Under the pieces are notes generated by a model. It was not told where the DNA came from. It saw only the letters and a list, made by a program, of their open reading frames with translations, and made no database searches. The translations under genes were made by a program, and so were the position numbers. From positions 1-44,407 of the forward strand of contig JAABSM010000026.1 in NCBI GenBank assembly GCA_011390365.1: DNA of 44,407 bases. The letters run 5' to 3'. The stretch comes from Gammaproteobacteria bacterium (GTDB lineage: Bacteria > Pseudomonadota > Gammaproteobacteria > Chromatiales > Chromatiaceae). The first letter of the stretch is position 1, and every line of letters starts with the position of its first letter. Shown piece after piece: positions 1-44,407 of this stretch.

Positions 1-1
1 A

Positions 2-1168
2 CGCACCGGCGTGCGCATCGACAAGGGGATGCTGGCCAAGCAGAGCCAACGCTTCGCCGAGCAGATCAAGGAGCTGGAAGAAAAAGCCTACAAAATCGCA
101 GGCAAGCCCTTCAACATGGGCTCGCCCAAGCAGATAGGACAGATCTTCTTCGACGAGCTGGGTCTGCCGGTGAAGAAGAAGACCCCCAAGGGCGCCCCCT
201 CCACCGCCGAGGCGGTGCTGGAGGAGCTGGCGGTGGACGGCTTCGAACTGCCGCGGGTGATCCTCGATCATCGAGGCCTGAGCAAGCTCAAGTCCACCTA
301 CACCGACAAACTGCCGCGCATGATCAACCCGCGCACCGGCCGCGTCCACACCTCCTATCATCAGGCGGTGGCCGCCACCGGGCGGCTGTCGTCATCCGAC
401 CCCAACCTGCAGAACATCCCCATCCGCCGCGAAGAGGGCCGTCGCATCCGTCGCGCCTTCATCCCCGAAGCCGGCTGGACCATGCTCGCCGCCGACTACT
501 CCCAGATCGAGCTGCGCATCATGGCCCACCTCTCCGGCGACGACGGCCTGCTCAACGCCTTTCGCAACGGCGAAGACATCCACCGCGCCACCGCCGCCGA
601 GGTCTTCGGCGAAACCCCGGACAAGGTCAGCGACGACCAGCGCCGCTCCGCCAAGGCGATCAACTTCGGCCTCATCTACGGCATGTCCGCCTTCGGCCTC
701 GCCAACCAGATCGGCGTCCCCCAGAAAGAGGCCAAGGAGTACATCGACCGCTACTTCGAACGCTATCCCGGCGTGCGCGACTTCATGGACCGCATCCGCG
801 CCCAGGCCCACGACGACGGCTATGTGGAGACCCTGTTCGGCCGCCGTCTTTACCTGCCGGAGATCAACAGCCGCAATCATCCACGAAGATCGGCCGCCGA
901 ACGCACCGCCATCAACGCCCCCATGCAAGGCACCGCCTCCGACATCATCAAGCGCGCCATGATTACCGTCGATGGTTGGATCCAAAAAGAACAACCGCCG
1001 CTGAGAATGCTCATGCAGGTCCATGACGAACTGGTGTTCGAGGTGGAACCTGGCGAGCTGGACAGCGCCCGGGCCAAGATCACCGCGCTGATGCAGGGCG
1101 CCGCCGAGCTCGCCGTGCCGCTGATCGTCGATTGCGGCAGCGGCGCGAACTGGGACGAGGCCCATTGA
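2..1168 (+). CDS. polA: DNA polymerase I, C-terminal part (5' end outside window)
   Basis: The reading frame is open from the window edge, so this is the last ~388 codons of a protein that is usually about 900 residues. It covers the 5'-3' polymerase domain used in replication and repair gap filling. All three family A motifs are visible: motif A (DYSQIELR, near nt 493-516) with the metal-binding Asp, motif B ([14 protein letters not shown], near nt 641-682) with the fingers-helix Lys and Tyr, and motif C (QVHDEL, near nt 1015-1032) with the second catalytic Asp. The exonuclease domains lie upstream of the window. The 3' end is intact, with a TGA stop. The next gene starts about 70 bp downstream on the same strand. 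The identification is secure. Confidence 0.96.
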
Positions 1169-1240
1169 ACGATTTGACAAATGACCGCCATAGAGACTAT
1201 AAGAACCGGTTACATTATTACGATCAATGGTTGGCGCAAC

Positions 1241-2158
1241 ATGAACAGACCCGTTAAAGGGTGGTTGACCGCGGCACTGTTCGCGGTCCTGATGGCTTTT
1301 GGACACTCGGTTCAGGCCGCTTCCCAGACGGAACTCTGCACCACGGATCTGCTGCGGGGCATACCCGCCCGATCACAAGAGGCCCTCTCCGGCAGCGCCT
1401 TCGCCAAGGTCGCCGACGGCCTGGAAGAGCGGGAGCGGGAGGCGCTGATTCGCGCCGAGTTGCGCGCCGGCAATCTGCCCGCGCACCTGCGCCGGCTGGC
1501 GCCGGTGGTGCTGACGGGCGAACGGGAAGACGGCTCTTCGGTCCAGGTGACCGTCTGCGTGACCCCCGACTATCTGGCGGTGGGCGGCGACGGCGACTAT
1601 CTGCGGGTGCCCATGGGTCTGGGCAGCGCCATGACCCTCGCCTACCACTTCGGCTTCCTGTTGCCCACCCCCAAGATGGTGGACGCCATCTACCAGCAGG
1701 CCTCCGCCCACCTCAAGCCGCACCCTATGAAGCCCGGGCCGCAAATGGTCACCACCGCCTACTTCGTGCGCCACAACCACACCATCGAAGAGCAGATGCA
1801 GCAGGCCGGGGTCGCCGAAGCCGGGCTGATCGCCGGCCACAAGAAGGACCTGGTGCTCAGCAATCGCCTCGAAAAGAAGCCGGGGCGGGTCGCCATCTAC
1901 GGCTGGCATCAGCCCAACGGCGAACCCATCCAACCCCTCAGCACCATCCACCGTGCCGGGTACTCCGACTACAGCCACGGCGTGCGCCTGGTCAGCCAGA
2001 TCGCCTGGGTCGACGGCGAGCGGGTCTATCTGCTGGATGCCCTGGAGAATCCGCGTCTCGCCGCCGCCCTGACCCACGAAGGCACCATCTCGCGGCTGGT
2101 CGGACTGCGCGGCCTGCTCGCCGCGACCGAACGGGAGCGGTCCCATGCCGGCGGTTGA
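1241..2158 (+). CDS. Unknown exported protein, ~305 aa
   Basis: I do not recognise the family. The frame opens upstream at 1181, but the ATG at 1241 is preferred because it starts a textbook signal peptide: basic MNRPVKGW, a hydrophobic stretch, then cleavage near VQA-AS. The mature protein is probably periplasmic or secreted. It has two conserved-looking stretches, GHKKDLVLSNR in the middle and YSDYSHGVRLV nearer the C-terminus; the second holds Tyr, Asp, Ser and His in a cluster that could be an active site, but that is speculation. There are only a few Cys residues (CTTD, VTVCVT) and no membrane segments after the signal. The ribosome-binding site is weak. It follows polA by ~70 bp and could be read through from it. 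Confidence 0.7.
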   Translation: MNRPVKGWLTAALFAVLMAFGHSVQAASQTELCTTDLLRGIPARSQEALSGSAFAKVADGLEEREREALIRAELRAGNLPAHLRRLAPVVLTGEREDGSSVQVTVCVTPDYLAVGGDGDYLRVPMGLGSAMTLAYHFGFLLPTPKMVDAIYQQASAHLKPHPMKPGPQMVTTAYFVRHNHTIEEQMQQAGVAEAGLIAGHKKDLVLSNRLEKKPGRVAIYGWHQPNGEPIQPLSTIHRAGYSDYSHGVRLVSQIAWVDGERVYLLDALENPRLAAALTHEGTISRLVGLRGLLAATERERSHAGG

Positions 2159-2414
2159 AAGCCACAAGCCGGGGTGAGCCGGGACCAAGTCCGATTTCCT
2201 CGCCAGACCATCCCGTCCTATCCGCCTTGTTGCTTTTACCCGCGTCCTTATTTGGCGATGCGCCCGGCCCTTCCACCGCGGTGGATGTCGCCATATCCTT
2301 CGGGCATGCCACCGTCGGCGTTTTTCCCGCCGGGGTTCGCGGCAAGGGCGGGGTTTCGATTCTTTTTCTCCATACCGACACCTCCGACCTATCCCCCGCC
2401 CTCGCAAATTTGGC
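2159..2414. other. Intergenic stretch with no recognisable gene
   Basis: Between the exported-protein gene and the first 141-bp repeat I see no supported gene. Open frames exist on both strands, but their Pro/Arg-rich translations are typical of high-GC noise. No terminator hairpin with a T tract is apparent. Confidence 0.4.
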
Positions 2415-2555
2415 GAACTCCAAACCATGCCGCGGTCGGCGGAGCGCGAGGCTCGACTCGTGAACGCGTGCATTGGCGCGTCAAGCCGCGCGCTCCGCGA
2501 TTGTGAGCGATGCATCCGGCTGAAAGGCCGTCACTCAGCACTCAGGTCACAGGCT
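2415..2555 (+). repeat. 141-bp direct repeat, copy 1
   Basis: This unit recurs at 4475-4615 in the same orientation with about two mismatches (2461 t versus c, and one a/t change in gatgcatccgg/gatgcttccgg). Both copies begin with GAACTCCAAACC and end with GGTCACAGGCT. GAAC is the target tetranucleotide used by IS91-type rolling-circle elements, and relics of such an element lie between the copies. The repeat may therefore be an element end or a duplicated flank; which of the two cannot be decided from sequence alone. Confidence 0.85.
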
Positions 2556-2646
2556 CATAGCCGCATCGGCGGTGACGGCCCCTCCGCCGAGCCGTACCTC
2601 CCCCCGGCCAACGCCCCTGCGCTTCTCCTCATGGCGGACGCTCGGA

Positions 2647-2666
2647 TACTGTCTATATTTACAGTA
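2647..2666. promoter_or_regulatory. LexA-type SOS box
   Basis: The 20-bp palindrome TACTGTCTATATTTACAGTA matches the enterobacterial SOS consensus CTGT-N8-ACAG exactly in its core, and nearly completely in the TA-rich centre. It ends 13 bp before an ATG at 2680 that opens the frame running into the IS91-type transposase relic. If functional it would put that gene, or whatever now lies downstream, under DNA-damage control. The assignment rests on motif match alone. Confidence 0.55.
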
Positions 2667-2679
2667 TCACCGCTTCACC

Positions 2680-3181
2680 ATGGATTCGAACAGGCAGCCG
2701 CCCAACCGCCGGGATGCGTCCCAGCCCCTTACCGTGCGCGTCGGCCCACCGACACCCCGCTGTATCGGGTGGTGCAAAACCACCGGCAGAGACCTTCCTT
2801 TCCCTGTGTCATGACGACAGGGAACAGGAGCGCGTCTCCCCTCACGCCGAACGGGAACTACGCCGATTTCTGGAGTGCGGCATCCTGGCTTACGGCTTTG
2901 CCAGGGCGCGCTGCGACGAATGCGGCGATGATTTCCTGATCGCCTTCTCCTGCAAAGGGCGGGGCGTCCGCCCCTCATGTAACACCCGCCGCAGACAGCA
3001 GAGACCGCCGCCCACCTCGCGCTCGCTCTTTCCTGTATCGGTGAAGCGAGTGGAGCGGCGGTGGCGGGAGACGGGCCTGCAAGCGAGGGTCATTGGGGCG
3101 ACTGGGAATGGCCACCGATCCTCAACCCGACTCCGAAGCAAAGAACACTGGAGCAACAAACGCAGTTTGCGACTATCTAGG
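2680..3181 (+). pseudogene. IS91-family transposase, N-terminal relic (frameshifted)
   Basis: This is the N-terminal zinc-binding part of an IS91-type (Y2, rolling-circle) transposase spread over several frames. From an ATG at 2680 one frame gives a leader (MDSNRQPPNRRD). A second frame gives TPLYRVVQNH. A third gives ETFLSLCHDD, then ERELRRFLECGILAYGFARA, RCDECGDDFLIAFSCKGRG and PSCNTRR with the CxxC...CxxC zinc ligands. Near 2997 the frame shifts again (AETAAHLA) and homology is lost; the frame closes at 3181. The catalytic HUH and Tyr motifs are absent. The C-terminal end of a similar protein is at 4067-4234, so the middle has been replaced. It is non-functional. Confidence 0.75.
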
Positions 3182-3203
3182 ATGAGCTGACAAACTGCGT
3201 TTG
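3157..3203. repeat. Perfect 13-bp inverted repeat
   Basis: CAAACGCAGTTTG at 3157-3169 and CAAACTGCGTTTG at 3191-3203 are exact reverse complements separated by 21 bp. They lie between the transposase relic and the TA promoter. It may be the hairpin of a mobile-element end or a terminator insulating the TA operon, but there is no T tract. Confidence 0.6.
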
Positions 3204-3257
3204 CCACTCCCAACCCCCGCTTCGGTTACCGACAATGGGCCATAGTCCCGGATCGGC

Positions 3258-3300
3258 TTGACAACCAGACCTGGTCAGACCAGACTCTGGTCCGGAGGTG
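3258..3300 (+). promoter_or_regulatory. Promoter, operator and ribosome-binding site of the first TA operon
   Basis: A consensus -35 box TTGACA sits at 3258-3263. Overlapping the expected -10 region are two operator-like dyads: GACC-T-GGTC at 3268-3276 and the perfect 15-bp palindrome GACCAGACTCTGGTC at 3278-3292. This layout is typical of antitoxin autorepression by Phd/YefM proteins. A Shine-Dalgarno GGAGG at 3294-3298 lies 9 nt before the antitoxin ATG and fixes that start. No clear TATAAT match is seen, which fits a weak, repressor-controlled promoter. Confidence 0.6.
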
Positions 3301-3307
3301 CCACAAC

Positions 3308-3553
3308 ATGCATATTACAAATATCTCGGACGCCAAGAGCTCCCTCTCCAGCCTGATCAGTCAAGTCCAGCAAGGCAAAGAGGTGATCATCGGAAAGGCC
3401 GGCAAGCCCATCGCCAAGCTGGTTCCCTATGAAGAGAGCCAGGCAGATCGCCAACTGGGCGGAAGCTGGGAAGGCCAGGTGAAGATGTCGGACGATTTCG
3501 ATCAACTCCCCGAGGGGATCATGGACGCCTTCGCCGGCAACGATAGACCATGA
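3308..3553 (+). CDS. Phd/YefM-family antitoxin
   Basis: An 81-aa antitoxin of the Phd/YefM type. The N-terminal half is the DNA-binding fold (MHITNISDAKSSLSSLISQV, then GKEVIIGKAGKPIAKLVPY, the typical 'I.k.gkPvA.Lvp' strand). The C-terminal tail (about residues 50-81) is acidic and would neutralise the toxin. It overlaps the PIN toxin gene by ATGA (3550-3553), giving translational coupling. The palindromic operator just upstream fits autoregulation by the antitoxin/toxin complex. The module lies inside the remains of an IS91-type element. Confidence 0.9.
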   Translation: MHITNISDAKSSLSSLISQVQQGKEVIIGKAGKPIAKLVPYEESQADRQLGGSWEGQVKMSDDFDQLPEGIMDAFAGNDRP

Positions 3554-3927
3554 ACCTACTTCTGGATACCCACGCACTTATCTGGGCGCTTGCCAACGAC
3601 CCCGCCCTTGATGCTGGTGCGCGAAAAGCCATCATCGACGGGCGCAACCTGGTCTTCGTGAGCGCTGCGAATGTTTGGGAGATCTCGATCAAACGCGCCC
3701 TGGGAAAGCTGGAAGCCCCGGACAATCTGCTGGAAGAGATCGATGCGCACCGCTTTACCCATCTGGACATGACCGCACGCCACGCCGACGCGGCGGGACG
3801 GTTGCCGAATATTCACGCAGCCCCTTTCGACCGCATGCTGGTGGCGCAAGCGCAACTGGAAAAGCTCGTACTGGTGACCCGCGACGAATTTATTCCGCAG
3901 TATGCTGTGAAGTGCCTGAAGGCCTGA
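3550..3927 (+). CDS. PIN-domain toxin (VapC-like ribonuclease)
   Basis: A 125-aa PIN-domain endoribonuclease, the toxin partner of the Phd-type antitoxin with which it overlaps by 4 bp. The acidic metal-binding residues of the active site are in place: D6 in LLLDTHALIWAL, E44 in NVWEISIK, D94 in APFDRMLVAQA and D112 in LVTRDEF. The DTHALIW and PFDRML signatures belong to the PIN group usually paired with Phd-like antitoxins rather than classical VapB. Length is normal and no frame damage is visible, so the module looks intact although its surroundings are decayed. The RNA target cannot be inferred. Confidence 0.92.
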   Translation: MNLLLDTHALIWALANDPALDAGARKAIIDGRNLVFVSAANVWEISIKRALGKLEAPDNLLEEIDAHRFTHLDMTARHADAAGRLPNIHAAPFDRMLVAQAQLEKLVLVTRDEFIPQYAVKCLKA

Positions 3928-4066
3928 ACTGGCTTGTTCACGGGAATATCGGGGGCCTTGTTGCCGAAAATCAATCTGCGGTAGTATGGTGCCTCTTGGA
4001 GTCAGCCGGTAATGCAAAATGAAAGACCTGACCCTGATTGTGCTTTATCCGTCATGAGCTTGCCGA
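3928..4066. other. Short spacer after the TA module
   Basis: No gene is recognised. The stretch joins the end of the toxin gene to the transposase C-terminal relic and contains no obvious terminator. Confidence 0.3.
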
Positions 4067-4234
4067 ATGATCGGCGAGCCCGCCACACCGCCCCGAATCG
4101 CCTCCGCCAGGGGACCGCCAGAGTGGTACGAAGGCTCCGGTGAGGAGGCCATCGACGCCTTCGATCACCTTCAGGGCGACCCTCTCACCCAGCCCGAGCC
4201 GGAGTACGAGTAGGATCAACGGGTGTTTTGGTAG
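4067..4234 (+). pseudogene. IS91-family transposase, C-terminal relic
   Basis: Translation from 4067 gives IGEPATPPRIASARGPP, EWYEGSGEEAIDAFDHLQGD and PLTQPEPEYE. This is the characteristic C-terminal tail of IS91-type transposases, in which HIGEP...PP.I..ARGPP..W and DPLAQP.PEYE.DQRV.W recur. A TAG at 4211-4213 interrupts the tail, but the same frame then reads DQRVFW and a second TAG at 4232-4234, the expected true end. The first stop is therefore a nonsense mutation. It is on the same strand as the N-terminal relic at 2680, with the Phd/PIN module in the place of the missing catalytic middle. Confidence 0.7.
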
Positions 4235-4474
4235 CGGCCTGCCGATCGTTCGATAAGCTCACGACAGGTGGGCTGCGGGACTGGCGGTTGCCGTTCGCGC
4301 GAAGCTTGCTTCTTTCCCTCCCTCTCCCTGCCGCGACAACCGCCTCAAATACCTCCCGACAGCCCAATTTCCGCTTCATCATCGCCCTCCGGGTCAGAGG
4401 GGGCTCAAGCTGAATCTTGACGGCGTTCCCGCTCTGGGGATACTTTGGCGTCGGGGGTTGGATTTCCTATCCTT
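4235..4474. other. Intergenic remnant, no gene seen
   Basis: This may be the 3' end of the IS91-type element. No coding frame, strong hairpin or known repeat is recognised. Confidence 0.3.
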
Positions 4475-4615
4475 GAACTCCAAACCATGCCGCGGTCGGC
4501 GGAGCGCGAGGCTCGACTCGCGAACGCGTGCATTGGCGCGTCAAGCCGCGCGCTCCGCGATTGTGAGCGATGCTTCCGGCTGAAAGGCCGTCACTCAGCA
4601 CTCAGGTCACAGGCT
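4475..4615 (+). repeat. 141-bp direct repeat, copy 2
   Basis: Second copy of the 2415-2555 repeat, in the same orientation. Its last bases run into the 3' end of the minus-strand FGE-like gene: the stop codon (TCA on + at 4607-4609) and the final Leu and Ser codons are repeat sequence. The insertion or recombination boundary thus lies exactly at the end of that gene. Confidence 0.85.
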
Positions 4616-5626
4616 TTTACAACACCGAAACCCCAGATGATAGTTGTGGTGGCTATGGTCGCTCATCACCGGCGTGCCGTGCCAGTAGGGTGCGCGCCAA
4701 CGGCACCAGTCCTGATGGGCGTAGTAGCGGTCGAAGATGAACCAGCTGCCCTTCATCTCGACTACGCCCAGCTCCTGGCTCCCCTCGCTGGCCATCTGCT
4801 CGGGTTTGAGGGGCAGGTTCATGTGCTCGGCGGCGTTGCCGTGCTGATCATAGACCCCCAGCGGACTGCGGCAGTCGGGGAACTGGCCGGCGGGATAGGT
4901 GTTGGAGCCACAGCGGTTCCAGCCGCCGCCGTTGCAGTCGGGGCTCTTGCGACTGGCGGCGGCGCAGACGCCTTTCTGGTAGCCACCTTCGCCGTAGGCC
5001 CAGCGTCTGTCGCCCTTTCTGGCGCGGTTATGGGCGCTGCGCATGCGCGCCACGGCATCCTTTTGCGAGACCCCTTCGGCCAGGTCGAAACGGTAGTCCG
5101 GCGGCTCCAGGGCGCCGGCGCAGGCCCCTTCCCACTCGTGGGCATCGCATAGCCGCTTGCCCACCGCCTCGCACAACTGGGCGGCCTCGCGGGCGCGAAC
5201 CCACACGACCGGATATTCGCAGGGAATGTTGGGGAACTCGAACTGATCGATACAGGCCTTGGCCTCTTTGGGATTCTGGGTGGCGGGATCGTAGAGGGGG
5301 GCCATGTACTTGTCGCCGCAGATCTTCTCGAACTCCGGGTTGGCGTATCCTTGCAGCCGTTCGCCCAGTTTTTCGCGACACTCCGCCGGCGTGCTCGGGT
5401 GTTCGGTGATCGCCGGGTTGCCCTGGCCAGCGTAGCCCGAATCGTTGAAGATCGCCGCTACCCGCGCCATCTCGTCCGCGCTCAGGTCGTGGGTCTCTTG
5501 CAGCACCTTGTACAGGCGCTGGTTCTGTTCGGCGAAGCTCTCCGCCAGCGCGTTGCTGGCCAAGAGTCCCGTTACGATCGCGAGCAGGTACAGGCTAGTA
5601 GGTCTGCGCATACGTTTTTCGTGCAT
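4607..5626 (-). CDS. Exported formylglycine-generating-enzyme-like (FGE-sulfatase) domain protein
   Basis: About 339 aa with a signal peptide (MRRPTSLYLLAIVTGLLASNALA-ES). The C-terminal two thirds has SUMF1/FGE-sulfatase family signatures: PVVWVRAREAAQLCEAVGKR followed by LCDAHEWE, then GVYDQHGNAAEHM, and the terminal YHLGFRCC. Many family members are not true sulfatase activators but binding or C-type-lectin-like domains; this one is Cys-rich and periplasmic, so the role is open. The frame can start at a TTG (5632), but the ATG at 5626 sits 7 nt after an ACGGGG ribosome-binding site. The last two residues and the stop come from the 141-bp repeat, so the native C-terminus may have been slightly longer. 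Confidence 0.8.
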   Translation of the reverse strand: MHEKRMRRPTSLYLLAIVTGLLASNALAESFAEQNQRLYKVLQETHDLSADEMARVAAIFNDSGYAGQGNPAITEHPSTPAECREKLGERLQGYANPEFEKICGDKYMAPLYDPATQNPKEAKACIDQFEFPNIPCEYPVVWVRAREAAQLCEAVGKRLCDAHEWEGACAGALEPPDYRFDLAEGVSQKDAVARMRSAHNRARKGDRRWAYGEGGYQKGVCAAASRKSPDCNGGGWNRCGSNTYPAGQFPDCRSPLGVYDQHGNAAEHMNLPLKPEQMASEGSQELGVVEMKGSWFIFDRYYAHQDWCRWRAPYWHGTPVMSDHSHHNYHLGFRCCKSL

Positions 5627-5642
5627 TATCAACCCCGTAAAA

Positions 5643-5710
5643 ATCTCTCACGGAGGCACGGAGCACACGGAGAAATCCCCCTCCGTGATCTCTGTGTCTC
5701 AGTGAGAGAT
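5643..5710. repeat. Imperfect palindrome of the 'CACGGAG/ACAGAG' repeat family
   Basis: The outer arms ATCTCTCAC (5643-5651) and GTGAGAGAT (5702-5710) are perfect. The interior (CGGAGGCACGGAGCACACGG versus CTCCGTGATCTCTGTGTC) is imperfectly complementary. Related sequence occurs at 14162-14243, 20573-20590, 20982-21035 and 42766-42800. It lies just upstream of the FGE-like gene and close to the stop of the next minus-strand gene, so it could act as an intercistronic hairpin. Confidence 0.6.
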
Positions 5711-5714
5711 CTTA

Positions 5715-7526
5715 TCAATCCTCGGGCTCCTTGCGCATCAGGTAGAAGAAATCCCTATTGTCGGCGTAACCGATGAAACGGGGCGTGAAGGTATCCCCCA
5801 CCCGCTGATCCACCTCGATCATGTCGTCGATGAGATGCTGCACCACGATCTGTTCCTGGTCGACGGAGTAGAGGGCGAGGTAGGTGTGTTCCAGGGCGTT
5901 CATGTCGAGCATCATGGCATCACGACAGCCGTAGGCCTGGAACACCCGGGTCATGGCGGAGGGGGTGGCGCTGGAGAACCAGCCGTAGATCAGGAAACGG
6001 CGTTGCGGCGTCTCCTGGATGCAGGCCCCGGCGCGCAGGGTGCGCAGCTTGCCCTCGGCCGAACCGGACCAGTTGCCCCGCCCCCAGCGGGCGACGAATT
6101 CGCCGGGATGGGATGCCTGGCTTTGCGGGTTGTATTCGAGCAGCGGCACGCCGTTCTGGCGGGCGTGGCGCAGTCGCGGCAGTAGATTATCGTCATCCTG
6201 CTCGTGCCAGGTCTTCATCTCCACCCTGCCGTCGTCGCGCGCATAGAGGGTCGAGAGCCCGGGTTGCAGGCGGCTGAAGAGGACGCCGTGGGAGAGAAAG
6301 CCGTAGTGGCTGCCATGATTGCGGTTGGCCAGGTCGCCGTAGTGAAAGGCGCTGTGGCTGCGCTTGAAGCCGCCGGTAAAGGTGGCGACGGTGCGCGCCG
6401 CCTGATCGGCGCTGATGCTGCCGGTGGTGATCAGCGGCCCGGGGTCGTCGAAGCCGTCGGGGCCGGGCAGGCGGGGGTCGCGCACCGTCTCCAGGGTGCG
6501 GTCGGACCAGTTCAGGCGCGGATGGTCGGTACCCAGCTCGAAGCCCAGTTCCAGCTGGGAGAGATCGAAGGCGACCAGATAGGTGAGGGCCGAGTTCTCC
6601 ACCGAATCCAGGGGACGCACCTTGATACGGTCGCTGGCGAGGATCTCCGGGGCGATGGCGCGGGGTTCGATGACGCTTAGCTGAACCCCGGACTGGCCCT
6701 GTACCGGATACCAGCAGCCCAGGGTCAGGGCCTGGTTGGAGGCCGCCACCTTGATATCAAGGTTACGCGGAATCACCCCCTGATCAACGAAGTTCGCCCC
6801 CAGTTTCGCCCGTAATGGGGCTTCAGGCGACGGCGCCAGGCACTCCGACTCGTCGCTCGCCTCGCCCCGCTCCAGAAAGGCGTCGCGGTAGAGGCTCTGC
6901 TTGACCAGCCCGACGAGCTTCTCGCCGCCCCAGATGCGATCCCGCAGCAGGTCGGTGACCTGCTCCAGTCGCGTGCGATGTCCCGCCGGCTTTCTGCGCA
7001 CCAACAGCTTGCCGTCGCACAGGCTGGCGAAGATGGGCTGGCTGTTGTGGGCCAGCTCCAGGCGGTTGCCCTGCCTGCGTCGCCACAGGGTGCAGGGGGT
7101 GGATTGTTCACCCTCGATGATCACCAGACCGTCGGCATGGGCGGGGTCCAGGGCGACCCGCTGGGTTTCTGGCAAGGGGTTTTCCAGGTGGTAGACGACG
7201 GGTGCGTCGCCATCCCGCCAGCGCAGGGTGAGCAGGAACCAGCTGTTGATATTGGGATTGAGATTCTCCAGGATCGCCTCGCCGCGGCCGCCATCTTCGG
7301 TGGCAACCACCAGGGAGTCGCTTTGACGGGCGCTCTGAAGCTCAAGGATATCATCGATGGGGGGGAGTTCAGCGGCGGCCAGGGGGGGCGGCAACGCGCT
7401 GAACGCCCACAGGCAGAAGGAAGCCGCCAACCACCGCGCTCGAATGGGTGCGGAGCGATGCTGAGATAAGTAGGGGATGGCGTTTCTCGCTCTTTTCGTG
7501 ACCAAGGTTTTCATGATCCAGTGCAT
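5715..7526 (-). CDS. Large exported protein, possible phosphodiester-glycosidase (NAGPA-like) domain
   Basis: About 604 aa if it starts at the ATG at 7526 (MHWIMKTLVTKRARN...), before a hydrophobic segment LAASFCLWAFSALPPPLAAA that looks like a signal peptide. ATGs at 7544 and 7514 are alternatives; the frame is open to 7736, but that part overlaps a cupin remnant and is probably not native. The C-terminal ~250 residues resemble the NAGPA/DUF2233 fold: FTGGFKRSHSAFHYGD, then HGVLFSR, FLIYGWFSSATPSAMTRVFQ and DAMMLDMNALEHTYLALY, where family members have a NLDGGGS-type strand. The match is by pattern only. The N-terminal half is unrecognised. Same strand as the FGE-like gene, ~90 bp apart, so they may be co-expressed. 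Confidence 0.6.
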   Translation of the reverse strand: MHWIMKTLVTKRARNAIPYLSQHRSAPIRARWLAASFCLWAFSALPPPLAAAELPPIDDILELQSARQSDSLVVATEDGGRGEAILENLNPNINSWFLLTLRWRDGDAPVVYHLENPLPETQRVALDPAHADGLVIIEGEQSTPCTLWRRRQGNRLELAHNSQPIFASLCDGKLLVRRKPAGHRTRLEQVTDLLRDRIWGGEKLVGLVKQSLYRDAFLERGEASDESECLAPSPEAPLRAKLGANFVDQGVIPRNLDIKVAASNQALTLGCWYPVQGQSGVQLSVIEPRAIAPEILASDRIKVRPLDSVENSALTYLVAFDLSQLELGFELGTDHPRLNWSDRTLETVRDPRLPGPDGFDDPGPLITTGSISADQAARTVATFTGGFKRSHSAFHYGDLANRNHGSHYGFLSHGVLFSRLQPGLSTLYARDDGRVEMKTWHEQDDDNLLPRLRHARQNGVPLLEYNPQSQASHPGEFVARWGRGNWSGSAEGKLRTLRAGACIQETPQRRFLIYGWFSSATPSAMTRVFQAYGCRDAMMLDMNALEHTYLALYSVDQEQIVVQHLIDDMIEVDQRVGDTFTPRFIGYADNRDFFYLMRKEPED

Positions 7527-7674
7527 GAACTTGCGGGCTCCCATCCTGGGATGCCTCGACAAGCAGACCGGGTTTTTCGGTAACCCCTGAATCATAGCAA
7601 AGAAATGCTTGGCGTGCCTTGTTCGGTCGCGGTCCGGGTGCGATTCGAACTGATGTGGTTGCCCACAGGCAATG

Positions 7675-8007
7675 TCATTCCGGCCATGGAAGGCGTCCTT
7701 GCAATAGCAATACCCACTCGTGCTCCTCCTGGTCATACCAGAAGCCAGGCGGCGAGGCGTGTCTCTGGGAGACGATGCGCTCCACGCGAAACTGCTTGCC
7801 GGAAAAGAGGGGATGCAGCAACTCCTCAGAGAGCGGGCTGGGAATGTCGGATAGCAGGGATAGGGGATGCGAAGAGGTCAGGGCGGGCGGCTTGTTCCTT
7901 GTTGCGGGATATGCTACCGGAGCGGGCGGGGGAGTAGAAGCTGGAACGGGCGCAGGGGCTGTATTCGAAATTTCCGATTTATCTAATCCAATAAAATCAA
8001 TTCTCAA
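7675..8007 (-). pseudogene. Cupin-domain protein remnant
   Basis: The frame contains LLSDIPSPLSEELLHPLF, then FRVERIVSQRHASPPGFWYD and QEEHEWVLLLQG, the N-terminal part and metal-binding His/Glu motif of small cupins. It ends abruptly (GRLPWPE) where about 35 more residues would complete the barrel. A different frame just downstream (to ~7590) reads PHQFESHPDRDRTRHAKHFF, resembling a degraded last cupin strand, so a frameshift is likely. The only start for the long frame is TTG at 8007, ahead of a Pro/Ala-rich stretch. Reading it as an intact 110-aa gene is less likely. Confidence 0.45.
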
Positions 8008-8067
8008 ATCAGAGGCCCGGGTCTATCCTTTACTCAAAGTTCAACCAATCCACATGGGAGACCCACC

Positions 8068-8301
8068 ATGACCAAGACCATCAGCTTCGCGATCATGCAC
8101 TTTTCCGTCGCCTTCGCCGTGGCCTGGGCGTTGACCGGAGACATCGTCATCGGCGGCGCGGTGGCGCTGGTCGAACCCATGGTCAACACCGTCGCCTACC
8201 ACTTTCACGAGAAGTTCTGGAAGAGGTTGGAGCAGCGCCCCAGGCACTCGATGAGTGGGAGTCAACCTGCTGGGGGAGGCGACTTTCAGGTCGCGCATTG
8301 A
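8068..8301 (+). CDS. DUF2061 small membrane protein
   Basis: A 77-aa protein with the DUF2061 pattern: MTKTISFAIMHFSVAFAVAW, a first membrane helix, TGDIVIGGAVALVEPMVNTV as the second, and the conserved YHFHEKFWKRL end. The role of the family is unknown; it is an inner-membrane protein. The start is supported by GGGAGAC about 7 nt upstream. The C-terminal tail beyond WKRLEQ is low-complexity and may be a lineage-specific extension. It stands alone, convergent with ubiE. Confidence 0.85.
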   Translation: MTKTISFAIMHFSVAFAVAWALTGDIVIGGAVALVEPMVNTVAYHFHEKFWKRLEQRPRHSMSGSQPAGGGDFQVAH

Positions 8302-8319
8302 GAGAGGATCGCGGATGCC

Positions 8320-9069
8320 TCAGGCCTTGAACCCGCGATGGATGGCGACGATGCCGCCGGTGAGGTTGTGGAAATCGACCCGTTCGAAACCGGCATCCTC
8401 CATCATCCCCTGGAGGGTCCGCTGGTCCGGGTGCATGCGTATCGACTCCGCCAGGTAGCGGTAGCTCTCCGCGTCGTTGGCCACCAGTCGCCCCATCAGC
8501 GGCAGGAAGCCGAAGGAGTAGGCGTCGTAGCCCTTTTGCAAGACCTTGTCGTTGGGATGGGAGAACTCCAGCACCAGCGCGCGACCGCCGGGACGGATCA
8601 CCCGCCGCATCTCCGCCAGCGCCTTGGCCTTGTCGGTGACGTTACGCAGGCCGAAGGCGATGCTCACCAGGTCGAAGGCGTCGTCGGGAAAGGGGATGGT
8701 CTCGGCGTTGACCTGGGCGAACTCCAGGTTACCGGTCACCCCCTTGTCCGCCATGCGATCACGACCCACGCCGAGCATGGCGGCGTTGATATCGGACATC
8801 ACCACCAGCCCCTCGGGGCCGACCAGGCCGGAGTAGCGAACCACCAGATCGCCGGTGCCGGAGGCGAGATCCAGCACCCGCTGGCCGGCGCGCACCCCGG
8901 CCAGGTCCACCGCCATGCGCTTCCACAGCCGATGCACGCCGAACGACATCAGGTCGTTCATCAGGTCGTACTTGCCGGCGACGGAGTCGAACACGCCGCG
9001 CACCATCCCGGCCTTCTCGTCGTTGGCGACCTGCTTGTAACCGAAATGGGTGGTGTCGTTGTCCGTCAT
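8320..9069 (-). CDS. ubiE: Ubiquinone/menaquinone biosynthesis C-methyltransferase UbiE
   Basis: A 249-aa SAM-dependent C-methyltransferase acting on the demethylated quinol ring in ubiquinone (and menaquinone) synthesis at the inner membrane. Visible signatures: [20 protein letters not shown] with [14 protein letters not shown] at the N-terminus, SAM motif [12 protein letters not shown], and UbiE signature blocks [15 protein letters not shown] and SFGFLPLMG. Length is normal. The ATG overlaps the stop of the upstream DUF971 gene by one base (TGATG, 9067-9071), giving a tightly coupled two-gene operon, an arrangement seen in many gammaproteobacteria. Confidence 0.97.
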
Positions 9070-9440
9070 CAAGAGGCCTTCTCTTCCCGCTGGTAGCCCG
9101 AGGCCTCCAGGCGTCGCAGGTACTCCTGCCAGTTCTTGTCGTGGTTGATCCCCAGGTCGTAGAGGGTCTCCCAGGAGTAGATGCCGGTGTTGTGGCCGTC
9201 GTCGAAGTGGATCACCACCGCGTAGTTGCCCACCGGCGAGATCTGGTCAATCCCCACATTCTCCTTGCCGGTTTGCAGCACCTCCTGACCGGGACCATGT
9301 CCGCGCACCTCGGCGGAGGGGGAGTAGACCCGCAGGTATTCGCAGGGCAGGTTGAAGTGCTTGCCGTCATTGAAGGTGATTTCGAGCACCTTGGACTTGC
9401 GGTGCAGGTTGAGTTCTGTGGGAATCGGCTTGTCGGACAT
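9069..9440 (-). CDS. DUF971 (GBBH-like N-terminal domain) protein
   Basis: A 123-aa protein with the DUF971 fold: [55 protein letters not shown] and WETLYDLG. In gamma-butyrobetaine hydroxylases this fold is a substrate/zinc module; in stand-alone form its role is unclear, with links proposed to Fe-S or quinone metabolism. The ATG at 9440 has GGAG 7 nt upstream and gives the normal family length; the frame remains open further upstream but there encodes a palindromic repeat and part of DUF4197 in another frame. Coupled to ubiE. A second DUF971 gene, fused to a MoaD-like domain, is at 30199. Confidence 0.93.
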
Positions 9441-9512
9441 GGTGATACTCCATCGGCGATTTGCGGAAGCATTGTATTTGGGGGTGCCCGCAACCGCAAA
9501 CAAGTTCACGTC

Positions 9513-9597
9513 CGTGGGAGCGGTTTGCAACCGCGAAAACGGAGCCAGATCGAAGCCCCGTAATCGCGGATGCAATCCGCTCCCACGATCTGAAGGC
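9513..9597. repeat. Inverted-repeat element (GTGGGAGCGG...ATCCGCGA type)
   Basis: CGTGGGAGCGGTTTGCAACC (from 9513) pairs with GATGCAATCCGCTCCCACG (ending 9597). The arms, including GCG/CGC steps further in, form a long hairpin in the gap between DUF4197 and DUF971. This sequence type is a widespread REP-like repeat in gammaproteobacteria. Confidence 0.7.
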
Positions 9598-9603
9598 GGG
9601 TTA

Positions 9604-10401
9604 TTATTTGCCAAACACCTTCTTGAGCAGATCGGTGGAGCGGGCCAGGGGGTTCTCGCGAATCCGCTTCTCCTCTTTGGCGATGTAGGTAAAGAGTCCA
9701 TCCAGCGCACCCGTCGTCACGTAGCGATCCAGGTCGAGGGACTCCTTGTTGATGCCGCCAAGCCCGGGAATCGAGCCGCCGCCGAGGCTGCCCGCCAGTC
9801 CGGATACCACGTCGCCGCCCTGATCCACCAGCGTCTTGTAGGCGGAAGTGACGTTGTTGGCGGAGGTCGCCTCCTTGACGATGGGCAGAAAGCGCTCGGT
9901 GAGGGGCGCTTCCGCGACCTTGCGGAAATACTGGGTGGCGGCGTCATCGGCGCCGTTGACGATACCCACCGCGTCCTCCACCGACATCTTGCGAATGGCA
10001 TCGCCGAGAATCTTCGACGCCTCGGGCACCGCCTGCTCGGCGGCCCGGTTCATGGACTCGACGAAGTTGTCTACATACTCGCCCTGACCGAGTTTGCGGG
10101 CGGTATCCTCCGCCAGCTTCACCGAGTCGGGCGCCGTGATACGCACCAGTTCATCGCCGAGAAAGCCATCGGTCTGCCCCAGGGTGTTGATCGCCGTCTC
10201 GACCCCCTGGGCAAGCGCCTCTTTCAGCGCCGCCACCGTCTCGTTGTCCCCCGCCGCGCCCATCAACGCCTGCTGCGCCTGGGGCGAGTCGCCCAGTGCC
10301 TTCATCGCGCCGCCCAGCGCCTCCTCCAGGCCGGCGTGACTGGCGCCGGCGAAGGTCAGCAGGATTGCCGCGAAACCGTTTGCCACTTTGCCTTTCAACA
10401 T
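9604..10401 (-). CDS. DUF4197 exported protein
   Basis: About 265 aa with a signal peptide (MLKGKVANGFAAILLTFAGASHA-GL) and the DUF4197 pattern: LKEALAQGVETAINTLGQTD, then GFLGDELVRI, FVESMNRAAEQAVPEA, AIRKMSVEDAVGIVNG, AATQYFRK, and the ending LDGLFTYIAKEEKRIRENPL and AR.T.LLKKVFG. It is a periplasmic, mostly helical protein of unknown function. The ATG at 10401 is chosen over the frame start at 10446 because GAGG lies 8 nt upstream and the signal peptide begins there. It is separated from DUF971/ubiE by a palindromic repeat and may have its own promoter. Confidence 0.9.
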   Translation of the reverse strand: MLKGKVANGFAAILLTFAGASHAGLEEALGGAMKALGDSPQAQQALMGAAGDNETVAALKEALAQGVETAINTLGQTDGFLGDELVRITAPDSVKLAEDTARKLGQGEYVDNFVESMNRAAEQAVPEASKILGDAIRKMSVEDAVGIVNGADDAATQYFRKVAEAPLTERFLPIVKEATSANNVTSAYKTLVDQGGDVVSGLAGSLGGGSIPGLGGINKESLDLDRYVTTGALDGLFTYIAKEEKRIRENPLARSTDLLKKVFGK

Positions 10402-10467
10402 TTTCTCATCCTCGTTTGCTGATTCGAATGAACCCAAGGATACCACTCTTTACTGTGAATCAGCAGG

Positions 10468-10500
10468 AGGACTGCCAGTCCTTCAAGGACTGGCAGTCCT
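10468..10500. repeat. 33-bp palindrome, copy 1
   Basis: A perfect palindrome with 16-bp arms around a single C: AGGACTGCCAGTCCTT / AAGGACTGGCAGTCCT. A second copy is at 30003-30035, also 33 bp with one arm mismatch. Both are followed by a GAGCTC/GGGCTC-type flank. It lies upstream of DUF4197 and could form a cruciform or RNA hairpin. Confidence 0.75.
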
Positions 10501-10816
10501 GAGCTCGATTCATTTTCCGGGGTGTTGGAACCTCCTTCATGCCCGTTAGCCCGGCGGGATGACAGAAAACGCGTGGCATGCCGTCCGGGTCGGATGCGGT
10601 TCCCGCTGCGATCAAGACCAGGTTGGAGCATTCCGTTCACCGGCTGAAGCCGCCCGGCGCTGTGTCGGCGGTTGAGGCCTTAAGGTGATTTCCTGAAACG
10701 CTATTTCAAAAGGGTGCTAGTGTCGCGCGTATGATCGTTTTACTCCAAGCATGGCTCGTGGTATGTGTTTTCCTGGAAATCGCCTTAGCCGGACCGATTT
10801 GGCCATATTTCCAGCC
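10501..10816. other. Intergenic region, no gene seen
   Basis: About 315 bp between the 33-bp palindrome and DUF1622. No coding frame with recognisable protein sequence and no clear terminator. The segment around 10690-10740 is somewhat AT-richer and could hold a promoter, but no consensus boxes stand out. Confidence 0.3.
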
Positions 10817-11179
10817 TCAAGACACGTTCGCGGCGTCCGGCGATCGGTTCTTGCGGGTCTGCTCCACCTCCATGGCGAGGAAGTAGCTGAGAACCGTGCG
10901 AATCACCACGATCGCGGCGAGGATGCCCACCTTTTCCCAGGTGGGGGTCACCACCGAGTTGATGATATCCGCGCCGATGAAGATCTCCAGGCTGAACAGC
11001 AGATGGGCGCCGAGTCGTTCGCGGATGCGGTCGGTTTCATCGACCATATCGATTTCGGGCATGAACTTGATGCGCACGAAGCGTATCGCCGCCTCGACCA
11101 CGCCCCAGATCACCACCATCGCCCCCACCGCGCTGATCGAGAGGTGGGTGACTTCGATCAATCCATGTACCAGCTCCAT
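10817..11179 (-). CDS. DUF1622 membrane protein
   Basis: A 120-aa inner-membrane protein with the DUF1622 pattern. Helix 1 is ISAVGAMVVIWGVVEAAIRF; then RIRERLGAHLLFSLEIFIGA and DIINSVVTPTWEKVGILAAI with VVIRTVLSYFLAMEVE. The central RxxLGxxLLxxLExxIxADII block is the family signature. Function is unknown. The ATG has GGAG 8 nt upstream. It follows the large exported-protein gene by 24 bp on the same strand, so it is probably the last gene of that operon. Confidence 0.88.
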   Translation of the reverse strand: MELVHGLIEVTHLSISAVGAMVVIWGVVEAAIRFVRIKFMPEIDMVDETDRIRERLGAHLLFSLEIFIGADIINSVVTPTWEKVGILAAIVVIRTVLSYFLAMEVEQTRKNRSPDAANVS

Positions 11180-11203
11180 ATTCGGGACTCCGCTCGTCGT
11201 GGG

Positions 11204-14200
11204 TTATTGAATCGCCTCATACGCCGCCTTGGCTTGGCGATACTCCTCCAGCGCCGCTTGTGCCTCCGGTGTCTCGCCCTTGCCCTGGCTCACCAGATGG
11301 GTGTAGCGGGTGTAGGCGGCGGTGTAACGCTGATACAGCCACCGGGCGTCGGCGCTGGTGATGTCGGCGGGGCGCTGGCCGCCGCTGCTCTTGCCGGCGC
11401 ACTCTTCGGAGGTCATGCCCGAGCATTCGCGCACGCCCGGGTCCTGGTCCGGGGCGTAGCCGGGGAAGGGGGTGTACTCATCCCGGCTCCAGCCGCCGTC
11501 CGTCTCGTCGGGGGGCGACCCGTCCGGCGGCGGAGTCTCCTCTTCGAGCTTGGGCAGGCGCAGGGTATGCACGCCGCCCACGCTGTAGACATCGTTGTGG
11601 ATCATGGTGTGATAACCGGGGGCGGAGGCTTCCACACTGTAGGCCCCGGGGGCGATCTCCGGCAGCATCACCAGGCCGTTGGCGCCCATACCGATATAGT
11701 CGCCACTGCCCTTGAAGTGGCCGCTTAGGCGCACCTGGGGCTGATCCAGCCGTTCGCCGGTCTCGGCGTCCACCACCCGAAACGACAGGGTCAGCGGATC
11801 GAGGACGCTCAGACGGTGCGCCGCCTCGCCGACCGGTTTGAGTTCGCCCCTGGCCTGACGATAGACGCTGAGGAAGAGCGGATAGCGGCCCGCGGCTTGG
11901 GGTTGGAGCGATAGCCGCGGGTCATCGCCGAGCAGGGTGCCCGCCTCATCCCGCCACCAGTAACGGTAGTCGTCATCAAGGCCGCCGGCGACCCTGGCCT
12001 GCAATGCCCCGTCTTTACCCAGCAGGATCTCCCGCGGTCCCTCGATGCGCACCTCGCGAATCGCCGGATCTACCTCGGCGGTGGCGGAGAGGGTGTAGGT
12101 CTGGGTAAGGTACTGAAGCTCGTCCCGCAGATCCGGGGCGGGTACCAGCTTGGGGGCGAGGGTCAGGCTGTAGCTCAGGCCGATCTTTCGCTCCGCCGGT
12201 CCCTTGAGGTCGATGGCATGCCGGGCGCGGGGATCGAACACATAGCTGGCGCTTCCATCCCGGGACAGACTCGCCTCGAAGGTTTGCGGCGGCTTGCCGT
12301 CCAGGCTCCAGTGGTAGCGCTCTTCCAGCAGGTACTCACCGCGCCGATCCTTGCCGCCGAGATCCTGCAAGCGGTCGCGCAGCTGCATCATGGCGTCGAG
12401 GATCGCTCTGCGCCCCTGGCTGGGCACGGCGTAGAGCAGCAGCCGCGAATCGCCCCCCTGGCCGGGCAGGATCTCGTACTCCAGCCCCAGCAGGGTGTTG
12501 GTGAAGAGGCGGTCGAGAAGATTCTTGGCGCGGTAGAGCTCGGCGATCATGCCCATCCGCTCCCGCTCCCAGGCGCGCAGCACCGGCGTGGTGCAGCGCT
12601 GGATCAACGCCTGCTCCAGCCCCTGTTCGATCTCCTGCTCCGAACTCGCCTCCCGCTGACGTCGGGCGGCGGCCCTGGCGTGACGGCGCAGCTCATCAAG
12701 CACCACATGGTCGAAGATCTCCTCCCGCGCCAGGGTCGGGATATCCCGACCCTCGGCGAGCCGCTCATGCCCCTTGACCATATAGATGCCCGCCATCAAC
12801 TGATCGCACTCCTGGTAAGAGGCGGCGAAGCCGTAGCCGGCGTACTTGCTTTGCTCCAGGGCCATCTCGAAGATGATCTGCATCGCCGCGGTGGGTAGGT
12901 TGAGCTGCATCATCAACGCCCGCGCCGCGCCGTGGTTGAGGGCGGCGTTCATCCCCTTCTCTTGCCACACGCCGACCAGGCCATGGATCTCCACCGCCCA
13001 CATCGCCGCGCGCATCCCCTTGACGATCCCCCGCCACGGCATCTTCGCCACGCCGCCCTTGCCCTTGCGCCACAGCTCCACCAGCTTGTTCTTGAACTTC
13101 ACCCAGCGCGGACTCTCCAGCAGCTGGTAGATCATGCGCACCTCGCCGGGATCCATGGTGCGGGCGAGCTGTCGGCACAGCGCCAGTTCGGTCTGGGCGT
13201 GCTCCAGGGTCTCACTGATCAGCTTCTGGTTGTTCTTGAGCCAGGCCTCGTAGAGCTGCTGCTTTTGCAGCGGATCATCCACCTTGGCGACCTGGCCCTT
13301 GATATCCCGCCACAGCCGCGACATGGTCGCGTTGGGCCGTACCGAGGCCTTCACCCGCGCCAGGCTCTTGGTCTTCTTCAGATAGAGATCCAGGCGTTCC
13401 ATGTTCTTGGCGATATCCTTCGCCTGCCCCGCCTTGAAGGCCTTGTTGGTCTTGACCAGAAACTGGTTGGAGAGATCGGCGGTGCTGTCGAGGGTGAACT
13501 TGCCGTAGCCCTCCAGCATGTGATTGAGATCGGCGAAACCGGAGTGGATCTTGCCGCCTACGTTGTAGATCACCCGCCCGCCGGAACTCACCTCGTAGGC
13601 CTGACGAAAGCCCTTGGCCGCCTCATCCCCCCACAACCCTTCGATGGGCTCGTCGCCCAGCGCCGGCTTGCCCTTGAGGACCTGTTGATAGCGCTCCACC
13701 GCCTCGGCGTTATTACTCACCCCCTGTAACAGTTGTTCCGGCGGGTAGACGCTGATCGAATTCACCACCCGCGCGATCTCGTCATCGCCGCGCCCCGCCT
13801 TGCGCAATATCTCGCTGATGTCATCCTGGATGTAACGCTGGGCCTGCTTCCAGCGACCGACCATCTGGCCTTGGTCCATGGTGGAGGGCATCACCAGGGT
13901 CATGTCGTGGTCCGAGGGGAATTTGGGATTGGTCAGCGGATCGTTGTACTTGGTCGCCTTGATCCACGAGCCGATGGTCTTCACCGACACCTCCGGATTG
14001 TCCCCCACGTAACGCATCACCGACCACTTCACCAGCAGATGGGTGGGGACCTCCTTCAGATTGGATTGATGGATCAGCTTGCCCAGCGAGGTCGCGGCGT
14101 CGGCCTGGGCGGTTTGGGGGGCGAGGGTCAGCGTCCCAATGGCGATTGCCAGCAAAGAGATAACCACAGAGAACACAGAGGGCACAGAGAAAGCCAGGTA

Positions 14201-14557
14201 GGCTCTCTCACCCCCTCTGTGATCTCCGTGTTCTCTGTGGTCTAGTCTTTTTAGGAGTTGGCTGGATACCAGTGCCGAAAAAAGATCTGTACAAAGCGGA
14301 AAGCACCTCGAAACCAGTCCCCCCCTTTTGCAAAGGGGGGTTAGGGGGGATTTCCGGATCAAGGCTCGGGAATCCAGCCATTGGTACATCTTGACGGGAA
14401 AACCACCCCTTCGTCCTGACAACCTGGGGCGCTCCATGAGGGAACCGGCGAGGCAAACTGTTAACGCTTTTTTCTGATTAGCACTACCCATCCCTTCCTC
14501 CGAATCCGCTCTGGTTTCGGTACCCTCGAAAATCACTTTGCTAACCAAACGAGACAT
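11204..14557 (-). CDS. Very large unknown exported protein with C-terminal carboxypeptidase-regulatory-like domain
   Basis: About 1117 aa. The ATG at 14557 has a good ribosome-binding site (GGAG, 9 nt) and lies 15 nt after the stop of the upstream gene. The N-terminal ~130 residues are odd: a basic/hydrophobic start (NQKKALTVCLAGSLM), then ~90 residues that are translated repeat DNA, then a hydrophobic segment ending TLAPQTAQA-DA, which looks like the second half of a signal peptide. The mature part opens with a helical region containing KFPSDHDMTLVMPSTMDQGQ, an unrecognised motif. A long Ala/Arg/Glu-rich helical centre follows. Near the C-terminus RVVDAETGERLDQPQVRLSG to APGAYSVEASAPGYH is a beta-sandwich of the carboxypeptidase-regulatory type. 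The family is unknown to me. Confidence 0.65.
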   Translation of the reverse strand: MSRLVSKVIFEGTETRADSEEGMGSANQKKALTVCLAGSLMERPRLSGRRGGFPVKMYQWLDSRALIRKSPLTPLCKRGGLVSRCFPLCTDLFSALVSSQLLKRLDHREHGDHRGGERAYLAFSVPSVFSVVISLLAIAIGTLTLAPQTAQADAATSLGKLIHQSNLKEVPTHLLVKWSVMRYVGDNPEVSVKTIGSWIKATKYNDPLTNPKFPSDHDMTLVMPSTMDQGQMVGRWKQAQRYIQDDISEILRKAGRGDDEIARVVNSISVYPPEQLLQGVSNNAEAVERYQQVLKGKPALGDEPIEGLWGDEAAKGFRQAYEVSSGGRVIYNVGGKIHSGFADLNHMLEGYGKFTLDSTADLSNQFLVKTNKAFKAGQAKDIAKNMERLDLYLKKTKSLARVKASVRPNATMSRLWRDIKGQVAKVDDPLQKQQLYEAWLKNNQKLISETLEHAQTELALCRQLARTMDPGEVRMIYQLLESPRWVKFKNKLVELWRKGKGGVAKMPWRGIVKGMRAAMWAVEIHGLVGVWQEKGMNAALNHGAARALMMQLNLPTAAMQIIFEMALEQSKYAGYGFAASYQECDQLMAGIYMVKGHERLAEGRDIPTLAREEIFDHVVLDELRRHARAAARRQREASSEQEIEQGLEQALIQRCTTPVLRAWERERMGMIAELYRAKNLLDRLFTNTLLGLEYEILPGQGGDSRLLLYAVPSQGRRAILDAMMQLRDRLQDLGGKDRRGEYLLEERYHWSLDGKPPQTFEASLSRDGSASYVFDPRARHAIDLKGPAERKIGLSYSLTLAPKLVPAPDLRDELQYLTQTYTLSATAEVDPAIREVRIEGPREILLGKDGALQARVAGGLDDDYRYWWRDEAGTLLGDDPRLSLQPQAAGRYPLFLSVYRQARGELKPVGEAAHRLSVLDPLTLSFRVVDAETGERLDQPQVRLSGHFKGSGDYIGMGANGLVMLPEIAPGAYSVEASAPGYHTMIHNDVYSVGGVHTLRLPKLEEETPPPDGSPPDETDGGWSRDEYTPFPGYAPDQDPGVRECSGMTSEECAGKSSGGQRPADITSADARWLYQRYTAAYTRYTHLVSQGKGETPEAQAALEEYRQAKAAYEAIQ
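14162..14243. repeat. 'ACCACAGAGAACACAGAG' inverted repeat
   Basis: AACCACAGAGAACACAGAGG (from 14162) pairs with ATCTCCGTGTTCTCTGTGGT (ending near 14241) around a short centre. It is a dispersed palindromic repeat related to those at 5643, 20982 and 42766. Here it lies in frame within the N-terminal coding region of the large exported protein. Confidence 0.7.
14310..14400. repeat. 'CCCCCTTTTGCAAAGGGGGG' repeat element
   Basis: A C-tract/G-tract hairpin (CCCCCCTTTTGCAAAGGGGG) is followed by TTAGGGGGGATTTCCGGAT and GGGAATCCAGCCATTGGTAC. This is a recognisable, widely dispersed bacterial intergenic repeat, unusual here because it is inside an open reading frame. Outer limits are approximate. 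Confidence 0.6.
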
Positions 14558-14571
14558 AATCACAACTCCAT

Positions 14572-15609
14572 TCAATGTCGAGCGGGATACAAAGGCACAC
14601 GCACGCGGATCTCGGTACCCGGTCGGCATTCGAAGAGGGCGGATTCGCCGCGATAGCCGTCGCTGAAGGCGCTCAGCTTGTAATGACCGGCGGAGACCAT
14701 GAAGGGCCGTATCGTCTCCAGCGCAGGCTCGCCCGAGGGCTCATGGCTGGGCCCGCCGCCCGCCGCGCCGCTGCGCACGAAGGAGTCGGGAATCGCCCGC
14801 CAGCGTTGCACACGAAACGGCCCGAAGTAGCCGGGATCCGCCTCGCCGATCATGGCGTGGGTCCCCGTCCGCACCCAACAGCCGTGGGGATCGGCCTCGC
14901 GAAACTCGCGAATCCCGCTCGCCGGGCTGTATTCATCCAACACCAGACCCGCCAACACCCGCGGTGTCTGGGCGGCGAAGAACAGGCGCAACTGCCGCTC
15001 CGCCGCGGGGCTCAACAGATCCGGGCGGCTCTCCCAGCGCGCGACCACCGCCTGGGGATTCACCCCCTGCCGCCAATGCCGCTCCAGCCACAACCCCACC
15101 GCCACCAGCCCCGGGTCCAGCGCCGCCGTCATCGCCGCAAGATCGAGTTCCGGCAGCGCCAATGCCAGCAGCGGGTTTTCAGGCGGGTCCCCCGCCTCGC
15201 CCGCCGCCGCCAGGGCATAGACAAAGCGGGTCAAGGCAATGCCATCCTCGTCGCCGATGGCATGGTGAAACACCACCGGATCGGTCATCAGGCCATCATG
15301 CAGCGCCTTGATATTCGCCATCTCAAAAACCTGAGCGTCGATCTCGATCCACTCCCGCGCCAGCAACCGCGCCGACAGCGCCGCCGCCTTCTCTTCCAGA
15401 GTGACGTAGAAGGCGCTGACCGGGACCTCCTCCTGATAGATGCTGGAGAGTGCCCGAACCGCCGCCACTGTCTCGCCCGCCGCCGCCTGTTGCTGCGCCT
15501 GCTCGAAAAGGGCGGCATAGGGCGGCGTCCAGCCTCCCTCATCAAAGGCCCAGAGCGGAGCCACCCACAACAGCGGGAGCATCGCCATCCACCATCTCGC
15601 CTTGCCCAT
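14572..15609 (-). CDS. Unknown exported protein, ~345 aa
   Basis: I do not recognise the family. The chosen ATG (15609) has GGGGG 5 nt upstream and starts a signal peptide (MGKARWWMAMLPLLWVAPLWA-FD); an ATG at 15627 is the alternative. The N-terminal half is helical (YAALFEQAQQQAAAGETVAA) like a repeat scaffold. The C-terminal part (GCWVRTGTHAMIGEADPGYF to the end) looks like beta structure: HYKLSAFSDGYRGESALFEC and EIRVRVPLYPARH suggest an immunoglobulin-like or carboxypeptidase-regulatory domain. It is translationally close (15 nt) to the ~1117-aa gene, so the two probably act together in the periplasm or outside the cell. Confidence 0.65.
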   Translation of the reverse strand: MGKARWWMAMLPLLWVAPLWAFDEGGWTPPYAALFEQAQQQAAAGETVAAVRALSSIYQEEVPVSAFYVTLEEKAAALSARLLAREWIEIDAQVFEMANIKALHDGLMTDPVVFHHAIGDEDGIALTRFVYALAAAGEAGDPPENPLLALALPELDLAAMTAALDPGLVAVGLWLERHWRQGVNPQAVVARWESRPDLLSPAAERQLRLFFAAQTPRVLAGLVLDEYSPASGIREFREADPHGCWVRTGTHAMIGEADPGYFGPFRVQRWRAIPDSFVRSGAAGGGPSHEPSGEPALETIRPFMVSAGHYKLSAFSDGYRGESALFECRPGTEIRVRVPLYPARH

Positions 15610-15742
15610 ATCGGCCCCCATTCGCATGCCCTGTACTTCAAAGAGTAGTACAGCTGTTCACAAAAGTCGGCAAAATCACGTCGCTTCGACGATATGCGCA
15701 CCTGATACCGACCCGGTTCGGGGATGGAGTACACGCCTTCAA

Positions 15743-15958
15743 TGCCATTAAGATAAGCCGTCGTGGCATGTTCCGGGAATGATGCGCCTCATTTCGTGGG
15801 TACGCCGACCGTTTTTGGTTCCGCATAGGATGTGCCGTCGACCGAGCGACAAGGATTTTTATTCGGCACATCCTATGCCGGTCCGACGATTTCCGGGCTG
15901 CTCCGGAGCAAGGCGCATCAGGGGCGGGAACCGGGCGTGCCACTAACGGAATGACATT
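15743..15958. repeat. Structured hairpin element, copy A
   Basis: A ~215-bp element matching 20760-20971. Outer arms GATGCGCC (15781-15788) and GGCGCATC (15912-15919) enclose a perfect 14-bp inner stem, CATAGGATGTGCCG (15824-15837) and CGGCACATCCTATG (15864-15877), around a conserved loop (TCGACCGAGCGAC...TTTTATT). In the other copy the inner stem is longer, with matching changes in both arms. No protein is encoded. It lies between the exported-protein operon and a Uma2 gene. Outer limits are approximate. Confidence 0.75.
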
Positions 15959-16105
15959 GTATACGCCTTGGCGTGTGAAGGGCTATGGTATAGCCCCGGG
16001 GCTGTACTCCAAACAGATGTCGCATCTACAATCGTGTTTTTTGATCGATGAGAGCGGCTGTATTGGCGGCAAAGCGGAGATTGGGTGCGGTATGGATGGG
16101 TTGAG
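15959..16105. other. Short intergenic stretch, no gene seen
   Basis: Between hairpin element A and the Uma2 gene. It contains GGGCTGTACTCC, a fragment related to the GGAGTAC...GTACTCC repeat at 33309, and otherwise nothing recognisable. Confidence 0.3.
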
Positions 16106-16690
16106 TCAGCCCGGCCGCGGCTGCTCAGGCAGCAGATCGCGATAGATCTCTTCAAGGGGCAGGTCGAGACCAATGGAAGGCAGGGGAAGCGCCTCGGAAA
16201 GGTCGCGGTAGTCACGCAATACCCACTCCCGGCCATCCGGGGAGCGCCGAAAGTGCTCGACGCCGATCTCGTCCGGGTCGATCAGGACATAGTCATGCAG
16301 CGTGGGAATCGAGCGGTAATGGGCGAATTTGTCGCCGCGGTCGTAATTGCGGGTGGAGGGGGAGAGCACCTCGAAGATCACTACCGGATTGTGGAGCGTG
16401 CGCTGTTTGTCGGATAGCTCGGGCTTGCCGCAAAAGACGGAGACGTCGGGATAGGTATCCAGGCCGGAGGGGGTCTGAATACGCATGTCGCCGTTCATGG
16501 GCCGGCAAGAACTACCGCCCAGACGGCTGCCCATGGAAAGATAGAGGTTTCCGGCAATCGCGGAGTGATTGAAGGTCCCGCCCGTCATCGCGAAAACCTC
16601 GCCATTGAAGAACTGATGGCGAACCTCGCTCTGCTCCTCCATCGCCAGGTACGCCTCCCGGCTGATTTTCTGTATCGCTGCCTGAGTCAT
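16106..16690 (-). CDS. Uma2-family (DUF820) putative endonuclease
   Basis: A 194-aa PD-(D/E)XK-like protein of the Uma2 family. Signatures: ISREAYLAMEEQSEVRHQFF NGEVFAMTGG (start of the nuclease fold, with E in 'nGEv..m.G'), NHSAIAGNLYLSM, DTYPDVSVFCG (catalytic Asp), VVIFEVLSPSTRNYDRGDKF (E..S..t...D...K, the catalytic Glu/Lys face) and YVLIDPDEIGVEHFRR. Family members are numerous in multicopy-prone genomes and often mobile; their role is unsettled. The gene looks intact. A decayed copy of its last ~35 codons is at 20407-20513, on the far side of the AT-rich island. Confidence 0.9.
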   Translation of the reverse strand: MTQAAIQKISREAYLAMEEQSEVRHQFFNGEVFAMTGGTFNHSAIAGNLYLSMGSRLGGSSCRPMNGDMRIQTPSGLDTYPDVSVFCGKPELSDKQRTLHNPVVIFEVLSPSTRNYDRGDKFAHYRSIPTLHDYVLIDPDEIGVEHFRRSPDGREWVLRDYRDLSEALPLPSIGLDLPLEEIYRDLLPEQPRPG

Positions 16691-16872
16691 ACGCCCGTAC
16701 CGTTGATTTGAGGTAACTACTCAGTAACAATTCAGCACATCACGCGATAGCGGGATTGCTGAAGGGTTACGCAACCCTTTGGGGGTTCCCAAGGGAGAGA
16801 AGCTGGCACTCTCCCCTTGGTCGCAAGCAAAAATCGCATTTTTGCGCAGCAATCTGAATAATTACGGATGGG
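16691..16872. other. Junction into the AT-richer island
   Basis: No gene. The sequence changes from high-GC to AT-richer across this stretch. GCGTAACCCTTCAGCA- and GGGGGTTCCCAAGGGAG-type segments suggest small hairpins. CGGCAACCCTTCAGTCCGC, similar to GGTTACGCAACCCTTTGGGG here, occurs near the far edge of the island at 19660. Confidence 0.3.
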
Positions 16873-17664
16873 TTATGATAAAGCCGCTATAATCCGAGCC
16901 CGCCCAAATTTCCCTTGCCGTGCCATACTCAGCATAAACTCAAACTCCTCACAGATTTTGTCGAACAACGCCTTATCATCCCCCAAAATCTTCATTACAT
17001 CATAAGTGTGTTGCACCTTCATCATTTTCAAATACAGTTCAATGCATTCGGCGAACAAGTCACACAAATCCTCTGCAATACGGATCGTAAAACCTGCTTG
17101 CTCCAATTTTTGCTGATAGCTGACAAGGCTTTCAGTGTGTGGAAAAGTCATAAAATCATTAATGCGCTTGGCTTCTTGCGCTGTGAGTCCGTTTGGCCCT
17201 GTCATCCAATCAGAAAACGCAATCACGCCATTTGGCTTTAATACTCGTGCTGCATGTTGTAGCAGTGCCGTGCGATCAGACACATAACACCAAGCATCTT
17301 CCCCCCAAATAAAATCAAACATATCATCATCATAAGGATTTTCGACAACATCACCTTGGCGATATTCAATCGACATCCCTTCTTCTTCAGTACGTTTTTC
17401 GGCTTCCGCGATCATATGACTGGTTACTTCCAAGCCGTAAGCTTGAACTTTAAAGTGCTTAGATAAAAAGCGCAGTCCGCCCCCCACACCGCTACATAAA
17501 TCCAATACTTTGCTGCCCTCGCTGATACCTGCCTGCGTCGCCATTAGCATCGATTGTTGATGACCGCCGATATGGATTTGTTCGCCCATCAATAATTCCC
17601 ACAAGCGTCCTTCCCAACCGTCATAAACATTTTGTACATCGTTAACAGTATTGCGCTGTTCCAT
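16873..17664 (-). CDS. Class I SAM-dependent methyltransferase
   Basis: A 263-aa methyltransferase. Motif I is VLDLCSGVGGG (about residues 53-63), followed by AYGLEVTSHMIAEAEKR, IEYRQGDVVENPYDDDMFDF (motif II) and ARVLKPNGVIAFSDWMTGPN (post-II). This overall pattern is shared with the sarcosine/dimethylglycine and UbiE-like small-molecule methyltransferases, but the substrate is not determinable. The C-terminus is helical and Met/Glu-rich. Strong ribosome-binding site (GAAGGAG). It lies 27 bp after a P-type ATPase gene, and both use AT-rich codons unlike their neighbours, so they were probably acquired together and act together. Confidence 0.88.
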   Translation of the reverse strand: MEQRNTVNDVQNVYDGWEGRLWELLMGEQIHIGGHQQSMLMATQAGISEGSKVLDLCSGVGGGLRFLSKHFKVQAYGLEVTSHMIAEAEKRTEEEGMSIEYRQGDVVENPYDDDMFDFIWGEDAWCYVSDRTALLQHAARVLKPNGVIAFSDWMTGPNGLTAQEAKRINDFMTFPHTESLVSYQQKLEQAGFTIRIAEDLCDLFAECIELYLKMMKVQHTYDVMKILGDDKALFDKICEEFEFMLSMARQGKFGRARIIAALS

Positions 17665-17691
17665 GAAAAAACTCCTTCTAGTGTTGTTAAT

Positions 17692-19632
17692 TTAATCTTT
17701 ATCTTGCTGGCCAAGCTGAGGAAATAAGGCATTGATGACACCAGCAGCTAAACCTAGGTTATACAAAACAATGCCCGCAAAAATGCCAAAGTGTAAAAAG
17801 TAAACGCCATAAACACAAATCACTCCTGGTATGATCGTTGTCAGAAAACCTTTTTTCATGTTGCTATCGAGTGAATCAGCAATATCAAATAATGCTGGCA
17901 ATTGTGACAAATTTTTGCCCATCAAAACAACCTGCGCAATATCAATGGCTGCTGTTGAAGCCCCCTGGAGAGAAACTGATACATTAGCTTGCTTGAGCGC
18001 GACTGTGTCATTGATGCCGTCTCCGATAAAACATACCGTTTTTCCCTGTTGCTGGAGCTTATCAATAATGGCGCTTTTGTTTTTCGGCAGTGTTTCTGCA
18101 AAATAATTGTCTATGCCTAATCTTTCAGCAAGATGTTTGGTTGGGGCTTCATAATCTCCGGAAATAATATAAATCGCCAAATCGCGTTGTTTTAATTGCT
18201 CTATAATTTGCTTCGCTTCGGGACGGATGGTTGGACATAGCTCAAGGACACCAATTACTTTTTTTGCGACAGCAACATATATCAAGGAGTAACCGTTTTT
18301 CTGACTAGCCCGTTGAATCTCGGCGACTTCAACAGGTATTGGGATTGCTTCAGCCTGCATGAATTTTTGACTGCCAATTTCAAATAACTGGTTTTCAAAG
18401 TCCATTTTCAGCCCCAAGCCAATTTCATAACGAATATGCTCGCTTGCGGTGAATTGAATATCTTTTGCATTGGCAGCAGCTAAAATGGCTTTGGCAATTG
18501 GGTGGCTTTGCCGCTGTTCAGCCGTTGCTGCAATTCGCAAAATCTCGTCTTCATGATAACCTGAAAAACAATGGATTTGACTCATTTGCAGGGTTTTTTT
18601 CGTCAGTGTGCCAGTTTTGTCAAATACCACTGCATCAACCTTGACCAGGGTTTCCAACGCCCGCCCATCTTTAACCAGAACCCCGTGATCAGAAGCCCGT
18701 TGTAAAAATTGCAAGACGCTGAGCGGTGCCGAGATCCGCATGTTGTAGCCAAAGTATGCCATCAACACAGAAACGGCTTTGATTGGCCCCAGTAGCATGT
18801 AAGTCACGCCGCTTAACGCTAAAGTTGGCAATGCACTTTGATTGGCGATCTTCTCCCCGCGCGTCTCCAGGCTTGACTTGAAATCTGCCGTGTTATGTAA
18901 AATCTCGCCGATTTTTGCGGCAACGGTTTCACTGCCAGTTTTTTCGACTTCAATCAGAATCCTGCCTGACAAGACTATTGTCGAGGTTAAAACTGTTTCC
19001 CCAACAATTTTTTCAACCGCAACTGACTCGCCTGTTAGCATGTGTTGATCAATTCTTGCCTGACCTTGAACAATGGCGCCATCAACAGGGATGACCTCAC
19101 CTGCATTGACAATCACAATGTCTCCAATTTCAATTGCTTCAAAAGGCACCTCAAGTTCGACTTGGTCACGGACAATCCAAACCATGTCGGGACGTTCTGC
19201 AAAGATGTGAAATAAATTTTTTTCAGAGTTATCTTTGGTTTTGAGTAAAAATTTCTGGCTGAAAAAAAGCACGGCAAGAAAAAATACCAGCGCAAAAATT
19301 TGTCCAATAATCAGTAACACACCACAGGTTAGTGTATCGATTACGCCCACGCCGATACGCTTTTGTCTGATTTCTTGGTAGCCTGCCTGGAAAAATTCGA
19401 GACTCAGATAGACCCCCAGGGGAATTGTGGCAAATAAAGCGATGGGGCTAGGAAATAATGCTAGACTCGCGGTTAATCCAGAGAGCAATAATTTACGGTT
19501 GATTGCGTTTTCTTCGGCAATACGCGCTTCAGTAAAAGTTGCCAATGGTTGCTGTTGTTTTTTTTTATTCTTTCTTGAAAAATAATAAGCAGCAGCGCCT
19601 CCAGCACCACCTAAAACCAGCAAAAACAACAC
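17692..19632 (-). CDS. Heavy-metal-type (P1B-like) P-type ATPase lacking the CPx motif
   Basis: A 646-aa ATPase. TGES (200-203), phosphorylation motif DKTGT (338-342), SHP (376-378) and GDGIND (537-542) are all present, as in P1B heavy-metal pumps. The transmembrane CPx metal-binding site is not. Aligning back from GVLVKDGRALE, the Cys-Pro-Cys position reads FGY (294-296) in MAYFGYNMRISAPL. There is no N-terminal metal-binding domain; instead one hydrophobic helix and a Lys/Gln-rich segment (RKNKKKQQQ) precede the membrane domain. It is therefore an active-looking P-type ATPase with an unusual or unknown substrate. The start is GTG at 19632, 6 nt after AAGGAGA. AT-rich codon use marks it as transferred. 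Confidence 0.88.
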   Translation of the reverse strand: MLFLLVLGGAGGAAAYYFSRKNKKKQQQPLATFTEARIAEENAINRKLLLSGLTASLALFPSPIALFATIPLGVYLSLEFFQAGYQEIRQKRIGVGVIDTLTCGVLLIIGQIFALVFFLAVLFFSQKFLLKTKDNSEKNLFHIFAERPDMVWIVRDQVELEVPFEAIEIGDIVIVNAGEVIPVDGAIVQGQARIDQHMLTGESVAVEKIVGETVLTSTIVLSGRILIEVEKTGSETVAAKIGEILHNTADFKSSLETRGEKIANQSALPTLALSGVTYMLLGPIKAVSVLMAYFGYNMRISAPLSVLQFLQRASDHGVLVKDGRALETLVKVDAVVFDKTGTLTKKTLQMSQIHCFSGYHEDEILRIAATAEQRQSHPIAKAILAAANAKDIQFTASEHIRYEIGLGLKMDFENQLFEIGSQKFMQAEAIPIPVEVAEIQRASQKNGYSLIYVAVAKKVIGVLELCPTIRPEAKQIIEQLKQRDLAIYIISGDYEAPTKHLAERLGIDNYFAETLPKNKSAIIDKLQQQGKTVCFIGDGINDTVALKQANVSVSLQGASTAAIDIAQVVLMGKNLSQLPALFDIADSLDSNMKKGFLTTIIPGVICVYGVYFLHFGIFAGIVLYNLGLAAGVINALFPQLGQQDKD

Positions 19633-19705
19633 GACTTTCTCCTTGTCATTGATTCACTACGGCAACCCTTCAGTCCGCAGCCGTCAGGCTAAGGAATCTA
19701 TCATA

Positions 19706-19722
19706 CATTTCAATCTGAAATG
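19706..19722. promoter_or_regulatory. Short perfect inverted repeat upstream of the ATPase gene
   Basis: CATTTCA-ATC-TGAAATG is a perfect 7-bp-arm dyad about 75 bp before the ATPase start and downstream of the predicted promoter. It could be an operator or an RNA hairpin in the leader; no regulator gene is adjacent. Confidence 0.35.
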
Positions 19723-19765
19723 ATTAATAAAAGATAAGTATTGGAAATCCAAACGTCTACGTTAA

Positions 19766-19794
19766 AGTATTGCCCTGATCGGGGGCGTTGTCAA
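19766..19794 (-). promoter_or_regulatory. Sigma-70-type promoter for the ATPase-methyltransferase operon
   Basis: On the minus strand TTGACA (19794-19789), a 17-bp spacer and AATACT (19771-19766) form a near-consensus promoter reading into the ATPase gene. The spacer contains a GCCC...GGGC dyad, a position where metal-responsive regulators often bind. The leader to the GTG start is about 130 nt. Confidence 0.5.
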
Positions 19795-19799
19795 GATTC

Positions 19800-20406
19800 G
19801 GTTTGGGCCCTTCTGAGCAGCGGAAGGCGATGAAGAAGCAGAAATGGGTCTGTCGGCGGGTGTTTGTGGAGAATTAAAGGGTCAGGTTCAGATTATTTTT
19901 CGCGATTCAGAAAACCAGCACCCGACCGCGCTGGCAAATATATCCGCTGCCCATTGATCGGCGCTCCTGCCCGCCGCTTTGGCAGGTAACCGTTCATTCT
20001 AATGCAGCAGCCGCCAAGTGACTATGAATAATGCGGGGCATATGCTATTGATTGTTAAATAAATAGTGTCACTGCTTATTTAGCGGGTGCTGCACCAGGC
20101 TGTCGAATTCCCCGATTTGGGCGGTTTTCGGCCGCCCCGGCTTTTAGCTCTCAATCGACGCGATGAAAGTGCTGGAACAAGCGGTTTGAATTCGATAAAA
20201 CGGCGACTCTTTCAGTCGCGAAATCAGCCGATGGTGTCCGATGCCGCAACATCATCACCTCCCCACCTTCGCCGCCACCGCGGTGACGGTTTCCCGAGCC
20301 ATGGCGACGCTGAAAAACAAAGGGTGCGGCTCTTCTGTAACGACGCCAGCCGTCTGAAAAATACAGCGACTTGCGGGTGGAGTCGCGGCGGCTTGGAGGC
20401 GTTGAT
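19800..20406. other. Mosaic intergenic region, no intact gene
   Basis: The far flank of the AT-rich island. It holds AGGGTCAGGTTCAGATTATT, a phrase common beside REP-type transposase remnants, an AT-rich dyad TAAATAA...TTATTTA (about 20058-20084), and then high-GC sequence with no recognisable protein. Open frames here have noise-like translations. Confidence 0.35.
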
Positions 20407-20513
20407 TCAGCCCGGCCGCGGGTGCTCCAGGCAGCAGATCGCGATAGATCTCCTCAAGGGGCGGGTCGAGACCAATGGAAGGCTGGGGAAGCGCCTCGGA
20501 CAGGTCGCGGTAG
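20407..20513 (-). pseudogene. Uma2 C-terminal fragment
   Basis: Reads YRDLSEALPQPSIGLDPPLE then EIYRDLLPG, nearly identical to the last ~35 residues of the Uma2 protein at 16106-16690 (YRDLSEALPLPSIGLDLPLE). A one-base insertion near the end shifts the frame past the normal stop. Homology ends abruptly at about 20513. It is a partial duplication or the remains of a second Uma2 gene. Confidence 0.75.
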
Positions 20514-20681
20514 GCGCGGTCGCTGGTACAGCCGCGCATCGGTTTTCCAGATATTGCCAATACCGAAAATCGCTCACCGAGGCACGGAGCCAATGTCATT
20601 AACTTACTTGAATAGCAAGATATCTCAGTTGTCTTGGATGCGCCGCACCCCGACTCGGACCGCGACGCGGTCAAGACGGCA

Positions 20682-20702
20682 TTCCCATGCGGCGCATGGG
20701 AA
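20682..20702. repeat. Short palindromic repeat TTCCCATGC-GGC-GCATGGGAA
   Basis: Perfect 9-bp arms around GGC. It matches the repeat at 22265-22285 (TTCCCACGC-GGC-GCGTGGGAA) except for one compensated base pair. Related copies are at 34189-34209 and, split by a MITE, at 36925-37097. Confidence 0.7.
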
Positions 20703-20759
20703 CGAGAAAACGAGAAAGCCCGGTGGGCATCGTTCAACTGGAGCATCTTACTAATCAGG

Positions 20760-20971
20760 TTAACTTAAGCTGCTGCGGCATTCTCCGGGAATGATGCGCC
20801 TCATTTCGTGGGTGGGCCGACGGTTTTTGGTTCTGCATAGAAGGATGTGCCGTCGACCGAGCGACTAGGCCTTTTATTCGGCACATCCTTCTATGCCGGC
20901 CCGGCGATTTCGGGGCTGCCCCCGAAGTAAGGCGCATCAAAGACGGGAACCTGGCGTGGCGCTTAAGTTAA
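20760..20971. repeat. Structured hairpin element, copy B, with 11-bp terminal inverted repeats
   Basis: Second copy of the 15743-15958 element. The ends TTAACTTAAGC (20760-20770) and GCTTAAGTTAA (20961-20971) are perfect inverted repeats. GATGCGCC (20793-20800) and GGCGCATC (20931-20938) follow, then an 18-bp inner stem GCATAGAAGGATGTGCCG (20835-20852) and its exact complement (20879-20896). Relative to copy A, extra bases in one arm are matched in the other. It looks like a non-autonomous mobile element or a structured RNA. Confidence 0.78.
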
Positions 20972-20981
20972 TGACGTTGGG

Positions 20982-21035
20982 CACGGAGCAGGCGGAGAAA
21001 TCCTCACCTGTGATCCCAGCGCCTCCGTGACGGAC
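20982..21035. repeat. 'GGCACGGAGCAGGCGGAGAAAT' repeat fragment
   Basis: GGCACGGAGCAGGCGGAG pairs imperfectly with GCGCCTCCGTGACGG. It belongs to the CACGGAG/ACAGAG family described at 5643-5710. Confidence 0.45.
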
Positions 21036-21158
21036 CTTATGAAAACCTTGGCTCGGCGGTGCGCGTACAGTTGCGGATAAGGGCTCGCAACCTCCCTATA
21101 CACCCAATACGCCGGGTTGTCGGAGGTTAGGATAGCGGCATCGTTGCCGCAATCCGTG

Positions 21159-21896
21159 TCAGCCCAGTCGCTGCCGCACCGCCTCGAACAGACAGATGCC
21201 GGCGGCGACGGAGACATTCAGGCTCTCCACCTCGCCGGCCATCGGCAGTTTGGCAAGATAGTCGCAGTGTTCCCGAGTCAGCCGTCGCAGCCCCGATCCC
21301 TCCGCCCCCATGGCGATGGCGATGGGGCCGGTGAGATCGATGTCGTACAACAGACTCTCCGCCTCGCCGGCGGCGCCGACGATCCACACCCCCTGCTCCT
21401 TGAGCGAATCCAGGGCGCGAGCGAGATTGGTCACCTGCACGAAGGGCACCCGCTCCGCCGCGCCGCTCGCCACCTTGATCGCTACCGGCGTCAGCCCTAC
21501 CGATTTGTCCTTGGGCGCCATCACCGCACAGGCCCCGGCGGCATCGGCGCTGCGCAGACACGCCCCCAGGTTGTGGGGGTCCTGCACCCCGTCCAGGATC
21601 AGCAGCAGTGGATTGTCGGCGGCGGCGATGAGATCGGGCAGGGAATTTTCACTTAGCGCCGTCACCGCGCTGGTCCGTACCAGCACCCCTTGGTGGTTGA
21701 TACCCGGCGCGAGTTTATCCAACTCCTTGCGCTCAACAGGATGGATAGGGATTCGCTGAGCCTCGGCCAGCTCGAGGATCTCCTGCATGCGGCGATCCCG
21801 CCGGGAGGCGTCGACCCATACCCCTTCCACGCTATCCCCCTTTTTCAGGGCGGCGCGGGCGCTATTGAGACCGGCGGTGTAGTGTTGTTCGCTCAT
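21159..21896 (-). CDS. rlmB: 23S rRNA (guanosine-2'-O-)-methyltransferase RlmB
   Basis: A 245-aa SPOUT-class methyltransferase that modifies G2251 of 23S rRNA. The N-terminal L30-like substrate domain (HYTAGLNSARAALKKGDSVE) is followed by the SpoU signatures LILDGVQDPHNLGACLRSAD, AMGAEGSGLRRL and VESLNVSVAAGICLFEAVRQ, which form the knotted SAM site. Length is normal. It is the usual partner of rnr, which lies upstream on the same strand. Here ~490 bp of repeats and a gene fragment separate the two, so co-transcription may be weakened. Confidence 0.97.
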   Translation of the reverse strand: MSEQHYTAGLNSARAALKKGDSVEGVWVDASRRDRRMQEILELAEAQRIPIHPVERKELDKLAPGINHQGVLVRTSAVTALSENSLPDLIAAADNPLLLILDGVQDPHNLGACLRSADAAGACAVMAPKDKSVGLTPVAIKVASGAAERVPFVQVTNLARALDSLKEQGVWIVGAAGEAESLLYDIDLTGPIAIAMGAEGSGLRRLTREHCDYLAKLPMAGEVESLNVSVAAGICLFEAVRQRLG

Positions 21897-21912
21897 TTTT
21901 GAATATAGGACA

Positions 21913-21949
21913 GACAGGATTAACAGAATTTTGCAGGATTGACAGGATT
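21913..21949 (+). repeat. GACAGGATTAAC repeat, forward copy
   Basis: GACAGGATTAACAGAATTTT then GCAGGATTGACAGGATT. It is one of seven copies in the window, paired in inverted orientation with a degenerate copy at 22364-22399 across the rlmB-rnr gap. Confidence 0.7.
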
Positions 21950-21953
21950 ATCT

Positions 21954-22320
21954 TTATTGGTGCCGAGGGTCCCCCTCGGCACCCCAGGCTTGGCGGCTCT
22001 GCCGCCCGGCTAAAGCATTACCAGCGGCGTTCCAACAACGCGGTGTCGGAAATTCGTCCCCCTGAACCATCTTCATCAAGCCACACCAAATGCTCTCGAT
22101 TTGGCGTCTTCTCTCGGGCAGCAACGCCTCGCCATGCAGTTGCCGAAATTTATCGAGGAATTGGAGGTTCTGGTCTGGCGTCAATTTTCGACAGCGCTCC
22201 AGATAAACCCCGGCACCAGACCTGAAGTCCGAATCTTCGCTCACCGCAGCGCTGTGAGTCGGAGTTCCCACGCGGCGCGTGGGAACCAGAAACAACCTCC
22301 ATCCAGACCACGCCAAGCAG
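21954..22320 (-). pseudogene. Repeat-filled gap with a possible gene remnant
   Basis: The minus strand encodes SEDSDFRSGAGVYLERCRKL, TPDQNLQFLDKFRQLHGEAL and LPERRRQIESIWCGLMKMVQ, which has natural protein composition but no family I recognise and no proper start. Around it are a GTGCCGAGGG/CCCTCGGCAC hairpin (about 21960-21982), the palindrome at 22265-22285, and TTACCAAGT-AGA-ACTTGGTAA (22338-22358). It may be a decayed gene carried in with the repeats. Confidence 0.35.
22265..22285. repeat. Short palindromic repeat TTCCCACGC-GGC-GCGTGGGAA
   Basis: Perfect 9-bp arms around GGC. It is the intact reference copy for the family also seen at 20682, 34189 and 36925. Confidence 0.75.
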
Positions 22321-22363
22321 AGCTTGCCCGGCAGGCATTACCAAGTAGAACTTGGTAACGAGG

Positions 22364-22399
22364 AATCCGGTCCATCCTGAAAGTCCCGTCAATCCTGTC
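22364..22399 (-). repeat. GACAGGATTAAC repeat, inverted degenerate copy
   Basis: On the minus strand it reads GACAGGATTGACGGGACTTT then CAGGATGGACCGGATT, a mutated version of the 21913-21949 copy in opposite orientation. It overlaps the last codons of rnr. Confidence 0.55.
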
Positions 22400-24680
22400 C
22401 AGTATTTTTCTTCCGATGCCGACGCTTCTTCTTGGGCGGTCCGTCCTGGCGTTCTTCCTTGGGCAAGGCGAAGTCGATGCGTCGCTGGTCGAGGTCGACC
22501 TTGGCGAGGGTGACGCGGCAGGGGTCGCCGAGGCGATAGACCTTGCCGCTGCGTTCGCCGGTCAATCTATGACCGATGGGGTCGAAGTTGTAGTAGTCGT
22601 TGTCGAGGGAGGTGATGTGGAGGAGGCCGTCGATGTAGATGTCGTTCAGCTCCACGAACAGGCCGAAGGAGGTGACGCTGGTGACGATGCCGTCGAAGGT
22701 TTCGCCCACCTTGTCCACCATGTACTCGCACTTGAGCCAGTCGGTGGCGTCGCGGGTGGCCTCGTCGGCGCGGCGTTCGGTGCTGGAGCAGTGTTCGCCG
22801 AGCTGTTCGATCTCGGTGGGAGAGTGGACGAAGTCGCCCTTGCCGCCGAAGACCTTCTTGACCGCGCTGACGATCTTGCCGGTGCGGGTGAGCCCCAGGG
22901 CGTGCTTGATGGCGCGGTGCACTACCAGGTCGGGGTAGCGACGGATGGGTGAGGTGAAGTGGGCATAGGCGGGGAAGGCCAGACCAAAATGCCCCTTGTT
23001 CTCGGCGCTGTAGACCGCCTGCATCATGGAGCGCAGCAACACGGTCTGGATCAGATGGGCGTCTTGGCGCTCCTTGACCGATTCCAGCAGCTCGGCGTAG
23101 TGGATCGCCTCCGGCTTGTCGCCACCCTCCAGGCGCAATCCCAATTCAGCGAGGAAGGTGCGCAGGTCTTCGAGCTTTTCGGCGCTGGGGGTTTCGTGGA
23201 TGCGATACAGCGCGGGGATCTTCTTGCGTTCGAGGAATTTCGCCGTGGCGACGTTGGCGGCGAGCATGAACTCCTCGATCATGCGGTGGGCGTCGTTGCG
23301 CTCCAGCGGGTAGATCTCCGCCACCTTGCCGTTGTCGTCGAAGCGGATCTTGGTTTCGGTGGTATCGAAATCGATCGCGCCCCGTTCCTGGCGGGCCTCG
23401 TGCAGCACCCGATAGAGGGCGTAGAGGTCATTGACGTGGGGCAGCACCTCGGCGTACTGGGCGCACAGATCCCCATCGCCGTCGAGCATCGCCGCGACCT
23501 TGTTGTAGGTCAGGCGGGCGTGGGAGCGCATGACCCCCTCGAAGAAGCGGGTGCGGGTGAGCTTGCCTTGCTGATTGAGGTACATCTCGCAGCACATGCA
23601 CAGCCGGTCCACGTCGGGATTGAGGGAACAGAGGCCGTTGGAGAGCACCTCGGGCAGCATCGGGATGACGCGATCGGGAAAGTAGACCGAGTTGCCCCGC
23701 TCGCGCGCCTCGGCGTCGAGGGCGGTGCCGGGTTTGACGTAGCTCGACACATCGGCGATGCACACCAGCAGCTTCCAGCCCTTGGGCTTGCGTTCGCAGT
23801 AGACGGCGTCGTCGAAGTCGCGGGCATCCTCGCCGTCGATGGTGACCAGCGGCAGCTTGCGCAGGTCTTCGCGCCCCTCCTTGGACGACTCTTCGACTTC
23901 CTCGGAGAGCCCGGCGATCTCCTGCTCGACCGCCTCGGGCCAGTCAACCGGCAATTCGTGGCTGCGGATCGCCAGATCGGTCTCCATGCCGGCGGCCATG
24001 TGTTCGCCCATTACCTCCTTGATGCGGCCGATGGGCTGGCTGCGCTTGGTGGGCTGTTCGGTGATCTCGGCGACCACGATCTGGCCGTCCACGGCGTCGC
24101 CGAGCTTGCTCTCGGGAATCAAAATTTCTTGGTGAATGCGCTTGTTGTCGGGGGCGACGAAACCGATGCCGTCCTCGATGAAGAGGCGGCCGACGATCTC
24201 CTTGTGGGCGCGCTCCAGCACGTCGATCAGCGCCCCCTCCTTGCGCCCGCGGCGGTCGACGCCAATCACCCGCGCCAGCGCGCGGTCGCTGTGCAGCACC
24301 TTGCGCATCTCTTTCGGCGACAGGAACAGATCCTCGCCACCGACGTCCGGCTTGAGAAAGCCGAAGCCGTCGGGGTGGCCGATGATGCGCCCGGCGATCA
24401 GGTCCTTCTTGTTGACCAGGCAGTAGGCCTTGTTGCGATTGAAGACCAGCTGGCCGTCCCGCTCCATCGCCCGCAGCCGCCTTTTCAGGGCGATGCGCTG
24501 CTCCTCTTCAGTGATGCCGAGATCGTCGACGATCGCCTCATAGCCGAGGGGCGTACCGTGGTGCTTCAGCCGCTCCATGATGAATTCGCGACTGGGGATG
24601 GGGTTGTCGTACTTCGCCTTCTCCCGTTCCAGATGAGGATCGTTGACGGCGGGCTTGTTGGATGATTGCTTTCTAGACAA
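22389..24680 (-). CDS. rnr: Ribonuclease R
   Basis: A 763-aa 3'-5' exoribonuclease of the RNB family that degrades structured RNA and acts in RNA quality control. An N-terminal winged helix (FIMERLKHHGTPLGYEAIVD) and cold-shock domains (AGRIIGHPDGFGFLKPD, GIGFVAPDNK) precede the RNB core. The core includes TIDGEDARDFDDAVYCERKP, with the cluster of catalytic Asp residues, and HFTSPIRRYPDLVVHRAIKH. An S1 domain (FDGIVTSVTSFGLFVELNDI) and a basic tail (KKKRRHRKK) end the protein. No ATG fits the N-terminus; a TTG at 24680 with GGAAGAG upstream is the likely start. The stop region overlaps a dispersed repeat. Confidence 0.97.
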   Translation of the reverse strand: MSRKQSSNKPAVNDPHLEREKAKYDNPIPSREFIMERLKHHGTPLGYEAIVDDLGITEEEQRIALKRRLRAMERDGQLVFNRNKAYCLVNKKDLIAGRIIGHPDGFGFLKPDVGGEDLFLSPKEMRKVLHSDRALARVIGVDRRGRKEGALIDVLERAHKEIVGRLFIEDGIGFVAPDNKRIHQEILIPESKLGDAVDGQIVVAEITEQPTKRSQPIGRIKEVMGEHMAAGMETDLAIRSHELPVDWPEAVEQEIAGLSEEVEESSKEGREDLRKLPLVTIDGEDARDFDDAVYCERKPKGWKLLVCIADVSSYVKPGTALDAEARERGNSVYFPDRVIPMLPEVLSNGLCSLNPDVDRLCMCCEMYLNQQGKLTRTRFFEGVMRSHARLTYNKVAAMLDGDGDLCAQYAEVLPHVNDLYALYRVLHEARQERGAIDFDTTETKIRFDDNGKVAEIYPLERNDAHRMIEEFMLAANVATAKFLERKKIPALYRIHETPSAEKLEDLRTFLAELGLRLEGGDKPEAIHYAELLESVKERQDAHLIQTVLLRSMMQAVYSAENKGHFGLAFPAYAHFTSPIRRYPDLVVHRAIKHALGLTRTGKIVSAVKKVFGGKGDFVHSPTEIEQLGEHCSSTERRADEATRDATDWLKCEYMVDKVGETFDGIVTSVTSFGLFVELNDIYIDGLLHITSLDNDYYNFDPIGHRLTGERSGKVYRLGDPCRVTLAKVDLDQRRIDFALPKEERQDGPPKKKRRHRKKNTGQD

Positions 24681-24706
24681 GTTGCTCTTCCGTGGTTTGT
24701 TTTTTA

Positions 24707-24930
24707 GACAGGATTTACAGGATTAACAGGATTTATTGGCGGGGCGATTTGCGATAGAGGCCAAAGCGGAAGGGGCGTAGGATGGGCAAAGGCGCTCCCG
24801 GTAACTCGGTTATTGTTGCGTGCTAGCAGCGCCGTGCCCATCAATCGCAAGCCCTTACCACCAAGGCATGATGGGCACGCTGCGCTTTGCCCATCCTACA
24901 AAAAATCCTGTTAATCCTGTAAATCCTGTC
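24707..24930. repeat. Nested inverted-repeat element between rnr and pgm
   Basis: A perfect 28-bp inverted repeat of the GACAGGATT type (24707-24734 and 24903-24930) encloses a second perfect 15-bp inverted repeat, GTAGGATGGGCAAAG (24777-24791) and CTTTGCCCATCCTAC (24885-24899). Inside that are GTGCCCATC/GATGGGCAC arms. The inner unit is a common dispersed repeat of gamma- and betaproteobacteria. The whole could fold as one long cruciform. No gene is present. Confidence 0.8.
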
Positions 24931-24943
24931 CAATAAATAAAAA

Positions 24944-26593
<1,650 letters not shown>

Positions 26594-26671
26594 TCATCGG
26601 TTGAATTCATTGGCGAAGCCCGGGGCTCGTCGGCTCCGGACAGGGAGCTGCCGCCCATCATACGCGCAATG

Positions 26672-27427
26672 CTACATGGGTTGAAGACTCAGGCGTTCCG
26701 CGACCTCGTTCCAAAGCCGCTGGTAGGCGCGGGCGGCGATGGCATTCGGCGCGAAGGCGGTGACCGGCTCGCGATGCAGACCCATGCGCTCCACGTCGCT
26801 GGCGTAGGGGATCCACGCATCCATGAAGTTGCGATATTTCTTCGGCAACTGGCGCATGATCTCCACATGCATGCTCTTGCGGCGGTCCGCCATCGAGAAG
26901 AAGGGCAGCACATCTATCCGGTCCAGTTTGTTCTCTTTGAGAAATTTCAACAACTGCTGATAGGTACGGATTGACAGGGTGGTGGGAATGGTGGGCACCA
27001 GCAGCGCCGACGCGGCGTGAAAGATGTTTTCCGAGACCAGCGAGATGCTCGGTGGGCAGTCCAGTACCACCAGATCGAACTCATAGGAGAGGGGGCGCAA
27101 TAGCTTGAGCAGTTGCAGGGCGGGTTTCTTGATGTCCCCCAGCGCCACGTCCATCTTGCGGTAGGAGAAGTCGGCGGGGAGCAGGTCCAGGTTCTCGTAA
27201 TCCGTGCCCTTGATCTGGTCGTCCAGGTCCAGCTTGCCGCGGATCATCTTCTTGCCGCCGCCGCGAATGCGCGGTTTGACGCGAAAGTAGTAGGTCGACG
27301 CCGCCTGCGGGTCGAGGTCCCACAGCAATACCCGAAAGCCATCCTGGGCGGCGAGGTGGGCGATATTCACCGCCGCCGAGGTCTTGCCGACGCCGCCCTT
27401 GATGTTGTAGACCGCGACGATGTTCAC
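26672..27427 (-). CDS. ParA/MinD-family partition ATPase, orphan
   Basis: A 251-aa ParA-like ATPase. The deviant Walker A KGGVGKTSAAVNIA begins at Lys10. LLWDLDPQAAS (switch I) and LDCPPSISLVSENIFHAASA (Walker B) follow, then the helical dimer part (LVPTIPTTLSIRTYQQLLKF). The start is a GTG at 27427 that overlaps the stop of the upstream CHAD gene (GTGA, 27424-27427); the longer open frame upstream is a shadow of that gene. There is no parB or centromere-like array, so it is not a chromosome partition system. Translational coupling to CHAD suggests it positions a protein or granule cargo. Confidence 0.88.
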   Translation of the reverse strand: MNIVAVYNIKGGVGKTSAAVNIAHLAAQDGFRVLLWDLDPQAASTYYFRVKPRIRGGGKKMIRGKLDLDDQIKGTDYENLDLLPADFSYRKMDVALGDIKKPALQLLKLLRPLSYEFDLVVLDCPPSISLVSENIFHAASALLVPTIPTTLSIRTYQQLLKFLKENKLDRIDVLPFFSMADRRKSMHVEIMRQLPKKYRNFMDAWIPYASDVERMGLHREPVTAFAPNAIAARAYQRLWNEVAERLSLQPM

Positions 27428-29034
27428 TTGCCCCCCCGGTTCCCGAACAGTGCCTGGAAGCGCTGCCGGTTCTCGGTGTCGGCGAAGCGCGCGTAGCGTT
27501 CGCTGAACTCGCCCCGCTTCTGCTGCTGGCGACGCAGCAGCCCGTCCACCAGCATCCCCATGGCCAACAGGGTGTCGGCGGGAGTGGCCCCCTCCTCGAC
27601 CATCTGATGGGCGAAGTGGCGCAGCTTGCCCGCCTGTACCTCCAGGTCCTGATAATCCCCCAGATTGTCGAGCAGCCGCTTGATCTCTCGGATCGGGCCA
27701 CCGATCTTGTTCGCCGGGTAGATGCTCTGGAAGAACTCCATCAGATAGCGCAACTTCTTGCAACTCTTGCGCAGCTCATGCAGATCCTCGGGCGGGGAGC
27801 GGTCGTCGATGGCGTCCCCCTCCTCGAAGACCCGTTGCGCCATCTCGCGGATGCGCTTGCTCGCCACCTCGATCAGCGGTTTGTCGCCATGCTTCGAACG
27901 CGCCCCCAGATCGGTTCGCGCCAGGAAATCCCGCCATTGCCGGATCAGCTCCTCGAACTCCGGCGACGCCAGCCGCTCCACCAGCTGGCCATGTTCCAGC
28001 TTCTGATGGGCGATCAGGAAGGCGCGCAGGGGCTCCAGGTCACCCTGATACTGACGCGGCAGGCTGTCGCGATAGTCGTCGAAGCCCAGCAGATAGACGT
28101 GCATGTCCCGGGTCGGGCCGGTGACCTGCCCCAGCCAGGCGAAACGCTCCTTGAAGTGATCGGTCGCACTGGCGGGAAGGACGCCCTTGACCTGGGTCAG
28201 GGCCGAGCGGGTGCGGCGGATCGCCACCCGAAAGTCGTGCAGGAACTCCGAATCGATATCCTCGCGCACGCCGAACAGGTTCTGCTCCATCACCCCGAGC
28301 AGGAAACGGTGGATCTCCCGCACCGCCTCCGCCGCCGGCATGTCAGGATCGAATTCGAAGTCGAGCTTGGAGCTGTAATCCGCCACCCTGCCGCCGGTGG
28401 CGTTGATCGCCTCCTCCAGCAGGCAGGGGGTGCGCGGCGTGACGCGGTCGGAATCATAGAGCCATTTGCGCAGATCCGCCAATTCGTCATCGTAACCGCG
28501 CACCGGCAGGGTGACGATACGAACCGCCACCGGCGGCTGCTCCTGATTGAGTTCATCGTCATCCCGCTCGGCGCGGCGCGGACGGCTCTCCTCGACGCGC
28601 AGCCGCACCACCGTCTTGCGCTCATCATCCAGCAGCCGCAGGGTGCGCACCCGGGTGACCAGATCGATACGCGGCAGCAGCGCGCGCATCTCCAGCAGTG
28701 GGCCGATGGTCGAGCGCATCGCCCCCGGCGGGTAATCCCAGCCGAATCTGGGCGGCTTGTTGACCCGCCCCAGCATCACCCGCCCCTGACGGGAATCGTG
28801 GGGCGTCCACACCAGCCGGCGGGCGTGGCTCTCCCGTTCGAAGCAGAGGGTGCCGCCGCCCTCGAACAACCGCCAGTCGAAGCTGTCCAGATAGGTCCGG
28901 TCGATATAGGCGGGCCTCTCTTCGCTGAAGTCGAAGCGGTGTCCAAGCTCACCCAGGAATTGTTCCAGCGAGACGCCGGCGACCGGCGAGAAGGCGGTAT
29001 CGGGGTTGATGGTGGGTTTGCGTCGGGAAATCAT
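27424..29034 (-). CDS. CHAD-domain protein with degenerate CYTH-like N-terminus
   Basis: About 536 aa. The N-terminal ~230 residues follow the CYTH strand pattern (RTYLDSFDWRLFEGGGTLCF, then TRVRTLRLLDDERKTVVRLR and VEES) but lack the ExExK catalytic signature. The C-terminal half is a CHAD domain with HDFRVAIRRTRSALTQVKGV (H...R...R..R) and LHELRKSCKKLRYLMEFFQ (H..RK..K.LRY), whose basic His/Arg/Lys faces bind polyphosphate in known members. The ATG at 29034 is preferred; the frame extends to a TTG at 29079. It overlaps the ParA-like gene by 4 bp. Confidence 0.88.
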   Translation of the reverse strand: MISRRKPTINPDTAFSPVAGVSLEQFLGELGHRFDFSEERPAYIDRTYLDSFDWRLFEGGGTLCFERESHARRLVWTPHDSRQGRVMLGRVNKPPRFGWDYPPGAMRSTIGPLLEMRALLPRIDLVTRVRTLRLLDDERKTVVRLRVEESRPRRAERDDDELNQEQPPVAVRIVTLPVRGYDDELADLRKWLYDSDRVTPRTPCLLEEAINATGGRVADYSSKLDFEFDPDMPAAEAVREIHRFLLGVMEQNLFGVREDIDSEFLHDFRVAIRRTRSALTQVKGVLPASATDHFKERFAWLGQVTGPTRDMHVYLLGFDDYRDSLPRQYQGDLEPLRAFLIAHQKLEHGQLVERLASPEFEELIRQWRDFLARTDLGARSKHGDKPLIEVASKRIREMAQRVFEEGDAIDDRSPPEDLHELRKSCKKLRYLMEFFQSIYPANKIGGPIREIKRLLDNLGDYQDLEVQAGKLRHFAHQMVEEGATPADTLLAMGMLVDGLLRRQQQKRGEFSERYARFADTENRQRFQALFGNRGGK

Positions 29035-29248
29035 CGCACTCGGCCTGAAGCAGCTATCCGTACCAAGGCGGCGCGGCAAGGGTGGCGGGGCCCCTGCCGA
29101 TCAAGCGCCTGCGCCAGCGTATCGGGTGTGGAGGAGACATGTCCGCCATTATAACCCAATCCCCAGGATTTGCAGCCGACTTGAAAACCGCCGACGTGAG
29201 ACAATATGGCGATAACGCCCTCGCACACCATGACGGGGCCGCCACGGC

Positions 29249-29872
29249 ATGAAACATCAGGAACCGGCAGTGAAACAGAACCAGCTCACCTATACCATTG
29301 GTGACAACCTCTACATCAACCTCAACGACCGCTGCACCCTGGAGTGTCGCTTCTGCCCCAAGACCCATGGGATCAAAAAGGTGCATGATTACGACCTGAC
29401 CCTGGATCATCGCCCCGAGGTCGACCAGATCATCGCCGAGATCGGCGACCCCACCCGCTACAACCAGGTGGTCTTCTGCGGCTTCGGCGAACCCACCCTG
29501 CGCCTCAAGGCGCTGCTGGAGATCGCCCGCTACGTCAAGGAGCACGGCGGTAGCGTACGCATCAACACCGACGGCCTGGCCAATCTGGTGCACAAGCGCA
29601 ACGTCCTGCCCGAGATGGCGCCCTGGGTCGACTCGCTGTCGGTCTCGATGAACGCCCACAACGAAGAACTCTACAACCGCCACTGCGCCCCGCAACTACC
29701 GGGGTCCTACCAGGCGATGTTGAATTTTCTTCGCGAAGCGCCAAACTATATCGCCGATGTCACCGCCAGCGCCATCGACGGCCTGGAAGGGGTCGACATC
29801 GCCGAGTGTGAACGCCAGGCCGGAGAGCTGGGCGTCAAATTCCGTCGGCGGGTTCTCGACGCGGTGGGGTGA
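29249..29872 (+). CDS. TatD-associated radical SAM protein
   Basis: A 207-aa radical SAM enzyme. The [4Fe-4S] ligands are C29, C33 and C36 in NDRCTLECRFCPKTH. The SAM-binding GFGEPTLR (about 79-86) and SVRINTDGLANLVH match the subfamily found beside or fused to TatD-type nucleases. SMNAHNEELYNRHCAP and a short C-terminus (KFRRR) complete the protein. The substrate is unknown. No tatD gene is in the window. It is divergent from the CHAD gene across ~215 bp, and upstream of the DUF971-MoaD fusion, from which it is separated by repeats. Confidence 0.9.
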   Translation: MKHQEPAVKQNQLTYTIGDNLYINLNDRCTLECRFCPKTHGIKKVHDYDLTLDHRPEVDQIIAEIGDPTRYNQVVFCGFGEPTLRLKALLEIARYVKEHGGSVRINTDGLANLVHKRNVLPEMAPWVDSLSVSMNAHNEELYNRHCAPQLPGSYQAMLNFLREAPNYIADVTASAIDGLEGVDIAECERQAGELGVKFRRRVLDAVG

Positions 29873-30198
29873 ACTCTCAATCCAGGATAAATAGACAGGA
29901 TTAACAGGATTTCTCAGGATTGACAGGATTTTTTGTTCGCATGCGGATGATCTTGAGGTCGAGGCTTTAGCCGGACTTACGCGATGCAGGACCGTTTGGC
30001 TTAGGAGTGCCAGTCCTCAAAGGACTAGCACTCCTGGGCTCTGTTCTTGTTTACGAGGGGCTGTAACGAGCAACGTAAGATTCAGCCGATCACGAGCAGG
30101 CCACTAGCGATCAACCCTCGCCCCGAGGTAATGGCGGAAGCAAAAAAGTAATCCTGTCCATTAACAAACCCGAACAAGCGAAGCGAAAAGAACACATC
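29873..30198. repeat. Repeat-filled gap: GACAGGATT repeat and 33-bp palindrome copy 2
   Basis: Holds a single GACAGGATTAACAGGATTTC copy (from 29894), then the 33-bp palindrome AGGAGTGCCAGTCCT...AGGACTAGCACTCCT at 30003-30035, the second copy of the one at 10468. No gene is present. Confidence 0.65.
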
Positions 30199-30831
30199 AT
30201 GAGCGAACATCCGGAACCGGTAGCCATCAACCTGCACCAGAAGAGTCGCCTGCTGGCCATGGAATTCTCCGACGGCAAGCGCTTCGAACTGCCTTGCGAG
30301 TATCTGCGCGTCTTCTCCCGCGCCAAGGAGGTGCGGACCATGGACTCGCCTCCGGTAGGCAAGGAGCAGGTCAACATCGAGCGCATCGAGCCCCAGGGCC
30401 AGTACGCGATCAAGCTGGTCTTCGACGACGGCCACGACACCGGCATCTACTCCTGGGAGACCCTCTACGAACTGGGCGAGAAGCACCAGCAGAACTGGGA
30501 TGCCTATCTCAAGCGCCTGGAAGAGTTGGGCGTGGAGCGCAAGGACCCGGATGGGGAGCAAAAGCGCCGGATCAAGGTGCTCTACTTCACTTACTTCGTC
30601 AGGAAACTTGGCAAGGAGGCGGAGGAGATCGAACTGCCGCCGGCGGTGCGGACCGTGGAGAAGCTGATCGAACTGCAACGCCGCCGCCGTCCGCCCCAAG
30701 CCCACCTGTTCAAGGACGGCACCTTTCGCGTCACGGTCAACAAGCAGTTCTGCGAACCCTTCACCCTGCTCGAAGACGGCGACGAAGTCGCCTTCGTCCC
30801 CAACTCGCCCCATGCGCCGGTGGCGGAATAG
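30199..30831 (+). CDS. DUF971-MoaD-like fusion protein
   Basis: 210 aa. Residues 1-115 are a DUF971 domain ([56 protein letters not shown]), paralogous to the gene at 9069. Residues ~122-210 have the MoaD/ThiS ubiquitin-like pattern: RRIKVLYFTYFVRKLGKEAE, a helix with ELQRRRRPPQAHLF, FRVTVNKQFCEPFTLLEDGD and EVAFVPNSPHAPVAE. MoaD carries a C-terminal Gly-Gly that accepts sulfur or AMP; here the protein ends PVAE, so thiocarboxylate chemistry is not possible without processing. It may be a binding or regulatory relic of a sulfur carrier. The ribosome-binding site is weak. Confidence 0.85.
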   Translation: MSEHPEPVAINLHQKSRLLAMEFSDGKRFELPCEYLRVFSRAKEVRTMDSPPVGKEQVNIERIEPQGQYAIKLVFDDGHDTGIYSWETLYELGEKHQQNWDAYLKRLEELGVERKDPDGEQKRRIKVLYFTYFVRKLGKEAEEIELPPAVRTVEKLIELQRRRRPPQAHLFKDGTFRVTVNKQFCEPFTLLEDGDEVAFVPNSPHAPVAE

Positions 30832-30854
30832 TTCGTCGTTTCAGGGTCTTAATG

Positions 30855-30994
30855 GACAGGATTAACAGGATTTCGCAGGATTAACAGAATTCGTTTAAGG
30901 TTTGGTATGGTTTATGACTCCGATCGAGTACCCCTGCACTCAAATCATCAATAAGCAAATTCTGTCAATCCTGAAAAATCCTGTTAATCCTGTC
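30855..30994. repeat. GACAGGATTAAC inverted-repeat pair
   Basis: A 37-bp arm at 30855-30891 and its inverse at 30958-30994 match with about three differences, 66 bp apart. This is the shortest of the paired arrangements of this repeat. It sits between the DUF971-MoaD gene and cnoX. Confidence 0.8.
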
Positions 30995-31049
30995 TATTCT
31001 TTACCCAAACCACCACAAAAGTCAGAACCAAGAACCAGAGGAGCACACC

Positions 31050-31907
31050 ATGGCCGATTCACCCTACATCGTGGAAGTCACCGACGCCAGTTTCACCCAG
31101 GATGTGCTGGAGCGCTCCTACCAGGTGCCGGTTCTGGTCGATTTCTGGGCCGAGTGGTGTCAACCCTGCAAGATGCTGATGCCGACACTCGCCAGGATCG
31201 CCGAGGATTACGCCGGCAAGTTCATCCTCGCCAAGATCAATACCGAAGAGCAGCGGGAAGTGGCCGGCCAGTTCGGCATCCGCAGCATCCCCACCGTCAA
31301 GCTGTTCAGAAACGGCGAGGTGGTGGACGAATTCGCCGGCGCCCTGCCCGAGGGCTCGATTCGGGACTTCATCAACCAGCACATCCCCCGGGAGTCGGAC
31401 GCCCTCATCGACCAGGCCCTGGACGCCATGGACCAGGAGGACCTGGAAACCGCGGAGGATCTGCTGGTGCGGGTCACCGCCGAAGATCCGGAAAACTACC
31501 GCGTCATCCTCGCCAATGCCCAGCTCAAGATGCTGCGCGGCGACTTCGATGCCACCGAACAACTTCTCGACGCCCTGCCCCTGGACAAGCAGGACGACCC
31601 TGAGGCCAAGCAGCTGCGCGCCCAGCTCCCCTTCATTCGCGCCCTCAGTACCGCTCCCGCCGAGGCGGAACTGATCGAGGCCGCCGAATCCGGCGACAGC
31701 CAGGCCACCTACCAACTTGCCGCCATGCGCATCTTTCAGCAGGACTTCGAACAGGCCCTGGAGCTGCTGCTGGGGCTGATGCGCAAGGATCGCAAGTTCG
31801 GTGATGACGCCGCGCGCAAGGGCATGCTCGCCGTCTTCGACATGCTCGGCGGCGACGCCGATCTGGTCAAACGCTACCGCGGCAAGATGTTTACCTTGTT
31901 GCATTGA
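31050..31907 (+). CDS. cnoX: Thioredoxin-TPR chaperedoxin CnoX/YbbN
   Basis: A 285-aa cytoplasmic chaperedoxin: an N-terminal thioredoxin domain (about 1-110; VLVDFWAEWCQPCKMLMPTL, RSIPTVKLFRNGEVVDEFAG) and C-terminal tetratricopeptide-like helices (NYRVILANAQLKMLRGDFDA, QLAAMRIFQQDFEQALELL). The active-site CQPC (C37, C40) is intact, unlike the SQHC of E. coli; that class is predicted to be redox-active. The family protects folding proteins from over-oxidation and hands them to GroEL. Good ribosome-binding site (GAGGAG). Confidence 0.94.
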   Translation: MADSPYIVEVTDASFTQDVLERSYQVPVLVDFWAEWCQPCKMLMPTLARIAEDYAGKFILAKINTEEQREVAGQFGIRSIPTVKLFRNGEVVDEFAGALPEGSIRDFINQHIPRESDALIDQALDAMDQEDLETAEDLLVRVTAEDPENYRVILANAQLKMLRGDFDATEQLLDALPLDKQDDPEAKQLRAQLPFIRALSTAPAEAELIEAAESGDSQATYQLAAMRIFQQDFEQALELLLGLMRKDRKFGDDAARKGMLAVFDMLGGDADLVKRYRGKMFTLLH

Positions 31908-31952
31908 GACCGCGTTGTTCGGTCCGGCTGATCAGGGCCTGGTGATCGCCCA

Positions 31953-32132
31953 ATGGTCCTCAAGGGGTTTCTGGTCCGGCTACTGATCTGCCTGGGGGAG
32001 GTACTCAACGGCAACCTCCGGGTGCGCTACTTGCGGCGCAAGTTCGGGCGGCGGCGGGCGAAGGACCTCAGCTTCGCCAGCGGCATGATCCTGCTGTTTC
32101 TCTGCCCCAGCGGGAGGTTCCCGCTGCGCTGA
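31953..32132 (+). CDS. Small membrane-associated ORF, possibly truncated
   Basis: A 59-aa frame: MVLKGFLVRLLICLGEVLNG, NLRVRYLRRKFGRRRAKDLS, FASGMILLFLCPSGRFPLR. The amphipathic start and the R..R.R..K..SF.SG pattern recall the N-terminus of small multi-helix membrane proteins, with the rest lost after LLFLC. No clear ribosome-binding site. It could be a remnant or noise. Confidence 0.35.
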   Translation: MVLKGFLVRLLICLGEVLNGNLRVRYLRRKFGRRRAKDLSFASGMILLFLCPSGRFPLR

Positions 32133-32204
32133 TTCGCGCCTTGGACAGGCCGGGCCGACGGCCCTACAATGACCGACACATAACGCCAATACCCAGGAGG
32201 CCCC

Positions 32205-33302
32205 ATGTCCCACGCCCTGTTCAACCCCATCAAGCTCGGTCCGCTGGAACTCGGCAACCGTATCGTCATGGCCCCCATGACCCGCTGCCGTGCCGGCGAA
32301 GGGGATGCGCCAACGGAGCTGATGGCCGAGTACTACGCCCAGCGCGCCAGCGCCGGCCTGATCATCACCGAAGGCACGCCGGTCTCGCCCCAGGGGCGGG
32401 GCTATCTGTGGACCCCGGGCATCTACACCCCGGAGCAGGTCAGCGGTTGGGGACGCATCGCCGAGGCGGTGCACCAGGACAACGGCCATGTCTTCGCCCA
32501 GATCTGGCATGTCGGGCGGGTCTCCCACGCCAGCCTGCAACCGAACGGCGGCGCGCCGGAAGGCCCCAGCGACGAACAGCCGGAAGGGGCGGGCTGTTTC
32601 GCCTATGACCAGGAGGGTAACCCCGGCAACGTCCCCACCAGCCGCCCCAAGGCCCTCGATGCCCAGGGCATCAAGCGGGTACGGGAGGCCTTCGTCCAGG
32701 CCGCCCGCAACGCCCGCGAAGCGGGTCTCGACGGCGTCGAGATCCACGCCGCCAACGGCTATCTGTTCGATGAATTCCTCAATTCAAAGGTCAACCGACG
32801 CGACGACGACTACGGCGGCTCGGTGGAGAACCGCTGCCGTTTTCTGCTGGAGACCGTCGACGCGGTAGCCGACGCCATCGGCATGGAACGCACCGGCGTG
32901 CGCATCTCCCCCAACGGCCAGTTCAACGCCATGCCCGAAGATGAAGAGATGGAGGCCACCTTCGTCTACCTCGCCCGGGAACTGGATCGCCGTGGCGTCG
33001 CCTACCTGCACATCAACGACCAGGCCACCTTCGGCATGCCCGCCATCCCCCAGGGTTTCCTGCCGAAGATCCGCGCGGCCTTCTCCGGCCCCATCATCCT
33101 CTGCGGCGGCTTTGATACCCCCCGCGCCAAGGCCGCCATCGACGAAGGCCTGGCCGACCTCGTCGCCTTCGGCGTCCCCTTCATCGCCAACCCCGACCTC
33201 CCCGCGCGCCTGGAGCACGACTGGCCCCTCAATGAAGCGGATCGGGACACCTTCTACGGCGGCGGCGAAAAGGGCTATACCGACTACCCCGCCCACTCCT
33301 GA
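32205..33302 (+). CDS. nemA: Old Yellow Enzyme family NADH:flavin oxidoreductase (N-ethylmaleimide reductase type)
   Basis: A 365-aa FMN-dependent alkene reductase of the Old Yellow Enzyme family. LFNPIKLGPLELGNRIVMAP MTRCRA is the N-terminal FMN strand, with T26 as the classical flavin-tuning residue. QIWHVGRVSH follows, then EIHAANGYLFDEFLNSKVN, where H181 and N184 bind the substrate carbonyl and Y186 is the proton donor. ILCGGFDTPRAKAAIDEGLA and DLVAFGVPFIANPDLP form the phosphate site. The class reduces enones, nitro compounds and maleimides. Ribosome-binding site AGGAGG. No nemR repressor is adjacent. Confidence 0.94.
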   Translation: MSHALFNPIKLGPLELGNRIVMAPMTRCRAGEGDAPTELMAEYYAQRASAGLIITEGTPVSPQGRGYLWTPGIYTPEQVSGWGRIAEAVHQDNGHVFAQIWHVGRVSHASLQPNGGAPEGPSDEQPEGAGCFAYDQEGNPGNVPTSRPKALDAQGIKRVREAFVQAARNAREAGLDGVEIHAANGYLFDEFLNSKVNRRDDDYGGSVENRCRFLLETVDAVADAIGMERTGVRISPNGQFNAMPEDEEMEATFVYLARELDRRGVAYLHINDQATFGMPAIPQGFLPKIRAAFSGPIILCGGFDTPRAKAAIDEGLADLVAFGVPFIANPDLPARLEHDWPLNEADRDTFYGGGEKGYTDYPAHS

Positions 33303-33308
33303 CCCGCC

Positions 33309-33353
33309 TGGAGTACCACCCTGGGGTCGTCACACCCCAAGGCGTGTACTCCA
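33309..33353. repeat. GGAGTAC...GTACTCC inverted repeat after the oxidoreductase gene
   Basis: TGGAGTACCACCCTGGGGT pairs with ACCCCAAGGCGTGTACTCCA around CGTCAC, with one bulge and a few mismatches. A related half is near 15726 (GGAGTACACGCCTT). It could terminate or protect the oxidoreductase mRNA. Confidence 0.55.
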
Positions 33354-33388
33354 AAACAAAAAGGGAGCCGCCTCGCGGCGAGCTCCCT
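33353..33388 (-). terminator. Rho-independent terminator of the Hsp20 gene
   Basis: On the minus strand a hairpin (AGGGAGC at 33388-33382, GCTCCCT at 33368-33362, strengthened by an inner CGCC/GGCG stem) is followed by TTTTTGTTTT. It begins ~24 bp after the hsp20 stop. Confidence 0.75.
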
Positions 33389-33411
33389 CAAGCGTCAACG
33401 GCGCTGCCTGA

Positions 33412-33879
33412 TCACGCGGCCTGTTTCGCCTCGCCCTCCAGGGCGGGCTTTTCCCCCGCTTCACCCGCGCGGATCTCGATGCGACGCGGTTTCATCGCCT
33501 CCGGGACCTCGCGCACCAGGTCGATGTGCAGCAGACCGTTTTCGAGCTTCGCGTTTTCGACCCTCACATAATCCGCGAGCTGGAAATGCCTGTCGAAGCC
33601 GCGATTGGCGATGCCCTGATAGAGGAAATCAGGCCGCTCTTCCTTGCGCTCCTCCGACTTTCCGCCGGATACGCGCAGCAGATTCTGCTTGACCTCCAGT
33701 TCGAGCTCATTCTCCGAGAAACCCGCCACCGCCATGGAGATGCGATACCGGTTCTCGCCGGTCAGCTCAATGTTGTAGGGCGGATAACCGCCAACCTCGG
33801 TGCTCGTGGCCTCCTCCAGCATGGTAGCGAGGCGATCGAACCCGACGGAACCGCGGAATAATGGTGTAAAGTCGATCAT
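33412..33879 (-). CDS. Small heat-shock protein Hsp20 (IbpA-type)
   Basis: A 155-aa alpha-crystallin chaperone that holds unfolding proteins for DnaK/ClpB. The start MIDFTPLFRGSVGFDRLATM matches the class A IbpA-type N-terminus. YPPYNIELTGENRYRISMAV AGF opens the alpha-crystallin domain; NRGFDRHFQLADYVRVENAK and LENGLLHIDLVREVPEAMKP end it with the conserved A.l.nGlL.i.l.r.vPE pattern; RRIEI gives the I-x-I tail. SD AGGAGG. A TTGAAA-17-TATATA promoter and a candidate RNA thermometer lie in the ~85-nt leader; a terminator follows. Confidence 0.95.
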   Translation of the reverse strand: MIDFTPLFRGSVGFDRLATMLEEATSTEVGGYPPYNIELTGENRYRISMAVAGFSENELELEVKQNLLRVSGGKSEERKEERPDFLYQGIANRGFDRHFQLADYVRVENAKLENGLLHIDLVREVPEAMKPRRIEIRAGEAGEKPALEGEAKQAA

Positions 33880-33885
33880 GTCTAT

Positions 33886-33902
33886 CCTCCTAATGAAGCA
33901 AT
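33886..33902 (-). promoter_or_regulatory. Candidate ROSE-like RNA thermometer at the Hsp20 start
   Basis: The leader ends ATTGCTTCATTAGGAGG. UUGCU can pair with AGGAG of the Shine-Dalgarno as U-A, C-G, G-G, U-A, U-G across a 5-nt loop, the same register as the UUGCU core of ROSE thermometers that control many proteobacterial hsp20 genes. The assignment is by inspection only; the upstream ROSE helices were not folded. Confidence 0.4.
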
Positions 33903-33963
33903 AGTCACATCACCGGCGTCTCGCGACCACCGAACCCGGGACCCTTGCGGCGTCCCTACTCTC

Positions 33964-33992
33964 TATATAGTCCGTCCCGGGCCATTTTTCAA
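33964..33992 (-). promoter_or_regulatory. Hsp20 promoter
   Basis: On the minus strand TTGAAA (33992-33987), a 17-bp spacer and TATATA (33969-33964). The -35 is preceded by C (CTTGAAA), which also matches the sigma-32 -35 box, but no CCCCAT-type -10 is seen at sigma-32 spacing. A vegetative promoter with post-transcriptional heat control is the simpler reading. Confidence 0.5.
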
Positions 33993-34384
33993 GCCTTGAA
34001 TCGCAGCCTATCCAACTGAATTTTAACTATAAATCTTCATATTTTCGAATGCAGGGAAAAGCGCCGGCAACGCCGTTTTCCTCGCTAACGGACATGGAGT
34101 GTTTTCAGCACCTCAGAGGGCACCTGAGAGGATGAAAGATTCATCGAGTCAATCGGTTGCTGGGCATGGCGCAGCGCCCCAGATACGCTTTCCACGCGGC
34201 GCATGGGAACCAGGCTGTCGATGACCGTTCCTGGTATAAAGAAACCACCAAGCCCGAGGGACAACCCGCCGGCGGCGCTGTCAAAACCGGGAAAAATCAC
34301 ACGGCGACAATCATTGGCTTGCCAGCCATCGGGAGCCTGTGACAAAGTAACGCCATCATCCAACACCCGAACGGGGAAACCGAC
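33993..34384. other. Intergenic region with a degenerate palindromic repeat
   Basis: No gene is recognised. TTTCCACGC-GGC-GCATGGGAA at 34189-34209 is a mismatched copy of the 22265 palindrome. The rest holds only noise-like frames and the 5' leader of the TelA-like gene. Confidence 0.4.
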
Positions 34385-35581
34385 ATGGACAAACCATCCA
34401 GCCAACTCATGGTCATCGACGAAGAGAGTCTGAAAAAAGAACTGCAACTCGCGGATCCCGCGCAACTGCGACTCGAACCCGGGGAAGATAACGAGATCGC
34501 CGTTCAGGCCAACGGCGTGGTCACCCGCCTGCTCGAAGTCAACCCCGGCGACCACGAAATGGCCGCATCCATCAAACAGGCGGTGGAGACCATGGGCTTG
34601 CGGACCCAACAGGAGGCGGGCCGCCGCAGCGAAATCCTCAAACAGCCCATCGCCAAACTCTCGGAACGAGCCGAAGATGGGGGCGAAGTGGCCAACGCCC
34701 TGGTCGACCTCAAGGTCCAGGTCGAAGAGCTCGACCCCGCCGGCCTCGACCTGGATAGCGGCTGGTTCAGCCGCATGCTCGGCAACATCCCCGGCGTTGG
34801 CACCCCCCTCAAGCGCTACTTCTCACGCTACGAAAGCGCCTCCAGCGTCATCGACGCCATCCTCGAATCCCTGCGCAAGGGCCAGGACCAGCTCAAGAAC
34901 GACAACATCGCCCTGCTCGACGACCAGACCGCGATGCGCCAACTCACCCACAAGCTGGAGAAGAGCATCCGCCTGGGTCAGATGATCGACCAACGCCTGG
35001 AAGAGAAGCTGACCAGCGAGATCCCCTCCGACGACCCCCGCCACAAATTCATCGCCGAAGAACTGCTCTTCCCCCTGCGCCAGCGCATTCAGGACCTGCA
35101 ACAGCAACTGCTGGTCAACCAGCAGGGCTTTCTCACCATCGAGATGATCATCCGCAACAACAAGGAGCTGATTCGCGGCGTCGACCGCGCCGCCAACGTC
35201 ACCGTCAGCGCCCTGCAAGTCGCCGTCACCCTCGCCCTCGCCCTCGCCAATCAGAAGATCGTGCTGGAAAAGATCAACGCCGTCAGCCAGACTACCGACA
35301 ACCTCATCGCCGGCACCGCCCAACGCCTGCGCACCCAGGGCGCCGAGATCCACAAACAAGCCAGCGGCACCCAGCTCGACATGGAGACCCTTAAAAAGGC
35401 CTTCGAGGACGTCAAATTCGCCCTCGACGACGTCTCCCGCTATCGCCAGGAGGCGCTACCCAGGATGGCAAACTCGATCAAGGAGATGGAACAACTCTCC
35501 AAGGAATCCGAAGAGACCATCCAGCGCATGGAACGGTCCAACCAGGCCGCCAGCAGCTTCCCCATCGAGATCCTGGATTGA
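34385..35581 (+). CDS. TelA-family (toxic anion resistance) protein
   Basis: A 398-aa soluble, almost entirely helical protein of the TelA/KlaA family. Signatures: NPGDHEMAASIKQAVETMGL, then GWFSRMLGNIPGVGTPLKRY, SASSVIDAILESLRKGQDQL, NDNIALLDDQTAMRQLTHKL and QQGFLTIEMIIRNNKELIRG followed by VDRAANVTVSALQVAVTLAL. Family members are linked to tellurite and cell-envelope stress and usually sit in ter clusters; no terC/terD-type genes are adjacent here. Long amphipathic helices suggest coiled coils. The start is supported by GGGG ~9 nt upstream and the normal length. Confidence 0.9.
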   Translation: MDKPSSQLMVIDEESLKKELQLADPAQLRLEPGEDNEIAVQANGVVTRLLEVNPGDHEMAASIKQAVETMGLRTQQEAGRRSEILKQPIAKLSERAEDGGEVANALVDLKVQVEELDPAGLDLDSGWFSRMLGNIPGVGTPLKRYFSRYESASSVIDAILESLRKGQDQLKNDNIALLDDQTAMRQLTHKLEKSIRLGQMIDQRLEEKLTSEIPSDDPRHKFIAEELLFPLRQRIQDLQQQLLVNQQGFLTIEMIIRNNKELIRGVDRAANVTVSALQVAVTLALALANQKIVLEKINAVSQTTDNLIAGTAQRLRTQGAEIHKQASGTQLDMETLKKAFEDVKFALDDVSRYRQEALPRMANSIKEMEQLSKESEETIQRMERSNQAASSFPIEILD

Positions 35582-35797
35582 CCTTGATCTTTTGGGTGGG
35601 CGTCGGCCTAACGGTCATGAAAGCGGTTCCCGCACCCCGGAAAATGAAAGAATCTCCGTCATGCCGCACACGGAAGTGCGGCATCCGCCTTCGCAGGGGC
35701 AGGCTATGGCCGGTATGGCGGTGTTCTTTTACGGTAATCACTGTTAGTCTGGCAATGGTTAGCAGAGGTCAGGGTGCCTGATAACGAGGTTTCAAGA

Positions 35798-36169
35798 ATG
35801 AAAACACAAAGCCTTTTAGGTTTGACTTTATCAATTACACTCGTTTCCGTCGCAAATGGGCAAGAAGTGTCAAGGGATAACTACGTAGATTGGATAGGCG
35901 CGAGCGCGGTTGCCAGCACGGGAACACCGGACAAGGCGGGGAGTCATTTCATACAGTGGAAAAAACCGATCCACTCCGACTGTAAAGCGGGAGGGAAATA
36001 CCGATCAAGGATTTCCGTCGAAGATCGGGAATTATTTTCACTGTTGCTGATGGCGAGGAGTGGGGGCAAGAAGGTCGGTTTTTTCTACGAACTCAAGCCT
36101 TCGACCGCGGACGTTCCTGGCCATGATGTCCCCTGTCAGGTGGTTAACGCCTGGATTGAATCCGAATGA
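35798..36169 (+). CDS. Small exported protein of unknown function
   Basis: 123 aa from the ATG at 35798, which has GAGG 8 nt upstream and begins a signal peptide (MKTQSLLGLTLSITLVSVANG-QE). A GTG at 35774 is an alternative start. The mature part has two Cys (SDCKAGG and DVPCQVV) that could form a disulfide, and LFSLLLMARSGGKKVGFFYE as a core. The pattern resembles small secreted beta-sandwich proteins, but I recognise no family. Codon use is slightly AT-richer than its neighbours. Confidence 0.65.
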   Translation: MKTQSLLGLTLSITLVSVANGQEVSRDNYVDWIGASAVASTGTPDKAGSHFIQWKKPIHSDCKAGGKYRSRISVEDRELFSLLLMARSGGKKVGFFYELKPSTADVPGHDVPCQVVNAWIESE

Positions 36170-36276
36170 TGCATGCCATTGATCTCCGTCTCTCCGTGGG
36201 CGATCTTGCCAAAACTCCGGTCGCTGAGCGGAGGCTTGGCAAACCACTTCAAGGAGAGCCAGCCCGGTATCATTCG

Positions 36277-36834
36277 ATGAAACATCCAACCGTTCAAACC
36301 TGGCGTCGTATCGGCACGACTCTTCTGGCGCTGTTTGCCGTGGTCGGTGTCGCCCGCGCTGGGCCGCCGCCATTGGAGACCGTCTCCCGGGTCGATCTGG
36401 AGCGTTATCAGGGCGGCTGGTACGAGATCGCCCGTCTGCCCAATCGCTTTCAGGATCACTGCGCGGGTGAGGTAACGGCGGATTACCGCCGGCAAGAGGA
36501 TGGCGGGATCGAGGTGATCAATCGTTGCCGGGCCGAGTCTGGAGAGGTGGACGAGGCGCGGGGCGTGGCGCGAGTGGTCGACCCGCCCGCCAACAGTCGC
36601 CTGGAGGTGAGCTTCGTCTCGCTGTTTGGCTGGAACCTGTTCTGGGGTGATTACTGGATCATCGAGCTTGATCCGGAGTACCAGCATGTGGTCATCGCGA
36701 CCCCCAGCCGCAAATATGCCTGGATCCTCGCGCGTACGCCGCGTATCTCCCCCGAGACCCGGGCCGCCTTGAATGGGGTGTTGGAAGGGGCCGGGTACGA
36801 CCCGGCGGAGCTGATCGATACTCCTCAGGATTAA
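36277..36834 (+). CDS. blc: Bacterial lipocalin (Blc-like)
   Basis: A 185-aa envelope lipocalin. The ATG at 36277 starts a signal peptide (MKHPTVQTWRRIGTTLLALFAVVGVARA-GP) without a lipobox Cys, so it is periplasmic rather than a lipoprotein. Structurally conserved region 1 is YQGGWYEIARLPNRFQ. VTADYRRQEDGGIEVINRC, then VSFVSLFGWNLFWGDYWIIE and YAWILARTP follow, matching Blc strand order. Blc binds lysophospholipids and fatty acids in membrane stress. The frame runs upstream to 36166, but that part lacks a signal sequence and overlaps the preceding gene's end. The ribosome-binding site is weak. Confidence 0.9.
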   Translation: MKHPTVQTWRRIGTTLLALFAVVGVARAGPPPLETVSRVDLERYQGGWYEIARLPNRFQDHCAGEVTADYRRQEDGGIEVINRCRAESGEVDEARGVARVVDPPANSRLEVSFVSLFGWNLFWGDYWIIELDPEYQHVVIATPSRKYAWILARTPRISPETRAALNGVLEGAGYDPAELIDTPQD

Positions 36835-36924
36835 CCGCGGTTTGCGGTTCTTGTTATTCTCGTTTGTCGGAACCAGGGGTGGTGTGTCATCAATTCAGTG
36901 GATGGCGCGGCGCGCCGGATTGGG

Positions 36925-37097
36925 TTCCCACGCGGCGAGACTGTGAAGGTATTCTGTCTTTCTCCCTCTCCCTTTGGGAGAGGGCCGGGGTGAGGGCATG
37001 ATTCGAGCGCAAGTGGTTGATTCTTGCCCTCACCCCAACCCCTCTCCCTCGGGGAGAGGGGCTTTTTCAGAATACTTTCACAGTCTCGGCGCGTGGG
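36925..37097. repeat. Palindromic repeat interrupted by a MITE
   Basis: The left part TTCCCACGCGGCG (36925-36937) and the right part CGGCGCGTGGGA (37087-37098) are the two halves of the 22265-type palindrome. CGGCG is present on both sides of the insert, and deleting the insert plus one CGGCG restores the palindrome core CCCACGCGGCGCGTGGG. Confidence 0.8.
36938..37086. mobile_element. 149-bp MITE with 19-bp TIRs and 5-bp target duplication
   Basis: Terminal inverted repeats AGACTGTGAAGGTATTCTG (36938-36956) and CAGAATACTTTCACAGTCT (37068-37086) differ by one base. The interior is two further arms (CCCTCTCCC...GGGAGAGGG and CCGGGGTGAGGG...CCCTCACCCC) with no coding capacity. It is flanked by CGGCG on both sides. 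The element lies 61 bp before the AraC-type gene and may affect its promoter. The transposase source is not in this window. Confidence 0.82.
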
Positions 37098-37146
37098 ACC
37101 AGCCTGAACACCTCGGTTTGAATCGCTCGCCGTCATTCCGCGGATC

Positions 37147-38187
37147 ATGAAGAAGCAAAGCGAAGAGGACCGACTCAAGCGACTGGCCGAGGGAAGCGGG
37201 GATCGCTCCTGGGCCGATTTTGGCACGTTACGGCCCGAGCATCCGTGGCTGTGTCGTTATGTGGTGGAGTACACCTATTCCATCGGCTGCCTGAGAGAGC
37301 AGGATAGACGGTTGATCACCCGCGCCTTTCCCAGCGTCAATACCCAGCTCTATTTCGAGTTTTGCGGCGGTTTGAGCGAGGTTCGGGGCGACGACAAGGG
37401 GTTGGTCTGGGCGGCGTCTGGGGCGCGAGAGGAGGGAACCGGTTCAAGAGATGGGGCAAGGGATGGGGGCGTGGTGATCGAGAAGCGCACCTACATCAAG
37501 CATGGCCTGGGGAGCTGGTTCGATATCTACCAGCTGGGAAGCGATGCGCCCAGCCGGCCGATCAAGAATCTCAAGGTGGATCTCCACCCGGCGGCGATCC
37601 ATGAGCTGTTCCGGTGTTCGCCCAGGGAGCTGGCGGAGGAGGATTTGCAGCTGGCGGATCTGATGGGGGCCTCGGTTGCCGCGCTGATGCTGGAGGAGAT
37701 GGAGGCGGCGACCAGCGGCAAGAAGCTGATCGAGATATTCGATCGCTACCTGCTTGAGCATCTGTGGCGGCTGATCCGGGGCCAAAGGCTGGAGATCCTT
37801 GGCGGGGCGGCGTCGGCCAACAGCGGTCAGGGGGTCATCGCCGCGAAGGGTCTGACGCCGCCGATTCCGTCGCCGGATGAGACCCTCTCGCGACAGGCCA
37901 GCCGTTACAACAAGAGCGAGCGCTGGTTGCAGAAGCGCTATGCCGAGGTCTACGGCATGTCGTTCAAGCAGATTCAGGGCAACCTGCGCTTTCACCAGGC
38001 CCATCGGGAACTGTGGCAGGCGCTCGCCAGCGGCCAGCGGGTCAATCTGACCGAGCTTGGCTACCGCAACGGTTATTTCGATCAAGCCCATTTCATCAAG
38101 GCGTTCAAGCGCTATTCCGGGATGACCCCCGGCCAGTACCTTGCCGCCCATTTTGATCAACAGGGCCGGTATCTGTGGTACTGGTGA
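37147..38187 (+). CDS. AraC-family transcriptional regulator
   Basis: 346 aa. The C-terminal ~100 residues carry the double helix-turn-helix: SRYNKSERWLQKRYAEVYGM with SFKQIQGNLRFHQAHREL as the first, and NLTELGYRNGYFDQAHFIKA followed by FKRYSGMTPGQYLAAH as the second, the AraC signature. The N-terminal sensor domain (PWLCRYVVEYTYSIGCLREQ to ELFRCSPRELAEEDLQLADL) is of the AraC-type found in regulators without a known ligand. A MITE lies just upstream. The convergent or adjacent CPBP and MipA genes are possible targets, but this is guesswork. Confidence 0.92.
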   Translation: MKKQSEEDRLKRLAEGSGDRSWADFGTLRPEHPWLCRYVVEYTYSIGCLREQDRRLITRAFPSVNTQLYFEFCGGLSEVRGDDKGLVWAASGAREEGTGSRDGARDGGVVIEKRTYIKHGLGSWFDIYQLGSDAPSRPIKNLKVDLHPAAIHELFRCSPRELAEEDLQLADLMGASVAALMLEEMEAATSGKKLIEIFDRYLLEHLWRLIRGQRLEILGGAASANSGQGVIAAKGLTPPIPSPDETLSRQASRYNKSERWLQKRYAEVYGMSFKQIQGNLRFHQAHRELWQALASGQRVNLTELGYRNGYFDQAHFIKAFKRYSGMTPGQYLAAHFDQQGRYLWYW

Positions 38188-38199
38188 CGGGGCGTCAGA

Positions 38200-39021
38200 T
38201 CATCGCGATGGCGCCTTGTGGCGGAACAGGGGCCACTGGCTGGCGATGATGATCAGGGCAAAGCCGATCAGTACGAAGGTCTGGATGCCCTTGGTCTGTT
38301 GGGTCATGCTCAGCATCTCCTGGGAGAGGTTGACGACGAAGTGAAACAGGATCGCCACCAGTATGCTGCGCTGGTTGATGTGGCAGATCCAGCTGACGAT
38401 GATGCCGAGAACCACAGTGCTGAGGTAGAAGTTGAGGGCGTACCAGGGGCTCAGTTGATAGATTTCGTACTGGTAGGATTGATGCACCCACAGCAGCGGC
38501 AGGTGCCACAGCGACCAGAGTATGCCGAACAGGATCGAGGCCATCAGGAAGCTTCTGCCGCTTTCCAGGCTTTCGAATCCGTATCCCCGCCAGCCCAGCT
38601 CTTCGAACAGCGCCGCCAGAAAGAGCAGCCCCAGCACCGGGATGAAGCCGGTCTGGAAGGAGAAGGCTTCGGAGGGTTGGAATTGCTCCGTCGATCCGCC
38701 AAACGCCAGGGAGATGAGGATCGCGAGGAGCACGGAGAGGGGCATCAGGGTCAGCGTCAGCAGGAACGGCCAGGGGCGAATCCGGCGCGGGCTGAAGAGT
38801 CGGTCGAGGAAGTCTCTCTTCATCTCCGAATGGGGTTGCCGCCAGATCATGACGATGGCGACGATGGCGGGCATCATCAGGCCGAGCAGCATGGGGGCCA
38901 TGTAGTAGTCGGCCAGCCCGGGATCGAAGCTCATCAGCGCCCCGATGGTCCAGAACAGAAAGGTTCCCGCGAAGACCGCGAGAAAGTAGCTAGGACCGTT
39001 GTAGATGTATTGATTGGTCAT
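38200..39021 (-). CDS. CPBP-family intramembrane glutamic endopeptidase (Abi-like)
   Basis: A 273-aa polytopic membrane protein. The catalytic motifs of the CPBP/CAAX protease group are all present: EELGWRG (E140, E141, R145), SLWHLPLL (H173) and FHFVVN (H227, N231). About seven to eight hydrophobic segments are seen. Bacterial members process small peptides or serve in bacteriocin immunity; here no bacteriocin gene is seen. Convergent with the AraC gene (13 bp gap) and 36 bp downstream of the MipA/OmpV gene on the same strand, so likely one operon with it. Confidence 0.92.
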   Translation of the reverse strand: MTNQYIYNGPSYFLAVFAGTFLFWTIGALMSFDPGLADYYMAPMLLGLMMPAIVAIVMIWRQPHSEMKRDFLDRLFSPRRIRPWPFLLTLTLMPLSVLLAILISLAFGGSTEQFQPSEAFSFQTGFIPVLGLLFLAALFEELGWRGYGFESLESGRSFLMASILFGILWSLWHLPLLWVHQSYQYEIYQLSPWYALNFYLSTVVLGIIVSWICHINQRSILVAILFHFVVNLSQEMLSMTQQTKGIQTFVLIGFALIIIASQWPLFRHKAPSR

Positions 39022-39056
39022 GTCTATCTCCTGTGGGTTCGAATTTCATGAATGCA

Positions 39057-39809
39057 TCAGAAACTGTAGAACACCCCGCCATAGCCCGACCACTGGTCGC
39101 GTCGCGTGACCAGCGGGCTGTCGCCGACCCCGTCGGAGGCGCGCGAGTATTCGGCGTTGAAGATCATCGAAAAGCGCTCATCAAGACGGATCATCGCATT
39201 GCCGCCGAATGAGAGGAAGTAGGTCTCCTCGGGGTCGTAATCGGGGCGGCGCGGTCTCGCCTCGTGACGGTCGACGCCAAAGTAGTAGTCCGTCTTGGCG
39301 TCGCTCCAGTACTCCAGACCAGTGTACCAGGAGAGCATGTAGCGCTGGCCTTGCACAATGGTGCGCTCATATTCCGCCTTCGCCGACAGACCGTTGTGGC
39401 TATCCGAGATGTCGTGCATCAGCGAGGTCTTGAACTGGCCGCCGGCGGCGGCGAATTCGTGGACCAGGCCGGCCTCCCAGGCGGCGTCCCGATCCGCCAT
39501 GCCCGCCAGCGCGGCGCTGTCGTCATGGTCGTAGCCATCGAAGGTGCGGCGCACCTCCAGCGCCACGCGCTGGCCCTGATCGTCCTGATAAAAGCGGTAG
39601 CCGCCGCGAATGCCGTGCAGGTAGAAACGGTCGTGTTCGGCGAAGAGCAGGGGAAAGAGGTAGCCCTCCTCTCCCACCCCTCGGTAGTAGCTGGTGTTGA
39701 CCGAGGCGGAGAGGCCCAGCCGCAGGTCGGTTTCGGCAAAGAGGGGGGCCGCGAGGGTGGCGCAGGTCAGCCCGAGCAGGGTAGCGTATCGTGTAATGGG
39801 TTTTTTCAT
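39057..39809 (-). CDS. MipA/OmpV-family outer-membrane protein
   Basis: 250 aa from the ATG at 39809, which has GGAG 9 nt upstream and a signal peptide (MKKPITRYATLLGLTCATLAAPLFA-ET). The mature protein is an alternating beta-strand porin-like barrel ending in the outer-membrane signature GYGGVFYSF with a terminal Phe. Internal blocks FPLLFAEHDRFYLHGIRGGY and YYFGVDRHEARPRRPDY (the 'YyYGV...ea...r..Y' signature of MipA/OmpV) support the family. Members act in peptidoglycan-enzyme scaffolding or osmotic/antibiotic response. Operon with the CPBP protease. Confidence 0.88.
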   Translation of the reverse strand: MKKPITRYATLLGLTCATLAAPLFAETDLRLGLSASVNTSYYRGVGEEGYLFPLLFAEHDRFYLHGIRGGYRFYQDDQGQRVALEVRRTFDGYDHDDSAALAGMADRDAAWEAGLVHEFAAAGGQFKTSLMHDISDSHNGLSAKAEYERTIVQGQRYMLSWYTGLEYWSDAKTDYYFGVDRHEARPRRPDYDPEETYFLSFGGNAMIRLDERFSMIFNAEYSRASDGVGDSPLVTRRDQWSGYGGVFYSF

Positions 39810-39949
39810 CGATCTTGACTCCGTGGTGTTCGATTGATGGACCAAGAGTAGTTCGATGAAGGGGCGAAGAATTGTAAAAAGGCGAACTGGCGAATTTATT
39901 ACACTATTTTTCGTCTATTGAGGGCGGAGGGCCGCTGCGGGTAGGAGCG

Positions 39950-40163
39950 ATGAAGAGCAATAAACAACGACGACGGGAGATCAAGGAGCGACGCTTGCAG
40001 CGGGCGCTTGCGATGATCGATGTGGATCCCTCGGTTAAGGGCAATCCCTTGCCAGAGGGGGCGGTGGAGGCGGATGTGGAACTCCTCGCCCAACACAACA
40101 ACTCCTACTCCTTGCCCCTGTTTTATGTGGACCGCCCCTTCGTCTGTCGTGACTGCGGCAGTC
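39950..40163 (+). pseudogene. Zinc-ribbon protein gene truncated by repeat insertion
   Basis: MKSNKQRRREIKERRLQRAL to PLFYVDRPFVCRDCGSR matches the N-terminus of small zinc-ribbon proteins, in which a YVD.PF.CRDCG block is followed by a Trp-rich W...QQKWWYE segment and a second CxxC. Here the frame runs from CRDCGSR straight into GTAGGGTGCGTTAG repeats at 40164 and continues (to 40393) only as translated repeat. The second zinc ligand pair is missing. It is broken by the repeat cluster. Confidence 0.7.
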
Positions 40164-40588
40164 GCGTAGGGTGCGTTAGGCGCGCCGGCACGGACCTTGA
40201 ACCTTGCGCGAAAGCTTGCGCGCGCCGTAACGCACCATTCCCCGCCCAAACATTGCGGCAAAAGGTGCGTTACGCCCCGCGCGGCGCTTCGGGGTTGGGT
40301 GCAATCATCGGGCCTCGGGGCGCATTGAACGGCGGTGGTTTTTGGAAGCGCGGGACTAACGCACCCTACATCGGGTCGCGTAGGGTGCGTTAGGCGCGCC
40401 GGCACGGACCTTGAACCTTGCACGAAACCCTCCGCGCGCCGTAACGCACCAACCCCGCCCGAACATTGCGGCAAAAGGTGCGTTACGCCCCGCTCGGCGC
40501 TTCGGGGTTGGGTGCAATCATCGGGCCTCGGGGCGCATTGAACGGCGGTGGTTTTTGGCAAAGGCGGGGCTAACGCACCCTACATTGG
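40161..40588 (+). repeat. 214-bp tandem duplication of a GTGCGTTA-type REP element
   Basis: Two copies, 40161-40374 and 40375-40588, with exact period 214 and few differences. Each contains GTAGGGTGCGTTAGGCGCGC, GCGCGCCGTAACGCACCA, GGCAAAAGGTGCGTTACGCC and CTAACGCACCCTACAT: the complementary phrases GTAGGGTGCGTTAG and CTAACGCACCCTAC make each unit a large compound palindrome. Further copies are at 40594-40725, 41353-41430 and 42846-42958. Confidence 0.88.
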
Positions 40589-40760
40589 GTCGCACCACCT
40601 CCGCCGGAAAATCGCGGCCAATGGTGCGTTACGCCTCGCCGGTAATTTGGTGATCTGATACGATTGCATACAACCGGGCGATGTCAGGTCTCGTGGCGCT
40701 TGCAAGGCGGGGCCAACGCACCCTTCGATGATCCGATTCACCGCCAAAGGAGGACTGAGA

Positions 40761-41348
40761 ATGCCGGAGTATCGCCGCCTCATCCATCCCGGCGGCGCCT
40801 TCTTTTTCACCCTTACCGCCTTTCGACGCGCGCCCTGGCTTTGCGAGCCGGAGGCGTTGAAACTCATGCGGGAGGCGATTCAGAAGGTGCGCCGGGAACG
40901 CCCCTTCCGCATCGACGCCTGGGTCACCTTGCCGGAGCATATCCACTGCATCTGGACCTTGCCCGAGGGCGAAGGGGATTATTCGGAGCGTTGGCGATTG
41001 CTCAAAAGGGCGGTCTCGGCGGGGCTGACGCCGGAGGTGGTGGCGGGCTTCCAGGGTGGCGCGAGACGCTACCGGCACCTGACCGCCCCACCAAAGGGGT
41101 CGCGGAAAAAGCGGGGGGAGCGACTGATCTGGCAACGGCGATTCTGGGAGCACAAGATTCGGGATGACCGGGACTACGCCTACCATTGCGACTACATCCA
41201 CTACAATCCCGTCAAACACGGCTATGTGACCGCCCCGGTGGATTGGCCCTGGTCGAGCTTTCACCGTTTCGTTCGCGAGGGCGTCTATTCGGTCGACTGG
41301 GGCGCGGATGACCCTCCCGATATCCCGGATGACATCGGCCATGAATAA
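40761..41348 (+). CDS. REP-associated tyrosine transposase (RAYT, TnpA_REP)
   Basis: 195 aa. A single-strand DNA endonuclease of the Y1-HUH family that nicks REP hairpins. The HUH motif is EHIHCIW (H60, H62) and the nucleophile is expected among Y141, Y145 and Y148 in YAYHCDYIHYNPVKHG, the RAYT hallmark. The N-terminal YRRLIHPGGAFFFTLTAFRR and C-terminal DWPWSSFHRF also match. The frame opens at 40728, but AAAGGAGG at 40746-40753 fixes the start at 40761. GTGCGTTA-type repeats flank it on both sides, as expected of a RAYT and its cognate REPs. The gene looks intact. Confidence 0.93.
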   Translation: MPEYRRLIHPGGAFFFTLTAFRRAPWLCEPEALKLMREAIQKVRRERPFRIDAWVTLPEHIHCIWTLPEGEGDYSERWRLLKRAVSAGLTPEVVAGFQGGARRYRHLTAPPKGSRKKRGERLIWQRRFWEHKIRDDRDYAYHCDYIHYNPVKHGYVTAPVDWPWSSFHRFVREGVYSVDWGADDPPDIPDDIGHE

Positions 41349-41352
41349 AACC

Positions 41353-41430
41353 TGCGTAGGGTGCGTTAGACGCGCCCCGCCCAGGTCGAACCTTGCACGA
41401 AAGCCCGCGCACGCCGTAACGCACCACCCC
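41353..41430. repeat. GTGCGTTA-type REP element downstream of the RAYT gene
   Basis: GCGTAGGGTGCGTTAGACGC at the left pairs with GCCGTAACGCACCA at the right, around CGAACCTTGCACGAAAGCCC, the same centre as in the tandem duplication. It separates the RAYT gene from the second TA promoter. Confidence 0.75.
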
Positions 41431-41441
41431 CCGTCTGTTAC

Positions 41442-41493
41442 TTGCAAACGAAAACCGAGAGGGCTATATTCTGACCATATGGTCATTTAAGGA
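41442..41493 (+). promoter_or_regulatory. Promoter and operator of the second TA-jetB operon
   Basis: TTGCAA (41442-41447), a 17-bp spacer and TATATT (41465-41470) form a good promoter. A perfect 14-bp palindrome TGACCATATGGTCA (41472-41485) covers the expected start point, a classic antitoxin operator. A Shine-Dalgarno AAGGA (41489-41493) precedes the ATG at 41502. Because toxin and jetB overlap, this promoter probably drives the defence genes too. Confidence 0.6.
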
Positions 41494-41501
41494 TGTTCGC
41501 G

Positions 41502-41732
41502 ATGCACAGAGTACAAGTTGTCGAGGCAAAGGCACATTTTTCCGCATTGCTTGCCGAGGTGGAGGCTGGTGGTGAAGTTGAGATCACTAAGCGGGGCAAG
41601 GTTGTGGCCCGGCTGGTGCCTGACAAACCCCGAATGGCTGCCGATCTTTTTCGCACCTTGTGGGACGGCGAGCCGGTGGACCTGGAAGCCCCGAACGATG
41701 CTCCTCCTGAACCGGTAAACGGCTTCGACTGA
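41502..41732 (+). CDS. Phd/YefM-family antitoxin
   Basis: 76 aa from the ATG at 41502, chosen because AAGGA lies 8 nt upstream; a start at 41493 would overlap that site. MHRVQVVEAKAHFSALLAEV then GGEVEITKRGKVVARLVPDK is the Phd DNA-binding half, and the acidic tail DGEPVDLEAPNDAPPEPVNG the toxin-binding half. It is followed by the PIN toxin with one base between. A perfect palindromic operator lies upstream. It differs clearly in sequence from the antitoxin at 3308. Confidence 0.9.
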   Translation: MHRVQVVEAKAHFSALLAEVEAGGEVEITKRGKVVARLVPDKPRMAADLFRTLWDGEPVDLEAPNDAPPEPVNGFD

Positions 41733-41733
41733 A

Positions 41734-42135
41734 GTGTCACGCTACCTGCTCGACACCAATATCCTCATCGCCGCCATCAAGGGCGCGCAACCCGTTCGCC
41801 AACGCCTTGAAGTCACCGCTCTGTCCGATCTGATCCTTTCGCCCATCGTGCTGGGCGAACTCAAACTGGGCGTTGAGAAAAGCGCCCAACGGGAAAAGAA
41901 TGGGGAGAAGCTGGTGCATGTCGTCTCAGGCCTCCCGTTCTATCCGCTGGAGGCTGGAGCCGTTGAGCAGTATGCGAGGATACGCGCACTGTTGGAGAGC
42001 CGGGGAACGCCGATCGGGGGCAACGATTACTGGATAGCTGCGCAGGCACGTGCGATGGATGCGGTGGTGGTGACCGACAACCAGCGAGAATTCCAGCGGG
42101 TGCCTGGACTGAGACTCGAAAATTGGCTGACATGA
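41734..42135 (+). CDS. PIN-domain toxin (VapC/FitB-like ribonuclease)
   Basis: 133 aa starting at GTG (41734), one base after the antitoxin stop. PIN active-site acids: D7 in YLLDTNILIAAIKG, E42 in IVLGELKLGVEKS, D98 in PIGGNDYWIAAQA and D115 in VVVTDNQREF. The DTNIL and GGNDxxIAA motifs are those of VapC/FitB toxins, a different PIN subgroup from the toxin at 3550. Its stop overlaps the jetB start (ATGA, 42132-42135), so jetB translation is coupled to the toxin. That coupling is unusual. Confidence 0.93.
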   Translation: MSRYLLDTNILIAAIKGAQPVRQRLEVTALSDLILSPIVLGELKLGVEKSAQREKNGEKLVHVVSGLPFYPLEAGAVEQYARIRALLESRGTPIGGNDYWIAAQARAMDAVVVTDNQREFQRVPGLRLENWLT

Positions 42136-42761
42136 CTGAGGAAGCCATTGTCGAACCGCGGGCCGAGCAGGCCCCGCTCACCGACCAACCCATTAAGACC
42201 GCCGTCCAGGAATTGCTGAAATACGGCGTGCTGGAGGCGGAGCAGAAGCCGAATCTCTATCGCACCGCGCTGTCGGCCTATGACCGCATCGACGGAATCC
42301 TGGAACCGCTGGACCTGGCGTTGCGCATCGACGATGTGCGCGGGCTCTGTTTTGTGGCCATCTCAGAGGGCTATGCGGACAGCGAGCGGGACGAGTGGAG
42401 CCATCCGCTGGTACGGCGGCAGCGCCTGACACTGGAGCAATCCCTGCTGGTGGCGATCCTGCGTCGGCTCTATGTGGCCCACGAGATGGAGGCGGGGGTG
42501 GGTACGGCCCATGCGCTGGTGAGCCTGGACGAGCTGGTGCCGGAGTTGAACCAGTTTCTCGGCGACAAGGGCAGCGACAGCCAGAACGACAAGCGCCTGC
42601 GGCAACTGCTGGAGCAACTGCGCGGCCATGGGCTGGTGTCGGAGATCGACAAGAACGAACAGCTCTCGATCCGGCCGCTGATTGTGCACATCGCCAATCC
42701 CGAGAACCTTCAGGCGTTGTTGGGGGCTTTCAGGGAGCGGACGGTCGTATCCGAAGATTGA
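42132..42761 (+). CDS. jetB: JetB/MksE-like DUF4194 protein (Wadjet component)
   Basis: 209 aa. The DUF4194 pattern is clear: AVQELLKYGVLEAEQKPNLY then LSAYDRIDGILEPLDLALRI, DDVRGLCFVAISEGYADSER, HPLVRRQRLTLEQSLLVAIL, LVSLDELVPELNQFLGDKG and LRQLLEQLRGHGLVSEID. JetB/MksE is the kleisin-associated subunit of the Wadjet (JetABCD) / MksBEFG SMC complex that cleaves circular plasmids by loop extrusion. jetC follows. The usual upstream jetA (DUF3375 kleisin) is absent; in its place is a TA module with a 4-bp overlap. Function without JetA is uncertain. Confidence 0.87.
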   Translation: MTEEAIVEPRAEQAPLTDQPIKTAVQELLKYGVLEAEQKPNLYRTALSAYDRIDGILEPLDLALRIDDVRGLCFVAISEGYADSERDEWSHPLVRRQRLTLEQSLLVAILRRLYVAHEMEAGVGTAHALVSLDELVPELNQFLGDKGSDSQNDKRLRQLLEQLRGHGLVSEIDKNEQLSIRPLIVHIANPENLQALLGAFRERTVVSED

Positions 42762-42765
42762 CTTA

Positions 42766-43002
42766 ACCACAGAGGGCGCAGAGTTCACAGAGAGAACCGG
42801 ATCTCTGTTGTAGCGTACCCTTGCTAAAATGTAGCCGAGTGGGGTGGTGATGGTGCGTTACGCCCCGCTCAGTGTTTTGAATTATGTGGCGATGATCGAG
42901 ATTTGGAGGGGTACGATGATTCGTTGTTATCACAAGGGCGGGGCTAACGCACCCTACGCGATCCGTCTCTCCGTGTCTTATTGGCACCATGAGAGACGCT
43001 GA
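42766..43002. repeat. Repeat insertion between jetB and jetC
   Basis: A CTTAACCACAGAGGGCGCAG fragment of the ACAGAG family is followed by a GTGCGTTA-type REP (GGTGCGTTACGCCCCGC from about 42851, GGCGGGGCTAACGCACCC ending about 42954) and then TCTCTCCGTGTCTT. The REP appears to have landed inside the ACAGAG-type palindrome. The two genes are separated by 241 bp, where related operons have them adjacent. Confidence 0.7.
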
Positions 43003-44407
43003 ATGAGCGCAGTCACCGAAAACACCCAGCAAGACCTCTTCGCCGAGCCCGCCGAACGCCGCTCCTACATCATTGAGCAGTTGGAGGTCTACAACTGGGG
43101 TCCGTTTCAGGGGCTGCATCGGGCGGAGTTCGATGGGCGGGGGAGCGCGATCATCGGCCAGACGGGCAGCGGCAAGACCACGCTGGTGGATGCGATGATG
43201 ACCCTGATCGCGCCGCGACCGTTGTACAACCTGGCCTCCACCGGCGGCCACGAGAGCGACCGGGATTTGGTCTCCTATGTGCGCGGTCGCACGGGCGAGG
43301 GTAATCGGGACGACGAGACCCATATCGCCCGGCCCGGGGCCACGGTGACCGGGATCGGCCTGCGCTTCGGTGACGGCACGCGCACGGTCACCCTCACCGC
43401 CCTGTTCTGGCTCGACGGCAGCAGCTCCGCCACAGCCGATCTCAAGAAGCTCTGGATCTTCGCCCGTAACACCGATCAGACCCTGGCCGACTGGCTGCGG
43501 CTGCACCGGGAGGGCGGGGCGCGGGCGGTGAAGCAATTGGCCCGGGAGCTGCCGGAGACCGAGGTGCGGGACAGCAAGAAGGCCTATCTGGCCCTGGCGA
43601 TCCGCTTCTTCGAGGTGGGGGAGAACGCCTTTCAGCTCCTCAACCGCGCCGCCGGGCTCAAGCAGCTCAACAGCATCGACGAGCTGTTTCGGGAGCTGGT
43701 ATTGGAAGACAAATCCGCCTTCGAGCAGGCTGCGGAGGTGATCCAGGGCTTCGACGTGTTGCAGGAGATCCACGTCGAACTCCAGACCGCCCGCGACCAG
43801 CAGCGCTCCCTGCTGCCCATCGAACAGGAGGAGAAGGTGCGCCGCGCCAAGGAGGCCCAGCGTGAGGCGCTGGAGGCCCTGAAGCAGATCCTGCCCCTGT
43901 GGTTCGCCGACCGCGGCCTGGGGCTGTGGCAGGCCCGGCGCGCGGAACTCGACCATGAGATGCGTCAGGCCGAGGCGGCGCTGGAGCAACTGCGGCTGGA
44001 GCTGGAACGCCGGGAACAGGCCGTCGAGGACGCACACCGTTTCTACGTCGAGCAGGGCGGCGGGAGTATCGAGCAGCTGGAGCGCCAGATCGCCCAGCAG
44101 GAGCGCATCCTGCGGGAGTGCGAGCGCAACGCCCGCGACTATCAGACCATCATCCGCGCCCTCGGCTTCGACGAGGCCCTGACGCCATCGGCGCTGACCG
44201 CCAACCAGGGGCAGGGCCGGCGCATCCAGGCCGAGACCGCCGAACGTCAGCAGGCGGTGGAGGAGCAGCGCTTCCGTCAGGGCGGCGAACTCCAGGAGCT
44301 GGAGAATCGCCAGGCCGAACTGGCGGATGCGCTGAAGAAGGCCAAGGCCCACAGCCACTCCAACATCGACGCCCGCTTCCTCCAGTTCAAGACCGACCTC
44401 GCCGAGG
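43003..44407 (+). CDS. jetC: JetC/MksB-like SMC-type ATPase (3' end outside window)
   Basis: The frame is open from the ATG at 43003 to the window end (468 codons seen; family members exceed 1,000). YIIEQLEVYNWGPFQGLHRA EFDG begins an ABC/SMC ATPase head with the Walker A loop GQTGSGKTT (52-60). DLVSYVRGRTGEGNRDDET and VTGIGLRFGDGTRTVTLTAL, then LNSIDELFRELVLEDKSAFE are typical of JetC/MukB-like proteins. From about residue 255 a long Glu/Arg/Gln/Leu coiled coil begins. Walker B and the signature motif lie beyond the window. The start has GAGAG 8-10 nt upstream. It is the motor of a Wadjet-type complex with the JetB upstream. Confidence 0.88.
   Translation, partial: MSAVTENTQQDLFAEPAERRSYIIEQLEVYNWGPFQGLHRAEFDGRGSAIIGQTGSGKTTLVDAMMTLIAPRPLYNLASTGGHESDRDLVSYVRGRTGEGNRDDETHIARPGATVTGIGLRFGDGTRTVTLTALFWLDGSSSATADLKKLWIFARNTDQTLADWLRLHREGGARAVKQLARELPETEVRDSKKAYLALAIRFFEVGENAFQLLNRAAGLKQLNSIDELFRELVLEDKSAFEQAAEVIQGFDVLQEIHVELQTARDQQRSLLPIEQEEKVRRAKEAQREALEALKQILPLWFADRGLGLWQARRAELDHEMRQAEAALEQLRLELERREQAVEDAHRFYVEQGGGSIEQLERQIAQQERILRECERNARDYQTIIRALGFDEALTPSALTANQGQGRRIQAETAERQQAVEEQRFRQGGELQELENRQAELADALKKAKAHSHSNIDARFLQFKTDLAE

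Follow-up and report, generated by a model that had tools for sequence, protein, structure and literature searches.

The stretch of DNA analysed here (the window), contig C88 of the gammaproteobacterial draft genome G000 taken over its entire 44,407 nucleotides, probably carries one part of a type I Wadjet operon that has been dispersed at REP elements, with the Jet proteins meeting in trans and a toxin-antitoxin (TA) pair inserted among the genes. According to this reading, an anti-plasmid operon was broken at small repeats: the ‘missing’ jetA is intact elsewhere and a TA pair sits in its place, an arrangement with more than one case in the family. Because a PADLOC Wadjet call needs the full JetABCD, fragments being at best recorded as ‘other’ if two components are co-located (according to PMC9252829), dispersed Wadjet sets are easily missed. 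Can a Wadjet complex be built from unlinked genes, and are TA pairs at the junction stabilising? Both questions can now be tested.

Gene order and candidate control signals on contig C88

On one strand of C88, phd, a PIN toxin gene, jetB and the start of jetC follow each other (Table 1), and the right end of the contig falls inside jetC. Domain and sequence checks agree with the initial annotation on this co-oriented arrangement, on the ATGA at 42132-42135, in which the PIN gene ends and jetB begins, and on the promoter-like site and palindrome in front. The annotation was also right that no DUF3375 gene lies upstream of jetB on C88; the gene before phd encodes a REP-associated tyrosine transposase (RAYT), so that the jetA–jetB (A|B) junction is taken by the Phd-PIN pair and the RAYT gene. 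The Phd/YefM and PIN genes adjoin and score above the cut-offs of PF02604 and PF01850, and the pair is predicted to be a type II TA, with NCBIfam VapC models scoring the toxin under their cut-offs. Like known Phd-YefM/PIN pairs, it forms a small antitoxin-then-toxin operon headed by a promoter and a palindrome; unlike them, it runs into jetB through the overlapping stop of its toxin gene, and a defence gene is therefore attached to the TA operon. The start of jetB, moreover, aligns with that in the contiguous operon L040 (ATG ACT GAG GAA in the window, ATG AGT GAG GAA in L040, whose jetA ends in TGATG). Together, the overlap and this alignment place the TA pair exactly at the former jetA position, as had been proposed.

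Table 1. Positions of genes, repeats and candidate control signals in the window
Feature	Position	Strand	Evidence
REP-like palindromic repeats left of the RAYT gene	40168..40640		four exact AGGGTGCGTTA cores
RAYT gene	40728..41348	+	NCBIfam NF047646, 178 bits (cut-off 80)
REP-like repeat, RAYT–phd interval	41358..41431		core 41358-41368; resembles another G002 repeat
Promoter-like site, TTGCAA-17-TATATT	41442..41470	+	promoter scan; hexamers and spacing identical in G002
Perfect palindrome TGACCATATGGTCA, 14 bases	41472..41485		palindrome search; one change in G002
phd-type antitoxin gene	41493..41732	+	PF02604, 38 bits; TIGR01552, 38 bits
PIN-domain toxin gene (VapC-like), GTG start	41734..42135	+	PF01850, 55 bits
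jetB (DUF4194, KITE subunit)	42132..42761	+	PF13835, 105 bits; PADLOC JetB PDLC00480, 299 bits
REP-like element, jetB–jetC interval	42834..42961		core 42945-42955
jetC (SMC-like ATPase), first 468 codons	43003..44406	+	PF13555; PADLOC JetC PDLC00511, 520 bits

A single promoter-like site precedes phd-pin-jetB in the promoter scan, which found two such sites in 41340-43200 (mean in shuffles, 0.5) and passed none between jetB and jetC, where the gap of 241 bases holds a REP-like element. This layout fits co-expression of phd, pin, jetB and jetC, and the palindrome (one match, against 0.08 expected with at most two mismatches) probably serves as an operator. The Rfam scan of 39800-44407 returned zero matches at gathering scores. 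As for jetC, its PDLC00511 match spans model positions 9-464 of 1108, and beyond residue 468 no match was found in the G000 assembly.

Where might the TA pair have come from? A cassette repeated within G000 was rejected, the next best PIN match there being 31% identical. A phage or plasmid source of the TA-jetB unit was likewise set aside: the scan of viral contigs found no relative of the PIN toxin, and the plasmid search with JetB gave one record, 52% identical, inside a standard jetABCD.

The other jet genes of G000 and the repeats beside them

The initial annotation had suggested that the system uses a different kleisin or that jetA was lost to the TA module. Both ideas were rejected in view of an intact DUF3375 gene on C133 (5416-6912, 497 aa; PF11855, 323 bits; PADLOC JetA PDLC00452, 702 bits), the product of which is 63-69% identical to linked JetAs, namely those of g21, g35 and g60; for JetB and N-terminal JetC the corresponding ranges are 65-77% and 55-60%. 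The nearest matches of all three proteins lie in contiguous jetABCD operons within the same family, and the JetA and JetC of G112 and G146 are about 30% identical to those of G000. On C133, jetA is interior to the contig, has no jetB beside it and adjoins a glycogen phosphorylase gene; no promoter-like site was found upstream of it. It is the only DUF3375 gene that the genome search found in G000, and the one other DUF4194 gene is MksE-like and belongs to a PADLOC subfamily other than PDLC00480; the TA-jetB locus is therefore not a partial duplicate of a complete operon, an outcome that the annotation had named as refuting its idea.

Its proposal to look for jetD and a kleisin gene past position 44,407 led off C88, which ends there: jetD lies intact on C114, with both the DUF3322 and the JetD C-terminal (Toprim) domains (PF11795, PF09983; PADLOC JetD PDLC00532, 517 bits). 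Since C88 and C114 are draft contigs that each terminate near jet genes, it was considered that they might be neighbours across a short gap. In the nearest relative, G002, a stretch encoding what we take to be a DUF3368-like protein (no match to it was found in Pfam or NCBIfam) occurs twice, beside a jetC remnant and upstream of jetD, and the end of C114 therefore leaves the adjacency of the two contigs undecided. In its components G000 resembles type I Wadjet (DUF3375-DUF4194-SMC-Toprim), having PDLC00452, PDLC00480, PDLC00511 (to residue 468) and PDLC00532; it differs from the single jetABCD operon in that jetA on C133 is unlinked to the jetB-jetC that follow the TA pair on C88, jetD is on C114, and REP elements lie at the junctions.

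The REP cores mark each former junction, at jetA, phd-pin-jetB, jetC and jetD, with REP-like sequence 19 bp downstream of jetA and, on the upstream side, 125 bp from phd, 48 bp from jetC and 62 bp from jetD. Across the 4.26 Mb of G000, the AGGGTGCGTTA core has 36 copies in 24 clusters (the reversed control has none), nine of them beside jet genes. The cores at 40168, 40357, 40382 and 40571 alternate in orientation, and those at 40571 (-) and 41358 (+) bracket the RAYT gene, the product of which is 93% identical to a protein at the equivalent position in G002. The element between jetB and jetC has 17 partial matches in G000, itself included, and a counterpart, 95% identical, follows jetB in G002. 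A RAYT gene between inverted REP-like palindromes, with cores after a GTAG-like head, is in keeping with the RAYT/REP systems described in PMC2817692; the differences are that the copies in G000 stand at junctions of a former defence operon and that its exact cores number 36, against the more than 100 REPs per genome given there as normal. No REP core was found in the contiguous operons L040, L044 and L046 when searched with a 10-base core. Nor does the operon break of g60 show a core of the AGGGTGCGTTA kind, and REP elements are therefore unable to account for every split. A second repeat, of the CCACAGAGG type, also occurs near jetA and jetD; C133 has five more copies away from jetA.

The jetA–jetB junction in relatives and the competing readings

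The gene-neighbourhood check that the annotation had called for was run on 45 family genomes with jetB, at the A|B junction only; 20 of them were read over only about 1.5 kb either side of jetB. JetA lies directly upstream of jetB in 36. TA genes, of three types, occupy the junction in four, in one of which jetA is intact just upstream; other genomes have Uma2, DUF4351 or one unnamed ORF there. As 25 of the 30 upstream ORFs had themselves gone into the JetA profile of the survey, the identity of the 30 was verified against Pfam, which returned 25 DUF3375, 3 PIN, 1 Uma2 and 1 weak unrelated family; a second set of JetA frames gave DUF3375 in 16 of 16. Junction gaps were measured from domain starts rather than start codons, and the large negative gaps in G033, G102, G139, G031 and G072 reflect over-long frames.

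Could the dispersal be false, foreign contigs having been assembled or binned into G000? The genome is a draft in 169 contigs, and repeats are typical breakpoints of misassembly; however, contamination is 0.32%, jetA is embedded in C133 next to a glycogen phosphorylase gene whose best match (75%) comes from G027 of the same genus, the independent record G002 repeats the order RAYT-phd-pin-jetB, and the split in G060 is seen inside long contigs, all of which makes such an artefact scarcely credible. It is also extremely improbable that JetB and JetC pair with another kleisin rather than with the JetA of C133, for instance one of the DUF5716 type. G000 does have a second SMC system, for which C44 carries an mksE-mksF-like pair and C163 an MksB-like gene, but these proteins fall into PDLC00482, 00445 and 00515 against PDLC00480 and PDLC00511 in the window, and the DUF3375 JetA in G000 is of the kind found with such JetBs. 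A weightier, though still rather unlikely, alternative holds that the Wadjet system is decaying: insertions split the operon, the intactness of its genes merely reflects recency, and what the window shows of the TA pair and jetB is a leftover. G002 would be a case in point, having no jetA match, a jetC remnant of about 54-57 residues, a jetD with one in-frame stop and HicBA between the remnants; G027 (89% complete) has no JetA, JetC, JetD or JetB-family match, and the C-terminal part of JetC was not found in the G000 assembly. Against decay, jetA, jetB and jetD of G000 are open along their full length, the JetA and JetC branches are no longer than in contiguous operons (in trees weakly rooted by two distant sequences), dN/dS of JetB between G000 and G002 is 0.065, and the operons of G060 and G093 are split yet their genes are full-length.

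Does the TA pair, then, guard or addict the Jet genes, Phd regulating jetB-jetC and the toxin being freed by loss of, or attack on, the locus or its products? The signs in G000 are limited to adjoining, overlapping genes with one promoter-like site in common, the overlap and the promoter-operator being kept in G002, and the TA genes at four junctions point the same way. There is a precedent in CreTA, which guards CRISPR-Cas and likewise adjoins a defence system, although CreTA is described as an RNA-based pair under repression by the CRISPR effector, whereas the G000 pair consists of proteins. The idea is nonetheless improbable: in G143 the DUF433-DUF5615 pair runs along the other strand and jetA is separated from jetB by other genes spanning 7.1 kb, genes such as Uma2 occupy the same junction elsewhere, and in G002 the pair failed to prevent the loss of jetA and jetC. 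The toxin is not known to depend on Jet proteins. A related and quite doubtful proposal is that the A|B junction is a docking site for TA or defence-linked genes and that the Phd-PIN pair, having taken over the promoter and translational coupling of jetB-jetC, guards through its toxin a Wadjet complex formed in trans from dispersed genes; if so, loss of the locus or attack by an invader would free the toxin.

Dispersal at REP elements, with assembly in trans, remains the reading that we favour. REP or RAYT elements would have inserted at operon junctions, recombination or RAYT action may have carried jetA away, and the TA pair would have arrived as a passenger at the insertion-prone A|B junction, its promoter now perhaps driving jetB-jetC and its ATGA overlap standing in for the translational coupling of jetB to jetA, so that together they would replace what jetA formerly provided. 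The four Jet proteins would then still come together in trans and act against small circular plasmids, restriction of which needs all four subunits according to PMC10586767. Counting against this are that jetC is seen to residue 468 only, its remainder being missing from the assembly, that in G002, despite the shared TA-jetB layout, jetA and the greater part of jetC are gone and jetD has an in-frame stop, and that G000 has no promoter-like site before jetA and a JetD branch somewhat longer than those of g21, g35 and g60. Taken with its relatives, G000 fits a gradation that starts at contiguous jetABCD, passes through TA insertion between jetA and jetB and leads to the dispersed G000 and G060 and the decayed G002. 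G081 is the intermediate, with the order jetA, MazE/AbrB-type antitoxin, PIN toxin, jetB, jetC, jetD, and G060 is a case of dispersal without visible loss, with jetA-jetB on C9, jetC and jetD on C1, and full-length profile matches throughout.

Dispersal of the jet genes

The right end of the window carries, as the initial annotation described, a phd antitoxin gene, a PIN toxin gene (pin), jetB and jetC on one strand, with an ATGA common to the end of pin and the start of jetB. A promoter-like site and also a perfect 14-base palindrome lie in front of phd (Table). When the plus strand was scanned from 41340 to 43200, two promoter-like sites (41442 and 41873) were obtained and none in the jetB-jetC interval; for jetB-jetC no good candidate emerged other than the promoter of the toxin-antitoxin (TA) pair, which would drive them by co-transcription with phd-pin.

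Features of the jet loci and of inserts at the jetA-jetB junction
Feature	Contig or stretch	Position	Strand	Remark
RAYT gene	C88 (window)	40728-41348	+	right end
phd	C88	41493-41732	+	right end
pin	C88	41734-42135	+	right end
jetB	C88	42132-42761	+	right end
jetC	C88	43003 to contig end	+	first 468 codons
jetA	C133	5416-6912	-	intact
jetD	C114	85423-86559	-	full-length
HicBA TA pair	L039 (G002)	2843-3198		between jetB and jetC remnant
304-aa ORF	L132 (G105)	7956-8867		in place of jetA
Insert	G081			MazE/AbrB-type antitoxin, PIN toxin
Insert, 7.1 kb	L118 (G143)	2172-9529		AAA-DUF4143 gene, PIN gene, 1051-aa TIR-WD40-Roc protein, DUF433-DUF5615 pair
Insert	G067			Uma2
Insert	G039			DUF4351
Insert, 266 bases	G036			no gene named

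The kleisin had been thought missing or exchanged. Instead, a DUF3375 search of the same genome found a single gene, an intact jetA on another contig, which PADLOC model PDLC00452 identifies as JetA with 702 bits. A glycogen phosphorylase gene of equal direction precedes it at a distance of 132 bases, and a RimK-like gene lies on its other side; jetB is absent beside it, and the DNA in front of it gave no promoter-like site. Both the DUF3375 gene and jetD were located, on C133 and C114, but not the remainder of jetC, which had no match anywhere in the assembly (a 4.26 Mb draft of 169 contigs with a completeness of 98% and a contamination of 0.3%, in which the window is the whole of C88). The region 5' of jetD holds palindromic repeats (REP elements) and then, where the contig ends, a PIN-like stretch that we take to be DUF3368. 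Contig boundaries or intervening genes can split systems, according to PADLOC's authors (PMC9252829).

Kinship of the Jet proteins and their state in relatives

In genera g21 (G020, G069, G099, G120) and g35 (G035, G078) of the family, jetA, jetB and jetC adjoin one another; jetD comes next in all of these genomes except G078, whose contig ends inside jetC. The C133 JetA is 66-69% identical to JetA of these genera and 63-64% to that of genus g60; the corresponding values are 69-77% and 65-67% for the window's JetB, and 55-60% and 56-57% for JetC, taken over its N-terminal part only. JetA and JetC of G112 and G146, also in the family, are only about 30% identical to the C133 JetA and the window's JetC. 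Judged by sequence, these Jet proteins belong together. Because JetA, JetB and JetD have been kept intact, the products of the separate loci probably form a Wadjet complex in trans; in Bacillus subtilis, all four subunits are needed for anti-plasmid action, JetA being the kleisin, JetB the KITE and JetC the SMC protein, with a Toprim domain in JetD (PMC10586767).

In the protein trees, the tip of our genome lies 0.23 from the ingroup ancestor for JetA (others 0.36-0.50) and 0.37 for JetC (others 0.54-0.70). JetB, at 0.68, falls between g60 (0.24-0.29) and g21/g35 (0.73-0.92), and JetD, at 0.54, is longer than in g21, g35 and g60 (0.37-0.52). Given these branch lengths, and with weakly rooted trees, relaxed constraint is not clearly indicated for JetA or JetC and is weakly indicated for JetD.

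The order RAYT-phd-pin-jetB recurs in the nearest relative, G002, a member of another genus, in whose genome jetA had no match; its jetB is followed by a HicBA pair and then by what is left of jetC, about 54-57 residues, and its jetD, on a different contig from jetB, has one in-frame stop. Synonymous divergence (dS) between the two genomes is lowest for RAYT (0.12) and jetB (0.23), followed by pin (0.56), jetD (0.57), rpoB (0.70, in a frame taking in some codons 5' of the start), phd (0.93) and glgP (0.96). Since their dS is far below that of the other genes, RAYT and jetB probably underwent exchange or conversion between the two lineages once these had split; the TA genes have diverged about as much as the rest. 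Window positions 40168-42961 compared with L039 form a mosaic, low in dS at RAYT and jetB and far higher at phd and pin between them. The 7 nonsynonymous and 31 synonymous changes in jetB (dN/dS 0.065) are not assignable to either lineage.

G060, a g60 genome of about 20 contigs, has jetA-jetB on its contig C9 and jetC and jetD 1.8 kb apart on C1; this interval (L087 8455-10233) holds a repetitive stretch whose frames read MDSMDS/STWSTW-like repeats. In G093, jetA-jetB, jetC and jetD are spread over three small contigs.

Insertions between jetA and jetB

JetB was matched (E 0.001 or better) in 45 of 147 family genomes, and its surroundings were examined in all 45, in 20 of them over only ~1.5 kb each side. 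In 36, JetA lies directly upstream (<=200 bases, counted up to the JetB domain); the two genes are separated in five (Table), one locus (G084) is cut by a contig end, and three (ours, G002 and G105) have jetB without an adjoining jetA. In the one-contig genome G105, jetB is preceded by an ORF that had no match in Pfam, PADLOC or NCBIfam, and jetA is absent from the 8.8 kb upstream of jetB; by eye, this ORF resembles Rpn-type nucleases. The junction appears to take insertions, albeit on small numbers and from a count of this junction alone. TA genes occupy it in four of the 45 and are of three types, our genome and G002 sharing one. Separately, G023 has a DUF29 gene between jetB and jetC (L127 8876-9310).

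Do the TA genes guard the Jet genes, or are they passengers? For a guarding role, CreTA offers a precedent. However, the DUF433-DUF5615 pair of G143, which we take to be a TA pair, lies on the opposite strand, other inserts at the junction are not TA genes, and G002 has lost jet genes; these observations speak for the TA genes as passengers at an insertion-prone site. Neither dispersed Wadjet genes nor TA pairs within the operon appear in the titles or abstract openings of the open-licence Wadjet and CreTA papers surveyed; a HicA-SMC fusion has been reported, with no mention of jetA in the part of that paper available (PMC10865869).

REP elements beside the jet genes

REP elements are present at the breakpoints of the operon. 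Copies of the REP core AGGGTGCGTTA number 36 in the genome and fall into 24 clusters spread over 18 contigs; the reversed-pattern control has none. Nine of the 36 adjoin jet genes: six surround RAYT-phd-pin-jetB in the window, whose first 40 kb contain none, one lies 19 bp after jetA, and two precede jetD, by 62 and 250 bp. The 10-base core is absent from the fetched stretches of contiguous operons (L040, L044, L046) and of g60 loci (L050, L087). If clusters are taken to be random and limited to intergenic DNA, with an assumed share of 12%, the chance of the jetA and jetD distances together is roughly 1.5e-4, and that of all four distances roughly 2e-8. Inverted REPs flank RAYT genes, whose activity could account for DNA rearrangements, according to PMC2817692.

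The second SMC system of the genome (MukBEF/Mks-like) is also split: an MksB-like gene, with no mksE or mksF match in the fetched 11.6 kb, lies on C163 (L093 6217-10260), and mksE-mksF-like genes lie on C44 (L004 2356-4472).
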